Assembly (NCBI GenBank): GCA_900618425.1
Contig: UZAN01039569.1
Location: 20,285 to 84,284 of the forward strand
Reading direction: 5' to 3'
Length of the DNA: 64,000 bases
Source: Echinostoma caproni
Taxonomy: Eukaryota; Platyhelminthes; Trematoda; Plagiorchiida; Echinostomatidae
Both the position numbers and the translations under genes were made by a program. The first letter of the stretch is position 1; each line of letters begins with the position of its first letter. The notes beneath the pieces were generated by a model that did not search any database, was not told the DNA's origin, and saw only the letters and a list, made by a program, of their open reading frames with translations. Below, in pieces: positions 1-64,000 of the stretch.

Positions 1-185
1 AGACAGACAATCCGCAGCTAACGGGAAAGATACCCACCGAATGCCGCAACGTCGGAGCTGTCGATCAACGCATCTCGCGCCGCGATCGGATCAAACCAGT
101 CGGAATGGCACGCGGAAGAAGAGGCAACGTACGTGCCAAGTTCGGACCAAAACCAACAAGGAATTACCCACAGAAAGAGGCCTGA
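1..185 (+). CDS. possible C-terminal coding exon of an unidentified plus-strand gene (partial)
   Basis: One frame is open from base 3 to a TGA at 183-185, about 60 codons. It is much more GC-rich than the DNA that follows. The C-terminus is strongly basic and Gly/Arg-rich (ARGRRGNVRAKFGPKPTRNY), as in many RNA-binding protein tails, but I do not recognise the family. The stretch begins at the window edge, so its splice acceptor and the rest of the gene cannot be seen. AT-rich DNA and a repeat begin just downstream, consistent with a 3' UTR. It could also be a fragment of a mobile element. The coding call rests on composition and the clean stop only. Confidence 0.4.
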   Translation, partial: TDNPQLTGKIPTECRNVGAVDQRISRRDRIKPVGMARGRRGNVRAKFGPKPTRNYPQKEA

Positions 186-309
186 ATCATCCCGCCGCGC
201 GAGTGAGAATTGATTGTATATAATCAAACGTATACACCGTTTGCTTTTGAATTGGATCAATAGACGTTTTTTCCAGCCAGCTCACCTTGCTACAATAAGT
301 TTGTCCGGT

Positions 310-450
310 CTCTACTTTGGCCTGGACAACCTAACAGTATCATGCCCTCGAGCAGACCATGGACCCTTTTCTTTTCATGAAGATTATTGTACCGTGATTT
401 GTTTGGCACAGTCTAAACCCTAGACGTGTGAAAATACAATATAAGTATAT
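310..450 (+). repeat. 3' end of a dispersed repeat, second copy at 16950-17115
   Basis: The stretch containing TTGGCCTGGACAACCT, then ATGAAGATTATTGTACCGTG and TTTGGCACA, matches in order a stretch near 16970-17070 with scattered substitutions. Both copies run into A/T-rich tails. This looks like the shared 3' terminus of a retroelement family that I cannot classify. Confidence 0.55.
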
Positions 451-699
451 TCTAATCCTTTGGTCCGATATGGTAATTCTTGCAGTCTTCTTACTATCAC
501 ATTTGCAGAATTTTTTGGCAGTTGGCGTTTTGGACTTGATAGGATTATTTTACTGTCGCCGTTTTCCTGTGAGGAGGTAAAGTTCGTGATAGACCTAATA
601 ACGTAACTACATCGCCTGGGACTCCGTGAATATGCGACAATATTCCTTTTTGCATTTAATTCACAGGCACTCGTGAGTAGTGGTGTGAAATACTTGATA

Positions 700-952
700 T
701 TGATTGATTGGAACTGACTATCCTTCAGAATTCACCTTCACGCACATTCCTCAGTTCTTCCAGTCAACCATACACTCTCAACCGCTAGACTTGACTTTCG
801 CTATTATTAGAGCTCATCAGTCCCGTCCTGGATTTGAACTCTACCAAGCTCCAATAAGAACAAAACTCGAGTCTAGTGCTTCTGAGTGTACGGTTGACTG
901 AGGAATGTGCGTGAAGGTGAAGTCTGAAGGATATTCAGTTCAAATCAATCAA
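700..952. repeat. inverted-repeat (MITE-like) element with tRNA/hammerhead-like loop
   Basis: Bases 700-790 and 870-952 are near-perfect reverse complements (about 80 nt arms, starting TTGATTGATT and ending AATCAATCAA), with one roughly 10-nt insertion in the left arm. The loop of about 80 nt contains, on the minus strand, a B-box-like GAGTTCAAATCC followed by CTGATGAG. It is therefore either a non-autonomous foldback element that captured part of a SINE or two opposed SINE ends. No target-site duplication was clear. Confidence 0.7.
796..841 (-). other. hammerhead-like core and B box in the loop of the inverted repeat
   Basis: Minus strand: B-box-like word at 831-841, then CTGATGA (814-820), GCT-8 nt-AGC as a possible 3-bp stem II, then GAAA (796-799). 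The core words are in the right order and spacing. I could not draw a convincing stem I, and stem III would be only two pairs, so this is probably a decayed or incomplete ribozyme. Confidence 0.4.
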
Positions 953-1089
953 CATTCTTTTCATCGTTCTTTCTTTCGGTCTCCCATCAGAGTCCTCTTT
1001 CATGAATCCGATTTATATTCTTTCCTTGCGCTTCAATGGATAAACATCATGAAAGGAACTTCTGTGATTATCCATTATACCGAAGCACT

Positions 1090-1252
1090 TCAGATATTTT
1101 GACCTCGGCTTTTCGTCAGAAGAGAACGGATAGAATCGAATGTTGTCATCACCGGTAAGATCGGGCTTGCGCAGTAATTGCACCAACCACAGCGATCTAA
1201 GTCTAATCGTAGTAGCATCAAAACCGTTTTCGTCCGTCACTCTTGACAGGCT
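1090..1252 (-). CDS. weak candidate exon, unidentified
   Basis: A minus-strand frame with a good acceptor (..CATATTGCAG) starting at 1252 stays open for over 50 codons and has codon use denser than its surroundings (RVTDENGFDATTIRLRSLW). No convincing donor or family match was found. Its phase (0) does not follow from the candidate exon at 4652-4717 (phase 1), so at least one more exon would be needed to join it to the PLAT gene. It may instead be a decayed retroelement piece. Confidence 0.2.
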
Positions 1253-1259
1253 CTGCAAT

Positions 1260-4200
1260 ATGTGAACAGGATAGGCTGGGATTTACTCCTGTCTCGGGTA
1301 AATCGAGAAAACCTTGTACCTCCGAAATTTGATAAAGTACCGTTGTACCTTCCAAAAATCAATTAGACATCCATGTAGCTCTCGATTTCATCGAAAGGAA
1401 TGTGCTGTGAAACTGTTTATTGATGAACAGAATACTTGGGAGGTATATGTCTATCCCCAATCTATCGTCGTAATTGATGCCGTGTTCGGATCAAAAACCA
1501 GTTTCCAATTGCTTTTGTAGTGTTTAATGGAGTTTATTGGCACCGTGCTTCTTTGAACACGGTGTAAAAATGCGCTTATGGTTCTGGGTCTGATATATAT
1601 ATATATATATATAAACTGAGCATTATTTACTCCGCTTAATCCGAACCACAGTCAGATGGGAATTATGGCCTAGGTATGACCGAAAACGGAGCTTATGTTC
1701 TGTCCCCCACAAACCAGAGAACACTTCATCTTTTTTATTCGATTTTACCCGGGATGTTTGTACAATAAATAGCCCGATATTTACCAAATGACCATGTTTT
1801 GTTTGGGTTTTACCTTTGCTCGTTTCATAAGCGTGATATCGAACCCGACCAACTGGCAATCGATTAAACACAAATTGCTTTCTTTACCAGTTAGGTATGT
1901 TCTTACTGTCAATTTATAAGTAGTAAGAATATGCCATCGAAAAAATCTTATCATAGTTACCGGAATGTTTCATTCGGTATCAGCGGAGTCCCACATACCC
2001 TGTTTTTCCGCTGACAGTTGTATTCCTGATGCGCATAGATTCCTGTAGGCCAGTTACATCTATAACTAGGCATCATATAATGATTCGTCATAAGTTTGAT
2101 ATCTCATCTGCCATTGAAGTAATTTGACTTGTCATCGTTTGTACCCTATTCTCGTCCTAAAAAGGCTTTTGGAGCGTTTAGTTGTCTTCGAAGTGATAGT
2201 TAATAATAATTTTATCACAGAATTTAAATGAAAATGCGTTATGGAACAGAAATAAATTTTACCAAATCTGAGGAAACAATGAATGAGACTCAACGAAGTC
2301 CTTCCAGTTAGAGGTGTTATGATCTTGAATTCCCTATTGCTATGTACGTATTCATCTATTGGTTCCCGTTGCTAGTCCAATCACGTGTCAAAGCTGTTCA
2401 TGACAGACACTGACTAATACCCTTCTAATCCGTTTTTTCCGTCAATCAGCTTGAAGTAGTTTTAGATCATCGTTCAATCGATCGATGTACTCTCACAATC
2501 ATTCATTCAATCGTTAACCCGATTCCGATCAGCACGCCCTCTTGTGTTTTCTGATTTCCTGTGTTGGGTTACGGCCCTAAAAATGCTATGCATACCGTAG
2601 CGGTTGGAATTCGATCCTAACGTGTATAAAGAGAGGCATGGATGCAAATGTAACTATTGTAGCATGTCAACTATTTGCTGCCTCGGTGAGCAAAAGTATT
2701 GGGGTTAGATAGTAATTAAATGTTTGGAAAATCTGCCAAAATTGCAGTTACCCTACCAGCGATAACGTGATTCATAGTTTATGGGTAATACCAATATCAG
2801 GGAAAGAATTCATTGTTCACATTTGTTTCCACAGGTTTGGGTTCTTAACTGTTGGCTTTAATGCGATGAATGGATCTCAACTATACTAAAATAGTTGAGG
2901 AAATTCCAAGATTTTAGGAAATGTGACAGTAAAATTTCATTCCCAGTGCCAGACCCGAAACGAAAACGGAATTCACATTATCTAAAGACTCGAAGCGCGT
3001 TTATATTGATTCTTCTAGTTTTCCTGCCGTATGAAGTGTAATCCTGTTTTATCCCATCAATCCCCGTTGGTGATTCAAATATGACAATGAACTGATCTGA
3101 GCTTTGAGAAAATCAGGCATTTCCGTTTCACCAATCCGTACCTCAGGGAGTATAAAGTTTGTCCGATTTCCTTCAAGAGTAACATGTGGTCGCACAGTCA
3201 TCCTATTGTCACCGATGATGTTTGGTGCTTCGTACCACATAATGCTATGTTATGATGTCTGAAATGGTTGATATTTAGTTAATTAAAATATAACTCAAAA
3301 ATACTCAAGGGACGAGAGCCACCTGAATATTTATCCACAGAATCCTGTGTTCAGTGTGTCTCCGCAAGGACAAGATCTCTGTGTAATACTCTCTTCTCCC
3401 TCTCACAAACTGGTCAACAGATAATAGTTCTCTCTTTATAGTGATATTTCATGCACGTGGCTTTTCATCAAACTATATAGCATGTTAGCGTGATAGCTTG
3501 AATTTCACCCAATTTAGACTGTCTGCTGCGTACATCAAATTTTGCTGTTATCTGTGTACTCCTAGAGTGTACCAACGAGCTGAGTTTCACCAAAATTTAG
3601 TTTCTCGTGGTGAAATCGTTTTACCCTCTGGTCTAATTGCCAAGGGGATTTGCTACAGTTGTTTTAGCTATCTACGCGTGATGAATTCTGCTAAAAGGTG
3701 ATGGTAATCAAAATATAATCTTCGGAAAAGCATTACCTAATAATCATACCGTGTATTCTTTACTCATATTGTTAGCGTATCTTGCGTTCCCTCATGCGAA
3801 TTACATACATTTGCAAATTTATTCTTAGTCATCGTACAGGTCAGGAAACGAGAATGGTGTGTGTGTGTGGGGGGGGAGGGGTTTGAAGCGGTTGGAGCGA
3901 GCCGCAAGAGAACATTGAAGTCCAAGTGGCGAAAATTATGTGTTTTGTTGTTTTATTCGGAAAATACTGACTTGCAATACGCAACAGTACGGAATCTCTT
4001 CTTGCTGATAATGGGCGGTGCCAAGGTCGTTGCTAGGAAACGCCAAAGCTTCAGGACTTTTGTGCAAAATCGAAGTGCATCAACCGTACAAATAAGAAAA
4101 ATCTTCACTGAAAAATTGTGTACGTGTATGTAATCGGAAAGGGGTGTCCGGAATGGGAACGGCAGGGGAGATTCTACGGGAATATTTTCAATGCCTGTTT

Positions 4201-4650
4201 CTGATTCAAGTGATCATTCAATGTCAAGTTGCATTTGAGGGGACAGAAGAACATGGTGAGTCCAGTGATGAGTGCCAAAATATATTTTGTCTGTGCGCTT
4301 AAGAACTGGATAAACTACCCGTGAATGGTCTGTGTGTGTAGACGCTCCAGCGTGTATGCGGCAGAACAGAATAATAAATCGGCATGCACACAGGTCATGA
4401 TGGACTCAGGTAGAAAAAATAGTTTTATCGAATACTGTCTGTAAGTTGGGTTCAAGCGGGAACACGGAGCACGATTGCATTTCACATGCTGTTTAATTTT
4501 TAGTCATCCTTCTGTATTTCCTTGAATATGTTTTTCCCAATGATTTTTCAGCTTCCTATCAGCAGAGAAGAAAAAATAATATAAATTAAATTGTCTCATT
4601 ATGCATTAGGAATTAGATTTTTAGTATATCAACAGGTGCTCATTCACTCA
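1260..4650. other. region without recognised genes
   Basis: AT-rich sequence with frequent stops in all frames, an (AT)n tract at 1593-1613 and a short G-run near 3870. A 63-codon minus frame at 3049-3240 has no phase-compatible splice sites. I see no RNA gene and no identifiable transposon here. Confidence 0.5.
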
Positions 4651-4651
4651 C

Positions 4652-4717
4652 TCCATTGCTCGAAGGTCATCAAATTGGTCTGAGCTTTCTCAATGATTGC
4701 CGCAACGAGGGCGTGAG
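4652..4717 (-). CDS. PLAT-domain gene, candidate exon 16 (phase 1 to phase 1)
   Basis: Acceptor CTTGCTCTCGTCTAG and a strong donor GTGAGT bound 66 nt. In the phase left by exon 15 it reads as an uninterrupted helix-like segment (HALVAAIIEKAQTNLMTFEQ). Joined to exon 15 it continues an acidic/alanine-rich helical stretch after the third PLAT domain. Phase agreement and splice signals support it. The 5 kb intron and lack of a family match keep it a candidate. The gene would continue below 4652, but no phase-1 exon was found there. Confidence 0.45.
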
Positions 4718-5040
4718 CTAGACGAGAGCAAGGAAGTGGAAGGATAGAGGTTAGAAAAAAACTTTTAAATTCGAGACGGACCAATAATGATGGGAGCTCT
4801 CTGTACCGACCAAATCGGTTAAGACTCAAAAGTGGTATATATGAGACGACTGAAATATATGGGAAAAATCTATTTGGGACGAGTTGGTAATCTTTACGGG
4901 ATGCTTATTTTGTCATTCGCAAGCGAAAGGTTCCGAAGATAAAGTTTAGAAAATTCATTCGTCTTAGGAATACCTTGTAGATTTTAAACGTCAAGGGAGC
5001 TGCAATTCAGACCTAGAAATGATCGTTCGTAACCTCACCA

Positions 5041-5041
5041 T

Positions 5042-5072
<31 letters not shown>

Positions 5073-5096
5073 GTATATAGATATATATATATATAG
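5041..5096. repeat. (AT)n-rich simple repeat
   Basis: Alternating AT with scattered G interruptions over about 55 bp. Comparable short AT tracts occur at 1593-1613, 18688-18700, 23255-23282, 37286-37297 and 56690-56733. Confidence 0.9.
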
Positions 5097-5491
5097 CGCA
5101 GGCATGTCTGACTTGAATGATTGAGTTTGTGAGCGAGATGAATAGTTCTGCACATTCTTGTGTTTTCCTTATATCCGTTTCTCGATCGTTTGACAGCGGT
5201 CTTGCCAAGGCGATACGGTGCCCGTCGATTTTTACTTGTCGGTTGGTCAAATGGAAGCTTTGGACGCTCGAGCGCTTCATCCCTTTTTCTTAATTTGGGT
5301 AACCACTGTTATCCATCTTGACCTCGTGACCCACTTTTGCGCAGTGATTATGGATCTGTGCGTCCTGATGTTAGGTCAGCTCTGTTTAAGTGAGCGCTTG
5401 TTCTACCTGTTAGTTGCACATTAAATCCCAGATGTGCAATAGCGTAACCGATCACCTAAATGGTTATATAGGTTCGCAATATCTTCCCCAG

Positions 5492-5684
5492 CAAGGTACC
5501 AATGAGTATATGTATTCCCAAAACAGCACAAAGTATGCTGAAGTCAAAGAGGGGCCCACAATCGACCTTCGAGGTACTACCATTGGAACCGAGTTTGGAA
5601 GGAAAAACATTCGCGCTAACCTTGCCAACAATCTCCGCACCCGAAAAGCCATCTGAGATGACTAAGGGGCCTGCTCGTCCTCTG
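5492..5684 (+). CDS. candidate plus-strand exon, Pro/Ser/Lys-rich, unidentified
   Basis: Flanked by acceptor ATCTTCCCCAG and donor CTCTG/GTAAGA. The 193-nt interval is open in one frame through both splice sites (1 nt, then 64 codons). The product is Pro/Ser/Thr/Lys-rich and looks disordered (ends TKGPARPL). No family was recognised. It lies downstream of the PLAT-gene candidate exon 16 on the opposite strand, suggesting a separate gene. The next good exon-like interval, 5798-5819, begins in the matching phase. Confidence 0.4.
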
Positions 5685-5797
5685 GTAAGAGGTTGTCGTG
5701 AAAAGGTAAGAAGAAACCATAGGTATCGGTTATTAGTCCACTTCTAGTTCCTCTCGACACCTCTTTAAGTTATTTTAGGATTGTTTGTTCATTGCAG

Positions 5798-5819
5798 TCA
5801 CTCAACCTCTGCGATCAGC
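5798..5819 (+). CDS. candidate 22-nt microexon, same plus-strand gene
   Basis: TTGTTCATTGCAG before and GTAAGTG after bound 22 nt reading SLNLCDQ plus one base. The start phase (0) equals the end phase of 5492-5684. Microexons this short are known in fluke genes, but a chance pairing of splice-like words is possible. Confidence 0.3.
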
Positions 5820-6454
5820 GTAAGTGTTCTCTAGGTGTAGATGAATACTGCCACAATTGTACAGTTGTACAAGTCTGTAGTTGCACACTTCAACAATATT
5901 ATATAATGAAGTGTGCTATATTATTTGTCAAAATCGGTTTCTTCACATAAATTTTATGGGTTTCCAAGATCGGGGTGCATGCTGTACTTAATTTTAATCA
6001 GATACCTAGGATAACGGTCAGACTTATGGTGGAGTCAAGCTGTGAGTCAATCCTTGACAGTCTGGTCCTTGTAAACAGATCAAAACTTTTTGGTTTTGTG
6101 TTTCAGAGGATCCACTTGAATACAGAATAAAAAGACTATAGCCTGAATTCCAAGGTTGCCTTGAACAATTACAAAATTAAATCCACTTGAATTAATTTAG
6201 CCATTTTTCTTTTATGATTTTGAAAAATGATTTGGGAGGTCAGTATTGTTTAAGTAACCTCATTCAGCACCTAGAATTAGCATCGCTAACCACTGCCAGG
6301 CTTCGGAGGCACTGTACGGTGAGTGACGTAAGAGATAGATTAAATTTCTGATCACCTCATGTGACAACTGAATACTTCGATGCTTGTCTGTGGTCAGTTC
6401 AGATAAAGTTCACTGAGTAAATGCGATAGAAATGTTTGTGATAAATAACAAAGA

Positions 6455-6499
6455 GCACTGGACAGCTGTTTCGTCCTGTTTGGGACTCGTCAGCAGTGC
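6455..6499 (-). ncRNA. type I hammerhead ribozyme, intact core
   Basis: Minus strand, 5' to 3': stem I strand GCACTG (6499-6494); core CTGACGA (6493-6487); stem II GTCC-CAAACA-GGAC; core GAAA; minimal palindromic stem III ACAGCTGT; cleavage triplet GTC with C17 at 6461; then CAGTGC (6460-6455) pairing all six bases of stem I. All invariant core positions (C3, U4, G5, A6, G8, A9, G12, A13, A14, A15.1, U16.1, H17) are present. Predicted cleavage lies between 6461 and 6460. A stem III this short is typical of retroelement hammerheads, which cleave best as dimers or in long transcripts. Activity is inferred from the sequence, not shown. Confidence 0.88.
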
Positions 6500-6620
6500 G
6501 TACTTTCTGTGTCCCTGTCAGGACTTGAATCGCGGTTATTCGGGTTGGGACTTCAAACCCTTACCCTTGAGCTACACGGTTGACGGTTACCAACTTGTGC
6601 GAATGGCTCAATCAATTTAG
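6455..6620 (-). mobile_element. SINE-like element: tRNA-related head plus hammerhead
   Basis: Reading the minus strand from 6620, there is an A-box-like GTAGCTCAAGGG (6575-6564), then a near-consensus B box CGATTCAAGTCC (6532-6521), about 43 nt downstream as in an RNA polymerase III internal promoter. The hammerhead follows. This order matches the known Sm-alpha SINE-like family of schistosomes. The element directly abuts the foldback sequence starting at 6621. It probably moves using the reverse transcriptase of a LINE. Decayed relatives lie at 18.4, 33.6, 37.9 and 56.5 kb. Confidence 0.75.
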
Positions 6621-6766
6621 ATGGTGAATGTTTGGATTAGCCCATTCGGTTTTTCACAAGCACCAAGCACTGTTGATGATGTTGATTGTGGGTTTCAATC
6701 CATCACATCATCAACAGTGCCTGGTGCCTGAGAAAAACCGAATGGGCTAATCCAAACATTCACTAA
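6621..6766. repeat. foldback (hairpin) element
   Basis: Two arms of about 63 nt (6621-6683 and 6703-6766) are reverse complements with only a few differences. Both contain the words TTTGGATTAGCCCATTCGG and CACTGTTGATGATG, around a loop of about 19 nt. A single arm recurs at 25978-26055, preceded by the same CAATT(A/T)AGATGGTGAA sequence. The full hairpin is therefore an inverted duplication of that unit. Confidence 0.8.
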
Positions 6767-7614
6767 AGTTCACTGTTGTAAAATACATGTCGGGTGGTTT
6801 CGCGTTTATCTTATTTATCACCCATTTTGACACTTAAATCTTGTAAATTTTACCGTGAGTAAACTAAGATAATGTTATTCAAGCAAGGTCATTGAAGGAT
6901 ACACCTAAAGCTTACTCCTTCCCTATGTCTACAACGGGTTCATCTAAACTGTAACTAGAACAACTGTAATATCCAAATCCCCTGGAACAACCAAGTAGTA
7001 ACTTGAACCAATTTTCGGATTAACAGGTTGTATTCCCCGACAACAGTATTTCAAACTACCCTATGTTTGGAATATTTTTTTCAACTTGTTCCTCTGCAAT
7101 CGTTTCACTTGACTCGGTAGGAATCATCAAAGGTTCTTAGCTAGTTGAATTCACTGGGTTTTAAACCCGATCACGATGGACTATTAATCAAACGCTCTAA
7201 CTACGTAGTTCATCCTCTGCAGCTGGCAAAAAGTCAACACTGAATGACATGAAGCTCAAACGTCACTGTTATTAGGAGTAGTAGACACTATCAAGCAGGG
7301 ATAGACTCTGTGACAACTCATAAGGAAATTTACATCTGGCTGCGGTGAATATGCACTGTTGTGAACTCCTCATGAGGAGCGTTGCAGTACAGTGCGACAC
7401 AATTTTGAGTAAGGTATGTATTTACGTATTTATGTTTGTATATATTTTCATAAAGCTCGAGTTTCCTGCATCGCCAAAATTATCACCCCAACCTTTTTCC
7501 AATCTGAATTTTATCCCTCAATCGAATACGATGTCAAAATACAGCAGTCAGAAATCACTGTCGGTGCAAGGCCAAATACTGTTGATCGGGTTAGATTAGG
7601 CTTATTAACCAAAC

Positions 7615-7705
7615 ACAGAGTTGGCTTGGTGGCTTGGTGGACTACATTTAATACTTATCTTGGCACAGCCCTGGCCGGGGTTTTGATCAAATATTAATGT
7701 GCACC
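7615..7705 (+). mobile_element. tRNA-derived SINE-like fragment
   Basis: GGCTTGGTGGACTACATTTA followed about 35 nt later by GGCCGGGGTTTTGATCAAAT has the layout of degenerate A and B boxes, though the B box departs from consensus. No hammerhead follows. Similar tRNA-like heads are at 33055-33125, 36955-37075 and 44770-44860. Confidence 0.35.
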
Positions 7706-8149
7706 CGCATGACTAAGGAGCCATCACATTATTCCCCGCTGAGATGCACAATGTCATACGGAAAGGGAATAGTAGGGAAATTTTCAGATTGACTGAATGT
7801 CGGATTGTATGACCTATCTGTTGACCGGTTGATACATTGAGTCTAAACAGATACGTCTGTGGGTCTCATTGTCGGTCAGAGTGAAAGTACTATGATAGTT
7901 GAGAGAGAGGGAGAGATTAACGCCCTTCATCTTCGGAATGGCATTTGTTGAGCAACAGTAGAGACAATGACAATGATCCTTTTTAAGCGGATGAAGACCA
8001 TCACTTGATGTGAACCGTTACTCTCATTTGAATCTATTGCTAAGATGGTAACGAAATAATGAAATGGGTTACGCCCTTAATAGTGTTCTGGTGAACCTTA
8101 ATGAATGATATTCTATGAAGGGTAAAAATATGTATTAGCTATAATTATT

Positions 8150-8412
8150 TTTCAGCTAGCTCTGACTGAATTGTATAAACGAAAGAACGAAGCAACCTTG
8201 ACACAAAGCAAAATGCTTTGGAACTCCCTTCCAGCTAACGTGGTGGAAGAGGTGAATGATAAGATGTTCAAGAGGAAGCTCGACAGCGTCCTGCGAACAA
8301 TGTGGTATGCAGATCTATCATGAATGAGATCTTCGAGTCTGTGGTGATGAGGCTCATATGGGAAATTACCCTCTGCCTCTAATTGAAGAACATTGAACAT
8401 TGAACATTGAAA
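8150..8412 (+). mobile_element. CR1/jockey-type LINE, 3'-terminal fragment
   Basis: The frame through 8190-8310 encodes MLWNSLPANVVEEVNDKMFK, the W-N-S-L-P signature found near the C-terminus of CR1/jockey-type LINE ORF2, followed by a stop near 8322. The element ends in a tandem heptamer (GAACATT repeated about three times, 8388-8410), the kind of tail such LINEs carry. The copy is 5'-truncated. Confidence 0.65.
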
Positions 8413-8734
8413 TCGAAATTTGTTACTTTGCGTCGTGAATCCTAAGGGGAGGGGGGTGAGGTGTTTGATTGAGCGTCATTCGCATGGATAATGTGAAATT
8501 CTGGAGACGTAAATCTCATTTTCAGCTCGCGGAGTGGATTGGAGATAAAAAACTAAAAAACAGCCATGATACTGTATTATGTGTTGTAAGTTAGATGTGT
8601 CTATCCTCAACCAAATTTACGCCAGGGAAGACTCTCAGTGTTTTATACTAAGTAGCCAATGAACGACTGGACAAAATTTGTCAAAAGCACACTACCAGTT
8701 TCGCTGTCTTCACCACCCGTCAGGTATTAGTACC

Positions 8735-8890
8735 CAAAAAGCCTTTGTCAGGCCATTCCTATACAGGTCTAATCGAAACTGAAGCAACAGGTCCCTTTGA
8801 AACACTTGTCGGTTCGTATGGGCAACAGCATTTATACTGAAGAAAATGTTTTTCAAAACTAATAATAAACAAGTCTTGGGGAGTCTTTTT
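8735..8890 (-). repeat. dispersed repeat shared with 60415-60540
   Basis: The minus strand here contains CAGTATAAATGCTGTTGCC and TTGCTTCAGTTTCGATTAGA in the same order and spacing as the plus strand near 60460-60530, with roughly one difference in ten bases. Family unknown. At 60.4 kb the match precedes a GC-rich block. Confidence 0.7.
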
Positions 8891-9690
8891 ATCCGTGATT
8901 TTCCTGAATCGTTTATACTCATCAGATGGAATGGTTCAAAATGTGGCGGATACTCCCATTTCGTCAGTAGTGGTTGACCTAGACCATGATGAGTTAAGAG
9001 CTAACTAAAGAGAATGGAACAGTTTTTATTAACAACAAATTAACATTGATAATAAGCGAGATGTAAAGTTTGTGTACACTAGTGGTTGATTAGTCTGTTT
9101 TTGTTCTTCAAAACTTTTCTGAGTCTCTTCGGTGTCACAATCGGCCAGTACTGTACTTGAACTCCCGTTGATAAGATTACAGGATAAACATACATGACGA
9201 GGCACAAAGACCACAAAACCGATTGAGTGCTTCTGGGTAACTTTGTCCAGTCATTCATATGCTACTCATTATATTCTGGAAATTATTGCAACAAACCGAT
9301 AAGCAGCGACAAAAGGTAAATGACTTACAAACAGCGCCCAATGACACAAGTAAATGTACATTAAAATCATTCATTTTCCAGAGAAAAGCATTTGAAAGCT
9401 CATCTAAATGTACGTTGTGGTTGTACTAATGTAAATCTATAATATGATGCCAGAGCTGTGAAAGTTGACCAAGGAACAACAGGCACAAGGTGGGAGTGGC
9501 TCTTCAGCACTCGACCATAGAAATAACTTTATCGTCGCGCATATACAATAAAGGTGAGGACGCAGCACAAGCATGCATCAGAAGTGAAAGATTTGCACAC
9601 AACTTTATTAGAAAGGATGTGAATAAAGTAAATAGGAAATACCATACTATGTCACTTCAGTGAATACAAGCCAACAAGCATATAACTCAC

Positions 9691-9771
9691 CGTCCTCATA
9701 CAGAGCATGGAGCGCCTCATTCTTTTCCGTTTCTTCAGAGATGGTGTTACATGTTCTGGTAGGACGGATTT
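9691..9771 (-). CDS. PLAT-domain (LOXHD1-like) gene, exon 15
   Basis: Acceptor CTTCCCTAACAG and donor GTGAGT enclose 81 nt (phase 1 to phase 1). The frame inherited from exon 14 is open and encodes a polar, Glu-rich segment (ISEETEKNEALHALYED) that follows the third PLAT domain. No domain was recognised. The role is probably a linker leading into a helical stretch (candidate exon 16). Confidence 0.65.
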
Positions 9772-10559
9772 CTGTTAGGGAAGAGTGAAGATGGAAAAAT
9801 CAGTCCCTGAATTTCAACCATTAATGGCAATTGCGGGAAGGGGACTCACGAATGATTGAGAGAATAGAATTCACTTAGGGTCTGAATTTGTTGTGATACA
9901 CTTGAGTAATTTTTTATTGGCAGATACGTGGGTGAAATCGATCTAGCACATTATTCTGCACTATATAGGTGATTTTATCTAGGTCGAGCTTAGTTTGAAT
10001 TGACATTCGGGAAACTCCATAAGATCAAACCTTAATGTACATCGCAGATTACAGATTCCCTTATCCCGCCGTATCTTACATGTGAATTGTAAGTAACAAA
10101 ACAGGAACCGTCCTCTGACGGTTCTGAAAAACATGGAGCAAAAGAAGCTTCAGGGCGATTTGGACGGCAGTGGGCAGTTTCGCATTCACCAATATCAACG
10201 CCAAGCATATCTCACACAATGATGAGATTCTCTAACTGTGCATTGGATAGAATCTCGGTTACGGTTATAGTAACGCATCGCTGGAGTCCTTTATTGGTGG
10301 TTCAGCTGGGTTCCCCCTGGCCCTTTGCAATCACAATACACAAAGTTTTGATCGGATAAAAAGTCTCCGATTTCAGGGGCGCGTCTAAATGCTACGCGAA
10401 AAAAATAATAACAAGTCTAGCAAGCCACGGTAAGCACTATATTTGTGCAAGGGAAGTGAGTAAATCTATGGGGAGTTACCATTGAGAGGGATAATGATGG
10501 CTGAGTGCTGTAACCCATCTGTCCGTAGCTCGTCTATTTTAATCCTGACCTCACCAGCT

Positions 10560-11100
10560 TAATTTACTACCTATCGTCCAGCAGACTTAAGGTGACCTTG
10601 GCCCCTTATTTTATACGGCTGTGTAATCACGACAATGCCAGGTTGTATTCTTAACATTTTCGGTCGTTTTCCACCTCCCACTCGCGTCGGTAAAAATCGC
10701 TCGCCTAAGAAGCCTATCAGATAATATGCATTCATTACACACGCCCCAACCACTACAATCTACGGAGCGCAAGAATTGGAAAGTTGTGCCATCGCGACCA
10801 CCATTCACTTTAAGTCTAACTTCAGCCGTTTTATATCCAATTTATCGACCAAACTCGTGCAGTATAACGTATACCGCATTGTTCGAACACCTTATCTTTA
10901 CCAAGTAGGGATTGCATCGGTCGAACAAAAACAGTATACATTCGATCCTTCGGGATCAGCCGGATGTTGCGGTGGTCATATAGTACGACCTCCACTGGAG
11001 GAAATTTCCGTAGCTCATCACTTAAAAGTACAATCAGCCATGGATTCAGGTTCAACAATCGTTCAATCCGATTTTATTCAGATTCTCGTAAATTGAATGA
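10560..11100. other. unclassified block with open frames on both strands
   Basis: Less AT-rich than its surroundings. A plus frame of about 106 codons ends at 11096, and minus frames of 60-75 codons overlap it. Neither strand shows splice sites or a family signature that I recognise. It lies in the intron between exons 15 and 14 and may be a decayed mobile element. Confidence 0.3.
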
Positions 11101-11444
11101 CGGATAACGAAAAAGTCAAACCTCGATGCAATTTGGATAAGTACTCAAGGAAGAAAATCCCCCATCTGGGAGTATAAACACAGTTGTAGTACACTTCCTG
11201 ATACCGAAAATCTATGGAATTTGGGTTGAAAGTGGACCAACTTTATTTTGTCTGTATGCATGCACATTCAACTGGACGTAATACTTGAACAATAATTGTC
11301 ATTAAATTAATTCATGCGCCTTTAGGTCAAGTTAAACTGAACTATTAGCAAATAAAATATGACAGTTTTGTACCTTGCTAGTGTTATCAGAAGCTGAGGG
11401 GTGGAAGAATGATTGAGAACCCACACGTGTTTGAAAAGACTCAC

Positions 11445-11500
11445 CTGCCACGTTCAGATGAACCTCGTGAATTTGTCCACTCCGAGATCCCAAAAGCCAT
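11445..11500 (-). CDS. PLAT-domain (LOXHD1-like) gene, exon 14
   Basis: Acceptor TTTTTAACCAG and donor GTGAGT enclose 56 nt (phase 2 to phase 1). In frame it encodes WLLGSRSGQIHEVHLNVA. The Trp-Leu start is what closes a PLAT domain (the F/Y-x-F..WL strand). It joins exon 13, which ends in the preceding strand (FLYFFQAG), with exact phase agreement. I found this exon by predicting that a WL-initial, phase-2 exon should follow. Confidence 0.8.
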
Positions 11501-12784
11501 CTGGTTAAAAATATAGGAGGACTTTAACCAAATATTTTAAATACAATTTCCATCAATATTTGTATTGAGCAAAATGTCAAGAGGTTATTTTGCGGTTGCT
11601 TGGGGACGATAGAAAAAATATTGGAACCATGTATTCAGTCAAGCTGAGTGACTGTTTTTTTTCTTGAGATCAGTTCGCTGACAGGTACGGGAAACTAAAA
11701 TATTCAATGTATCTAATTAGAGGATTACTAATAGAAACCGGGAACTGGGCATCCTTGATCTGAGGGTTAAAATCATAATCCTCAATGCCATACGGTCGGT
11801 ATGATACTGTACCCGAGCCCAATTACTACCAGTCAAGCAGCTTCTTTAGCGCCTGACAAACCGGTTCGAGTTTCAATAACTCTCTTGGTCATAGAACTTG
11901 TGACCCGGAGAATTATTTCGTCCGCTTTTCAAAATACTATGTATGCAAAATAGGAGAATTTGCTGAGCGTAGAGCCTGCGTAGACTGCACTCCAGGACCG
12001 AAAGTCTCAGAATCCGATGGAAATGCGACAAAAATGAAGTATTTGTGGCAAACTTGTTTACGTTTGATAACAATTTCACCGGATAAAGCTACAAATAATT
12101 ATAGATCCAGGTGATCCGGGACGACTCAATTTGATACGTATCCACCAAAAGAATAGAATTTTAGCGTGTTACATTTTTTCTCTTCTCACGAGAATCGGAA
12201 CTTGGACTTCGCTGATTTAAACACATCAACAATTATACACAGACCGGAATTTCACATATAGCACATAGCGGCTTATTTTTGTTGTGTTCTCCTTTTACCC
12301 AAATCGCTGAGTGAACCATACTCTATGGCTTGGTGTGATAGCGAAGCCAGACTCTCCGTCTCTCTGTACAAATGACGGCGATATTATTTGCTTTCAGTGT
12401 GCAACAGGTCGAAATACGGAATAGCTGATGAATTTGATTTTCTCAGGGGTGGGCGCGAAAATTGAATGGGTTGGTCAGTTATGTTAGATCGGGAAGTAAC
12501 ATGCGACAAACTTATTGTACCAATCAAGCAGAACTGTCGTGATCCACTGAGCAGGTATAGAACAAGTATTATATACGTCGGCGTAAATCAATGTCGAGGA
12601 TCAATGGATTGTATCACGCAAAGATATATGAGCATTTAGTTTTAAAAGCGTGATTACGGTGTGGATACGAATACGTACTGTTTACCGTGAAACTACTGCA
12701 CCAAGCTGGTGCGGGAAGACAAGTTGAAATGCGGATGAGCACGTTTATATTCAATCCAAGTAGCTGTACAAACAGATAACTGAC

Positions 12785-12855
12785 TCCAGAAAAGCCGTCT
12801 GGCGTTACATTGCTAAGAGTAACCGGACCTGTGGCTGTTACAACAAAGAAGCCAG
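12785..12855 (-). other. exon-like interval of unknown origin
   Basis: TTTCAG/CTGGC and GGA/GTCAGT bound 71 nt with an open frame reading VVTATGPVTLSNVTPDGFSG, which resembles a beta-sandwich strand pattern. Its phase does not fit between exons 13 and 14, which already join directly. It may be a decayed exon duplicate, part of a repeat, or chance. Confidence 0.2.
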
Positions 12856-12941
12856 CTGAAATGTTGAAAAGTCAACACGTCTAAGTGTTCACAGAACCTG
12901 CAAACATCGGGCTACCACTGTATCTGTTACTTGAGGATATA

Positions 12942-13393
12942 NNNNNNNNNNNNNNNNNNNNNNNNNNNNNNNNNNNNNNNNNNNNNNNNNNNNNNNNNNN
13001 NNNNNNNNNNNNNNNNNNNNNNNNNNNNNNNNNNNNNNNNNNNNNNNNNNNNNNNNNNNNNNNNNNNNNNNNNNNNNNNNNNNNNNNNNNNNNNNNNNNN
13101 NNNNNNNNNNNNNNNNNNNNNNNNNNNNNNNNNNNNNNNNNNNNNNNNNNNNNNNNNNNNNNNNNNNNNNNNNNNNNNNNNNNNNNNNNNNNNNNNNNNN
13201 NNNNNNNNNNNNNNNNNNNNNNNNNNNNNNNNNNNNNNNNNNNNNNNNNNNNNNNNNNNNNNNNNNNNNNNNNNNNNNNNNNNNNNNNNNNNNNNNNNNN
13301 NNNNNNNNNNNNNNNNNNNNNNNNNNNNNNNNNNNNNNNNNNNNNNNNNNNNNNNNNNNNNNNNNNNNNNNNNNNNNNNNNNNNNNNNNNNNN
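12942..13393. other. assembly gap (452 N)
   Basis: Run of unresolved bases inside the intron between exons 13 and 14, just upstream of a LINE fragment whose 5' part probably lies in the gap. Open frames spanning it are artefacts. Confidence 1.
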
Positions 13394-13599
13394 CAACGCT
13401 AACCAAAACTGACCCCCCCCCAGAAATCATAACATTGAAAAGGAAAGGAAAGAAAAGGAATTCATTTTCAGGGGTATACAACATCCATGCATAGACCCTT
13501 ATCAACCTGGAAAAATGTAGAAAGCAGTGACAAAACCAAAGGATTCGCTGCCACTTCAGAGAACACTTAATGCTGCTTATCATTGATTGATCGAGAACG

Positions 13600-14272
13600 A
13601 CATGGAATTTAATGCATCAACATGCACGGCCGTATCCCTTCGCCACAAAACTCGGTTTCCGTACTCCCTGGGAAATCAACAAGTTCCGTATGCCTCGAAT
13701 GAGAAGTATCTCGTGTCATTGTTCAGAACGACCTAATCTTTTCTTTAAACTGCTCCGGGGCGTCGTCCATCGCCGTAAGACAAGATGATTTGCTAAAACG
13801 AGTGTTTGGCAAAGTTGAAACAATGCAGTTCCCACAGTTGTTATCAGCCTAAATTCGCCCCCACATGTAGTATGCAATTCAAGCGTGGAAGCCATAGCCG
13901 CAACGCGATCGTAAGATTCTGGAATGTTCACAAAGGATGGCCACCAGAATGGTCAAGGGACTGTATTCCAAGACTTATGTGAAAAGACTGGAATAGCTGC
14001 AACTGTACTCCACACAGTATCGCCGAATTCGAAGGGAACTTGATAGTGGTATATGAAATAATGCAGAACCCTGATCACCCATGTCGTTAACTGTTCACCT
14101 TGTCGACCAAAACTCACCTCAGGGGGTACTCATTCAAATTATTGCTCCCACACTCTCAGCTAGAATGCCGACGTCATCAGTCTACTCTCGGAGTCAACAG
14201 TACTTGGAATTTCATATCACTTCACGTTGCTTCTGCGCCTACGATGGACTCTTGCAAGCCAAAAAATAAATG
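13600..14272 (+). mobile_element. CR1/jockey-type LINE fragment, ORF2 C-terminal half
   Basis: Scattered across shifting frames are ORF2 C-terminal signatures in the correct order: a QQVPYASNEKYL segment (near 13670), YAIQAW (near 13870), ATRMVKGLYSKTYVKRLE (near 13935-13990), YRRIRRELD, then HLRGYSFKL and ECRR near 14120-14170. Several stops and frameshifts show it is dead. The 5' side runs into the N gap. Confidence 0.75.
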
Positions 14273-14956
14273 AAATTTTGTCGTGTTAAATTTCAACATC
14301 TGTACCAGTGAATGAAACTGTGAAAATTTGACATTTCTTAATTCCCTATGATTCCTAATTCGATCTAGTAGTGGGACAAGAAAAGCCACCGCTTTTAAGT
14401 ATTTCCAGTAATAAAATATTCACTTTGACTTTGAAAACCAAAAGTATGTGGAAACGCGGATAACATTTTTCGTAACCTAATTAGTCAAGCTCTATTTTAT
14501 GGCATACAGGCCTATTTCAATACATCATTTTCTCTCACCTTTAGTCACAGTTTGCACTTCTGTAACAGAAAAACGTCAGCAATGTTGTAAAACAGTGGTT
14601 TTTTCGAAACGAGTTCAATGGGATTTCTTTTGTTTGTAATTGCCCTGACATGGCGTGTAAAGTAAACTTGACAGTCAGCTGTTTCCTTTAGACTGCAAAT
14701 TTCCCGCGAGGTTTTGATGCGTTCATCAATAATTTTATTGTCAGTAATGAATTTACTTACAATCACATTCATAAAAGATTAAAGATTAGGAAACTGTGGG
14801 TTTACTCAACAGTTTAAATTAATTTATCCTAGGAAGTTTCAGAAGCAGAATGATTGCTTATAATTGGGTTACCGATAGTAGTAGCATTAAGCGAACCATC
14901 TATTTTGATTGAAAGCACATAGAATGAATACGGTTGTGATAAACGGTGAAACTCAC

Positions 14957-15129
14957 GTTCCAGCTTGAAAAAAATATAGAAACTGGTTGACAGGATCCCA
15001 AACTAAAACTCGTGTACACATTGGGCCACTACGTTCTTCATCCGTGTACACGGTGTTCACGTCGACCGGACCCAGCAGGCATCTGGACAGTTCACCCAGG
15101 TAGACTGCCTCGATTTCAGTTTCGAACAG
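14957..15129 (-). CDS. PLAT-domain (LOXHD1-like) gene, exon 13
   Basis: Acceptor TTTCTTGATCATCAG and donor GTGAGT enclose 173 nt (phase 0 to phase 2). It encodes the second half of PLAT domain 3: FETEIEAVYLGELSRC, the strand pair F-x-(I/L)-E-A-V-x-LGEL typical of PLAT, then RVLVWDPVNQFLYFFQAG, the last strands before the closing WL in exon 14. The W normally found in the W-x-L-x-x-V strand is replaced here by CTRVLV, a departure from the usual pattern. The preceding half is in exon 12, 8.8 kb away. Confidence 0.85.
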
Positions 15130-16430
15130 CTGATGATCAAGAAAGCAAAACGACTCAGCAGAAGTAGAAAAAACAGGTTATGAACACCGAACGAAGTAAA
15201 CGAGGAATGAACACTTTCACAATTTATACCAGAATACGATTCAGAATCGAACAAGGCGGGTTACATGAATAGTGGGTAAGATCAAACAAAACGGGAAATA
15301 TCCTGTCGCGACTAAGGAAATCCTTTCGAATTTGTTACCTAAACCCAAGTCTTCGACATTCCTTCTGTACTTTCTTTTCTTATTCAACCAATGTCATTCA
15401 TTAAGATAAAGGTCAAATGTGAAATTCTGCCTCGCAGGAAGGAAAAGGACTCTGACTTGAAAAACTCCGAAGCACTGTTTGGATCTTGTAAGGTGTGGGT
15501 CGCCAAGTTTCAAATCCGGGATCTCATAGATGGAACACAGTTGATTTATTCAATTGATCACCAGTTAACCGTGCAGGCTATTTTGCACTATCAGTATGCG
15601 ATAAAGCACAGCCCATTGTTTCATGCTTCTTACGAGCACCTCGCCTCTTAATATCATTCTCCAGGGGCATGACGTATTTGCAAACATTCTGAAAATGACT
15701 ACTTGCTACAGCGGATCACAGTACACCCGATCGCTTTAGTTCATCACTGCTCTGATCCGTATCTGGATAAATTTATTTCGTAATCGAATTAAATCATCCA
15801 CTGCTTCATTTTGAGAAAATGGTGTGCTTAAAAGAAATGTTCTCAGCGGAGAAGTGCTGACAAGCGTATGAGCCGTGAAGGATCGCTTGCGAGAATCACG
15901 GTGATACGGAGTAGTGCAATATTCTATAGGTTACACGACCAAGCAGTTTCGTGCTCACTTAGTCTTTGACCAGATATCAGTGAAGTCAAAGACTGTAACC
16001 CGAAGGAAAAATTACTTGAATTCGTGCGCATCGAAGTGTTTATCTATACTGTCTAGCGTCGCCCTCGCCGATTCTTCGAGGTGTTCTAGATGCCCCGGAA
16101 TGAACTTTTCAGATTGACTCGTATTCCTTGTTAATGTGACTTGTCGACGGAAAACGGTTTTCTTGGTGAATCTCAGGATCAGACAACAGAGATACTTGAA
16201 CACTCAACTACTCTCATTTACATTTCTGTTAAGAAAATTTGATTAATAAAACCGGCAAACTCACGGTATACGAAGCTTATAGTGCACACAATCTAACTGA
16301 TCAAAGCAAAGGCAGTTTACTTGAATTAAGTAAGAATCAAGAATTAAATAAGAATCAAAATCAAGGTTAAACAATTACTAAGGGAAAGAATGGAAAGTAG
16401 TTAAGCCACCTATTTTATTTCTGAAATTGC
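15130..16430. other. intron 12 proximal part, no recognised feature
   Basis: A plus frame of 86 codons (15391-15651) ends in TAA but shows no family signature and no splice support. The rest has frequent stops. I see no RNA gene or classified transposon. Confidence 0.45.
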
Positions 16431-17115
16431 CCGCACCACACACACAGGAACGCAGTCTGTTTGGGTTCAAATTGGCAGCCTCAGTATGGTCGGGGGTGAG
16501 TGTCTAGGGTTTCGGCTGGTCACCCCTCCGTTGCACCTCGCGAAATGCTCCCATAAGACCAAGCGTCTCAAAAACCATCTGCTGAGGAAATCCTACTTAC
16601 TGCCTTCGCGTGGCGGAGGTGTTTTCCCACCAAAGTGAGAGGAAGAATAGCTTACATCCGGGGCCATAACCGGGTAGGTGGACCACTGGTAGTTCACCTA
16701 GGGGAGTTGGCCAAAAACCCTGATTCCAAACCAACCATGAGGAGAAGCATGAACCACACCCACACCTTTTTGGTTGTGGCAATGGTTACCGGCTCATTTA
16801 GGCATCGTGGTGTATTGGGCACCTTGGACGTTTAACCCTGTCCGAAGGGCGTATGATCCAGTGAACCGGCCCCTAATGGACTGCGGTTTTCGATCACCGC
16901 CCCACTGCCTTGTGGGTCAGGATTTGGCTAACCGAAGGCTCCGGTTGTGGATTCTTCAAGAAAATTCACCTGCCTTGGCCTGGGCAACCTGGCAGTATTT
17001 AGCCCACGTGCAGATCATGGAACGTTTTACTTTTTCATAAAGATTATTGTACCATGATTTGCTTGGCACACACTCTGGCATCAGACAAGTGCGAAGTATA
17101 ATATAATAATAATAA
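16430..17115 (+). repeat. long GC-richer dispersed repeat, probable retroelement 3' part
   Basis: A block distinctly richer in GC than its flanks ends with ATAAAGATTATTGTACCATG, TTTGCTTGGCACA and a short (ATA)n tail at 17098-17115. A truncated second copy of the end lies at 310-450. The microsatellite tail suggests a LINE or LINE-mobilised element. The 88-codon frame inside (16774-17040) has no recognisable domain. Confidence 0.5.
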
Positions 17116-18424
17116 GATATGGAGAATGAAACGTCTCACCTGACTGATATATTCTAAATGAGCTCTACTGGTTTGTACTCGAAGGAGAGAATAATATTAT
17201 GCAGGCTCCGTATGGTGTAGTTTGTAACAATGATTATAGACAACTAATGGCCAAATTTTAACACAATATATTTGTGTGGTAATTCGGTCTGAAAAAAAAT
17301 TCAGTGGAAAAAGGAAAAATTATAACTCTAGTGGGATGGTAATGATCCACCTTTTTGTCATGTATTTGGCGCCCCTAGCAACCAGGTAAACAACCATCAT
17401 ATCCATGTTATATGGCGTCGAGAAATAGGATTCATTTTTGTAATACTAAACCTTTTATTCTGGTGAATAACATTATCAGTAAAAAGTTGCATTTTTTGAA
17501 TTTAAAGAAAACTGTCCAGCCTAAGGCATCCGCTATCCACAGGATGTCAGACAGCACCAAACGACCGCATACGTGGCCTTGTCAGTCTTATTCATCTTAT
17601 GGCATTTGTTGAATGTCAAGCATATATGTAATTACTTGGTAAGTGGAATAATAACAAATTTTAGTTCTTCAATTGATTGCTCCTTTCACACACACGACGA
17701 ACGCAGGTGTGAATAGTTTCATGTGTGCGGTTTTTTGATGAATTGAAGATGATAAATCTAGTTAGCAGCAAATTAAAAGAACGACGCGTTAAACAACTCC
17801 GCTCACTAGATACCGAGGGATGATGTTAGGAAGAATTGTAAAGCACATCAGATTTAATGTGTATAACGAAATTGTTAAATTAGCACCAAACGTTTAGTTG
17901 AGATCGCTTGTAGAGTCATCCATTTGAGTGGCATGCTGAATAACAAAATTAGTATGCACATTTATATGGTGCAATTTCTACTAGATACTTTTTACAATGA
18001 AATGAAAAATAAGCTCTATCCTGAGCCTGATGCGTGAGTTACGAGTAAGACAATCCAAACAGCACTTGGGACTTAGAATTTATTTTTCGGGGTTGGTGAA
18101 GCATTAATGTCTCTTCACATCCAAGCAATGCAAATCGTAGGTCGATAAATAGAAACTGGACTGAGGAAACTTGAGAGTGAGAAGTATTTATTTTTAGTGA
18201 ACAGGTTATTTCCGTGTATGTTGATTTCCATTCAAAAGATGGTACATATCCGTCTAACTTTGATTGGTTTCAAATCATTTTGTTGAGCCCTAACCTTGAC
18301 ACAAAGGTTGCCTGAATAATTTGCATCATATCAAGTCAAGTCACGTAAAGCCAATTTTGAAATTAAAAACATATTAGTTTAAACACATGCAGATGGAATA
18401 TACCGTGGCGGAATGACCTGATGA

Positions 18425-18520
18425 CCAACAAGGAGCATTGAACAGCTGTTTTTGCTGTTGAAGACTCAAGATGAGCATCAAGGATTTGAATCTACAAAAC
18501 TTGAACCACTAGTTGTTTCA
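18425..18520 (-). mobile_element. degenerate hammerhead SINE relic
   Basis: Plus-strand word GAACAGCTGTTTTTGCTGTT aligns with the stem III side of the intact copy at 6455-6620. On the minus strand AAAACAGCTGTTCAATGC and a B-box-like GATTCAAATCC remain, but the CTGANGA core is destroyed. Confidence 0.45.
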
Positions 18521-21006
18521 AATATCAGACGGGGGGGGGGGGGATTGAGTTGGTAAATCAAATGACTCATGTTTTACATTGTGTGAAATCATGAATACGC
18601 TGTTGTTTTAATGGATGCTTGAAGAGCACCTTTTAACTAAAGTAGAATGACAAACGAGGTAGTTTTAAGTGCGTAATAGTGATGCCATATATATATATAT
18701 GCATATTTGTATAAATTCCGGCATTGATAATGTTTGAGGTACGAGACATAGTTAAGCACAGGTACCATCAAGTTATATACCGGTGAATTGGTCCCACGTA
18801 AGTGAAATAAATCACATTGTGGCAGTTTCAGAGGCATTCCAGCCCCTAAAGAGCTTTCGGTTGGATTATTAATCTGGTTTCTATCATGCATGCTAGTCAC
18901 AGCTGGGGTGTTGGTTTTTCGTTTCCCCAGCTCCATCTCTAATCTCCAAAACCATTTATGTACACACTGGCCCGCTCCATACTTACCGAACACCCCTATG
19001 ACTCAGGACAATTGGCAGAATAAACAACGTTTTGGTCATTATGAATTGTACATGTCGTCTTGAGACAGAAACTAACACCGACAATTAGTGATATATTCAT
19101 CTCTCGCCACCCAAAATAAGTGGACTGTTTCACCAGTGATATCAATAGTGATGTGTTTGACATGATTATGTCTCATCGAATACGAGCTTGTTGACCACTC
19201 TAGGCAAATTTTTCTTCGCTGTAATTTCAGTAACCCAGACCTTATTAAACGCTATCCCGGAACTCTTATATTAAAGAACCATTAGGAATAAGATGGCCAC
19301 AACCTCAAGCGAGGAAGATGATTTGTCCCGAAAAAATAATTTTTCTTGAAAACTTTTAAGATATTGTCTCCTCAGACAAAAAGATATCCCGACTGTTCGT
19401 GAAATTCAGCAACTGGAGCGAACTCTCAAGTATTCCCGTTACTGCACTTCCTGTTAATGGACATCAAAAACGTGTGACACAAATTTACCCCACCGAGAGA
19501 AGGGTGCAAACTCATTTGGTTTCGTTGTGTTAACCATGTGGATGATAGAATAGTTGGTATAAGAAAAGATGCTGATGTCTTGTTGATATGGTACTTTGTC
19601 CTTATACGTGCCTTCAAAAATGGTCTCGCTGAGGAGAAAAAAATAATTTCTAACCATAGACCGAGATTCTGATTCCCTGACCAGATTAGACTAAAGCCTA
19701 ATTTATGTGATACTGCAGTTCGGGGAATAATTACCTCCAAACTGATAGATTATTTTGAAGACCAGCGTTCCTTTAATTAACACTTTTGTTCTGGCACGGA
19801 AAGTGAACTTCTCGGAGGCTTTCACCAATACAGACTGTTGGGAAGTATCACTGAGACGCGAACTCGGGCCTCGGGGTTTAAATTCAAACCGACTCTGCTG
19901 GTTATTCTGCAAGAGAGACAGACAGCTTAACCTTCGATGCCCAGGCACAACTTATCCGCTAATTCTTTCACTTGATAATTTCGGCCCCATTGGATATACC
20001 ACGACTATCATGAAAAGCCAGAGAAGCTCACCGTTGATATGATATCCACACTGGTATGCATCTGTATCGTATATACAGTGGGTTTCTCCAGTTCGGATGT
20101 AGACGGGTCTGTGCACTTCATAACATCCAAAATCTTTATGATTTGAGTCTAAACAATCGCTGAATACTCATAGTTATTACTCCTTTGTTTATTAGTCTAG
20201 TTAGTTAAAACTGAAGTCGACTTCCAATGTGCTACATTCAAGCAATCATTCTTTAACAGCTGAAAGACCTTGNTTAGTTGATAAATATAAATGTTAAAAT
20301 CAATGAACTTTAATCAAACAAACACCTTGGAATACAGTCCTTTTTTGGCTGGTGTGAGTCCAACTTATTGTTAGTTGTTCATTGTTTGTATTAGTAACGC
20401 GAGAGAATAACCACCTATTAAAAACATTTCCAAATCATTTCCTGAATCAGGGGTGGGGAATAGTTTATCTTTTTCGAGTATACAAGGTATGTAACAGCTA
20501 TTTCGTTGAAAGTAACATCAGGTCAGCATTTCTCTCCTCACTTGAATAAGGAAAAAAAACCCAGTAACGTAGATGTGTTCGAGAAGCTTGTGAGATTGAC
20601 AGGTTGGTATGCGCATTTGTGTGGTTTTTTTTTTACTGAAAACCGTTTCTAGGGCTGATTCCCCCCGGTTGAATATTAATATTTGACGCGTTCAAACGCT
20701 TGTCCTTGGGTTGTGAGTAGAAGAGTTACCGTAGAATGACTGACTACACTATTGTATAAACTAGCATTGGCTTAACTATAAACCGGTTCAATAATATGAC
20801 AGGTAATTAGATTTCAAAGTACTGGTGGTCTTGTATGAGGCCTAAAAAATTGTTCCGGTTAGAGGAAACGAAATCCACGCCATACGTAGACCTATGCACG
20901 GAGAAAGATGGTTCAAAAACTTGTGTTTGACTATCTTGCTGTAATTATTGTTTTGCAGAAGCTAACGATCTTGGTTGGGTTTATTGGTGGATGGTACATG
21001 TAAACT

Positions 21007-21029
21007 CTGTCTGTCTGTCTGTCTGTCTA
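21007..21029. repeat. (CTGT)n microsatellite
   Basis: Five and a half tandem CTGT units followed by AT-rich sequence. Confidence 0.95.
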
Positions 21030-23896
21030 TTTATATTTTTTTTCACTTTCGTTCATTTTAAACAACCGTTTTCTATGCTTTTTGTGTGGCAGTTTTGTTT
21101 ACTGCCTTTTGGCTGCTGATTTGGACAAGGCGATAGAAGGATTTGCAATTATCAGTCAGTTTGTATTCGGATTAGAGGTGCCAGAGGAAGCGAATATAGA
21201 AAGATTCTCCGGAACGGTTTGATCGGGTTGAAATTCAGATGTTCATACATTCTGATGATCTACAACAAAACAAGCCTTATACAAACTGTGGGTTTCTGTC
21301 TACGTAGTCCTAACAAGCATCAACAGATTATGGAGGTTGATCAGATGAACACACACTGGGACATCTTGACGGAAGAATCAATTACTGATGGTCATGTCTT
21401 TGATTAGTGCTTTACTCCACCAGTTTGTTCAAAACGATTATGCTTAGGTAAACAATTGTGTTTGTGTTAGAGAGAAAGACAGTTTCATTCTCTGTTTAAC
21501 ACAAATCGGTAAGTGTGCACGGTTGGATTTTTATCGGATCGCACGGAATACGAGAGTCTACAATGTTTAAACAATTTAAGCTCATGAAAAAGCATATCGT
21601 GATGTGGTTACATTTTGCTTTGTACGATGCTTCTCCACGTTTACGGATAAAATTTCGTGATTACTGCATCATTGGTGCAAAACTCGGCCAGACAACCCCT
21701 AGGAAATCGACTGGAGTAATGCAAAAAAGAGTAGCACAGATAAAAGGTGATCGAGCGGGAGAAAACAAATCGGGTAAACGGAGATGGTTTTGTCAATGAA
21801 CATGGTTATAAAATTAAATAAGCACGTACATTATCACCACTAGCTCGTAAACCAGAACTGGAAGCAGGTTGATTGTTTGGAATAGCAAACTCTTTTGTGG
21901 TTCAAAAACGCTCATTCATTTTCCGATTTCCACAACGAAATGTTTAACGTCGATTAGAGAAAGTCATTGTTCTGTTGGTAAGTGAATTGCAATTCATTCA
22001 GGCCAAAGAAATTCAACAAAGTGCCCTTCGTTGACCACACAAGTTTAATTTCACATGACAAAGCCAATTGATGTCTCTTTTTTGAGTCATTTTTTCCCAT
22101 ACCGCTTTGAAAACAAATCACGGCAAATATTACTTTTAGTCAAAGGAGACTAGCTCGAATGAATCGCGTTTTTTGACTGCATGGAAAACTTCATTTCTTT
22201 TTGAATTTCCTTCCTTTTATTGAATTGGTAATGATACAATTTTCAGGAAATGTGGGAACCGGTTAATCAAAGGTCTGCCGTATAACAGAGAATGGAGACG
22301 GCGGCCAAATTGTGGTACCCAGCCAGGTTTATTGAAATTCTTTTGAAGAGTAAATGTGTGACGATGCTAACTCAAACACCATTGAACCCACAACTAATTA
22401 GATTTCAAAACTGTTTTGATACATGGCTTAAGTTTGCTCCATACATTTGCCCGAGGCTTCTTCTTAGGGAAAAGTGAATTGCTTGTCTTGTGACTATGAT
22501 GTTCTTTTGTTCGTTTTACAGCCCTTCCTAAGGAGCAAAAGGCTACCGACACTTTGTGACTTATGTGACATGCTAGTTAAACTCATCACTCAATCAAAAG
22601 AATAGGAAATGGCTTGATCACAGGCGCAAGCTGACGCTCTCTCACTCACACACTAAAACACAACCTGGAAAAAGGCAATAAGAGCAGCTTTTATTGAGAA
22701 TGTTGTTGATGCACACACACCAGAGCAAACAGCTTGCGTAGCAATTGGTGAATTTTATTTGTCTCTGTAAACTGAGTTGGCATGGAATCTGTACAGATTA
22801 GAACTGTCGGCGGGCACAGTGGTTTATCTGACATGGCGTGCGTGGTGCATTGACCTAGGCGGCACCCACACGCAAGTTAAAATCCCACCGAAGCTTCTAA
22901 TACTTTCTACGAGTAAATGCTGTTTAATTATCCACCAAAAGTTACGTAACTTCGTAAATGCAAATACTTCATTCGTTATTCTGCATAGGACAAAATAGAG
23001 CTGGTTCGTAACCTGACTCGGCATGTCAACATGTGTTTTCATATACTATTCAGGTCAATGATTTCATTATCACACGCCTACTTGTTTCAGCTGTTCAATT
23101 GTGAGTTTATCATAAAGAGTTAACTCAGTTTGGACTCAATCCCGCTACTCTTAGAAGATGGAGAAACTATTACTTCACTCTGTGTATAGTTGGCAGCTGG
23201 TCGGCAAAATAACTTTGATGACAAGAAGAGTTATTTAAAACAAAATGGTTCCCATATATACATATATATATTCATATATATTTACAAAATGGTAACTGGG
23301 GCCTGCGTGTTTCTTTATACACAGGGAGTTCGATCGCATGCCTACTTTGCTTTCCAAGATGCCGTTCATAAACGATCAAGCAAGAGAGTCAGGCATCAAT
23401 AAGCCAACAATTCAACACAATGCGGTGCACAGAAACAAACAGCAATTACCCATACTACTTGGGCTGAGAGACAGGGAACAGTGCAGATTGAAATCACACA
23501 TGGCACGTGACTGGCAGTGGTTATTTTCATGCAGCTAGAAAACAACCAGGTTTGAATAGCCCCAAACTGATTTCCATATTTTCGGTTAATGTTCTACTAT
23601 CTGGGAATAGGAAAAAACAATTTTCCTTGGAATCATACCAAGAAAATCTTGCTTCGGAGTATTTTCTTCTGAAAAAGTGCATTTTTAACACAATGATATA
23701 AATATACGTGTACAAGCATCTGCTGCTCATTGTCCAACTTCTCCGAACTCTCATCCTATCCATTCATTAATCGATTAAAGAGTAATGTAACTTTTCCTCA
23801 GAAGAATTCATTTTACTTGCAAACTTTCGTCAAATCACGTGCATGCATAAATGAGACTAGCCAAGAATTATAGGATTGTGAAATTAATATACGCAC

Positions 23897-24292
23897 CCAA
23901 CAGCGCTCCGTTTCACTTGGCTTGATTGAGGTGGGCTCTATCAGTGGAGTCAGCCGACGTCCTGTATCTCCGTACTTCCCGACCAAACTGATATGCGGCT
24001 CAAATAAGGCTTGATCAACGGTCCATCCCAGCTCCGCTTGCAATTCTAACCGCACACGATAATGCATGAGGCCAGTGCGTATCTCGTTCAGCTCAATGGT
24101 GGCTTGATCAAGTCCGAATTTGCTCAAGTTATCGGCGAGCGATTCCGTTTCCGTTTCGCGATTTGCCCCGTTGACCAAATCTTCGCACAACTGTTCGCGG
24201 CAATACTGACAGAAATTGTCAGTCCTTCCAAACGCTCGACCAGAAAAGTCGAAGGACAGTTTCTGATCAACAACGCAGTTTTCAAGGATGAC
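23897..24292 (-). CDS. PLAT-domain (LOXHD1-like) gene, exon 12
   Basis: The largest exon seen: 396 nt, phase 0 to phase 0, acceptor TTTATTTCATCCAG and donor GTGCGT. It opens with the last strands of PLAT domain 2 (VILENCVVDQKLSFDFSGRA), whose W-E-L-L-E half is in exon 11. A linker of about 45 residues follows, including FGRTDNFCQYCREQL. It then starts PLAT domain 3 with YRVRLELQAELGWTVDQAL and HISLVGKYGDTGRRL. The G-x-x-GDTG turn is a PLAT hallmark. Cysteines cluster in the linker (C-x-x-C). One exon thus carries the end of one PLAT and the start of the next, so exon boundaries fall within domains. Confidence 0.9.
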
Positions 24293-25977
24293 CTGGATGA
24301 AATAAAGGTAAAAATGGGATTGAAACATCGAAATATTTGCAATATGAAAAATCGCTTCCCAGGATTATCCAAAAGCGCTATTGGGAGTATTTCCTTGTAT
24401 GCATAATCTCTATTTAGCATGAAATCGACGTCATTTAAGTCAAGTAATGCATTCGATAGATCAAATGTGAAAACAAATCTGTTTCATGGATGAAACACGA
24501 ACTTTTGGGTGCGGATCACAGGGATGTTTGTTCAAGTAAATGGGTATTTTTATCTTGAAATCGTTCACTCATGTTCTGTTGATAACCCCTGAATTCAAAC
24601 CTAATTTTACGTTGTTAGTATGATCCCCTGAAATTAGACGAAGTTAAGAAACTTCATTTCGCTTAGACACGTGGCGAATTTACGCTGTGCGGGCATGCGC
24701 TTGATAGATATTGTTGCACTGTCTGCATCGGAACGAATTCGTTTGGACCAGTTGCTAAGACTGCACGTGCTTCGCGGATAGTTTTCTTCCTTCCGTCACG
24801 GTTCCCTTATTTGTATAATCTCAAGGTCATGGTTACCATCTGTTTAGTCTGAATAAGCTGGCATAGTCATCTGTTTCCCATGATCGAGAGAAAGATATAT
24901 ACAACAATTCCATTGGAGTATTTATGCTACTATTACTGCCGCCACTGTTATAAAGTCATCCAAGAGAATAAATAATAGAAACTAACTTTACTAGTGCATC
25001 AATTAGGTGAATTCCTGGTTACAAATGGGTTCGAACAACCATAATGATTTCGAGAGCAGTACAAAACCAATAGGTGTACACCTAATGCATCACTTTTGCC
25101 TACTCTTGGCTTTCATTTTTACACAAACGGATTCACTAAACCCGGGACAAAATACCACGATCACGTATACCAAAACAATCAGTAAATTATTGTGTCTGCC
25201 TAGACTATACCGATGATTGCGCCCACATTAAAGGTAAGTGGATAAGTTTAGGAGCTGTCCATTCAACCAAGAATTTGGTACTATCTTTCCCAATTGTGAA
25301 TTCTAGTTAATGCGCAGTCCTGCACCGTTTACTGTCCATGCTATCTTTTGAGTGTGATTGACTCAAAGTGATTCGTGGTATTATTAGTTGATCCACATGG
25401 TTAGAAAAAGTGAAACAAAACCACAACTGGATGTCAGTTTTACCTTCTCGGGGTAAAAAACATTTCTCTCCCTTGCTTTCTCTCTCTCCCCCCTCTCTCT
25501 CTCTAGCCCCGTAAATACCCGTGAAATTTAGGGCGTTCACCAAAAGCGACATCATCACGAGGGCATTGAACCATCACTGTGTTGTCCGTTCACGAGAGCA
25601 ATTAGTGAACGATATTTCCAACACGGACGCAGTCTGGCTGTAGATCGATGAGGTTAGACTTCAAGCAATCATTTTAATTGCCGCAAAAGTTTCCGAGTGG
25701 AATTATTTATGTCTCTTGACCACTGGGTTATCTATGATAAAATACTGATATTCGGGTGTATTTAGTTTATTGTGATGAAATTCTATTTTGTGTCAGTTTA
25801 GTTTATTCTCACGGGTTGTTTACCGCATATCCCGCTACTACTATGAGTTTATTCTAAACCAACGGTCCAAGTAGAAGGCAAAATCGCATTGCTTAGGAAC
25901 TTTCTGGGGATCTAGTTCTTTCGGTTCTGTCGTCTCCGGACAAGCGGTTTGGAATTCCACGGAGTACAAAGCCAATT

Positions 25978-26055
25978 AAGATGGTGAACGTTTGTATTAG
26001 CCCATTCGGTTTGCCACAGGCACCAGGCACTGTTGAAGATGTTGGACGTGGCTTT
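25978..26055 (+). repeat. single arm of the 6621-6766 foldback element
   Basis: AGATGGTGAACGTTTGTATT and CCACAGGCACCAGGCACTGT match one arm of the foldback at 6621-6766, in order, without the inverted partner. It is therefore a solo unit of the family. Confidence 0.7.
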
Positions 26056-27175
26056 CACTCCTTGGGAGATCGTTAAAATCCAATTTGTCTCAGTATTTTT
26101 ATTCTTTGTAAATGGACTGATCTTGATATGCGTATTCATAGGCTTAAAATAAAACCATTTTTTCAGTATGCCGTAGTCCTTTTTTCACCTCCAGCTACAG
26201 AATGTTTGCAAATCAAGGAATTCATGTTGTCGTTCTTCATCATCAAAATACTTCTAAATGGATTTCCAACTTTCAGGATTTTGGCCGAAAACGATGGGCA
26301 GATGAGGATGCTATCCAGACTCGTGGCTTCTATTTTGTGAAACTTCAATATACATCAAAGTGACGACTTCAACCAGTTTCCCGTAGTATGTTCTTCAGAT
26401 TTGCCATCTACACACCTATCGCGGTTGTCTTTCATGTGGTCCGTAACTCGCACTTAGGTCGATCACGACCACGAGTAAATGTTAGATCATATCAAACGTG
26501 TAATTCGTCCATTCTACTGTTCATCCCATAGGAAGGGGGTGTAATTAAAAAACAACTCATGGATGAATAATGATCCAAAGAGAAATATAATGTAGAGTGG
26601 GAAGGATTATAACTTTACTAATGTTATAATTCCAGAAAGCGGTGCTGGTCGAGGATAATCGTTTATTGAGGATCACAGGTGGGACATCAGTGATTTGGCA
26701 TACATAACCCAGCAAATCTCATCAGAAACATACTATCGCAGTTCCTAGTTGAACGGCGGGTAATGAGCGTAGCAATCGATAGTTATTCTCTGAGATATAG
26801 AAATTTGCCTGCAGTGGTTTTCTTAATTTATAATCGTCGAAAGTAATCACAAACTATGTTACCTACTACTCACAAGTGAGTAGCATCTCACAACACTAAG
26901 ATTTTTCGCCGCTGCATAACAAATTTCACACTAAGCATCAATTAGTCTCTCCATCGGTGCCCAATAAACGCAGTTCAAAATATTGGAGATAAATGACCTA
27001 GACTTTGTCAGTATTATATTAATCATATCAGCGATACGACATGCTAAATTCAGTAAATAAAATCGTGTTAAAAAATAATCCTGTTTAAGCAGCTAATTCG
27101 TATTGTAATCCAGAGGTCTGTTTTTAAAATAAACACATTCATCAATAACCGTTTGCAGAATTTGAAGTCACTCAC

Positions 27176-27268
27176 TTCCAACAGTTCCCAGTTCATCGCA
27201 AGCTCTTTGTCGAGCGGGGTTAATTCGAAACGAATTTTGAATATTTTCCCCAAGTTTTCAAGAACAAT
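27176..27268 (-). CDS. PLAT-domain (LOXHD1-like) gene, exon 11
   Basis: Acceptor TTTCTGTTTTCAG and donor GTGAGT enclose 93 nt (31 codons, phase 0 to 0). It encodes IVLENLGKIFKIRFEL and NWELLE, the central PLAT strands (LG-x-(L/I)-x-K-(I/L) then the W-x-L-x-x-V strand) of PLAT domain 2. The domain begins in exon 10 and ends in exon 12. Confidence 0.85.
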
Positions 27269-27529
27269 CTGAAAACAGAAACCATATCTTTCTGAGTTCA
27301 TAATACTATGAGGTGATGTCAAACAAAGGTACATGTTATCACATTTTAAAATCGTCTGATCCATAATGTTCGCCTCATGCAATCACATGATATCCGAGAC
27401 AAGTTCAGATTAGGTAGGAATGAATGTTTGTATGTTCCAGCTTAATTTTATTACATTTAAGCCAGCATATGCATCTCATATGAGACCATATTACTATTGC
27501 GCGTGATATTTTAGGGAAAAACATCTAGC

Positions 27530-27605
27530 CGGATTAACAACTGCATTTTCTAGGTCTGTTGACGGCCCGGAGTTCGACTCACGCACCACAGTTCACCGAA
27601 GTGAT
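27530..27605 (+). mobile_element. tRNA-like SINE head fragment
   Basis: CTAGCCGGATTAACAACTG followed about 35 nt later by CGGAGTTCGACTCACGC resembles A and B boxes, with a good B-box core GTTCGACTC. No hammerhead follows. It is not a canonical tRNA cloverleaf as far as I can fold it. Confidence 0.3.
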
Positions 27606-28680
27606 AGTGATGCACTATGAACCCGTTGTTTGTTTGGACAGAAAGAATTGGTCAGAATTCTGACGGTTTCCAGGAAGACTAGTGCAATGAGCAGAGATTT
27701 TGCCGGTAACACGACTACTGTCTGAATCGTAAAATTTTCATTCCATGCAACGGAGAATATACGGGAAGTATGTCCGAATGTAAATGGTACAACGCTACTC
27801 TTAGTTGCCTTCTCGTGTTGAGTTTCTTTACGGAAAGGGCTATCTCAGTATTTAGTTACTTCCATAAAACGTCTGTGTGCCGCTTATTCTCACTTAAAGA
27901 TATGTACACGTTTGAGACACGATTTCTGAACCGGTAAATGATTGGCAACTGTTTACGTAGATGAACATTTTGTCACTCTTCAGTGGTGTCAGAAATCTAG
28001 TAGGTGAAACAATGTACACATAAAATTTGCAAACACTTTTTACTTTCGAAATGCACCTTCAATAAATGAAACCTATTTAGAAACCAAAAAGCACATAAAT
28101 TACGTTAGACAGAGTTTCTTTCGTGCCATGTGAGTTTGCACACTCATTGGATAGAGCGGATTGCAGAAAAAACCTGGGACAAACAGACGCTCTGTTTACG
28201 ATTGAACAAACGAACTGCTTTTAATCCTTACACCTGAATGAAAATAATTTTTGTGTGGTAGATAGATTAAGGATTATCTGAGATTTAAAATAATCAGGGA
28301 GCTTGCTAAAGAACCATGGAGATATGTAACGAAGGTCTACCACTATATTGATTTTTAATTTTCGTCTTGAGTGAATTAACATTTTTATTAGGATCATTCG
28401 CAATACGCTAAAATGCAAAAAGATCCGTGAGAAAGAACAATTTGTTAATAACCAGGTAACATTTCGTTCCATAAATTATGTTCCGAGACAGAACCTCACT
28501 TGACACTTTAAAATTGGGTTTACCGATTTAAGTCTCACAATTTTTCATGGAACAGCGGAAACTGCTCCTACTGCTCCTCCTCTTCCTGCTACAACTATTA
28601 TTACTGCGTGATGCTCAACGAATGCAGAAATCGGATGCGTCATCCGATTGAAAGAAACGCCTAAAACTCAACCATCTTAC

Positions 28681-28844
28681 CATGAAACCATCTGTGCTGT
28701 TCGTGCGAAATAGCTTTTTTTCCTCGTCGTCTGAGCGACCGATAAGAATGGGTCCGGAGTTCGCTTTCAGTCCATAAACAACGAGAATGACGCTACAATT
28801 TTGCGCTTCTTGTGCAGTGACGATTGACACTTTCCAGTCACGTT
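28681..28844 (-). CDS. PLAT-domain (LOXHD1-like) gene, exon 10
   Basis: Acceptor TTCATTCAAGTTTCAG and donor GTAAGA enclose 164 nt (phase 1 to phase 0). It encodes the start of PLAT domain 2: DWKVSIVTAQEAQNCSVILV then VYGLKANSG, and ends KKLFRTNSTDGFM, which matches the LF-x-x-x-x-x-DxF strand. The usual GTDA-type turn after the first strand is replaced by AQNCS, and the GDTG turn by KANSG, so this domain is more divergent than PLAT 1 and 3. Confidence 0.85.
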
Positions 28845-30561
28845 CTGAAACTTGAATGAATACACAGTGAAACAACATTTAAGAGTAGCATTGAGTCCAA
28901 AGATATATCCTCAATTCACTGGTTAACCAATGGCTGATAGCCCGATACACTTAGAACAAAGATATTATTATATTCTGAGTCATCCCCGGGGCCTGGCAAC
29001 TAAATGATATTGAAAACAAATAATTTCTCGATATTTTTTGTCAGCCATTTATACACTAATTAACCAAAGAACGAATAGTTAGCTTTATTCTTAGGACAGT
29101 AGGTGTGTGAGGAAATATCAATTTGATAGGAATCAGGTTTGTACAACGTGTTTGAGTGCTAAATTAAAAAAAATATTACGAAATGCACGGTTGTTCCCCT
29201 TTCGGAAGGATCAGACAGCACTGAAAAAAAACTTTAATATTAAATTCCACTAAATTATCTTTGATTACAGCAAAAATATACAAAGAAATCACAATTTTAT
29301 GGCAACAAGACCACTGCACTTTGAACTTTGCTTGTTATTAAACAATTGGAAATACTGTAGAGATGCTTTTGGTTAGGGATTAAAACAATACCGTTAAAGA
29401 GACAACATTCGAAATTTAAGCAGAGTACTTCCAAGTGTGTAGAAGTGTTGAAACAAAATGACCGAAGCATTCGGTACCAGACTGGATTCAGTGGACCACT
29501 TTCATGAATATGCAATACCGTAGCGAAATAAAAATGATGATTTTCCGAAATGTTTTCGTTAAAATATGGGATCGTCTAATACAATATTTACTTCCGGTAT
29601 CTTATTTGGTTATCCATCAGGTTCTCAAAAAAGGTGATGATCACTTAAATGGAGTAAACAGGGAACGGAGGATCGTAGGGGGAGGCTCAGTACCATAGCT
29701 CGATTAAGCCATATGTGAAATTAAAGACCTTGGAAAGTTTAACTTCTTTCAGAGAATCGATAAGCTAGAATATGCTTCATGTTTGTTGTCTGAAATTTCA
29801 CTCCGAATAGGTTAGTTCTCAGGACCAATAAAGATCAACTAGATTTCTTCATTATTCCAGTGTTTTTTAATTACACCTATTATTGTTATCCTACAAGACC
29901 GGGGAAGTTAGCGATCAATGGGCAGCACTGTAGGTTAACGTAACCACTGACGTGCTCATACATCCAGTGTTGTCCACTGAAATGGGCTCACAGGAAACCC
30001 GTATATCATCATATGACGGGATTCACGGTATATTCATTTATGTCTGGAAGATTTCACGTCCAGTTATATCATAACGCATTAGCCTGATTTTACCCTAGAG
30101 CAAGTTATCAGGGGTAAAATTAGCTTCATCGAGCAACTGTCTGATAAAAATTTTTCATCTTTATGGTGACAGAACGCAATGGAACTGGAGAGAAAACAAT
30201 GTGTAATTTGAAATGTGCTGTCTCAAAAAATCATGTGATAACCGTGTAAAATGATTGTTGATAGATCCTTTGTAAATAGAAACCAATACCTATTAACTGT
30301 AAATACGGGAGAGTAAAAAAGGATAGACAGAACGAGTTGAAGCGTGAAACTGATTGTGGATAGATCGCCTTTTGAACTATGAGTGGGATCAGAATAAATA
30401 TATCTGCAAAAAATATTATTCCGCATCAAGATGCCATCCAACGATGCAAAATACCACCAACGACCATGTGTTGTGCGTTTTTAAGTGACAGCTTTTGACT
30501 TATTCATATCATTGGCTGTATTCAAAACTCATTTACCGAGTGAAAAAAACTGTGTACCAAC

Positions 30562-30798
30562 CTATAGGTGCTTTTTCTGAAGGAGACTTGGAAGATTGAG
30601 CAGAAACGTTCCGTTCGCTTGTCTGTGATGGACTTGGCGTGTTTCTTTCGAATTTCGATTCTTTTGCCTGTACAGTCTCCACAGTGGAAAATTTTGATAG
30701 GCGTCTACTGGCACACAACGATGTTGACGAGACTGTGTCTGTATTTCCTGGTTCTGGCGGCTTTTCACGGAAAAAATCCGGACTGAGCTGAACTCCAG
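30562..30798 (-). CDS. PLAT-domain (LOXHD1-like) gene, exon 9 (polar linker)
   Basis: Acceptor TGTTTTATTGCAG and donor ATAG/GTTGGT enclose 237 nt (phase 1 to phase 1). Inherited phase is open throughout. The product is rich in Ser, Thr, Glu, Lys and Pro (for example TPSPSQTSERNVSAQSSKSP), so it is probably a disordered linker between the beta-trefoil-like region and PLAT domain 2. The donor is weaker than the gene's average. Minus-strand sequence upstream of the acceptor is open for another 90 codons, so a longer isoform cannot be excluded. Confidence 0.7.
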   Translation of the reverse strand: MEFSSVRIFSVKSRQNQEIQTQSRQHRCVPVDAYQNFPLWRLYRQKNRNSKETRQVHHRQANGTFLLNLPSLLQKKHL

Positions 30799-31409
30799 CT
30801 GCAATAAAACAGTTTATTGGAGGGAACTTATAGAATCCTTCTATTTCACATGGTCCATTGTGTTCAAACCAAGTAGATATTTCAGGCGATAAAATTATGA
30901 GAAAACTCTTCTTCGTCGAATCTTTCACAGAAACGATACAATACTTCTTTAGATTGGACTGTTTTAAACCAAAGAAGAGCATTTTGGTAGTCAGCCTCGA
31001 ACTTGTAGAAAAGAAGTGAGATACTACACATTTCCGTATTTTTCCAGTCATTCTTTGATTGGCCATTGTCTCTACGTCAAAATAGACTGCACAACCGTTT
31101 AATATTTAGCTATCCAATCTGAAAACCTCTGGAGTTCTTTCCCTCTCTTTGCGCAGACGCACAAAACCAAATTAAATTTCAATTTTTTATTATGGGTTAA
31201 TTGCAAAACTGGTGCTTATTGAATCAGATAGGATCTCTACACACTCTACACAATTAAATAGCAAATTATAAAGTTCACTCATGAGTTCCGAAAAGTTAGG
31301 TATTTCATTGCTTAATAGAGCCGTAAATTGAATAAGCCGACGTTTAGAGCACAAACAACGTGAGATGTACGAGAATTCCTGGTATAACAAACTCTGAGGC
31401 TGAAAAGCA

Positions 31410-32610
31410 TTGACACTTACAGTCTAACCGATCCTTTTGGAACAAAAGTTTTAACGGATGTCTCCTGAGGTGATCATTACCGGGTAGTGTTAGTAGAGTT
31501 CTACAAGGGTGATTAGGTTGATTTAGTATTTGATACACAAGGATAATGTCTCTCCTAATTCGACGGTATTCAGATGAATAGAGTCCAAGAATATGCAGTT
31601 TTTTCCCTTAGGTTTTAGATTGTAACCCTTTGACTATTTTGGTTCCTGTTCTCTGCGGACGTTCGAGGGCTTTTTGGTTGGGAATTAGCTATTTATAACA
31701 AGCCTGTATAGCATACTCGGTGTGTAGTCTAATGCATGCTGTGGGCAAACGGAGGAATAGGTCTGCTTCGAATTATCCAAAAATACGTTTCAGTAATCCA
31801 TCCTGCTCTATGACCTTTGATTCCGTTCTAATACGAAGTGTGAAACATTCTAGATCCTTTTAGTTTGGGTGATTTCCAAGCAATCCCTGTGGAGCAACAA
31901 TACAATCTTGCATTTCTCAACGTTGAATTGAATTTCAGTATTGATAGACCATCTTTAAGCTACGTCGAGAGTTTACTGTAGGGTTGTATAATCTTCAAAA
32001 TGTTGTACCGTTCTCCATATTTTGGCGTCATCAGCGAATAATAATGCTTTTTCTCCATGGATAGCTGGTAGATCGTTTATAAGCGCTTGGAAAAGATACG
32101 AACCAAGTACAGATCCTTGTGGAACTCCGCGGACAGCCTCAGTTGGTCCCGATAGAGAACCATTGACTCAAATCGATGCGGTTCATTTTTGAAGAAATTC
32201 CTTAGTCCGGTCAAGGAGCAGTTTTCGAACACCATAGTTATGGAGCTTTTGCAGTAGTATACGGTAGCTAACATTATCAAAAGCTTTGGAGAAGTCTAAG
32301 TATACTACTTCTGCTGCCTCTCCTGTGTCGACTGATCTTGTTCATTCATCTCTTGCAAGTAGCAGATTTGTGATGCACCAGCGTTTTCTTCGAAATCCGT
32401 GTTGGACCGACGAAAGAATTTTATACTTCTCGAAATGCGACGTCAGGGATTCAGCAATAATTGATTCCATTACTTTGACAGAACAGGAAGAACGGTACTT
32501 GGACGATTGTTCACAGAATCACTTCTGCAGCCACCTTTGTAAATAGGTGAAATGATAGCCTGTTCCAAGGTCTGAGGAACCACTTTCTTCTAGAACAAAC
32601 TTTGGTTTAA
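31410..32610 (-). mobile_element. CR1/jockey-type LINE, reverse-transcriptase relic
   Basis: Minus strand, in order with several frameshifts and stops: NRPSTVLPVLSKVMESII, HGFRRKRWCITNLLLA, VVYLDFSKAFDNVSY (the first catalytic Asp region), GVPQGSVLG (near 32125), LINDLP, ALLFADDAKIW (the F-A-D-D catalytic box near 32040), and later LRRHPLKLLFQKDRLDCK near 31430-31470. Both RT aspartate motifs survive, but the frame is broken. The 5' end is truncated and the W-N-S-L-P end is missing. It sits in the intron between exons 8 and 9, same strand as the gene. Confidence 0.85.
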
Positions 32611-33054
32611 ATGAGTAATTTAAATTTTACGTTGGATATTAAGGCTAATACAGAACGAAGCCTCGAATCATTAGAGTTGTGATCTTCAATTTTGATCGGT
32701 TAAGTCACTTTCGGCTAACCGCAGCGAATGGAGACAGTTGACTACCGATCGAAAGGGTTATGTATGAAGACAGCCTAAAGGATGGTCAGTCCAAATCGAT
32801 ATCATTTATGCCACACCTTCACTCTCAAGTTATTGTGAGTAAAATGTAAAGTAAGAATTCCTCCCAGTAGGATCAAAAGGTTCAGCCAGCCCGAGCTCAC
32901 ATAGAAGACCTACTTTAATATTAATATTTCGATTGGAGTTCAAAGATGATGAATTCTGTCTCCATTTGTTGCTGTTATACCAAAATGAATCGACTGACTA
33001 TCACTGGAGACCACACATGAACATACTTGAATTGATGGTTCTGTTCAGATCCGG

Positions 33055-33125
33055 TGTGCGCGGGATGGCACAGTGATAACACACGGCTTTCATGTGAGGA
33101 GTCCGGTGTAGAAATCCCGGACAAG
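33055..33125 (+). mobile_element. tRNA-like SINE head fragment
   Basis: GGGATGGCACAGTGATAACA followed by GAGTCCGGTGTAGAAATCCC. The terminal GGGAT..ATCCC pairing and box-like words suggest a tRNA-derived SINE head with a damaged B box. Confidence 0.35.
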
Positions 33126-33563
33126 AAGGTGGATATGCACTACTAATGAGAAATAACAACAGTGGAATAAGAGCTTAGTGTATCTTGAATGTTTGGTTGA
33201 CGGGATGAACTCAGATGAAGTCTGAATGATGGCCGGTCAGAATCCAAAAGCACATGTTCACTTTGTTCGTTCACAACAGTTACTTGATATTCTTTTTTTC
33301 ATGCTAAAACAAATTTCGTTCTGGAAACAATGGATCATCGACGATAACGACGGTTCAAGGCTTGAGGCACCTAGCAGAAGTATCAGAAATGACCGGAATT
33401 ATTCTATCGATATTTAGAAACAGAGGAGTACACAAACTAGGAACCTTATTATAAGGCACTCGTTAAAAAATCAGTAATAAACTTAAAAAGGATAAAAATA
33501 GAAATCTCAAAGTGGAAATTTGGTGCGTATTGACAAATGAAGCGTGAACTAAAAAGTTAGAAA

Positions 33564-33700
33564 GCACTGGACAGCTGTTTTGACCTCGTTAGATCTCATC
33601 AGCAATGCGAATTCACCGACCCAAATGGGGATTGAACCGGGACCTCACAGGAAGAAGGCAAACATACTATCCATTTGGTCACCGGGCAAATGATCAAACC
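33564..33700 (-). mobile_element. hammerhead SINE copy with lost G12
   Basis: The minus strand carries a perfect B box CGGTTCAATCCCC (33639-33627), then a 45-nt hammerhead at 33608-33564. Stem I GCATTG/CAGTGC, core CTGATGA, stem II GATC..GGTC and stem III ACAGCTGT with the GTC cleavage triplet are all kept. The base corresponding to invariant G12 is A (plus-strand T at 33581), giving AAAA instead of GAAA. G12 is needed for catalysis, so this copy is predicted to be inactive. Confidence 0.75.
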
Positions 33701-33715
33701 GTTTTCACTTTCCAT

Positions 33716-33920
33716 TTACACGATACAGCATGACCCATCTTTGCGAGCTTGTTGCGGGCCACGGACCTCGCTCATCTCAGCACTAGCCTCCGGGGTATTG
33801 ACTCGGTTGAAAACATGCACAACCTGATTACTTGTTTCATGTGTGCAATAGAGGAGTTGGGCAGATAGATTCACATGCTGAGGACACCGAACCAGGTCGA
33901 AACAGCTATCCACTCCTTTC
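33716..33920 (-). other. unclassified GC-richer block next to the SINE
   Basis: An open minus frame of 65 codons ends at 33716. It is Cys- and Gln-containing and shows no known signature. Its position beside the SINE suggests mobile-element debris rather than an exon, and its phase was not compatible with exons 8 and 9, which join directly. Confidence 0.25.
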
Positions 33921-36900
33921 TAGTTTTGCAGTTCGCTCTTCATTTGCCCTATATGCGACGCATTTCCCCCTTGAAATGGAATTAAGTACCCTATTACTCA
34001 TATGGAAAAATTAAAATGTTAATAATATAACCAGTTGCCTAAACTTTGACCAGTTTTCCATTTGTCAAACCTAAAGATAATCTACTAAACGGTTTGTAGT
34101 TAGTTAGTAGTTGGAAACCAAAAGCAGACATCATTCATCTGCATATCTGTGAAATCTATTGGGTTTTAATTCGAATGGAACCAGAAGGAGACCCTGCAAA
34201 CACACGCAGGCAAGGCTGGGAAATTTTTCTAAACGCGATTTCCTAGGATTGTATAATTTATCAGAATCACGAATCACGAAGATCGAAGGAGATAGCTCAA
34301 TCAAGAGTAACTGCATGAAACGTTATAAAATATGATCTTTATCGGTACTTAGAGCCATTGGCCATCAAGAGTTGGATCTCAGACTGAAGCGTGCTTCACA
34401 ATTCGACCTTGACGCGTAACATTCAGCTGACTAATATGTCATACGACCAGCAATATACAGATACTAAGGGCCACAAGGGTTCAGAGTTTCACTCTTTCAA
34501 TATCTATCCTGATCATTAAAGTTTAAATAATAGGATCTAAAGAAAGTAGAAAAATCACCAGCTACATTAGGTGAGAACTTTGTCCATATTCACCCAACGG
34601 TCAACCATGGGAATTGAAAAACATGTACATTATACCGTTCTTGTCGATCTTTGAACGCAAAGTGTATGATCTGGTTCTGTAGCGATGTAGTTATTTGGTC
34701 AAAGCCAGCAAATCAGTTGACATTTATTTGTCGCGTAACTTCGAACTTCTTTGATAGATCAAACGTCTATTCTGCTGTTAGTTGTACCTGCATGGTTGAA
34801 CAAAATGGAGCATACGACTGGTTTCGTCGTTGCTAGGGCCTATTAGGCACTTGTGTCGCCAAATTTCTTTGACAGTCGATTATTTCACTTCCGCTTTTGT
34901 TATACAAAGTTCTTCAAACATGTTTTTGATTTGCTTCTCCGGAGGAGCGTATCCGTTCAAAATAGGTATATTGGTTGAGAGTGTTGAGGTTAGTAGCATC
35001 TTAGCCACAGAGACAGCCAGATAATAATGACAGTGATTTACAAATGAAGCGCTCGGCAGAGACTTATCCGAAGACAACCATCTGGAGAATTATGAATTAT
35101 GAAGTTACGGCGAAGATTATAGGTATCCTGATATATATGGTTCCCTCAATTAAAAAGCTCAAGGACTGCAACAAATTCTTGAAAATACCGTAACTTTGAC
35201 TTTTTAGGGAAGATCAGTTAACGGACATTCCAATCTTCGCTTGGTTGGATGTCTCACTCATCATCAATTGTGCACAGCAAACACGCCATATGTGATGTCA
35301 CATTATAGAATAATTTTTTTCTTCCGGAATAAAGTGAAGTAAAGATAGGGATGAAACTAATTACCACTGGATACGTGCGATGTTGTTCGAACATATCATC
35401 CGTATTTGTGACTGAATTCATGTCACATTGGAATTTGACTATTATCAGATGCTGTATTCAACCCAAAACTACCCGCGCACCCCCACAAATCATCCCCAGA
35501 GTGTATGAGCGTGAGCAACTGCCCACGAGGTCAACGCTTTGGTATTAATATTCGCTCGAATGCCTGTGTATGTGTATTCCACGTGAATGCTTAAAGAACA
35601 CTGCCCTTTTCTGTGAGCATTAATACTCGGCAGTTGCCGGAGGCTACGCCCAGCATCACAATTTATGTGACAGTTCCTACTGTAGTATTTATGCAATAGT
35701 AAGTCGCATTGAATGATGGATTCGCTGAAAATGCGATTGAGTGAAAATTAAGCAAATGGAGGTGGGTGGGAGGTAGCAGTAGGCTATAGAAAGAAAGTGG
35801 GGTGTGTATAGTGCCCATTGATTGAAAGTACTAACTCATGGGCGTGGTAAGTTATCATTTTAATAAATCCGGAAATATGTCGTATTACTATTCTGTCCAG
35901 GATGAAAACTAGCGCCACAGTCTTTTGCCCAGTTGACTTTGCCGTCTAGCTGTAATTCCGAGTAACCCGGTGTTGCATGGTGTTGGACGATCGGTACAAG
36001 AATTCAGGCCGAGTATAATTTTGTTGTTGTTGACGATGATGATGATGAGGATGATGATGACTGATGCGTGCCTCTGTGTGTGACAGATTTGGGTGGCAGT
36101 CGTCGATTTTTTCAAGGATACCCCTTGGTCGTTCGCAAATAGTACAGATTTTTATGAGCTCAGTTATGTTCCACGGGTGTTTGTTTTAAATCGCTTTTTA
36201 AATTAGTTCAGTTCATTTTGTGTAACCGTTCACCGTGCATCTTCCTGCACCGTTGCTGTCTCCAAGCTATCTTCTTAGATGTAGAGGAAGAAGAGAACCT
36301 GGAAGGTTGAAAGTTGAATCTAAGGTAAATTGGAAACTAAATTTGAAAAGATAATGAAGAGATGCACCAGCACCACTGTTTATGACAAAGCCATATTACT
36401 GAGCGTCCCTAACCATCATTACAATGATCCTGGGGTCCCTATCAAGGGAGTCTAATGCGACTTAATATGATCGAGTCTCTTAGTTAGGACTAATACACTC
36501 ACGCCAGGTCCTAGGTTGCAAATAGCAGAGATTATACTACTATCAGACTGTGAAATCAAATTATAGGGAGTTGAAATGCTATGGCTTATGTGGACTGTAT
36601 GTCCACATATTTAGATCGTGCTTTCACTGATTCATGTCATGGAGTAAGTCTGAGATTTTGTAGTGACGCGATTGAGCCCAACATAATCTACCACCGGTAT
36701 TTCGTAACTATACTTGTCACACAAAAGAGTTAAAATTTGAAATCCTACAATCTTAAAACAGCAAGAAAAAAACATTCTCCAATAACTGGTTGAATTCGAC
36801 TGTTTCCAGTTGCCCCCTTAACTGTGTACATACATTCACATGGAAAAGTTCGATCAGAATCGTGATGAAAATTGGGATAGCGGAAAACACTTGACTGTGC

Positions 36901-36954
36901 AAAATCAAAGGGAGAATAAAAGTTCACTAATCGGCGGCAGATTAGTCAGAGGGT

Positions 36955-37075
36955 AGAAATGGGGAAACACATGAGATCGGGACCATGGTGTTTGCTCAAC
37001 TTATCGCCCCGGGGAAGCGTGTTCGAACCCTTGCAACCCCACCGAACCTTCCCCATTTACTATGTACTACGGTAC
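36955..37075 (+). mobile_element. tRNA-like SINE fragment
   Basis: ACCATGGTGTTTGCTCAACT then AAGCGTGTTCGAACCCTTGC. The second word contains a consensus-quality B box (GTTCGAACC). The spacing fits a pol III internal promoter. No ribozyme follows. Confidence 0.4.
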
Positions 37076-37457
37076 TTTGATTGGTCGCATCCCTATTAAA
37101 AGAACTATTTTTATCATGACATATTCAATAAAAAGAAGTAAATAGAGAAGAATAAGAAGGACCAAACTAGTCCGAANTATCGCTTTTATAGGTCTAATTT
37201 GTGGGGTCGCATTCTCACAACCTCAGCAAACTGTGGCAAAGCCGTGTTCTGCTGACATACCACCCGGACAGATTGTTTTGGGTATATATATATATGACTC
37301 CGCTCTTTCAGTCGTTTGGGAGTTTGCCAAACTAATTCTTACTGAAGCACTATAGGCGGTGTGCTGTTATTTCTTATCAGTGCCTGTCAATTAGAAGCGA
37401 ACCACTCCAGCCATTTGCATCACAGTGTGATTTCACTTCTAATCAGTAAGCACATAC

Positions 37458-37635
37458 CTTTTACCAATTCCGGATAGAATCGAGTGGATCCATTATGTTG
37501 CTCGGAGAAAAGTCGTACCTGTCCGTCGTCTTCCATACCCAGAAATTTGGATGTGTCACTTGCCGGAGATAGACAAATGAAGCCTTGTGCACGAAAACGT
37601 GTGATTAGAAACTGACAGTCCGAGGCACCAGAACC
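37458..37635 (-). CDS. PLAT-domain (LOXHD1-like) gene, exon 8 (beta-trefoil-like)
   Basis: Acceptor ACTCCTTGATAG and donor AAAG/GTATGT enclose 178 nt (phase 0 to phase 1). It encodes CQFLITRFRAQGFICLSPAS, then KFLGMEDDGQVRLF and STRFYPELVK. The pattern F-x-x-x-x...G-(F/Y)-(I/V)-x-L......FLG(M/V)-x-x-x-G-x-V is the repeating unit of beta-trefoil folds (FGF/ricin/fascin-like). No lectin-specific motif was recognised. It joins exons 7 and 9 with matching phase and is part of the central non-PLAT region. Confidence 0.8.
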
Positions 37636-37839
37636 CTATCAAGGAGTAAAATGTTTGAAATGGAAAATACCAAGTACATTTGAAAGTGGTCGCGTTTTAT
37701 TTTTTAAGGCAATAAGTGATTCTAAATTTTCACTTCAGTTCCAAAGGGAACGAAACACCTTTTTCGATTAGGACGTCTGAATTAGTTTATACAATTGGTC
37801 ACCGATACCAGACCCCGTTGATGGTGTGTGGAGTTCATT

Positions 37840-38000
37840 TCTTGAGGGCTCGTTAATTGCTCACCAGTTAAACATATTTATATGTCTCCCAATCCGAAGG
37901 TTTGCGGTTCCAGTACTGACGGGGACAGAAACAGTACGCACTGCTGACACGTTACCAAAAGAGCTGCCCAGTTCCGTTTGTCAGTTGTCATAAAATAAAA
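37840..38000 (+). mobile_element. degenerate hammerhead SINE, plus orientation
   Basis: TTGCGGTTCCAGTACTGACG supplies a B-box-like word. GTACGCACTGCTGACACG then follows as in the intact copy's GTACGCACTGCTGACGAG, but stem II and the GAAA box are disrupted (CCAGTTCCGT). It is a dead ribozyme copy in the opposite orientation to the others. Confidence 0.55.
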
Positions 38001-38739
38001 GACCAGCTGAAATTCTTACATAGTACGAGATGCTATTTTTCGGTAATTGTATGCGAAAGATAAGTTTTCTATTGCCCCATATGACACACATTTGATCTCA
38101 TCTTTCTTCGTTTTACCGTTCTGTTTTGCAGTTTTATTATCAGTAAGAGGGTTAACACTACTGGTGAAGGATGCAAGCATGAGGGAGATCGCAGATCGCG
38201 TGATCTAACTCCAATATGCCAGTCGGTGCAAGTTACATTAACTGACGGTTTACCAGCAGTGTTGATCATCATTAGATTAACTCGGAAGCAAACAACCATC
38301 GCCCTTCCTTTTTCTTACAAGATCGTACTTTGACTGACCATTTCTCCCGACCACGAAAAAAGCGTATGCGTTTATATTACACAGGAGGAAAGGTTATGAG
38401 TACTATGCTGCTTAAGCGTTGGCAGGGATTCATCATAGAGGAATCATTTATAGAGTGATGTACTATCCGGGCAATTCAGAATGGAAAAGTTTATACAAAG
38501 ATGACATTGTGCCAATCCTTGACTGGTCTGAGATGAAGGGAATAGTATTTTTAAGCGGGTAGAGAAAACATTATCATATTAGAACACTGGACTTGTCTAA
38601 GGAATCCAACATCAATGGGTCGTCGAGTATACAAGATAACTTTTGGCTTCAAATCAATGCACGGTCTCAGGGGGTTAGTGTCGACTTGTCATTCACGGCG
38701 CGATTATCAGGCCTTAACTCTACAACGGAAACATGACAG

Positions 38740-39160
38740 GTAAGTACAATTTTACTTATGGCACTGCTAAAGGTGTCTCATATCTGGCATGCTGCAGGAT
38801 AATGTGACACCTGTCATCCGGTATGGAAGCGGAAGTTGGTACCCCCATTTGGTTCTACAATGACGGTGCACCACCACAAACTGGTCTGGTGGTCAAATGT
38901 TTTCTCGATTCGGAATTAACAGAGGGATGGATCAACCGAGAAAGACCAAAGGAATGGCTTCCGAGATCACGCTAATTGTCGCCCCCAGATTTCTTTTTGT
39001 AGGAATATCTAGAGCCAACAGTTTATTCTCATAAACCGAGAATATTTTAGGAACTGCAAAAAAGTGTCATCGCGAAGTGCGAAAGTATTTCGCCTTGTAC
39101 CATTCTGAAGGTGGAGAAAACTATCTTCATATTCAACACCTTTTTATAGAAAAATATATG
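38740..39160 (+). mobile_element. mariner-family transposase relic, C-terminal part
   Basis: One frame reads FYNDGAPPQTGLVVKCFLDS, then GWINRERPKEWLPRSR, PPDFFL and EYLEPTVYSHKPR. This is the mariner-type catalytic D-G-A-P-P-H box and the W-P-x-R-S-P-D-L-x-P-x-D-F-F-L-W box, with stops in between. Partial N-terminal traces may start near 38590. No terminal inverted repeats were identified. Confidence 0.7.
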
Positions 39161-41244
39161 CACTGTTTCTTTATCTGGAAATCTATCCTTGATATAATTA
39201 GCAATTAAGTCCAAAGCGAAAAACAGCCGATTAGAAAAATATGTAGAGCAGTTTTGCGTTGTAGTTAGCCCATATTAGTGCATATTGGAGGACGTAATTT
39301 AAAAAAAGTCCTATGTTTTAATGCGATATTCTTTTTCAGAACCCACTTAAAAATATTCCTTGTATTTTAGACCAGTTCAGTGTTGGCAAAATGTTTTCAT
39401 CGCATAAACATTTTCTATTATGAATTGCCAGGATGGAGTATCACACCACAACTGATTCCTCTGTGATGATTTTCTGTTAGCGGTTAAGCAGTATAGAATT
39501 TATAGGTTATCTTCATAAGCGATTCTGAAAATGACGCAATCTACCGGAGTTATTCATTGACCGGTCGGTTGGTTCAGCCGCAACAAGGAGCGTGTTTTAG
39601 CTCAGCTTAACCCGAGCGAAAACCTACGCCTTGTCCACCACTTCTAGTCTTTAGGATTCACAATGAACTTCGAATGTACACAGCCGGTCATAGGTGAGAA
39701 GGACACGACGGCATGAAGCAATGGAGCAATCGCACTGTACACAATAAATATGGTGCGCTTAAAGCCTGGAAAGAGCTGCAGATATGTACTGTTAATGTGT
39801 ACCAACAAGACTGAAACCCGAGTCTACCGCCTTTGGAGTGCTTAGTAGAACGAAGGAACTCAGGACTTTTAGCGAATACGGAAACTGAAGGATGGTCAGT
39901 CTAAATGGTTATCACTTATCTCATAGCACTTTTCACAGGTAACTGTGAAATAAATGCTAGATAAAACAGAATAGAGTACTCAAGAAAACAAATAATTCGT
40001 TTGAAAATGTGTTTGCGTGTCTTTTACAACCTTCACTATAACTGATTTCCAATATTCAAGTCAAGTCAAATAGCTGCTATTTTTCCATCCCCAGCTTTGT
40101 GTTCTAAAAGATAGCTCCCCATCAATTGCATTGTGAAATAAGAAAACAGAGTGCAATCGGAACAAGACAGCTAGGTTCATGACGGAGACGTTTCTCGTCA
40201 GTTGAGTACTCCAAGTAAGCTCACTGTTTAGTGACGTCTGCTGCGCAAAATACCTCCCTAATTACAGGGATACATTGACGCAAAGTATTTTTGTGAATAA
40301 GCAAAGGCTCGTACATTTTGCGTGTTACCGAAGTGCATATATATGTATATTGAACAAATGTGGAATTAAGTGGTTTAGTACAGGAAGATAAAACGTTATG
40401 ACGGAAATTGTTGTGGATAGTGAAGAGTTTTGTCACGATACACTTAAATAACTGAGTGTGAAATTCCACTGGCACACGAAATGGTTTTCATGAATCCGCA
40501 ACCAATTCGGTTATCTTTAGGACTCATAAACGGTAACATGCAAGCGGCTATTATAGCAAATCAGGCACAAAGAATGCGGGTACAAATCGAGTGAGAACAT
40601 ATTGGGAGACAGCTCTATTTCTTCCTCGTCTTGACACAAAACATGTTCACTGTAATTCTTCGAAAACTTTCTCAATATAAAATGTGATGTGAGATCTTGG
40701 GATACAGTAACGTGAGGATTGATCTTCGACTGTTTAAATCAACAGAAGATGATAGTGTTTAAACTAACTTGCCAGTTCATTCTTTAATGAAAGAGAGGAC
40801 AAGTATTCTCAAGATCAAAGCCGGTGATTATTAACGGGCTACATGAAGGCATCAAGAAACCTGGAATTTTAGTGGTAGGACTGTCAGCTGAGACACATTT
40901 GCTATTCAACTCACTTGCTTCTTTATCTGAACCTTTCTGCTTATGTCCCTTCCGCATTCAATGTATGTCACCAAGTGGCTTATATGGCAACAATGCATAC
41001 CACTCTACTTGGTGATAATGATCATTAAACGAGCAATTGCCTAATTGGGTATTTGAGGCTCACTCATCTGTTTCACTCAGCTAACATTCAATATAACATA
41101 TTAGCTAATTGGGGACAACACCATCAGTATTTATTATTTTTGCTTCTTATCCCTCGTCACATAATCTATGAGTGTTCTATCTCCTTCCAATCATATTAGA
41201 CGCATAACCACAATTATCGCACCGCGAGTACATACTGCACTTAC

Positions 41245-41514
41245 CAGGACATTCACTTCACCATGAGTAACGCGCAGATAGTGGCCAGGCCAAGCTAACG
41301 CCTCAAACAGCCGTACTCGCCTTCCCAGCTTTACCACTCGCCAGTATGCATCCGGATTTCGGGGCCCCGTGGCTCGTAACTCAAATGTCCAAGAACGTCT
41401 GCCACAGGGACCATCGGATTCTGTGGATGGTATGCTGCCGGGACGAATTTGAAGCGCCAGCGTTTGTGAAGCGCTTGTGCAAAGCCACACAATTGCTTGG
41501 TCTCTTAGTACACC
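41245..41514 (-). CDS. PLAT-domain (LOXHD1-like) gene, exon 7 (beta-trefoil-like)
   Basis: 270 nt, phase 0 to 0, strong donor CTG/GTAAGT; acceptor ..CGCACACAAAAG is weaker. It encodes IVWLCTSASQTLALQIRPGS, RSWTFELRATGPRNP and RVRLFEALAWPGHYLRVTHG. The last phrase is again the trefoil unit (V-x-L-x-x......PG-x-Y-L-R-V-x-x-G-x-V). The frame is open further upstream to a stop 5' of 41616, and an alternative acceptor (ATCAACTAG) exists there in another phase. The chosen start keeps the phase left by exon 6. Confidence 0.8.
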
Positions 41515-43175
41515 CTTTTGTGTGCGGAAAGCGAAGTTATGTGTAAGGAACACTAGTTGATGGAATATTTTCGTATACAGTGAACAGCAAAAGACATTAC
41601 CATTGTGAATCCGCATTCGGATTCACGACGAAGACAATGGACATTACGTTATGCACTATAGCAGTTCACCTGAGTATACATATTAGCATGCTGACTGTCC
41701 TGACAGGCAGTGTTTTAAACGTTTCGTTAGGGATGATCTCAAAACTGGGTATGCCTTCTGTCTATATGTTTTGGCAAGTGAAGCCACAATACCGGTTCAC
41801 TGTAGTTCTATACATATATGTGAGAGAGTGCATAGATAGAAAGTAATATTAAACCGAAAATTAAATCTTATCCTTGATAATACCGATTTTTAAAATAATT
41901 TCAAACCTAAATTTATATCCACAATAAGCAATAAGTAAACTGGTTTGTCACGTGTTCACATCGTTTGTTCAACCTGAGATTAGGTCATTATAGAAATAGT
42001 GATTCTCCGAAATTACTTTGAAAAAATTAGAAGACAGCACAGTACCGCAGTAATTTTACTATACGTTTTCTGTTCCAAAGTCTCTAATTATTGGCAATAA
42101 ATAATTCATTGGTTTTCTCCGGTACAAATTTCACAGCATCTCTAAAACACGTATTGATTGATAACTGATAACAACCTTTTTTTCTTTTCCGTCACTTGAC
42201 CCGCGGAGTATCAGAATATTACAGAATTCGTTAAATTTGTTTCAGATTATCCGGCTTAACTGCAATCAGTGAGCTGCACAAAAGCCTCGAGGAAGACTCT
42301 CTAATTTGTCCTGGGAACGGTAAGTGATATTCAGAAAGTGTTATGTTTCTATGTACCGAGGACGATAGAGTTCTTAGTTTTCGGGGCTATTTCCAAGTAA
42401 TCATGTGTTTCATTGCTGACTAATGGCCCCATTTGTCTTCCGGGAGATTATATCGCAAATGTCCCACTGCTGCTAATTGCCATAGATTACAGAAATTTAT
42501 AAGGCTGGGGTGTTCACTGCATGTGATCACGTGAAAATTATTTCCCTTGTTAGATTACAGGGAACATTTGGAAATACATCCAATCGCACGCTCACTGAAG
42601 CGTGGTCATCAGGGAACTGAAATTATCATAACATAATCGCTGATTTAGATTTCGTCCCTACACAATCCTTCATAATTATCACATTTGAGTGTTTTATATT
42701 CCCCGAGTAATTTACCAGTTTAACAAAGAGATTTCTGAAAAGATGGAAACAGTGGAAATTAAATGGAAATTTTTGTAAGCCAAGTATCCTACGGTCACAC
42801 GTCAACTTGTCGCAAAAGTTAAATCAGCACCGGTTGTGCTGTGGAGTAAACGTTTAGGCTACTTGGGAGGTCAGTCCTTTATTCTCATTTGCTGAAAACT
42901 GAGAAAAGAGTAATTTGAATAAAAAATAACAAAGGACAGCCCTAAAAGAAGGATTCTTTTGTATAATAAATCGACACCCGGTTGCTCGGTGATCCATCAA
43001 CATTCAGCAATCAATATGGCATTTTCAACTGCACCTATACCTTTTGCAGCGGCAGAGCGGCATGCATAAGTGGAATCGACCAATCAGGTTAAACTATATA
43101 GACTGATCAACACATTCTAAAGTACATCCGTCAATCGATGATTCATTCTGACCCACAAATCCTGACCGCATCACG

Positions 43176-43208
43176 NNNNNNNNNNNNNNNNNNNNNNNNN
43201 NNNNNNNN
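43176..43208. other. assembly gap (33 N)
   Basis: Short unresolved run in the intron between exons 6 and 7. Confidence 1.
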
Positions 43209-43640
43209 GACAGCGGTCATAAGGGAAACTGAGAGAACGTACTCTCACCTCATAGTGCTCTGTTTCTTTCAACAATCAAAAGCAACAAAATGCTCAACAG
43301 ACATGCAAAATCAAATCCCATTGCAATCAACTCTTTTTATTAATTTCTCTTATATTCGTTAATTTTTGCTTGATATTCTGCGGATTCAACCAATGAGATA
43401 TCGCCGACGGAACTCTGTTCCTATTGTAAATCGTCTGGACGGTCCTCTGAAATTCTTCAGTAGAGTTACCGACTTCAAATTATTGAGTTGTAGTGAACTT
43501 TGTATCTAATTAGTGTTTAGAGACTTTGTCTCCACTCGTTTATAGGCAAGACACATGATTTCGATCCTTAACAAAACTTCTGACATTCTCTGCAGAACCG
43601 TTGTCATTAATGAGAAGCGCCTAAATCAAAAGAAACTCAC

Positions 43641-43846
43641 TTTAGCGTAAGCCATGAGCAACTTCCCTGGCACCGACAACGGACCTGATGCACCACTGAC
43701 AATGTGACCTTCTGGACCCACGTACACGTGAGTCGGCATCCGTTCTACCGACGGCCGGACGGCTTCCAACACAATCCAATGATCCGGTTGAGATCGAATA
43801 CGAAATTCCGATATTTCTTTGCCGGATCGATCATTGATTAAATTAT
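43641..43846 (-). CDS. PLAT-domain (LOXHD1-like) gene, exon 6 (beta-trefoil-like)
   Basis: Acceptor GTTCCTCTTTTCAG and donor AAA/GTGAGT enclose 206 nt (phase 1 to 0). It encodes EFRIRSQPDHWIVLEAVRPS, then HVYVGPEGHIVSGASGPLSV and LLMAYAK: another F-x-I......W-I-V-L-E-A-V......V-Y-V-G-P-x-G-x-I trefoil-like unit. Phase matches both neighbours exactly. Confidence 0.85.
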
Positions 43847-44769
43847 CTGAAAAGAGGAACAAGTCTGCACTGACAGAACACTACGTATTTTTCTGTGTAA
43901 AGTGAACGTTGATTGACAAGGATGGGTATATTTTGTTATTTAATCAGGATAAATAGCACGCCCAAAATCTGGTAACGTAAACGAGATTTTTTGACAGACT
44001 TAGCGTGGCCAGCAATCAGTAAGTAAAGAAACCGAGATTTTCGGGGGAGTGTTTGCTCTCCGTTAACTGTTTATTCTTTGTATGTACTCCGCATAACACT
44101 TAAAGGGAAGATATAAAAGCTGAGTGAATCGTAAAGTGTTGTTTTCATCGTCCTGTTTTTTGGTAAACGATAGGAAGATGTAATGTAAGACGAGCATATA
44201 ACATGCCTATTGGATGAGTTCATCTCAAGAAATAAACAACTTCGTTTTCAAGATAGACTTTCTTGCAGGAAGCATTCAAGAACGTACCTGCGTTCAACCG
44301 ATAGTTCTAGTGAACCAATAAACTGAAATATGAGGACACCATCTATGAGAGTTGTACGATAAATTGATTCTGTTTTACGCGACCCCTAACGGGTGTTGAT
44401 CAAGTTTTTCGGATCATTTTACCTCTAAACTCGGCTGTAAATATGGCGAATAGGCCCACTGTGCTATCAGAAACGGTTTATTTAAGTGTATATAACTAAC
44501 GGTAGTTCACAGAAGGAGGATAACATAGCCCACAAATATGAGATACACCAATGACATTCGTTTTTATACGATACCATTCTTTGATTGCACGCTAGTGAAA
44601 AAATATTTGATTGGATATCAATGAATACCATGAATAAGAGCATAGCTTCAACATGGAGTCTAGAATATGTTGATACGGTGATGGGAAAACCTTGCCGACC
44701 AAACATTGAGCACATTGTACTTGGAATCAATCAAAGAATCTGTTTTGAATCATTACCGATTACGTATAA

Positions 44770-44860
44770 AGCACATTAGATGGCAATGGTAGTCAAGCAT
44801 TTACGTCAACAGTTTGTCGCTTCAGAGATCCAGTGTCCGAACCCCACCAGCGCCGTCTAA
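44770..44860 (+). mobile_element. tRNA-like SINE head fragment
   Basis: GGCAATGGTAGTCAAGCATT followed by CCAGTGTCCGAACCCCACCA, which has A-box-like and B-box-like (GTCCGAACCCC) words about 50 nt apart. It does not fold as a canonical tRNA and has no hammerhead. Confidence 0.35.
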
Positions 44861-44869
44861 CTTTGCACT

Positions 44870-47110
44870 TGTTATTGAATCCCAGCGCAGTTCATTGTTC
44901 GGTTTGTTGCACCTGGCTTACGCGGTTCCACGAGTTGGACTAGGAAGAATCAGCCCATCTTCGTAGACCGAAGGGGATTGGAAAAATCTACGTCAGATTC
45001 TAAAAGCACCGATAGTTTAGACAGGTTTAATTGAATCAAACATTAAACATTCCCTGATTCATGTGTGCATATTTGCTCTGTATTTCACAAGGTTAGCTGC
45101 TCCAGGTCTGAAATTGATAGACCGAGTCAGTCTCAATCGTCTGAGCACACCTGGATATTTACCAAATGGCTCACTGCTATTCTCAAACAAATCAAACGGA
45201 TGCCTCTTGAGCCTAGTTGATTCCATTATTCAATGTACCAATGAATCAATGAACACTTCTGAAAAATTTGCTTGTTCCATTTTCCTAACTGGGACTCTTC
45301 CACATCAAGGAAGATAATTCTTAGGATGCACCAATTCTCTACGTGCTTGATGGCAACCAAAATGTTTCTGAGAGAGGGCATACAGTATCAGGCTGGGTCG
45401 TAGAACCATCCTAATTGCTAGTGAATGAATCAGGAGTGGTTCTCATTTTTTACCATTCACAAAACATGTAATGTATGCAAATGATGTAATCATAGATCAA
45501 ACTGTTTCTTGTAACTTCTAAGTAGCTAATTTCTAGAACAATTTTTCCAATGTGTACAGATTTTCTTTAACTTTGGTCTTAGTGTTAATCCCATCGAATG
45601 TGCATAATACGTTTCCGATTGTTGTAAACTGCCCTCTCTCTGACCCTTGAATGGATGATTCTGACAAATTACCCGCTTTTGAACTCATTGAGCAATTGAT
45701 ACTGATGTTCAATGATACCTGCACATTGTGTCTTCCGTCGGATATATAGGTTGATTATCCTTTTCTATTCACGAATGAGAAAAAAAATTTGTTTCAACTG
45801 TCACCATTTGCACCTTTTTCCAAATACTCATTTTTAATTCCCTCCTACCTCTGCTTTTCCATTACTTATATCGGTCTCAAACAGACAAGAAATTAGGTTG
45901 TGCGGACGCACGCTATTCCTTATCAGCTTCAAACCTCTGACACCCATTGAAAGATTGGTTGCCAAAGATTTTAGGCTTCACGGAAGTTAAAGTATGTGAA
46001 AGATTATCTAATCAAATACTTTCAGAGCCTGTCCCTGGATTACTTAAAAAGGATTTCACTACCCTTCTTTGCGGTTTGATAATAAGCATTTGTGTTTATT
46101 TTATTCTTTCTAACACTGTAATCACAAAATTGTGTGAGTTTCATATTACTTCATGTGAGAATTTCCCCCATAAGATACTCAACGAATTAAGTCATCCACT
46201 CAATCCCGACCCATCTACCTGCCGTCTCCACGCTACAGTCCGATCCGAATAGCGCTGCTTACCCTCCCGAATAAACATTTATCGCAATGGTAGCTTATCT
46301 GGAGCGTACTAGAACTGACAAGATGAAGATCTGAAATGAACTGATTTTAAACTTACAAAAATGATCTTCTGTTTAAGTTTTATCATTGTTGTTTATGGCT
46401 TCCTTCATTTTTATCCCAATGTAATGGTGGACACATTTTGGACTGAAATGCAGGCATAACTGCCTGCACAAGCCACTGCAATACAATACAATACAGCCTT
46501 GGTCTAACTTTCTCTACCTATCAGTGGTTCAGAAGATAATACTTTTTGTCGAATACCAGCATTGTAATAAGTAAGATGTGAACGACTAAGCAAACTTTCA
46601 CTGGAAGCAACCGACGGTCAATCACATACATGACTATGTTAGAGGTTGCCGCAGAATTATACCTGTTACCATGGAAATTTCCGTCCGACCGTTCATATAC
46701 TACTTGCCACAACGTATTTAAGTTGTAGTATTCCACTAAATTTGTCGCGGTAAGTGGCATCTGACCCTTTAGAACATATCATCCAATCTTAGCTTTGACT
46801 CACTGATGGTCTACGTATGAAAATACAGTTCACATAACTGCTCCTTATATCACCAATGACAGGTTGGTGATGAGACTATAGAAGCGTGTGTAAATGCGTG
46901 CGCACATCAAATATTTTTCCATTTTGTACCAGTTTGATTAAAAATGGCTTACTGGAAGTGGTTTTTAAAATTTTTGTTTTGTAATTGTATTTTGATATTT
47001 TCATCGATGTTTGAGATTATTTGCATATGTTTAGACTCAAATGTCGGCATCTGCTCACAATAATTACAAAGACTGAAATATATAACTAGGCGTCCAGACT
47101 TGTGATAAAC
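44870..47110. other. intron 5 sequence, no exon recognised
   Basis: AT-rich with short open frames only (largest 101 codons, 45947-46252, no signature). A pentamer run AATAC x3 lies near 46480. Nothing phase-compatible with exons 5 and 6, which join directly. Confidence 0.45.
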
Positions 47111-47111
47111 A

Positions 47112-47880
47112 GTTTAGCGAATAAGTTCGTTTTCGACAACTTCTTCTTCGGGCTAATACAGTTATATAGTCAAATGNGGGATGAGAGGATGTGATCATAA
47201 CAAGGTTGGGAAAGCAATTAGGATGTGGACGTGTCATCACGCGTTAGGGTCGCGGACATCACCGGTCGGCTCACGAAAAGGGTGCGTAGTGTGGCGGCAG
47301 GAAAAGTTCAGGAGATTGCTCTTTCTAACCGTCGTGTCACTAGTTCACTATTATAATCTCCCTTGAATGGGAGTCTTATATATAGATCATCAGGTTGATG
47401 ATGACGCATTTCGAATCATCTACAAGGTGCCACCAAACACCTCGAAAGCCGCCCGTCAACGTCATCTCGCAACAGCCGAAGCCGTGGCCGTTCGATTATT
47501 AATCCCATTGCTTTGTTCTCAAAAGCGATTCGTACAATCACTCAGGCTGCCTTGGCCACAACGTGACACTGAAATGTGAGCTCCAGTGTTTGCAAAAGTT
47601 ATACACAATACACAATACATAACCCCGAGATAGACTTGACCTTTCTCACGACCCCGCGACCCTAACGCGTGATGACACGTCCACATCCTAATTGCTTTCC
47701 CAACCTTGTTATGATCACATCCTCTCATCCCACCCCTTTCCCAACCACACTCCAAAAACAATCGAAAACCACGAATCACACAGCCATTGACGAACATTTT
47801 CATTTTCATTTGACTATATAACTGTATTAGCCCGAAGAAGAAGTTGTCGAAAACGAGCTTGTTCGCTAAAACCATCGCGT
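47112..47880. mobile_element. Penelope-like element fragment flanked by inverted repeats
   Basis: Left arm 47112-47257 and right arm 47657-47880 are inverted copies (shared words TTTTCGACAACTTCTTCTTC, AACAAGGTTGGGAAAGCAAT, CATCACGCGTTAGGGTCGCG). The right arm has about 70 nt (around 47735-47810) that are absent from the left arm exactly where a single n stands (47177). Between the arms lies the Penelope C-terminal coding piece at 47367-47579. Inverted, partly duplicated terminal repeats are usual for Penelope-like insertions. Confidence 0.75.
47367..47579 (+). pseudogene. Penelope-like polyprotein, extreme C-terminus
   Basis: The frame encodes DDDAFRIIYKVPPN, HLATAEAVAVRLLIPLLCSQ and FVQSLRLPWPQ, the conserved segment after the GIY-YIG endonuclease of Penelope-like elements (F-x-(I/V)-I-Y..., A-E-A-x-x-I-R......L-C-x-Q-K-x-F-V-Q-x-L-x-L-P-W-P). 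The same end signature, FVQALNLPWP, occurs in the second Penelope fragment (53.6 kb). The reverse transcriptase and GIY-YIG parts are absent here. Confidence 0.75.
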
Positions 47881-47933
47881 TTTTCTCTCTCCATGCCGAG
47901 TTGGAAATTTTCCATGATAACCAGTTTACTTAC

Positions 47934-48165
47934 CGGTCACACGTAAGCCGGTAATATCGTTCAAACTCAACACAAACTTGTCCAACCCGACGGTGTGAAA
48001 TGTTCGCACATTGGATTGTAGCAGCTGTTCGTTGTAGCGCTCCACATCCTGATGCAGCAGAAGTGGATAAGCTATAGGACCATGCAGCCCATTCATGCCG
48101 CATTGAGATTTGTTCACCAGGCGTGGTTTGAGAAACCGTTTTGATCCTGGGGATGCAGATAATAC
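47934..48165 (-). CDS. PLAT-domain (LOXHD1-like) gene, exon 5
   Basis: Acceptor CTAGTATTTCAG and donor ACCG/GTAAGT enclose 232 nt (phase 0 to phase 1). It encodes VLSASPGSKRFLKPRLVNKS, LLLHQDVERYNEQLLQSN and TFHTVGLDKFVLSLNDITGL. A second frame is also open here, but only this one keeps phase with exons 4 and 6. The pattern fits the central trefoil-like region (L-S-A-S-P-G-x-x-x-F-L). A Penelope insertion lies immediately downstream, about 50 nt from the donor. Confidence 0.8.
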
Positions 48166-48299
48166 CTGAAATACTAGACGTAAACAGGAGGCATGAGGTC
48201 AGACCACTTGACAGCTTAGCAGCTCTTAAGAGAGTACGATCGGTGAACACTGACAGGGAATGACCACTTTCAAACCAGAATCTGCTGAGAATAAAAAAC

Positions 48300-48525
48300 A
48301 AACAAAAGTTAACAAAATATTGAAAATCGGTTCTCGTAGGTCGGGTGATTTGAATTCTATTTCGCCTGTTCGCCGAGCTTGGCAATTTGTTTGCAAACGT
48401 TTCATCACTGACCTAGATGACATCATCAGTGTCACTTCACAAGAACTGATGATGCCACCTCGGCTGATGATGAAACGTTTGCAGGCAAATTGCCAAGCTC
48501 GGTAAACAGGCGAAATGGAAACAAA
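48300..48525. repeat. inverted duplication of a Penelope-associated terminal repeat
   Basis: 48361-48412 and 48452-48520 are inverted copies around TTCGCCTGTTCGCCGAGCTT, GGCAATTTGTTTGCAAACG and TTTCATCA. The same unit occurs once more at 50640-50870. It flanks Penelope debris and likely represents that family's terminal (pseudo-LTR) region. Confidence 0.65.
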
Positions 48526-49512
48526 AATTAAGTTGAATTATCGTGGTGCGTTGTGCGGATGCTTCTGTTGTACTAACGGGTACCTCAACACCGTTGTTGT
48601 TAGTGAGTATCAACAATGCAGTCCGAAAAACCTAAGTTTCATGTTCACCCAGTCACCGGGTGTTTGAGTAAATGTAGCATTTTCGACCATTTGGTGAATT
48701 CATTCTTGACGGACAACTATATTTTGTCAAGCTGATGGGGAATATTTTTATGCTCTACACGGGGTGTATCGTCCATACAGATTTTGGGAGAATGATGTGA
48801 GAATTACACCAATGACATTGTTAATCGTCCTAAATGTCAATTTCTTCTCTTCAGAACGTTATAAGACGTTAGAATTGTGACCAGTCAAGTTGAACAAGGG
48901 ATCATATCTATATGCTTGACACTGAAGTGATTGAAAAGAAAGGATGCGTTCCCATTTTTGATGCATAGTCCTGAAAGAAGAATAGAAATTAATTTGAGGA
49001 CTGATTGCACTAACCCCTGTGTACGGGGGGAAAATTGTGTACGCCAATAAATCGGATGTAAAATGAAGGAGAGCTAGCTAACCACCAAACCATGGGTTTA
49101 TGCAATCTAATGCACCAGTCAGTTCTGATGCAGCCATTTCTGTCCATCAAACAAAATTTCAGTATGCACGCATGTGCACCGATCAGAGTGAGGAGTTACA
49201 GAAAACAATCTCGTCCTCTGCCCTAGTTGATTTTTACTCTTCTTTATTTTTCTCCAGGTTGGATTACCTCAATCTGATAAAGTTCACATCCTATCCTTGT
49301 TGTGTTTTGCTCCAATGCGGGCAATGGGTGAGGGGATTCACCGGGGTTAACCTTTTCTTAATTATATGCTATGGCTATCCTCATTATTTGAACTTAACAG
49401 GGCATTAGATTGTGCACTCTCATCATTCATGACAATCCTCGAATCGAGTTTTGACGGTCACTGTGGTCAAAGTGGTTAAATCTTTTAATTTTTCGCCTAT
49501 TGGTATGCGCTC

Positions 49513-49516
<4 letters not shown>

Positions 49517-49544
<28 letters not shown>
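49517..49544. repeat. (TG)n microsatellite
   Basis: About 14 TG dinucleotides, then a GTACGTGTGCGTGCG stretch. The open frames crossing it are not genes. Confidence 0.95.
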
Positions 49545-49547
<3 letters not shown>

Positions 49548-49772
49548 ACGTGTGCGTGCGTGAACACATCAAGGACAGACGATTGCCTACCAATAATTTC
49601 AAACGTTTAATCACCATAGTGCATGAAATGAATGCAATATTTTCAAGAGGTGTGCACAGGGAGGTCGATGTCCAAATTTATCCGCAAATAGAGTTAACCT
49701 GAGTTGTTAAAATCAAAATTTTCTGTTGCTGGCTCATTAATTATTCCCTGATTTCCGATTGCACTAACTTAC

Positions 49773-49947
49773 TGCAATTGCCTTTTTCAATGTAGGCGTC
49801 GACAGATTTTACTTGAAGAGGTTGTTTATAGTCTGAGTTTTCCGAGTACTCAAATTCCGGGTAAGGTTGCATTTCTGCGCAGGAAGCAGTGAAAATAAAA
49901 AATATCTTTGCTATTTTGGCAAGTCGATTTTTGTTTTTCACGTTCAT
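49773..49947 (-). CDS. candidate first exon with signal-peptide-like start
   Basis: ATG at 49947 begins a frame with a basic N-terminus, a hydrophobic core (AKIFFIFTASCA) and an acidic/Tyr-rich continuation (EMQPYPEFEYSENSDYKQPL), ending at donor GCA/GTAAGT. This looks like the first coding exon of a small secreted protein nested in intron 4 of the PLAT gene. Its end phase (1) does not match exons 4 or 5, so it is not part of that gene. No second exon was found and the family is unknown. Only 58 codons support it. Confidence 0.3.
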
Positions 49948-50639
49948 ACTGCAGTTTTTGATTAATTCCTTTGAAGTGGTTCGGTGTGAAACCAGCTTCC
50001 CTTGCTGGTAGCACTAACAATCAAATGAATTTCCAGTTCTATAGAAGAATGATCGGGGAATTATGGAAGCCTCTTGACTCAAAATATTCAGAACGAATAA
50101 TCTATTTTATTGCGATGTGAATGTGCTCTACTCTAGTTTCATTTCTCACTGAGTACAGAGAACCTTGAATTCTGTCAGGGAAATTGGATATCAAATTACC
50201 ATTCAGATCATGTAATCAGACGTCTTGTATATTGATAATCTCATTAGTCAGCTTTACTTAAACCAGCTGATGGGTGAGACAGATATGGGAATAGCTAACC
50301 CAGTTTCCGGTAGTACAATAAAACGAAGCCATGAGCAAACAGGCATCCAGACTTAAGCAGATACAAACAAAACAAATGAAGGAGTAGTCGTAACAGATAA
50401 GAAAGTACCGGAATGATGCTACAATAGAACAGAAAAGGAACGGCTTTCACCCGTTCCATTCCGTGTCCGGTCACTTTCTTATGTCGGACTTTGGGTTCAA
50501 GTTTGCACGCGCGATTAACTAGTCTCTTTCGCTATTGTTGTTTCAAAAATGAAATAAGATGATGTTGCATATCATCAGACTAGTGTAGAGTTAATCAAAA
50601 GTTCTTTTCTGATGATTGTGTTTGTCAGCCGTTTTTATT

Positions 50640-50870
50640 TAAAAAACAATAGTGCGACCAAATTTTGATAACAATGGGAGAGAGACCAACCATGTTGTAG
50701 CCAAAAAGTGTGGATGATAGTGGGTGAGGAATCTGAATGCATTGAGTAACTGAAACATGATAAAATATGGAAAATCGGTTCTCGTAGCTCGGGTGAACTG
50801 AATTCCATTTCGCCTGTTCGCTGAGCTTGGCAATTCGTTTGCAAACGTTTCTGAAACATCAGTCGGTGAA
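50640..50870 (-). repeat. single copy of the Penelope-associated terminal repeat
   Basis: Plus strand GAAAATCGGTTCTCGTAGCT, TTCCATTTCGCCTGTTCGCT and GGCAATTCGTTTGCAAACG match 48325-48410 in the same order with a few substitutions. Confidence 0.7.
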
Positions 50871-51152
50871 ACGAAGCTCATGGAAACTGTCAAATAAACC
50901 TTACTTAACAGATTATCTAATTTTGGAACATAGTTTTGAGAAATGAATAACTATTTAGACAACTGTTTTCTGATGCCATTCTTGACTTCGGTTAGAAGGG
51001 CAACTAAACAGTCAAATCACTCAAAGTAGAGCCTCTAAAAGCATAATTCCTCTAAAAGTGCCATTTTTCGAGTCACCCATGTATTTTTATGGTAACAATT
51101 ACGTAGAACCATGCTTTTGCATTGTCTATCCCACAAAGCGGAACGAAAATAC

Positions 51153-51376
51153 CTGAAGCATAACCAAATTAAAACCGCCAAATTTAAAGTAAGCCGATTT
51201 CAGCTTGTGAATCACAACAGTCGGTGAGAAGATCAGGCCTGGATCGAAAGCCGTTTGCGAGCGAGTGAACTTTTCAGAGTCTAAGCGTATGTACATTTCA
51301 TGAACTGGCGCCAAATGGGGTGACTTCCGAGCGATCACGGACTCGTGGGGCGTGTACGCACACATTCTGACACTGC
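51153..51376 (-). CDS. PLAT-domain (LOXHD1-like) gene, exon 4
   Basis: 224 nt, phase 1 to 0. Acceptor TGAATGCCTTACAG; donor CTTCAG/GTATTT. It encodes SVRMCAYTPHESVIARKSPH, MYIRLDSEKFTRSQTAFDPG and YFKFGGFNLVMLQ. The frame is open well upstream of this acceptor (to 51563), so a more distal acceptor is possible. This one was chosen because it alone keeps the phase left by exon 3 with a pyrimidine-containing acceptor. F-x-x-x-G-F-x-L-V-M-L resembles the trefoil-like units of exons 7 and 8. Confidence 0.7.
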
Positions 51377-52149
51377 CTGTAAGGCATTCACAGTGCCGCA
51401 GAAATGCACCATAGATACACACTCCCAAGTACCCAAATGGCTGACACTCCTGAGGTTGACAAGTTGGCTGTATTGTCTCAAGCATTCTACAAATGTACAA
51501 CCCACGCATCATTATGCGCATTGCAGTATCTGTCTTCGTTGCCAGAAGTTTGAGTGATGGCAAATATAACGGTAAACTTACTGAAGTTCACTGTACTAAG
51601 AGAAAGAAAATCGACATGAACCAGCCTCTTCTGTTGGCACAGAGATATTCGTAAGAAACCTGAGATCATTATGGTTTGCAGTTGAAAAACCAAAGTTGAA
51701 ACATTCATAGATCTCAATGCAGTTGAACTAGTTCATCGAACGGTTTGAACTTCACTGAGGTTTCTAATTCTAATTTCTAACAATTCAACTGTGGGACAGC
51801 AACAGTAGTTATATCGTTTCTTTATATTTTTATACGGTGAATTTACACGGTTGATGCATGAAAAAGAAATGCAGCTTGATCCATCAAGGCTAAAACCTAT
51901 TTAAAGTCGATAAACGCAGGATCCTGGCCAGTCACCATGGCACTTTTATCAAAGAAATGTTCTCATGCTTTCCGTAACTATTCAGTTACATCGGAGTGTT
52001 TGCCTCGTCTGTCCAAGTAGAACTTTTCATATTGATTTTGGGTAATGCTCAATGGTAAGGCAGTATTTTAATTGAATTTGGCTTGAAAACATTCAGATCC
52101 AACTATGTACTTAGCCAATAATCAACTAGACCTCTTTTCATCCATTTCA

Positions 52150-52265
52150 CTCACAAAACCCCCAGGTTTGACCGCTTGATAAGCTTCGCAACAAGATTAC
52201 ATCCTTCGGATAGGATGACGTCGTCAGTGTCGCAGTCGGGGCAGCTGCACTGGTTATAAAATGAG
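52150..52265. repeat. diverged Penelope-type terminal motif
   Basis: AGCTTCGCAACAAGATTACA and GGATGACGTCGTCAGTGTC parallel GTTTGCAAACGTTTCATCAC and TAGATGACATCATCAGTGTC at 48385-48435, suggesting a third, older copy of the terminal motif. Confidence 0.4.
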
Positions 52266-53063
52266 TGAACGCCAAACGAGAGATCATGAGCAAGGAGAAC
52301 AAAAGTAAGTGCTGGTCAGTAACTCACATATAAGGACACAACGGAAGCACAACGAATTGCAATCGCCTTGATATACTTTCACCGCTTAATAATCAGTGCC
52401 AACCACTTACGGTGCTTTACCTGGTTCATGCATGTCACACCACCACAGAAGACAGTGTCCGGTGTGTCACCGCTTAAGGAGCTTCTATCACTGTATATGA
52501 GACATAATATGCCCTATGCATTTCATTCTGAATGCGAAGCTACATCTGCTTGAGTAGAACAGAAAAAGAGCGGTGTACCTGGGTCACATAACACCTAAAC
52601 TGGATTCAAAAGTGAACTTAATTAAATAGTACTCCAATGCTTAACGAAAACACTGATACAAGACTCCATCATCTTCGCTAACGTGAGATGTGTTGGCAAC
52701 AAGACATTTGAAGTGACTGATGCGGAAAAAAATTGTAACTACTGACAGAGACCGAGGTGAATAAAATTATTCCTTGGAAGATCTCCTTATGTCAACAATA
52801 CGTCACGCTGCGCTTGTATTAGTACCATTTTGTGAATTAATTTGTGAAATGAATTAATTCGATGTAATAATAACAGGAACAAGATCCTTCTGTTATGGAA
52901 AAAGATATTGATCAAGTATATTTATCCGTTTGGTGTAGTGTGCTGATAATTTATATAACGAGGTAAGCACACGAATGAGACGAATCAATCGTTGGCTTTG
53001 GCACAACACCATCCATCCCAAATGGTGACACCATGTGTTTTTGATAAACAACGGCAAACTGAC

Positions 53064-53217
53064 CTGCAGGCGTAACTACTTTCTTTGCCCCTGAAGCCTC
53101 GACCTGTGCTTCAATTTGTCCACCTTTGACCGAGTTGACCTGAAGAGGTGCACCGGTTACGTAACTGTAAAACACCAACTGCATCCCCGGTCGGAATTTC
53201 CACTTCTCCGATTGCCA
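53064..53217 (-). CDS. PLAT-domain (LOXHD1-like) gene, exon 3 (beta-trefoil-like)
   Basis: Acceptor TTTTTCAACTAG and donor GCAG/GTCAGT enclose 154 nt (phase 0 to phase 1). It encodes WKFRPGMQLVFYSYVTGAPL and VNSVKGGQIEAQVEASGAKK. The G-x-P-L-Q-V......G-G-x-I-x-A pattern is that of one beta-trefoil/fascin-like unit. It directly follows the linker after PLAT domain 1 (exon 2) and opens the central non-PLAT region. Confidence 0.8.
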
Positions 53218-53589
53218 CTAGTTGAAAAATGGGTGGATATAGGAAGACACACGCTACTCAAACAAGAAACAAATACGGCATACAGTACTCATGAAACTGG
53301 ACAAATGTCCTGGTCATTTTGAACTTTTAATCTAAGTGTATTGGTTCCGCCGTCTAAGCAAACTGTCTTCTCAATTAACCAAACAAAGCTTTATTCTGTC
53401 ATTTAATTACTGTCAAACTTGATTTAGTTTTCTTTTGAATAATTTTTCAGATGCATCATTATTTTGGTCACAACATTAAGTACAATGATCAAAATCGTCC
53501 GTCAGAGAACATTTCAAATAAAACAGCAGTGACAAACAAGCTCGTTTTTAAAAATTCGTATTCATGCCAATACATCTCAATATATATCA

Positions 53590-54345
53590 CTACTTGGGAA
53601 TAAAAATGTCAAGGGAAAATAAAATAAAATCACACGTTGCTCGAAACGATTTCATCGTGAGATCGGAAATCGGGTTCACCCCGATCACAAATTTGTTTTC
53701 CACTCATCCGATCATCGAGATTACTCACGATACAGTATGTGTGTGGGACTGGAGTGGGCCAGGGAAGATTTAGCGCTTGCACAAATTGTTTTTGGACACA
53801 GACAGGGTGTGTGCAGATGAATCCCCACCGCTTCTGCTGTAACCACAATCCGACAGCGAATCTGCTTCGGTAATCAACCACGAACTTTAAACGGGGGTCA
53901 GAAAACCTCGGACACGTCTACAATGTTATTTGTTCCAGTTAGGTGTGAAACTACTGCACCGGTGAGTGACTTAATCATACCGGTGTTCAGCCACGCAGGG
54001 TGGTATTCAAGAATCCGCTTGGACAATCGCCTGACCGTGTGGCCTATGTACATTGTTCCACAGGAACAAGTAAATGAGTATACACATACCGAGACCACAG
54101 AGNCAATTGGCTGGGACGTGAACATCACGCGAAGCTGGGATACATAGAAAAGTCTTATCGATTGCGTCGGATAATCTTTTTATGATCTCAGCTGATGTGT
54201 TCCCTTTGAACAGCAAAGAAATGTACACCGATTTTTTCTTAACCTCCATTTTTTAGAGTTTTCTTTGCACTTAATCATTTTGTTGACTAAATGCTCCGGA
54301 TACCCGTTGCAATTGCCGTCTTCTAGTTGGATGGGATGTGTAGAG
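53590..54345 (-). mobile_element. Penelope-like element fragment with GIY-YIG endonuclease
   Basis: Minus strand, from 54345 with frameshifts: GYPEHLVNKMIK (region after the reverse transcriptase), VYISLLFKG, then the GIY-YIG-type segment SVCVYSFTCSCGTMYIGHTV near 54055, with its Cys pair and Y-I-G, then RRLSKRILEYHPAWL and KSLTGAVVSHLTGTNNIVDV. FVQALNLPWP follows after stops near 53770. The order matches Penelope-like elements, whose Cys-rich GIY-YIG domain lies C-terminal to a reverse transcriptase. One n (54103) and several stops show it is inactive. It lies in the intron between exons 2 and 3. Confidence 0.8.
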
Positions 54346-55021
54346 AAGCGTTTTATCTCAATAAAAATTCACTCGTCATTATAATTATTGACTTCTTGTT
54401 CAACTAATAGACAATTTTATGAGCAATTTTTCTTGGTAAGGATGCCATCAACCAATGGGCAGCATGACAAGCGGGAAGGTAGATCGATATGTAGGCATTT
54501 TATGCAGCAAGCAGACAAGTATATCAATAAAAACGAATAATCTACTCTGACGAAATCCGCTGGCTCTCGCACAAATCGGTTACTACATGTTGATAGCATA
54601 TGCTCACCTTTCTGTCTGTTTTCAGGAGTTTCATTTTTTGGTATGTCCGGGTCGGTTCTACGTCCAATTTTGTGTTTTGTAACAATTGACTTTGTTTACC
54701 AAAAGTTGTATTTATCTGCGTTGACTTACATTTAAAACGATTGTCTGACAATATCAAGTTTACTCATATTTAAATATCCCACGATTTGTGCTCTATGCAG
54801 CCAAAAATGTTCAATTGTATCTCTAACGAATTATCAAAAACACGCTGTTCGGGGTGTATGCCTTTTTTCTATAGTTTTAGATGCAGTGGAAATTCTAAAT
54901 GAACTCAAAACTTCTGATCACGCCGGGGTAATATCAAGGCAGTAAAAAACATTAGCGAGGATGTTGGCTACGTGCGTGTATGCGTGATCTGCAGAAACGG
55001 AAAACCAGTGCCATAACGTAC

Positions 55022-55372
55022 CCATATGTCTTCCTGATTGATCAAGCTGGTAGTCTCAATCAATTCTGAGCTCAGATTACCGCTTCCGGCACTAGCGATC
55101 AACTGTACTTGCAACGAACCCGGTCGAGTTCCGATTCCAAGCCACTGGTAACAAGGAAAACAACTCCAACCGCGAGTCAGCGGATGATCAATAATTCCTT
55201 CCGCGTGTTGTTCCTTTGCGGTCCGGTTAGTTCGCATTTCGCGAACGAGGATATTCTCCAAATACCACTGCGATGCATCATCATCCATGCTGTCCGCGGA
55301 ACTGGAATCCAACCAAATAGATAAGCGGCGAAGTCGTCCAAGCGCGACTGCCTCAATCGTGAAATTACTGAC
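55022..55372 (-). CDS. PLAT-domain (LOXHD1-like) gene, exon 2
   Basis: 351 nt, phase 0 to 0, acceptor CTAATTGATTATCAG and donor TGG/GTACGT. It completes PLAT domain 1: VSNFTIEAVALGRLRRLSIW (F-x-I-E-A-V-x-LG-x-L-x-x-L), QWYLENILVREM (the conserved W-Y-L-E-x-I-x-V strand) and GWSCFPCYQWLGIG (the FPC-x-x-WL closing strand). A linker of about 35 residues follows, ending EDIW. The FPC-x-x-W-L phrase is strongly reminiscent of LOXHD1 PLAT repeats. The product is probably a membrane-associated or scaffold protein, since PLAT domains bind lipid or protein partners; its role in flukes is unknown. Confidence 0.92.
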
Positions 55373-56497
55373 CTGATAATCAATTAGAAATGGAATTGGA
55401 GATGGGACACTTTCCGAAGAGCACGAACGATAAACTCCAGAGAAGTGGAAAGCATGATTCTACACTGGATAATGTTTGTGACTTGTACACAGAATGATAT
55501 ACCCATAGTGTTTCTTCACCCTTAAGTATTTGGGTTTTTACACCGAATGACAATTTAATACCTGCTTTTTTGAAATATCACCGTTTAATTTTAGATTATA
55601 ATGCAGCAGAATGTAAATTGGTAACTTTTTCGACTAAAGTGATTAATAATAATCATAATAACAATCGATTACAGTGCAACGGATTAGTGTGAACACATTG
55701 GCAAATCTTTTGTCCCCACACATGCTGAATGGTGCACAAAATTCTTAATTTTTCACGTCTGTTCCATGAATGTTGAAAGAGTTTTCCCTAGAGTTTCTTA
55801 TTTGGCAGCCACCAAATCTTCAGTTACATTCAATTTTATAGCACAACTTCTGTCGCCGATAATGAGTTTCAAATTCTGACCTGGTCTTGCTCAAAGTCGC
55901 TGGTAGTTATGGCATTTTTCTCCAGCTCCACATGTTTTCACCACTATAGATCACTAAAATCATTTTTAATTTGAATGAAATCGTTGTCGCCTGATTTTGA
56001 ATGCAGCGCTGTTTAAAAATTTGGAGCTCCGTGACCTTAAGTCATCTGGTTAACCCATGAGACAAAACCCGTGGCTGATCCATGGACGTGGAGTGCCCTG
56101 GCCTCGAAAATTCCGAGATCGATGCTGACCACACTGGAGTTTTATCCACTGTGGCACTCAAAGCTTTTGCGGTCGCGCCAGAACCATTTCACATATGTAC
56201 TTGGGTTTTATCACGGTTTTTAGTTTAACGGTCCATCGTTTTACAACACACGGCACCCGATTGGACTAGATGAAAATTATGCCTGGCTGGTGCATTTACA
56301 AACAAATACGTGGTCAAGGGGATAGGAGTTGACAGTACTGGCGAATGAACAGTCACCTGTTCGTGATCGGCCAAATCCCCACCCTTGGTCATTAATCCAA
56401 TAAAACATTACATGTTTATACAGGAGAATTTTACCCGATTATGCACGGAATTTATTGTGGCAAGGAGCAAACAAAATACGAACTGAAAAGTTAGAAA

Positions 56498-56610
56498 GCA
56501 TTGCAAAACTGTTCCGATCTGGTTGGACCTCATCAACAGTGCTAATGCATATACTCGACTGAGGATCAAGCCCGGGATTTCAGAGACGGAACACAAGTGT
56601 TCAACCCACT
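56498..56610 (-). mobile_element. hammerhead SINE copy with three core lesions
   Basis: Aligned to the intact copy, the 45-nt ribozyme segment 56542-56498 keeps stem I (GCACTG/AATGC) and stem II (GGTC..GATC). C3 is T (TTGATGA), A13 is G (GGAA instead of GAAA), and the cleavage-site base C17 is G. It is predicted to be inactive. The tRNA-like head is only partly recognisable upstream (to about 56610). Confidence 0.65.
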
Positions 56611-56864
56611 CGAATAGCGAGCAAACGTAAGAGAGTGACAACGTATTGAACGTTTGTGTTTCTCACAGTCCACCAAACGGAAAAGCCTAACATATATATG
56701 TATAGACATATATATATACACATATGTATATATGACAACGCAATATTTTCTAATAGGAATGACTCAAGAATTATCCTAAATTATTTCCATAAACCCCTGT
56801 CATCTCTGTTATTTGCTATGAGGCATTATTTTATCTATCTATTTTATCGCCCTGAAGCGTGAAC

Positions 56865-57985
56865 TCACAAAGAATTTAAGAGACGACAGAGAGGCCTGGT
56901 GGGCGCTACGTGCAAAGGAGATGGAATCAACGGCTAGGTGTGGAAACACCCGGCAACTCTTCTAGCTCATCCGTGCTACAGGCTCCAAAGGAAGTGCGTT
57001 AATGAAACAATCTGCGAAGTAGATAACAAGCTGATAAATAGCCTTCACCGGCGATTGGAACGCTGGGAGGAGCACTTCACATCGCAGTTCAACTAGCCTC
57101 CGGCACTGGCTGCCCCAAGCAGCTCTCTTGAGAGTTCACCTTCGTCACTATCTACAGGTCCGCCCACAGAAGCGGAGATCCGAAAGGAACATTAAGCCCT
57201 GAAATGCCACAAGGCAGGTAAATCAGACGGCCTACCACCTGCTCTCTTTAAAGATGACGGAGATGCTCTCTTAAGAGAACTTGTGAGACTGTTCTCGATG
57301 GGCTGTGAAACTGAAATGTACCCCACACATGGGGAAATTCCATTGTCACACATCTCCAGGAAGAGCTGTCGCAACGCATGTTCCAACCACAGGGGCCAAA
57401 GTCTGTTTCCAATAGAGCCGAAGCTGCTGGTGTTCGTTTCATTACGCAGGTTATGCCCACTGTGTGGGAAGCAAATCCGCGAGAAGGAGACCGGGTTTTC
57501 GTGCACGCCGTGGATGCGTAGATCAAATCTTCATCCTCCGTCAGCTACTAGAACACCGTCACACATACNCGACAAGCCGCTGTCGTGTTTTTAGACATCA
57601 GAGCGGCTTTCGACTCTATCAATCGCCCCGCACTATGGAACTGTCTGCGGAGATACGGAGTACTCGAGAAGTATGTCTCACTCCTAAAAGCGTTTCATCA
57701 CCAGACCTCGGGTAAGGTTAGGGCCTAAGGTGAATTTTCACCCTCATTTCCTGTCACCAGTGGGATGCGACAAGGTTGCCCTATCTCTCCGTTTCTCCCC
57801 TATGGCTGCTCTATGGCTGCGAGACCTGGCCTATCCGAGCAGATCACTTCCAGCGACTATTAGTCTTCGACAACCATTGTCTGCGTAACATTGCCCGCTT
57901 ATGGTTGAAGCATCGCGTGAATAGCGATGAAGTTAGACGACGGCTGCTAGGACCAGATAGTCTTCCTTTGAGCAAAATAATTTCA
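56865..57985 (+). mobile_element. RTE-type LINE relic, reverse-transcriptase region
   Basis: In shifting frames: DREAWWALRAKEME, RLERWEEHFTSQFN, LLRELVRLFS, CRNACSNHRGQSLFPI (the N-H-R-G-x-S-L-L-P box), SCRVFRH before RAAFDSI (the catalytic D-x-R-A-A-F-D-S region), and SGMRQGCPISPF (the G-x-R-Q-G-C-P-x-S-P box) near 57760. The sequence then jumps directly into LLYGCETWPIRADHFQRLL, which belongs much nearer the C-terminus. The palm's Y/F-A-D-D segment and following domain are therefore deleted. Stops, a frameshift and an n (57569) confirm it is dead. Confidence 0.85.
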
Positions 57986-58603
57986 NNNNNNNNNNNNNNN
58001 NNNNNNNNNNNNNNNNNNNNNNNNNNNNNNNNNNNNNNNNNNNNNNNNNNNNNNNNNNNNNNNNNNNNNNNNNNNNNNNNNNNNNNNNNNNNNNNNNNNN
58101 NNNNNNNNNNNNNNNNNNNNNNNNNNNNNNNNNNNNNNNNNNNNNNNNNNNNNNNNNNNNNNNNNNNNNNNNNNNNNNNNNNNNNNNNNNNNNNNNNNNN
58201 NNNNNNNNNNNNNNNNNNNNNNNNNNNNNNNNNNNNNNNNNNNNNNNNNNNNNNNNNNNNNNNNNNNNNNNNNNNNNNNNNNNNNNNNNNNNNNNNNNNN
58301 NNNNNNNNNNNNNNNNNNNNNNNNNNNNNNNNNNNNNNNNNNNNNNNNNNNNNNNNNNNNNNNNNNNNNNNNNNNNNNNNNNNNNNNNNNNNNNNNNNNN
58401 NNNNNNNNNNNNNNNNNNNNNNNNNNNNNNNNNNNNNNNNNNNNNNNNNNNNNNNNNNNNNNNNNNNNNNNNNNNNNNNNNNNNNNNNNNNNNNNNNNNN
58501 NNNNNNNNNNNNNNNNNNNNNNNNNNNNNNNNNNNNNNNNNNNNNNNNNNNNNNNNNNNNNNNNNNNNNNNNNNNNNNNNNNNNNNNNNNNNNNNNNNNN
58601 NNN
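57986..58603. other. assembly gap (618 N) inside the RTE element
   Basis: Unresolved bases. RTE coding signatures are found on both sides. Confidence 1.
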
Positions 58604-58925
58604 TAGAGGGTTAGAGATTGTGCTCGGATCTGGCTTTCGCAGGGGCTTCTCGGTTCCTCGACTGAGTCCCCAAAGATTCAGAATGTCTTTGGCTGGAGAC
58701 ACTGCGGGATATGGCATCGAACCGAGGTCAGTGGCGTGAATGCATCCTCTCTTGTCTGCAATCCCAAAAATAAACAAAAACGAAAAATACCTCAAAATGG
58801 CGGGCAGTAAACAAACAAACAATTGTCACTCCCCGAATTTGACTGTTTTATTTTTCCCGCTTTTGTACCTTTATTTTTTTCGTTCATCCATGGTTATTTT
58901 TGGCGCCGTATCTGTAAAGATTGGT
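58604..58925 (+). mobile_element. RTE-type LINE relic, C-terminus and 3' UTR
   Basis: After the gap, one frame reads LWLETLRDMASNRGQWRECI, the W-L-E-T-L-x-D-M-A-x-N-R-x-Q-W-R signature at the very end of RTE-type fluke LINE ORFs, with a stop near 58770. AT-rich sequence leads to an (AT)n tract at 58929-58954 that may be the element's microsatellite tail. Confidence 0.75.
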
Positions 58926-58929
58926 GGTT

Positions 58930-58960
<31 letters not shown>

Positions 58961-59161
58961 CCATTATAGCAACTCCATTGGAGAAACAAATGCAATTCTT
59001 TCACAACCCGTAGAAATTGCATTAAATAAGGTTCCATAATTATAATCCATATTTGCTATCTAACTCAGTGGATTCGAGAAATATCACTTCAATCAAAATT
59101 AACCTTGAAATCAACGTCATTTTTGTGCACAGCTTTGAAAGTTCGTATTGTTATCATTATA

Positions 59162-60230
59162 ATGAAGCAAGAAGCGCTCGAAACAAAAAGTTCTCGTTAT
59201 CTCAGTGAAGAAGACAGAAACCGAATTGCACGAGCACAGGCTGGAATTTTCGATTTCAAATCTCAGCCAATACTTTAACGTTAACAAAAGCACAATTTAC
59301 AGGATAATCCATGGGAAAACAAATAGCAGAACAGCTTGTGGAGGCCGTAAACTGAGTATATTTAAACAGGGGGACGACCTTATTCGTATTACGCTGAAAA
59401 AAACATTGCAGAAAATCTTTGTCGTCTATTCCACGGGAGATTCTTCCCCGCCTTTCATACTCCCTTCTGAAAAGAAGAACGAAAACATTTAAAATGCGTC
59501 AGGTTCCAGTGGACGTAAAGCCAGCATTGAACGCGCAGCAAAGGCATGCGCGCATTGATTTTGATCGAGAATTCACATCTCGAAGTGCGTCATTTTGGCG
59601 ATCGGTTTATTTCGCCAACGCGTGCATGGTGTGCGACGAGCCTTGGAAGGTTCACAAAAAAGTCATTTGTTGTGAAAATTTTTTAAAGGAACTTATTCCA
59701 CCAAATGAAAGAGTTTCTCACCCATCGAGATTACTCATCTGGGCAGAGACAAAACATGGTCAGCCTTTTCGGTGGACATCAGTCAAAGGCACCACGAATA
59801 GTGGGAAATTTGAATCAGTAATTACGACAATGTTTCCAGAATTTCACGAAAAAATCGTCTGGATAAGTTATCGTTTGTTAGGATAACGCTTTGTGTAATG
59901 TTTCACGAGAGGATAGTAAATTTATTTATTTAAGGGTCCTGGTTCACTTATTATTTGCTTTTAGACTTCAGAAATTAGGCATGACTCGAAGGTCCAGTTC
60001 GGGCAAATTCCTCCTAATAGCCCGGATCTCAATGTGATTGAAAATCTCTTTTCTGTTTTGAAGAGAGAGGTCAATGTGCTACCTGTACATTGGAGACAAG
60101 AAAGCGATAAGTACCAGAGCAAAAAACAAAAAATGACTTCATAAAAAAATGGCGAAATCGATCCTGAAGAGACTCGAAAAAGTCCTAAAGAACAAAGGCA
60201 GACCAATCGACTATAAGTGTACATAAACTT
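59162..60230 (+). mobile_element. Tc1/mariner-superfamily transposase relic, near full length
   Basis: An ATG at 59162 begins SRYLSEEDRNRIARAQAGIF. A frame change leads to YFNVNKSTIYRIIHGKTNSR (helix-turn-helix, paired-like DNA-binding domain). The catalytic half follows: KPALNAQQRHARIDFDREFT, RLLIWAETKHG, and PPNSPDLNVIENLFSVLKRE near 60010-60065, the D/E box of the Tc1 family. Length (about 1.07 kb) fits a roughly 340-residue transposase. At least two frameshifts and an internal insertion inactivate it. I could not identify terminal inverted repeats. Confidence 0.8.
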
Positions 60231-60414
60231 TACATCTGAATTATTATCAATGTTAATTTGTTGTAAATATAAACTTTTCCATTCTCTTTAGTTACCTCTT
60301 AACTTATCATGGTCTAGGTCAAACACTACTGACGAAATAGGAGTATCGGCTACGTTCTGAACCACTTCATCTGCTGAGTATCAACGAATCAGAAAAATCA
60401 CATCTATAAAGACT

Positions 60415-60890
60415 CACAAGGGCTTGTTTATTATTGTTTGGAAAAAAAGTTTACTTCAGTATAAATGCTGTTGCCTATACGAAAGGACAAGTGTTTCACA
60501 AGGACCCGTTGCTTCAGTTTCGATTAGACCTATACATATATTCTGCCTCCATTACCCTGCGAGCTACACAGGTTGGCTCTTCACAGCCGCAGATCCAATA
60601 ATGTTTGACAAGTCTATTCACACCCGCCCCTGGAGGGGTCACTCCAGTAAAGAAACACGGTGAGGGGCAGTTTACCGATCAAAAATCCCCGCTAGATGGA
60701 CGTAGGTGCGGGGTACCTGGGGCTTCCTCCCGACGGTGGGAGAAGTCTTCGTACTTCATTGGAAAGCTACCGCCCACCCAAGCTGGGTAGCCGAAGCCAA
60801 TAAGGTGCTGTCCCGTCCATTTTCCGCTTGTGTCATTGGGTGCTTGAGGTTAGGGACAGATCTCGAACAGCGAAACGACAATCAAGGCAG
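60415..60890 (+). repeat. dispersed repeat with GC-rich leader-like block
   Basis: The first about 125 nt match 8735-8890 (minus strand). From 60600 a GC-rich block follows (words CCCCTGGAGGGGTCACTCC, CTCCCGACGGTGGGAG, AGCTACCGCCCACCCAAGCT). It resembles an untranslated leader of a retroelement, but I cannot place it in a family from sequence alone. Confidence 0.45.
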
Positions 60891-61320
60891 CAGCGAACAA
60901 CACACTGAACCTAAACCCGAGGGCACCCATTCGGAAAAACATCTTTCACATCTGTCTAGTTTTTCCTCTCATAAATATATGCTGCCTGTTCCAAAGACTT
61001 CACTTTCTTTTACTCAAAAAATGCAGAAGGAAAGTAAACTAAAAATATGCCCATTCGTAAGCCCATTTTACGTAAACCTGTTTTCTTTATAGTTCACATA
61101 TAAGCAAGCTTCGATACAATCAAGCGAAATCGGCGTTTGTTATATTAAACCGGATTTTATACCGTTAAACCTCATCAGCACTGCTTACCTTCCCAAGATC
61201 GTCTTTCTCTATCGTAACGATGTTAATTGGTTTTTAATGGCTGAAAGATTGAATATACAGAATGCTACGCCTAAATTGAAACAGACTGTGAGGGCAACAT
61301 GGGACATTTCCTGGACTTAC

Positions 61321-61478
61321 TTTTCCGCGTGCAAATGCATCACGATTCTTTGTTTCCGGATTCCACAGTGTGCGCATTCCAGTGTCCCCTCGATCACCTT
61401 GAAGCATCACATTCATACTTGCCTCTGTCCCGGCATTCCACAAGGTACCCGTAGTCACACGTAACTGATATCGAATCA
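61321..61478 (-). CDS. PLAT-domain (LOXHD1-like) gene, exon 1 of those visible
   Basis: Acceptor GTTTATACTTTCAG and donor AAAA/GTAAGT enclose 158 nt; it begins with two bases completing an upstream codon, so at least one more exon lies 5' of it, probably beyond the window. It encodes YQLRVTTGTLWNAGTEASMN, VMLQGDRGDTGMRTLWNPET and DAFARGK: the first strands of PLAT domain 1, including the T-G......A-G-T-(D/E)-A turn and the G-x-x-GDTG turn. It joins exon 2 in phase across a 6 kb intron loaded with an RTE LINE and a Tc1 relic. Confidence 0.9.
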
Positions 61479-61479
61479 C

Positions 61480-64000
61480 TGAAAGTATAAACATGAAACG
61501 GGGTGTGGGAGATGCCTGAATTTTTTTGTTTGTACTAACTGTGATTTTACTTCGCAGCATCAGTGAAGCTACTTTTTGGACAAAGCTATCAGTGCATCCT
61601 TTACTTGTGCTCTATAACTCTGCACTTAACAAACGAGATACCATATCTAATCGGGTAAATAAACTGAAAAGAAGAAGTCCTCTCCCGTTTGGGACGAGTT
61701 GGGCACAGAGTTGTAAGATAAATGTGTTGCAAATGTTCAACAAAAGTAGTCAAGCAAATAGTGCATTTATATACGACATTGCAAAAATGTGTCCATTAGA
61801 TTTCACGAATTTGTGAGTTACCCTTACTTTCGTAGAGCCTTTTTAAAAGCTTGTCCTTTGTGAGTTTGGATAGGACCACTTGCAGAACTGGCTGTATGAC
61901 GAAAATTACACTTTTGATGAAAGCAAGGAAAAGCATTATGATCACAGGATATGTTGAAATCAACTATTTCGTGGTACTCTCATCAGTTGACTACATACAT
62001 TCAAATTACGTTTTGGTTCAAGGCGTGACAAGTTTAGGGGAAGTGAAATCAATCAATACGAAGGCCAAAGGGGACTAATTCGAACCGGATTGAGCACTGA
62101 GTCAGGGAGCGTAATCACCGCAGGGTGGGGAGGAGAGGGACACTGGTACACTGGCGGCGCGAGACTGACCACGAATTCAGTCTAAATCGGGCTTGGGACG
62201 TCGAATGGCTGCTGCCTCAGCGGACTGTACTAGACGGCTACCCTTCTGGCAGACCAAGACAAAAGAGGCACTCTCAGGTTTGTTACATTCTTTGCAATCC
62301 AGTATATCTCGGGATATTGAACTGGACGGAAGCTTGAACATGTTGGGTGATAGATTCTTTGGTGTATGGTCTGCTATCCTCCTAGGCCATTGTTTCTCAG
62401 TTCTTTCGACATACTTAATACTGCAGGTACATTAAAAAACGTATAGACACACAGAGGTAACTGAAGAGTCCAGTTTGTTCTAGGTTGGATTCAGTGAGTA
62501 TTCGCTTCATGTCGTGCGGTCTTAAAAGGGAGGCGACAGTATACGTTCTTTAGGTCGCTAGTCGCAACCTGCGCTGTATCGTCTATCATTTTGATCGCCT
62601 TGATCTTATGAAAGTATTGAAGGGAACTGGTTGCATAAAAAGTACACTGTCTAATCAGTAAGAATAAACAGTTGAATAAATAGATTGATTTGGGAGCTTA
62701 TTCTACTAGCTGTCTGAACTGTCGCGATCTTCTCTCCACGAACTAGAGAAACATAACTCCACACCCATGAAATCATGTTATTAATATCAGCAAAGTAGGT
62801 CATCAACGAAAAAACCATGTATGTTGCACGGCTTTAGATTTTCAAAAAATCGTAGGTAATAGGGTATTGATGCAATCAAGACTAGATAAAGGAGTGGGGA
62901 TTGTGATTTTGAGATGTGATTGCATACATCAAATGAAGAAAATGCAGGCATTGATCAATACCTGTATTCAACGATATGTCAAATTGACAAAGTTCCCAGT
63001 TGAGAAGGATTGAAAAATTTAGAGAGAGATTGATTCCAATACCAGACACAAAATGGAATAATCAATGCGCTAACATTTGAGCAGATCTGATCAATGGATA
63101 CACATATTTCTAGATTGTATTACCTCCCGAAAGAACATAAAAACGTGCTTCCATAAGATCGGTTTTGAAGACGAGCTCACACTAAGCATAACGTGGTGGC
63201 GAAGTGATTTGGGTGCTTAAGGGAACCCGAAAAAGTCACCGTTTTCAAACAGTTTGCAAAAAGCTTCGTCTTATGGAAACTATATCGAACTTAAATCTCG
63301 AGAGTAAACCGATGCTGTCACTGGCTCTCTGCTTACTCCGAAAGAAACTGACCAGTAAAAAAATACAAAACTTGCATATGTATTTCATGCAGGAGATCGA
63401 TATCAACATGGGTATTCGATGTTTATATACACGTAAAATATATATCGTTTCAATTCATGATAAAACACATATTCAGAAGAATGAGGCTGCAATGAAATCG
63501 CATTTAGGACCACATTATTAGCAAACATTTCAGGAACGAATTTGCAGACGATCATCCCGAGTCATAAATCAGATAATGCACCCTAAACAAATAAATAAAA
63601 GGTTAGAGGAGAACATTACTGTTCACTCAAGCGTAAGTTTGGCTAGGAAAAAAACAATAAACTGTGTTCAGTATCTAGATATATCTAGATATAGCCTGAA
63701 ACCGCTGGAATGATACTTTTTCCAGTNTTAACACTGTATGAAAATGGAACAACAGCATTTATTTCTTCAGTTTTGTGCTCTCTCAAAGGAAAAATTCCCA
63801 GCCCGCTGCTTGGCTAATTTAAGAGCGAATCTTTGCTGAACCTTTATTGAGCCTATCAGTAATGAAGATCGTTTCTGTCGGAATGTTATGCATAAATCAG
63901 CTAACTGAAAACGTTTTCCACTGAGACAATGGAAGGGCATGAGAAAAGACTAAAAGAAATGGAAGCCGTTGGAAGCCGGCATTTAAGTTTATTTCCTTTT
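61480..64000. other. region without recognised exons
   Basis: Upstream of exon 1 I find no phase-1-ending minus-strand exon. A GC-richer block at 62090-62350 has overlapping plus frames of 70-80 codons without a signature. A 105-codon plus frame (63204-63521) is Lys/Leu-rich and lacks domain or splice support. Confidence 0.45.

Follow-up and report, generated by a model that had tools for sequence, protein, structure and literature searches.

The window, that is, the whole 64-kb stretch of Echinostoma caproni DNA that was analysed (GC 36–41%), contains a 348-bp copy of a dispersed, non-coding element whose unit is about 321 nt long. The copy occupies positions 6416–6763 and consists of two head-to-head pieces lying between 12-nt target site duplications (Table 1). 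The preliminary description of this DNA had recognised a SINE at this place and was right about the kind of element, but it overlooked the head-to-head two-piece architecture and the 12-nt duplication. Decayed relatives, to which it had also pointed, are indeed present in the window (33564–33608, 37799–37994, 18419–18451 and the hammerhead-less 25973–26076).

Table 1. Features of the hammerhead element and of its relatives in the window; "unit" refers to the composite reference unit, and E1 and E2 are the two outer ends described in the text
Feature	Positions	Strand	Remarks
Target site duplication, E1 side, TAAAGTTCACTG	6404..6415		exact 12-nt direct repeat with 6764–6775
E1 piece	6416..6701	-	unit ~114–321, then 1–~78; E1 (3′ end) outward at 6416, flush with the duplication
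Type I hammerhead ribozyme	6455..6499	-	RF00163, 58.1 bits; predicted cleavage between 6461 and 6460
B-box-like pol III element GATTCAAGTCC	6521..6531	-	family majority GGTTCGAGTCC
A box TAGCTCAAGGG	6564..6574	-	fits TRGYNNARNNG
E2 piece, inverted	6705..6763	+	unit 133–191; E2 (3′ end) outward at 6763; 98.3% identity to the composite
Target site duplication, E2 side	6764..6775		12-nt repeat of 6404–6415
Fragment	18419..18451	-	unit 23–55; 88% identity
Partial copy without hammerhead	25973..26076	-	unit 99–202, ends at E2; 90% identity
Second hammerhead family, different head, head to head	33534..33946		33564–33608 (-) and inverted partner 33876–33946 (+)
Old head-to-head copy	37799..37994		37799–37864 (-), unit 91–161; 37887–37994 (+), unit 265–59
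Second-family fragment	56480..56549	+	78.6% identity

The single match above the Rfam gathering threshold in the 64-kb window (cmscan) is Hammerhead_1 (RF00163), on the minus strand from 6499 to 6455. Its 58.1 bits compare with a threshold of 34 (E = 1.2e-12), the match is complete over model positions 1–45, and no broken pairs are marked. A complete hammerhead had been placed at exactly these coordinates by the preliminary description, with a covariance score above the family threshold as the check, and the prediction holds in its details. The invariant positions CTGACGA, GAAA and GTC are all found, as are a 4-bp stem II (GTCC/GGAC), a 6-bp stem I (GCACTG/CAGTGC) and a stem III formed by the palindrome ACAGCTGT. 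As read from the sequence, stem I can be extended by AAAG/CTTT across an internal loop. With an intact core and a score over the curated threshold, the copy at 6455–6499 is assigned to the type I hammerheads of RF00163, and it is real as a predicted ribozyme. The minimum-energy fold of the ribozyme region in a single unit differs from the hammerhead, which is compatible with a need for paired units but leaves cleavage as a prediction. Covariation is uninformative about the fold: the 61 copies aligned had been found via their hammerhead and are nearly uniform.

Across the 426.5-Mb genome (12,689 contigs), the core pattern CTGANGAGTCCCAANNAGGACGAAAC has 573 exact matches against 0 for the reversed pattern, so the hammerhead is not a product of chance. 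A search of the genome for the hammerhead family returned at least 74 matches, a lower bound, with 74 scored among 66,429 first-look candidates; all 74 of the scored matches listed exceed the Rfam threshold. For the anatomy of insertions, 60 of these 74 hammerhead places were taken together with their flanks. A composite reference unit combines individual copies with a majority consensus taken over 66 copies. On this unit, the hammerhead core lies at 1–33, followed by the end points E1 (~72–85) and E2 (~183–206), an A box (TAGCTCAAGGG, 241–251), a B box (GGTTCGAGTCC, 284–294) and then the 5′ strand of the hammerhead. Both boxes fit the pol III consensus, the A-box motif being TRGYNNARNNG. The gapped majority consensus of the 66 copies has an exact B box and an A box that fits in every column but the eighth, where no base has a clear majority. 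The near-consensus B box noted earlier in the window copy is confirmed, with two mismatches. The longest run of T in the unit is three, and the composite, treated as a circle, folds to −90.2 kcal/mol versus −67.0 (sd 5.1) for 100 mononucleotide shuffles.

The element had been called a tRNA-headed SINE. The A and B boxes and the SINE-like dispersal bear out one half of that name, but the head has no tRNA match: ARAGORN found no tRNA in the window, and the Rfam tRNA model did not match the head of the element in the window (E ≤ 10) or in six other copies (E ≤ 1). The same model does find other tRNA-like sequences, in loci L071 and L040. The element thus has the A and B boxes and the dispersed copies with target duplications of a tRNA-derived SINE, and no recognisable tRNA descent; because the tRNA models miss the head, it is named here a pol III-box element and not a proven tRNA derivative. 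Rfam candidates for mir-392 and MIR7533 at inverted repeats fall below threshold and are read as palindromes, not as microRNAs.

The intact core had also been taken to imply recent mobility or selection, which the wider sample does not support. In 17 hammerheads lying outside the selecting hits (two of them, in L036, being of a second hammerhead family), the ribozyme is 91.2% identical to the composite unit (681/747 positions) and the flanks are 89.1% identical (865/971), while the core is intact in seven. Single copies therefore decay about like their surroundings; they appear to decay neutrally, and selection on them is without support. Over 280 nt of its E1 piece (6422–6701) the window copy is 93.9% identical to the composite, so it is not especially young. 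Its E2 piece forms a 59-nt inverted repeat (95%), and the 17-nt sequence GGCTAATCCAAACATTC occurs in the window at 6626–6642 on the minus strand and at 6745–6761 on the plus strand, against a mean of 0.09 in shuffles. The two pieces of the old copy at 37799–37994 have 70% (E = 0.004) and 73% identity, and the hammerhead core is broken in the piece at 37887–37994.

Copies of the element combine two pieces of the same sense that meet head to head and turn their 3′ ends outward at the fixed unit points E1 and E2. By BLAST in the 60 loci, this two-piece structure is present in 40 of 69 clusters, and short inverted E2 pieces of ~12–32 nt adjoin several apparently single copies. End pairing was scored by one rule on the 66 clusters that passed a loose hammerhead filter. 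Wherever both ends were recognised, E1 was paired with E2 (38/38; 24 with the variant E2b and 14 with E2a), and neither E1/E1 nor E2/E2 occurred. The remaining 28 clusters have E1 and an unrecognised end (12), E2 and an unrecognised end (11) or neither (5). Random flanking 69-mers, scored as a control, gave one recognised end in 2062. Sampling does not account for the lack of E1/E1, because any E1 piece of more than ~78 nt includes the hammerhead by which copies were found; E2/E2 copies could be under-represented by hammerhead-based sampling. Target duplications with a score of at least 8 flank 27 of the 69 clusters, compared with 86 of 1380 shuffled pairings. The 18 clear oriented duplications (score 9 or more) measure 9–15 nt, and 12 of them are 12 or 13 nt long. 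The hammerhead cut site was considered as an end of the element and rejected: the recognised outer ends lie at unit ~72–85 and 183–206, not at 33/34.

Eleven continuous pieces in the 60 loci are longer than the 321-nt unit, the longest reaching 435 nt and containing two hammerhead cores; two direct cores are seen in one piece, that of L023. Such pieces imply a template RNA in circular or tandem form. Inside a two-piece copy, two same-sense copies overlap and meet at inner points that vary, and these inner ends cluster at unit 133–144 (13/108), 277–288 (14/108) and 193–204 (10/108), with a fuzz of a few nucleotides in the BLAST ends. The densest 12-nt window of inner ends holds 16, a value reached in 0 of 500 uniform simulations. 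The 193–204 cluster coincides with the E2 start region, as though the polymerase at times came to a halt on completing one turn or on reaching the other start site. The inner ends at unit 277–288 pile up at the B box, in a T-arm-like region, where a reverse transcriptase stop at a modified base would be one explanation.

The genome also harbours Penelope-like elements (PLEs), with GIY-YIG at five places and at least 150 PLE reverse transcriptase (RT) matches (150 scored among 3054 candidates). The top relative of the PLE RT is from a brittle star (47% identity over 91% of the query); others are from Echinostoma caproni itself (56% over 73%), Heterobilharzia and Paragonimus. At locus L071, RVT_1 (50 bits) and GIY-YIG (30.3 bits) both exceed their cut-offs, and this coding part is flanked by inverted arms of 108 nt that are 94% complementary. 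Both arms contain GGCTAATCCAAACATTC, which is exactly the E2a end of the hammerhead element. None of 2000 dinucleotide shuffles aligned as well as L071 does with E2a, and 3 of 2000 did so for a 12-nt match of L069. The latter is a 5′-truncated PLE with unlike ends, its left end being an inverted piece with GGCTAATCCAAA and its right end stopping earlier.

The 14-mer TGGCTAATCCAAAC occurs 172 times in the genome versus 3 times for the reversed control. The RT table was compared by hand with the 100 of these 172 sites that were listed, and the 14-mer was found within 1.3 kb of 5 of 13 PLEs with an RT identity of at least 60% on covered contigs (C787, C825, C1085, C1634 and C2339), where arithmetic gives a chance expectation of ~0.001 per PLE for a 3-kb span. 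In four of the five it is on the strand of the RT, 0.9–1.3 kb to its 3′ side, and in one it faces outward on the 5′ side; the other eight PLEs have none of the 100 listed sites nearby. Among five short PLE stretches at 3′ ends, L078 carries the E2a-type site, L074–L076 align to L071 without it (L076 stops short of the position), and for L077 no alignment passed the cut-off. The commoner variant E2b has 506 exact copies, and none of the 100 that were listed lies within 1.3 kb of a scored PLE in the expected orientation; the nearest listed sites are one on the wrong strand on C136, which is part of the element at L041, and one on C935 at a distance of 4.7 kb. The resemblance of E1 to the PLE end is weak (48/2000 shuffles), as is that of E1 to E2 (106/2000), and no other stretch of the unit matches the PLE loci strongly beyond the 17-nt end.

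Rfam lists no hammerhead in the PLE loci L069–L073 at E ≤ 1 (L072 being partly masked). By eye, a hammerhead-like remnant (GACC..GGTC GAAAC) can be seen in the PLE pseudo-LTR (L071:2115–2145, L069 and L072), and its core looks altered. Nothing in the window matches the L071 and L069 proteins at E ≤ 0.01; in the 60 hammerhead loci these proteins detect PLE coding fragments in three, none of them inside the element. One fragment, at L024:1296–1778, is from the endonuclease region (30% identity) and lies 80 nt from a hammerhead element.

We read the element as a non-autonomous hammerhead SINE or retrozyme with a unit of ~321 nt that is probably mobilised in trans by PLE machinery, a reading to which we assign a probability of about two in three. 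The 348-bp element encodes neither RT nor GIY-YIG and is not an autonomous PLE. Its insertion structure ties it to PLEs more than to a LINE: there are two internal start sites, the copies are head to head (38/38), and one RNA end, E2a only, is common to the element and a resident PLE. Several observations weigh against the reading: the common end measures just 17 nt, E2b has no PLE partner among the listed sites, E1 lacks a clear counterpart in a PLE, eight of the 13 PLEs lack a listed 14-mer, the single-unit fold is not the hammerhead, and published work on PLEs sees no strand difference in start site (PMC11167929) or favours self-priming (PMC3846280). Judging from the A and B boxes, an internal pol III promoter would drive transcription of the unit. 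RNAs longer than one unit would be cut at the hammerhead and the unit ligated into a circle; given that stem III is a palindrome with no loop, cutting would probably involve a pairing of two ribozymes. A PLE-type enzyme, with RT and GIY-YIG endonuclease, may then nick the target with a stagger of ~12–13 nt, the size seen in the duplications, and cDNA synthesis would begin on both target strands from two set positions within the RNA, E1 for one side and E2 for the other, as the outer ends suggest. Finally, a head-to-head junction would form between the two same-sense cDNAs, and such junctions are observed at variable inner points.

A SINE might instead spread by LINE machinery, in which case a LINE enzyme would copy a linear pol III RNA and ordinary twin priming would account for the inversions. 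The pol III boxes, the variable length of the target duplications and the truncated pieces would suit such a SINE, and a LINE-like frame is visible by eye near 57196–57985, although Pfam found no family in the two frames there. LINE twin priming, however, places the inverted outer end at variable positions, whereas E2 stands across from E1 in all 38 copies with both ends recognised; together with copies longer than one unit and the match of E2a to PLE ends, this makes the LINE route improbable in our judgement.

The E2a end shared with L071 raises a different question, namely whether the unit is a solo pseudo-LTR, a non-coding repeat of a hammerhead-bearing PLE and not a separate element. PLE pseudo-LTRs can bear hammerheads and head-to-head inversions, according to the cited passages of PMC11167929 and PMC3846280, and PLE coding fragments do occur in 3 of the 60 loci, at L024 close beside the element. 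Yet hammerheads are missing from the Rfam results at E ≤ 1 for the five PLE loci (L072 partly masked), only the end of the unit matches them strongly, no fragment matching the L071 or L069 proteins lies within the element in the 60 loci, and the unit has A and B boxes of its own; we give this explanation a smaller chance than the LINE route. Least credible of all, to the point of being very improbable, is a DNA transposon or foldback element with E1 and E2 as terminal inverted repeats moved by a transposase. The copies are palindromic and their outer ends are inverted and vaguely alike (the 106/2000 above), but the target duplications vary between 9 and 15 nt, and the interior is made of two overlapping same-sense copies with variable joints.

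Schistosomes reportedly carry hammerhead-bearing SINE-like elements, Sm-alpha and Sj-alpha. By description, these resemble the present element in having a type I hammerhead within a SINE-like element, the Sm-alpha-like W36.2_W001 being 335 bp long, whereas the cited part of that description (PMC8490949) says nothing of paired head-to-head ends. Metazoan non-LTR retrozymes, as presented in the cited passages of PMC7229834 and PMC7761336, are likewise protein-less, with a type I hammerhead, a unit of 170–400 nt and duplications longer than 4 bp, and our small non-coding 321-nt unit with its type I hammerhead agrees with them in these respects. Those retrozymes form tandem repeats, from dimers to large multimers, and are said in the same passages to be without promoters or a motif pointing to a helper; the present element differs in its pol III boxes, its dispersed head-to-head copies and its helper-like end.

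PLEs have many of the same features, as described in the cited portions of two papers: head-to-head inverted copies, two internal starts, an optional tail, a staggered cut with short duplications, and an association with hammerheads (PMC11167929; PMC3846280). In a lizard PLE, reverse transcription starts from two adjacent internal RNA sites and both target strands are cut and extended; the two start sites account for the optional genomic "tail" of 30–40 nt, no strand difference in start site was seen, and hammerhead mutants are without effect on insertion (PMC11167929). A second study shows inverted pseudo-LTRs arranged head to head with a tail optional on one; duplications of 8–10 bp are present in some copies and absent from others, and self-priming on the antisense template is preferred as the origin of head-to-head copies (PMC3846280). 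The duplications of the present element (12 of 18 being 12 or 13 nt) exceed the 8–10 bp quoted for rotifer PLEs, and its start sites are ~120 nt apart and paired in each copy, compared with 30–40 nt in PLEs (PMC11167929).

The cited parts of PMC7229834 name LINEs or PLEs as spreaders of retrozymes, with PLEs as a strong candidate, and those of a 2024 review (PMC11722881) still name LINEs or PLEs. The PLE-helper hypothesis is thus already published, while evidence from insertion anatomy, in the form of paired ends, was not met in the literature searched. A search of titles and abstract openings in one collection found no paper that describes a hammerhead SINE with start sites in pairs or with the ends of a PLE. 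Here, dozens of copies, from a family of hundreds, record paired fixed RNA starts and a helper-like end, and the hypothesis thereby becomes directly testable with purified PLE protein. The copies are also natural data on the late steps of PLE integration, which are still to be validated experimentally according to the cited part of PMC11167929.

Within the PLE-mobilised reading, a more specific arrangement is possible, and we put it forward tentatively. One circular hammerhead RNA might be held by a dimer of PLE RT, with its subunits at E1 and E2, so that the staggered cut would be primed from both sides at once. If so, each insertion would be born as a head-to-head cDNA pair from one circle. 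Such paired internal priming of a ribozyme-made circle would be a mode of replication that was not met for any SINE or retrozyme in the literature searched, and it would explain why some inner ends cluster near the start sites (10/108, unit 193–204).

The second hammerhead family (pattern CTGATGAGNNCNAANNAGNNCGAAACAGC) is also inserted head to head. In the window, its copy at 33534–33946 has 71-nt inverted arms that are 79% complementary, and the hammerhead at 33564–33608 (minus strand) scores 30.9 bits, below the threshold of 34, with a broken core in which AAAA stands for GAAA. Further head-to-head pairs of this family are found in L036, L037 and L056. Just beyond the PLE at L071, two tRNA-like sequences (46.1 and 48.8 bits) are inverted head to head at 2495–2705, and this pair is perhaps another SINE with a like style of insertion. 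With the second family and the tRNA-like pair both head to head, this style of insertion would seem to belong to a machinery that the elements share.

A protein search with one open reading frame of the window and a PDB search with another gave no match. A long imperfect inverted repeat at 48375–48503 matches MIR4387 on both strands, below threshold. The frame at 54968–55459 is weakly PLAT-like (E = 0.0036, below the cut-off), with 39% identity to a Paragonimus protein and 58% to an unnamed protein.
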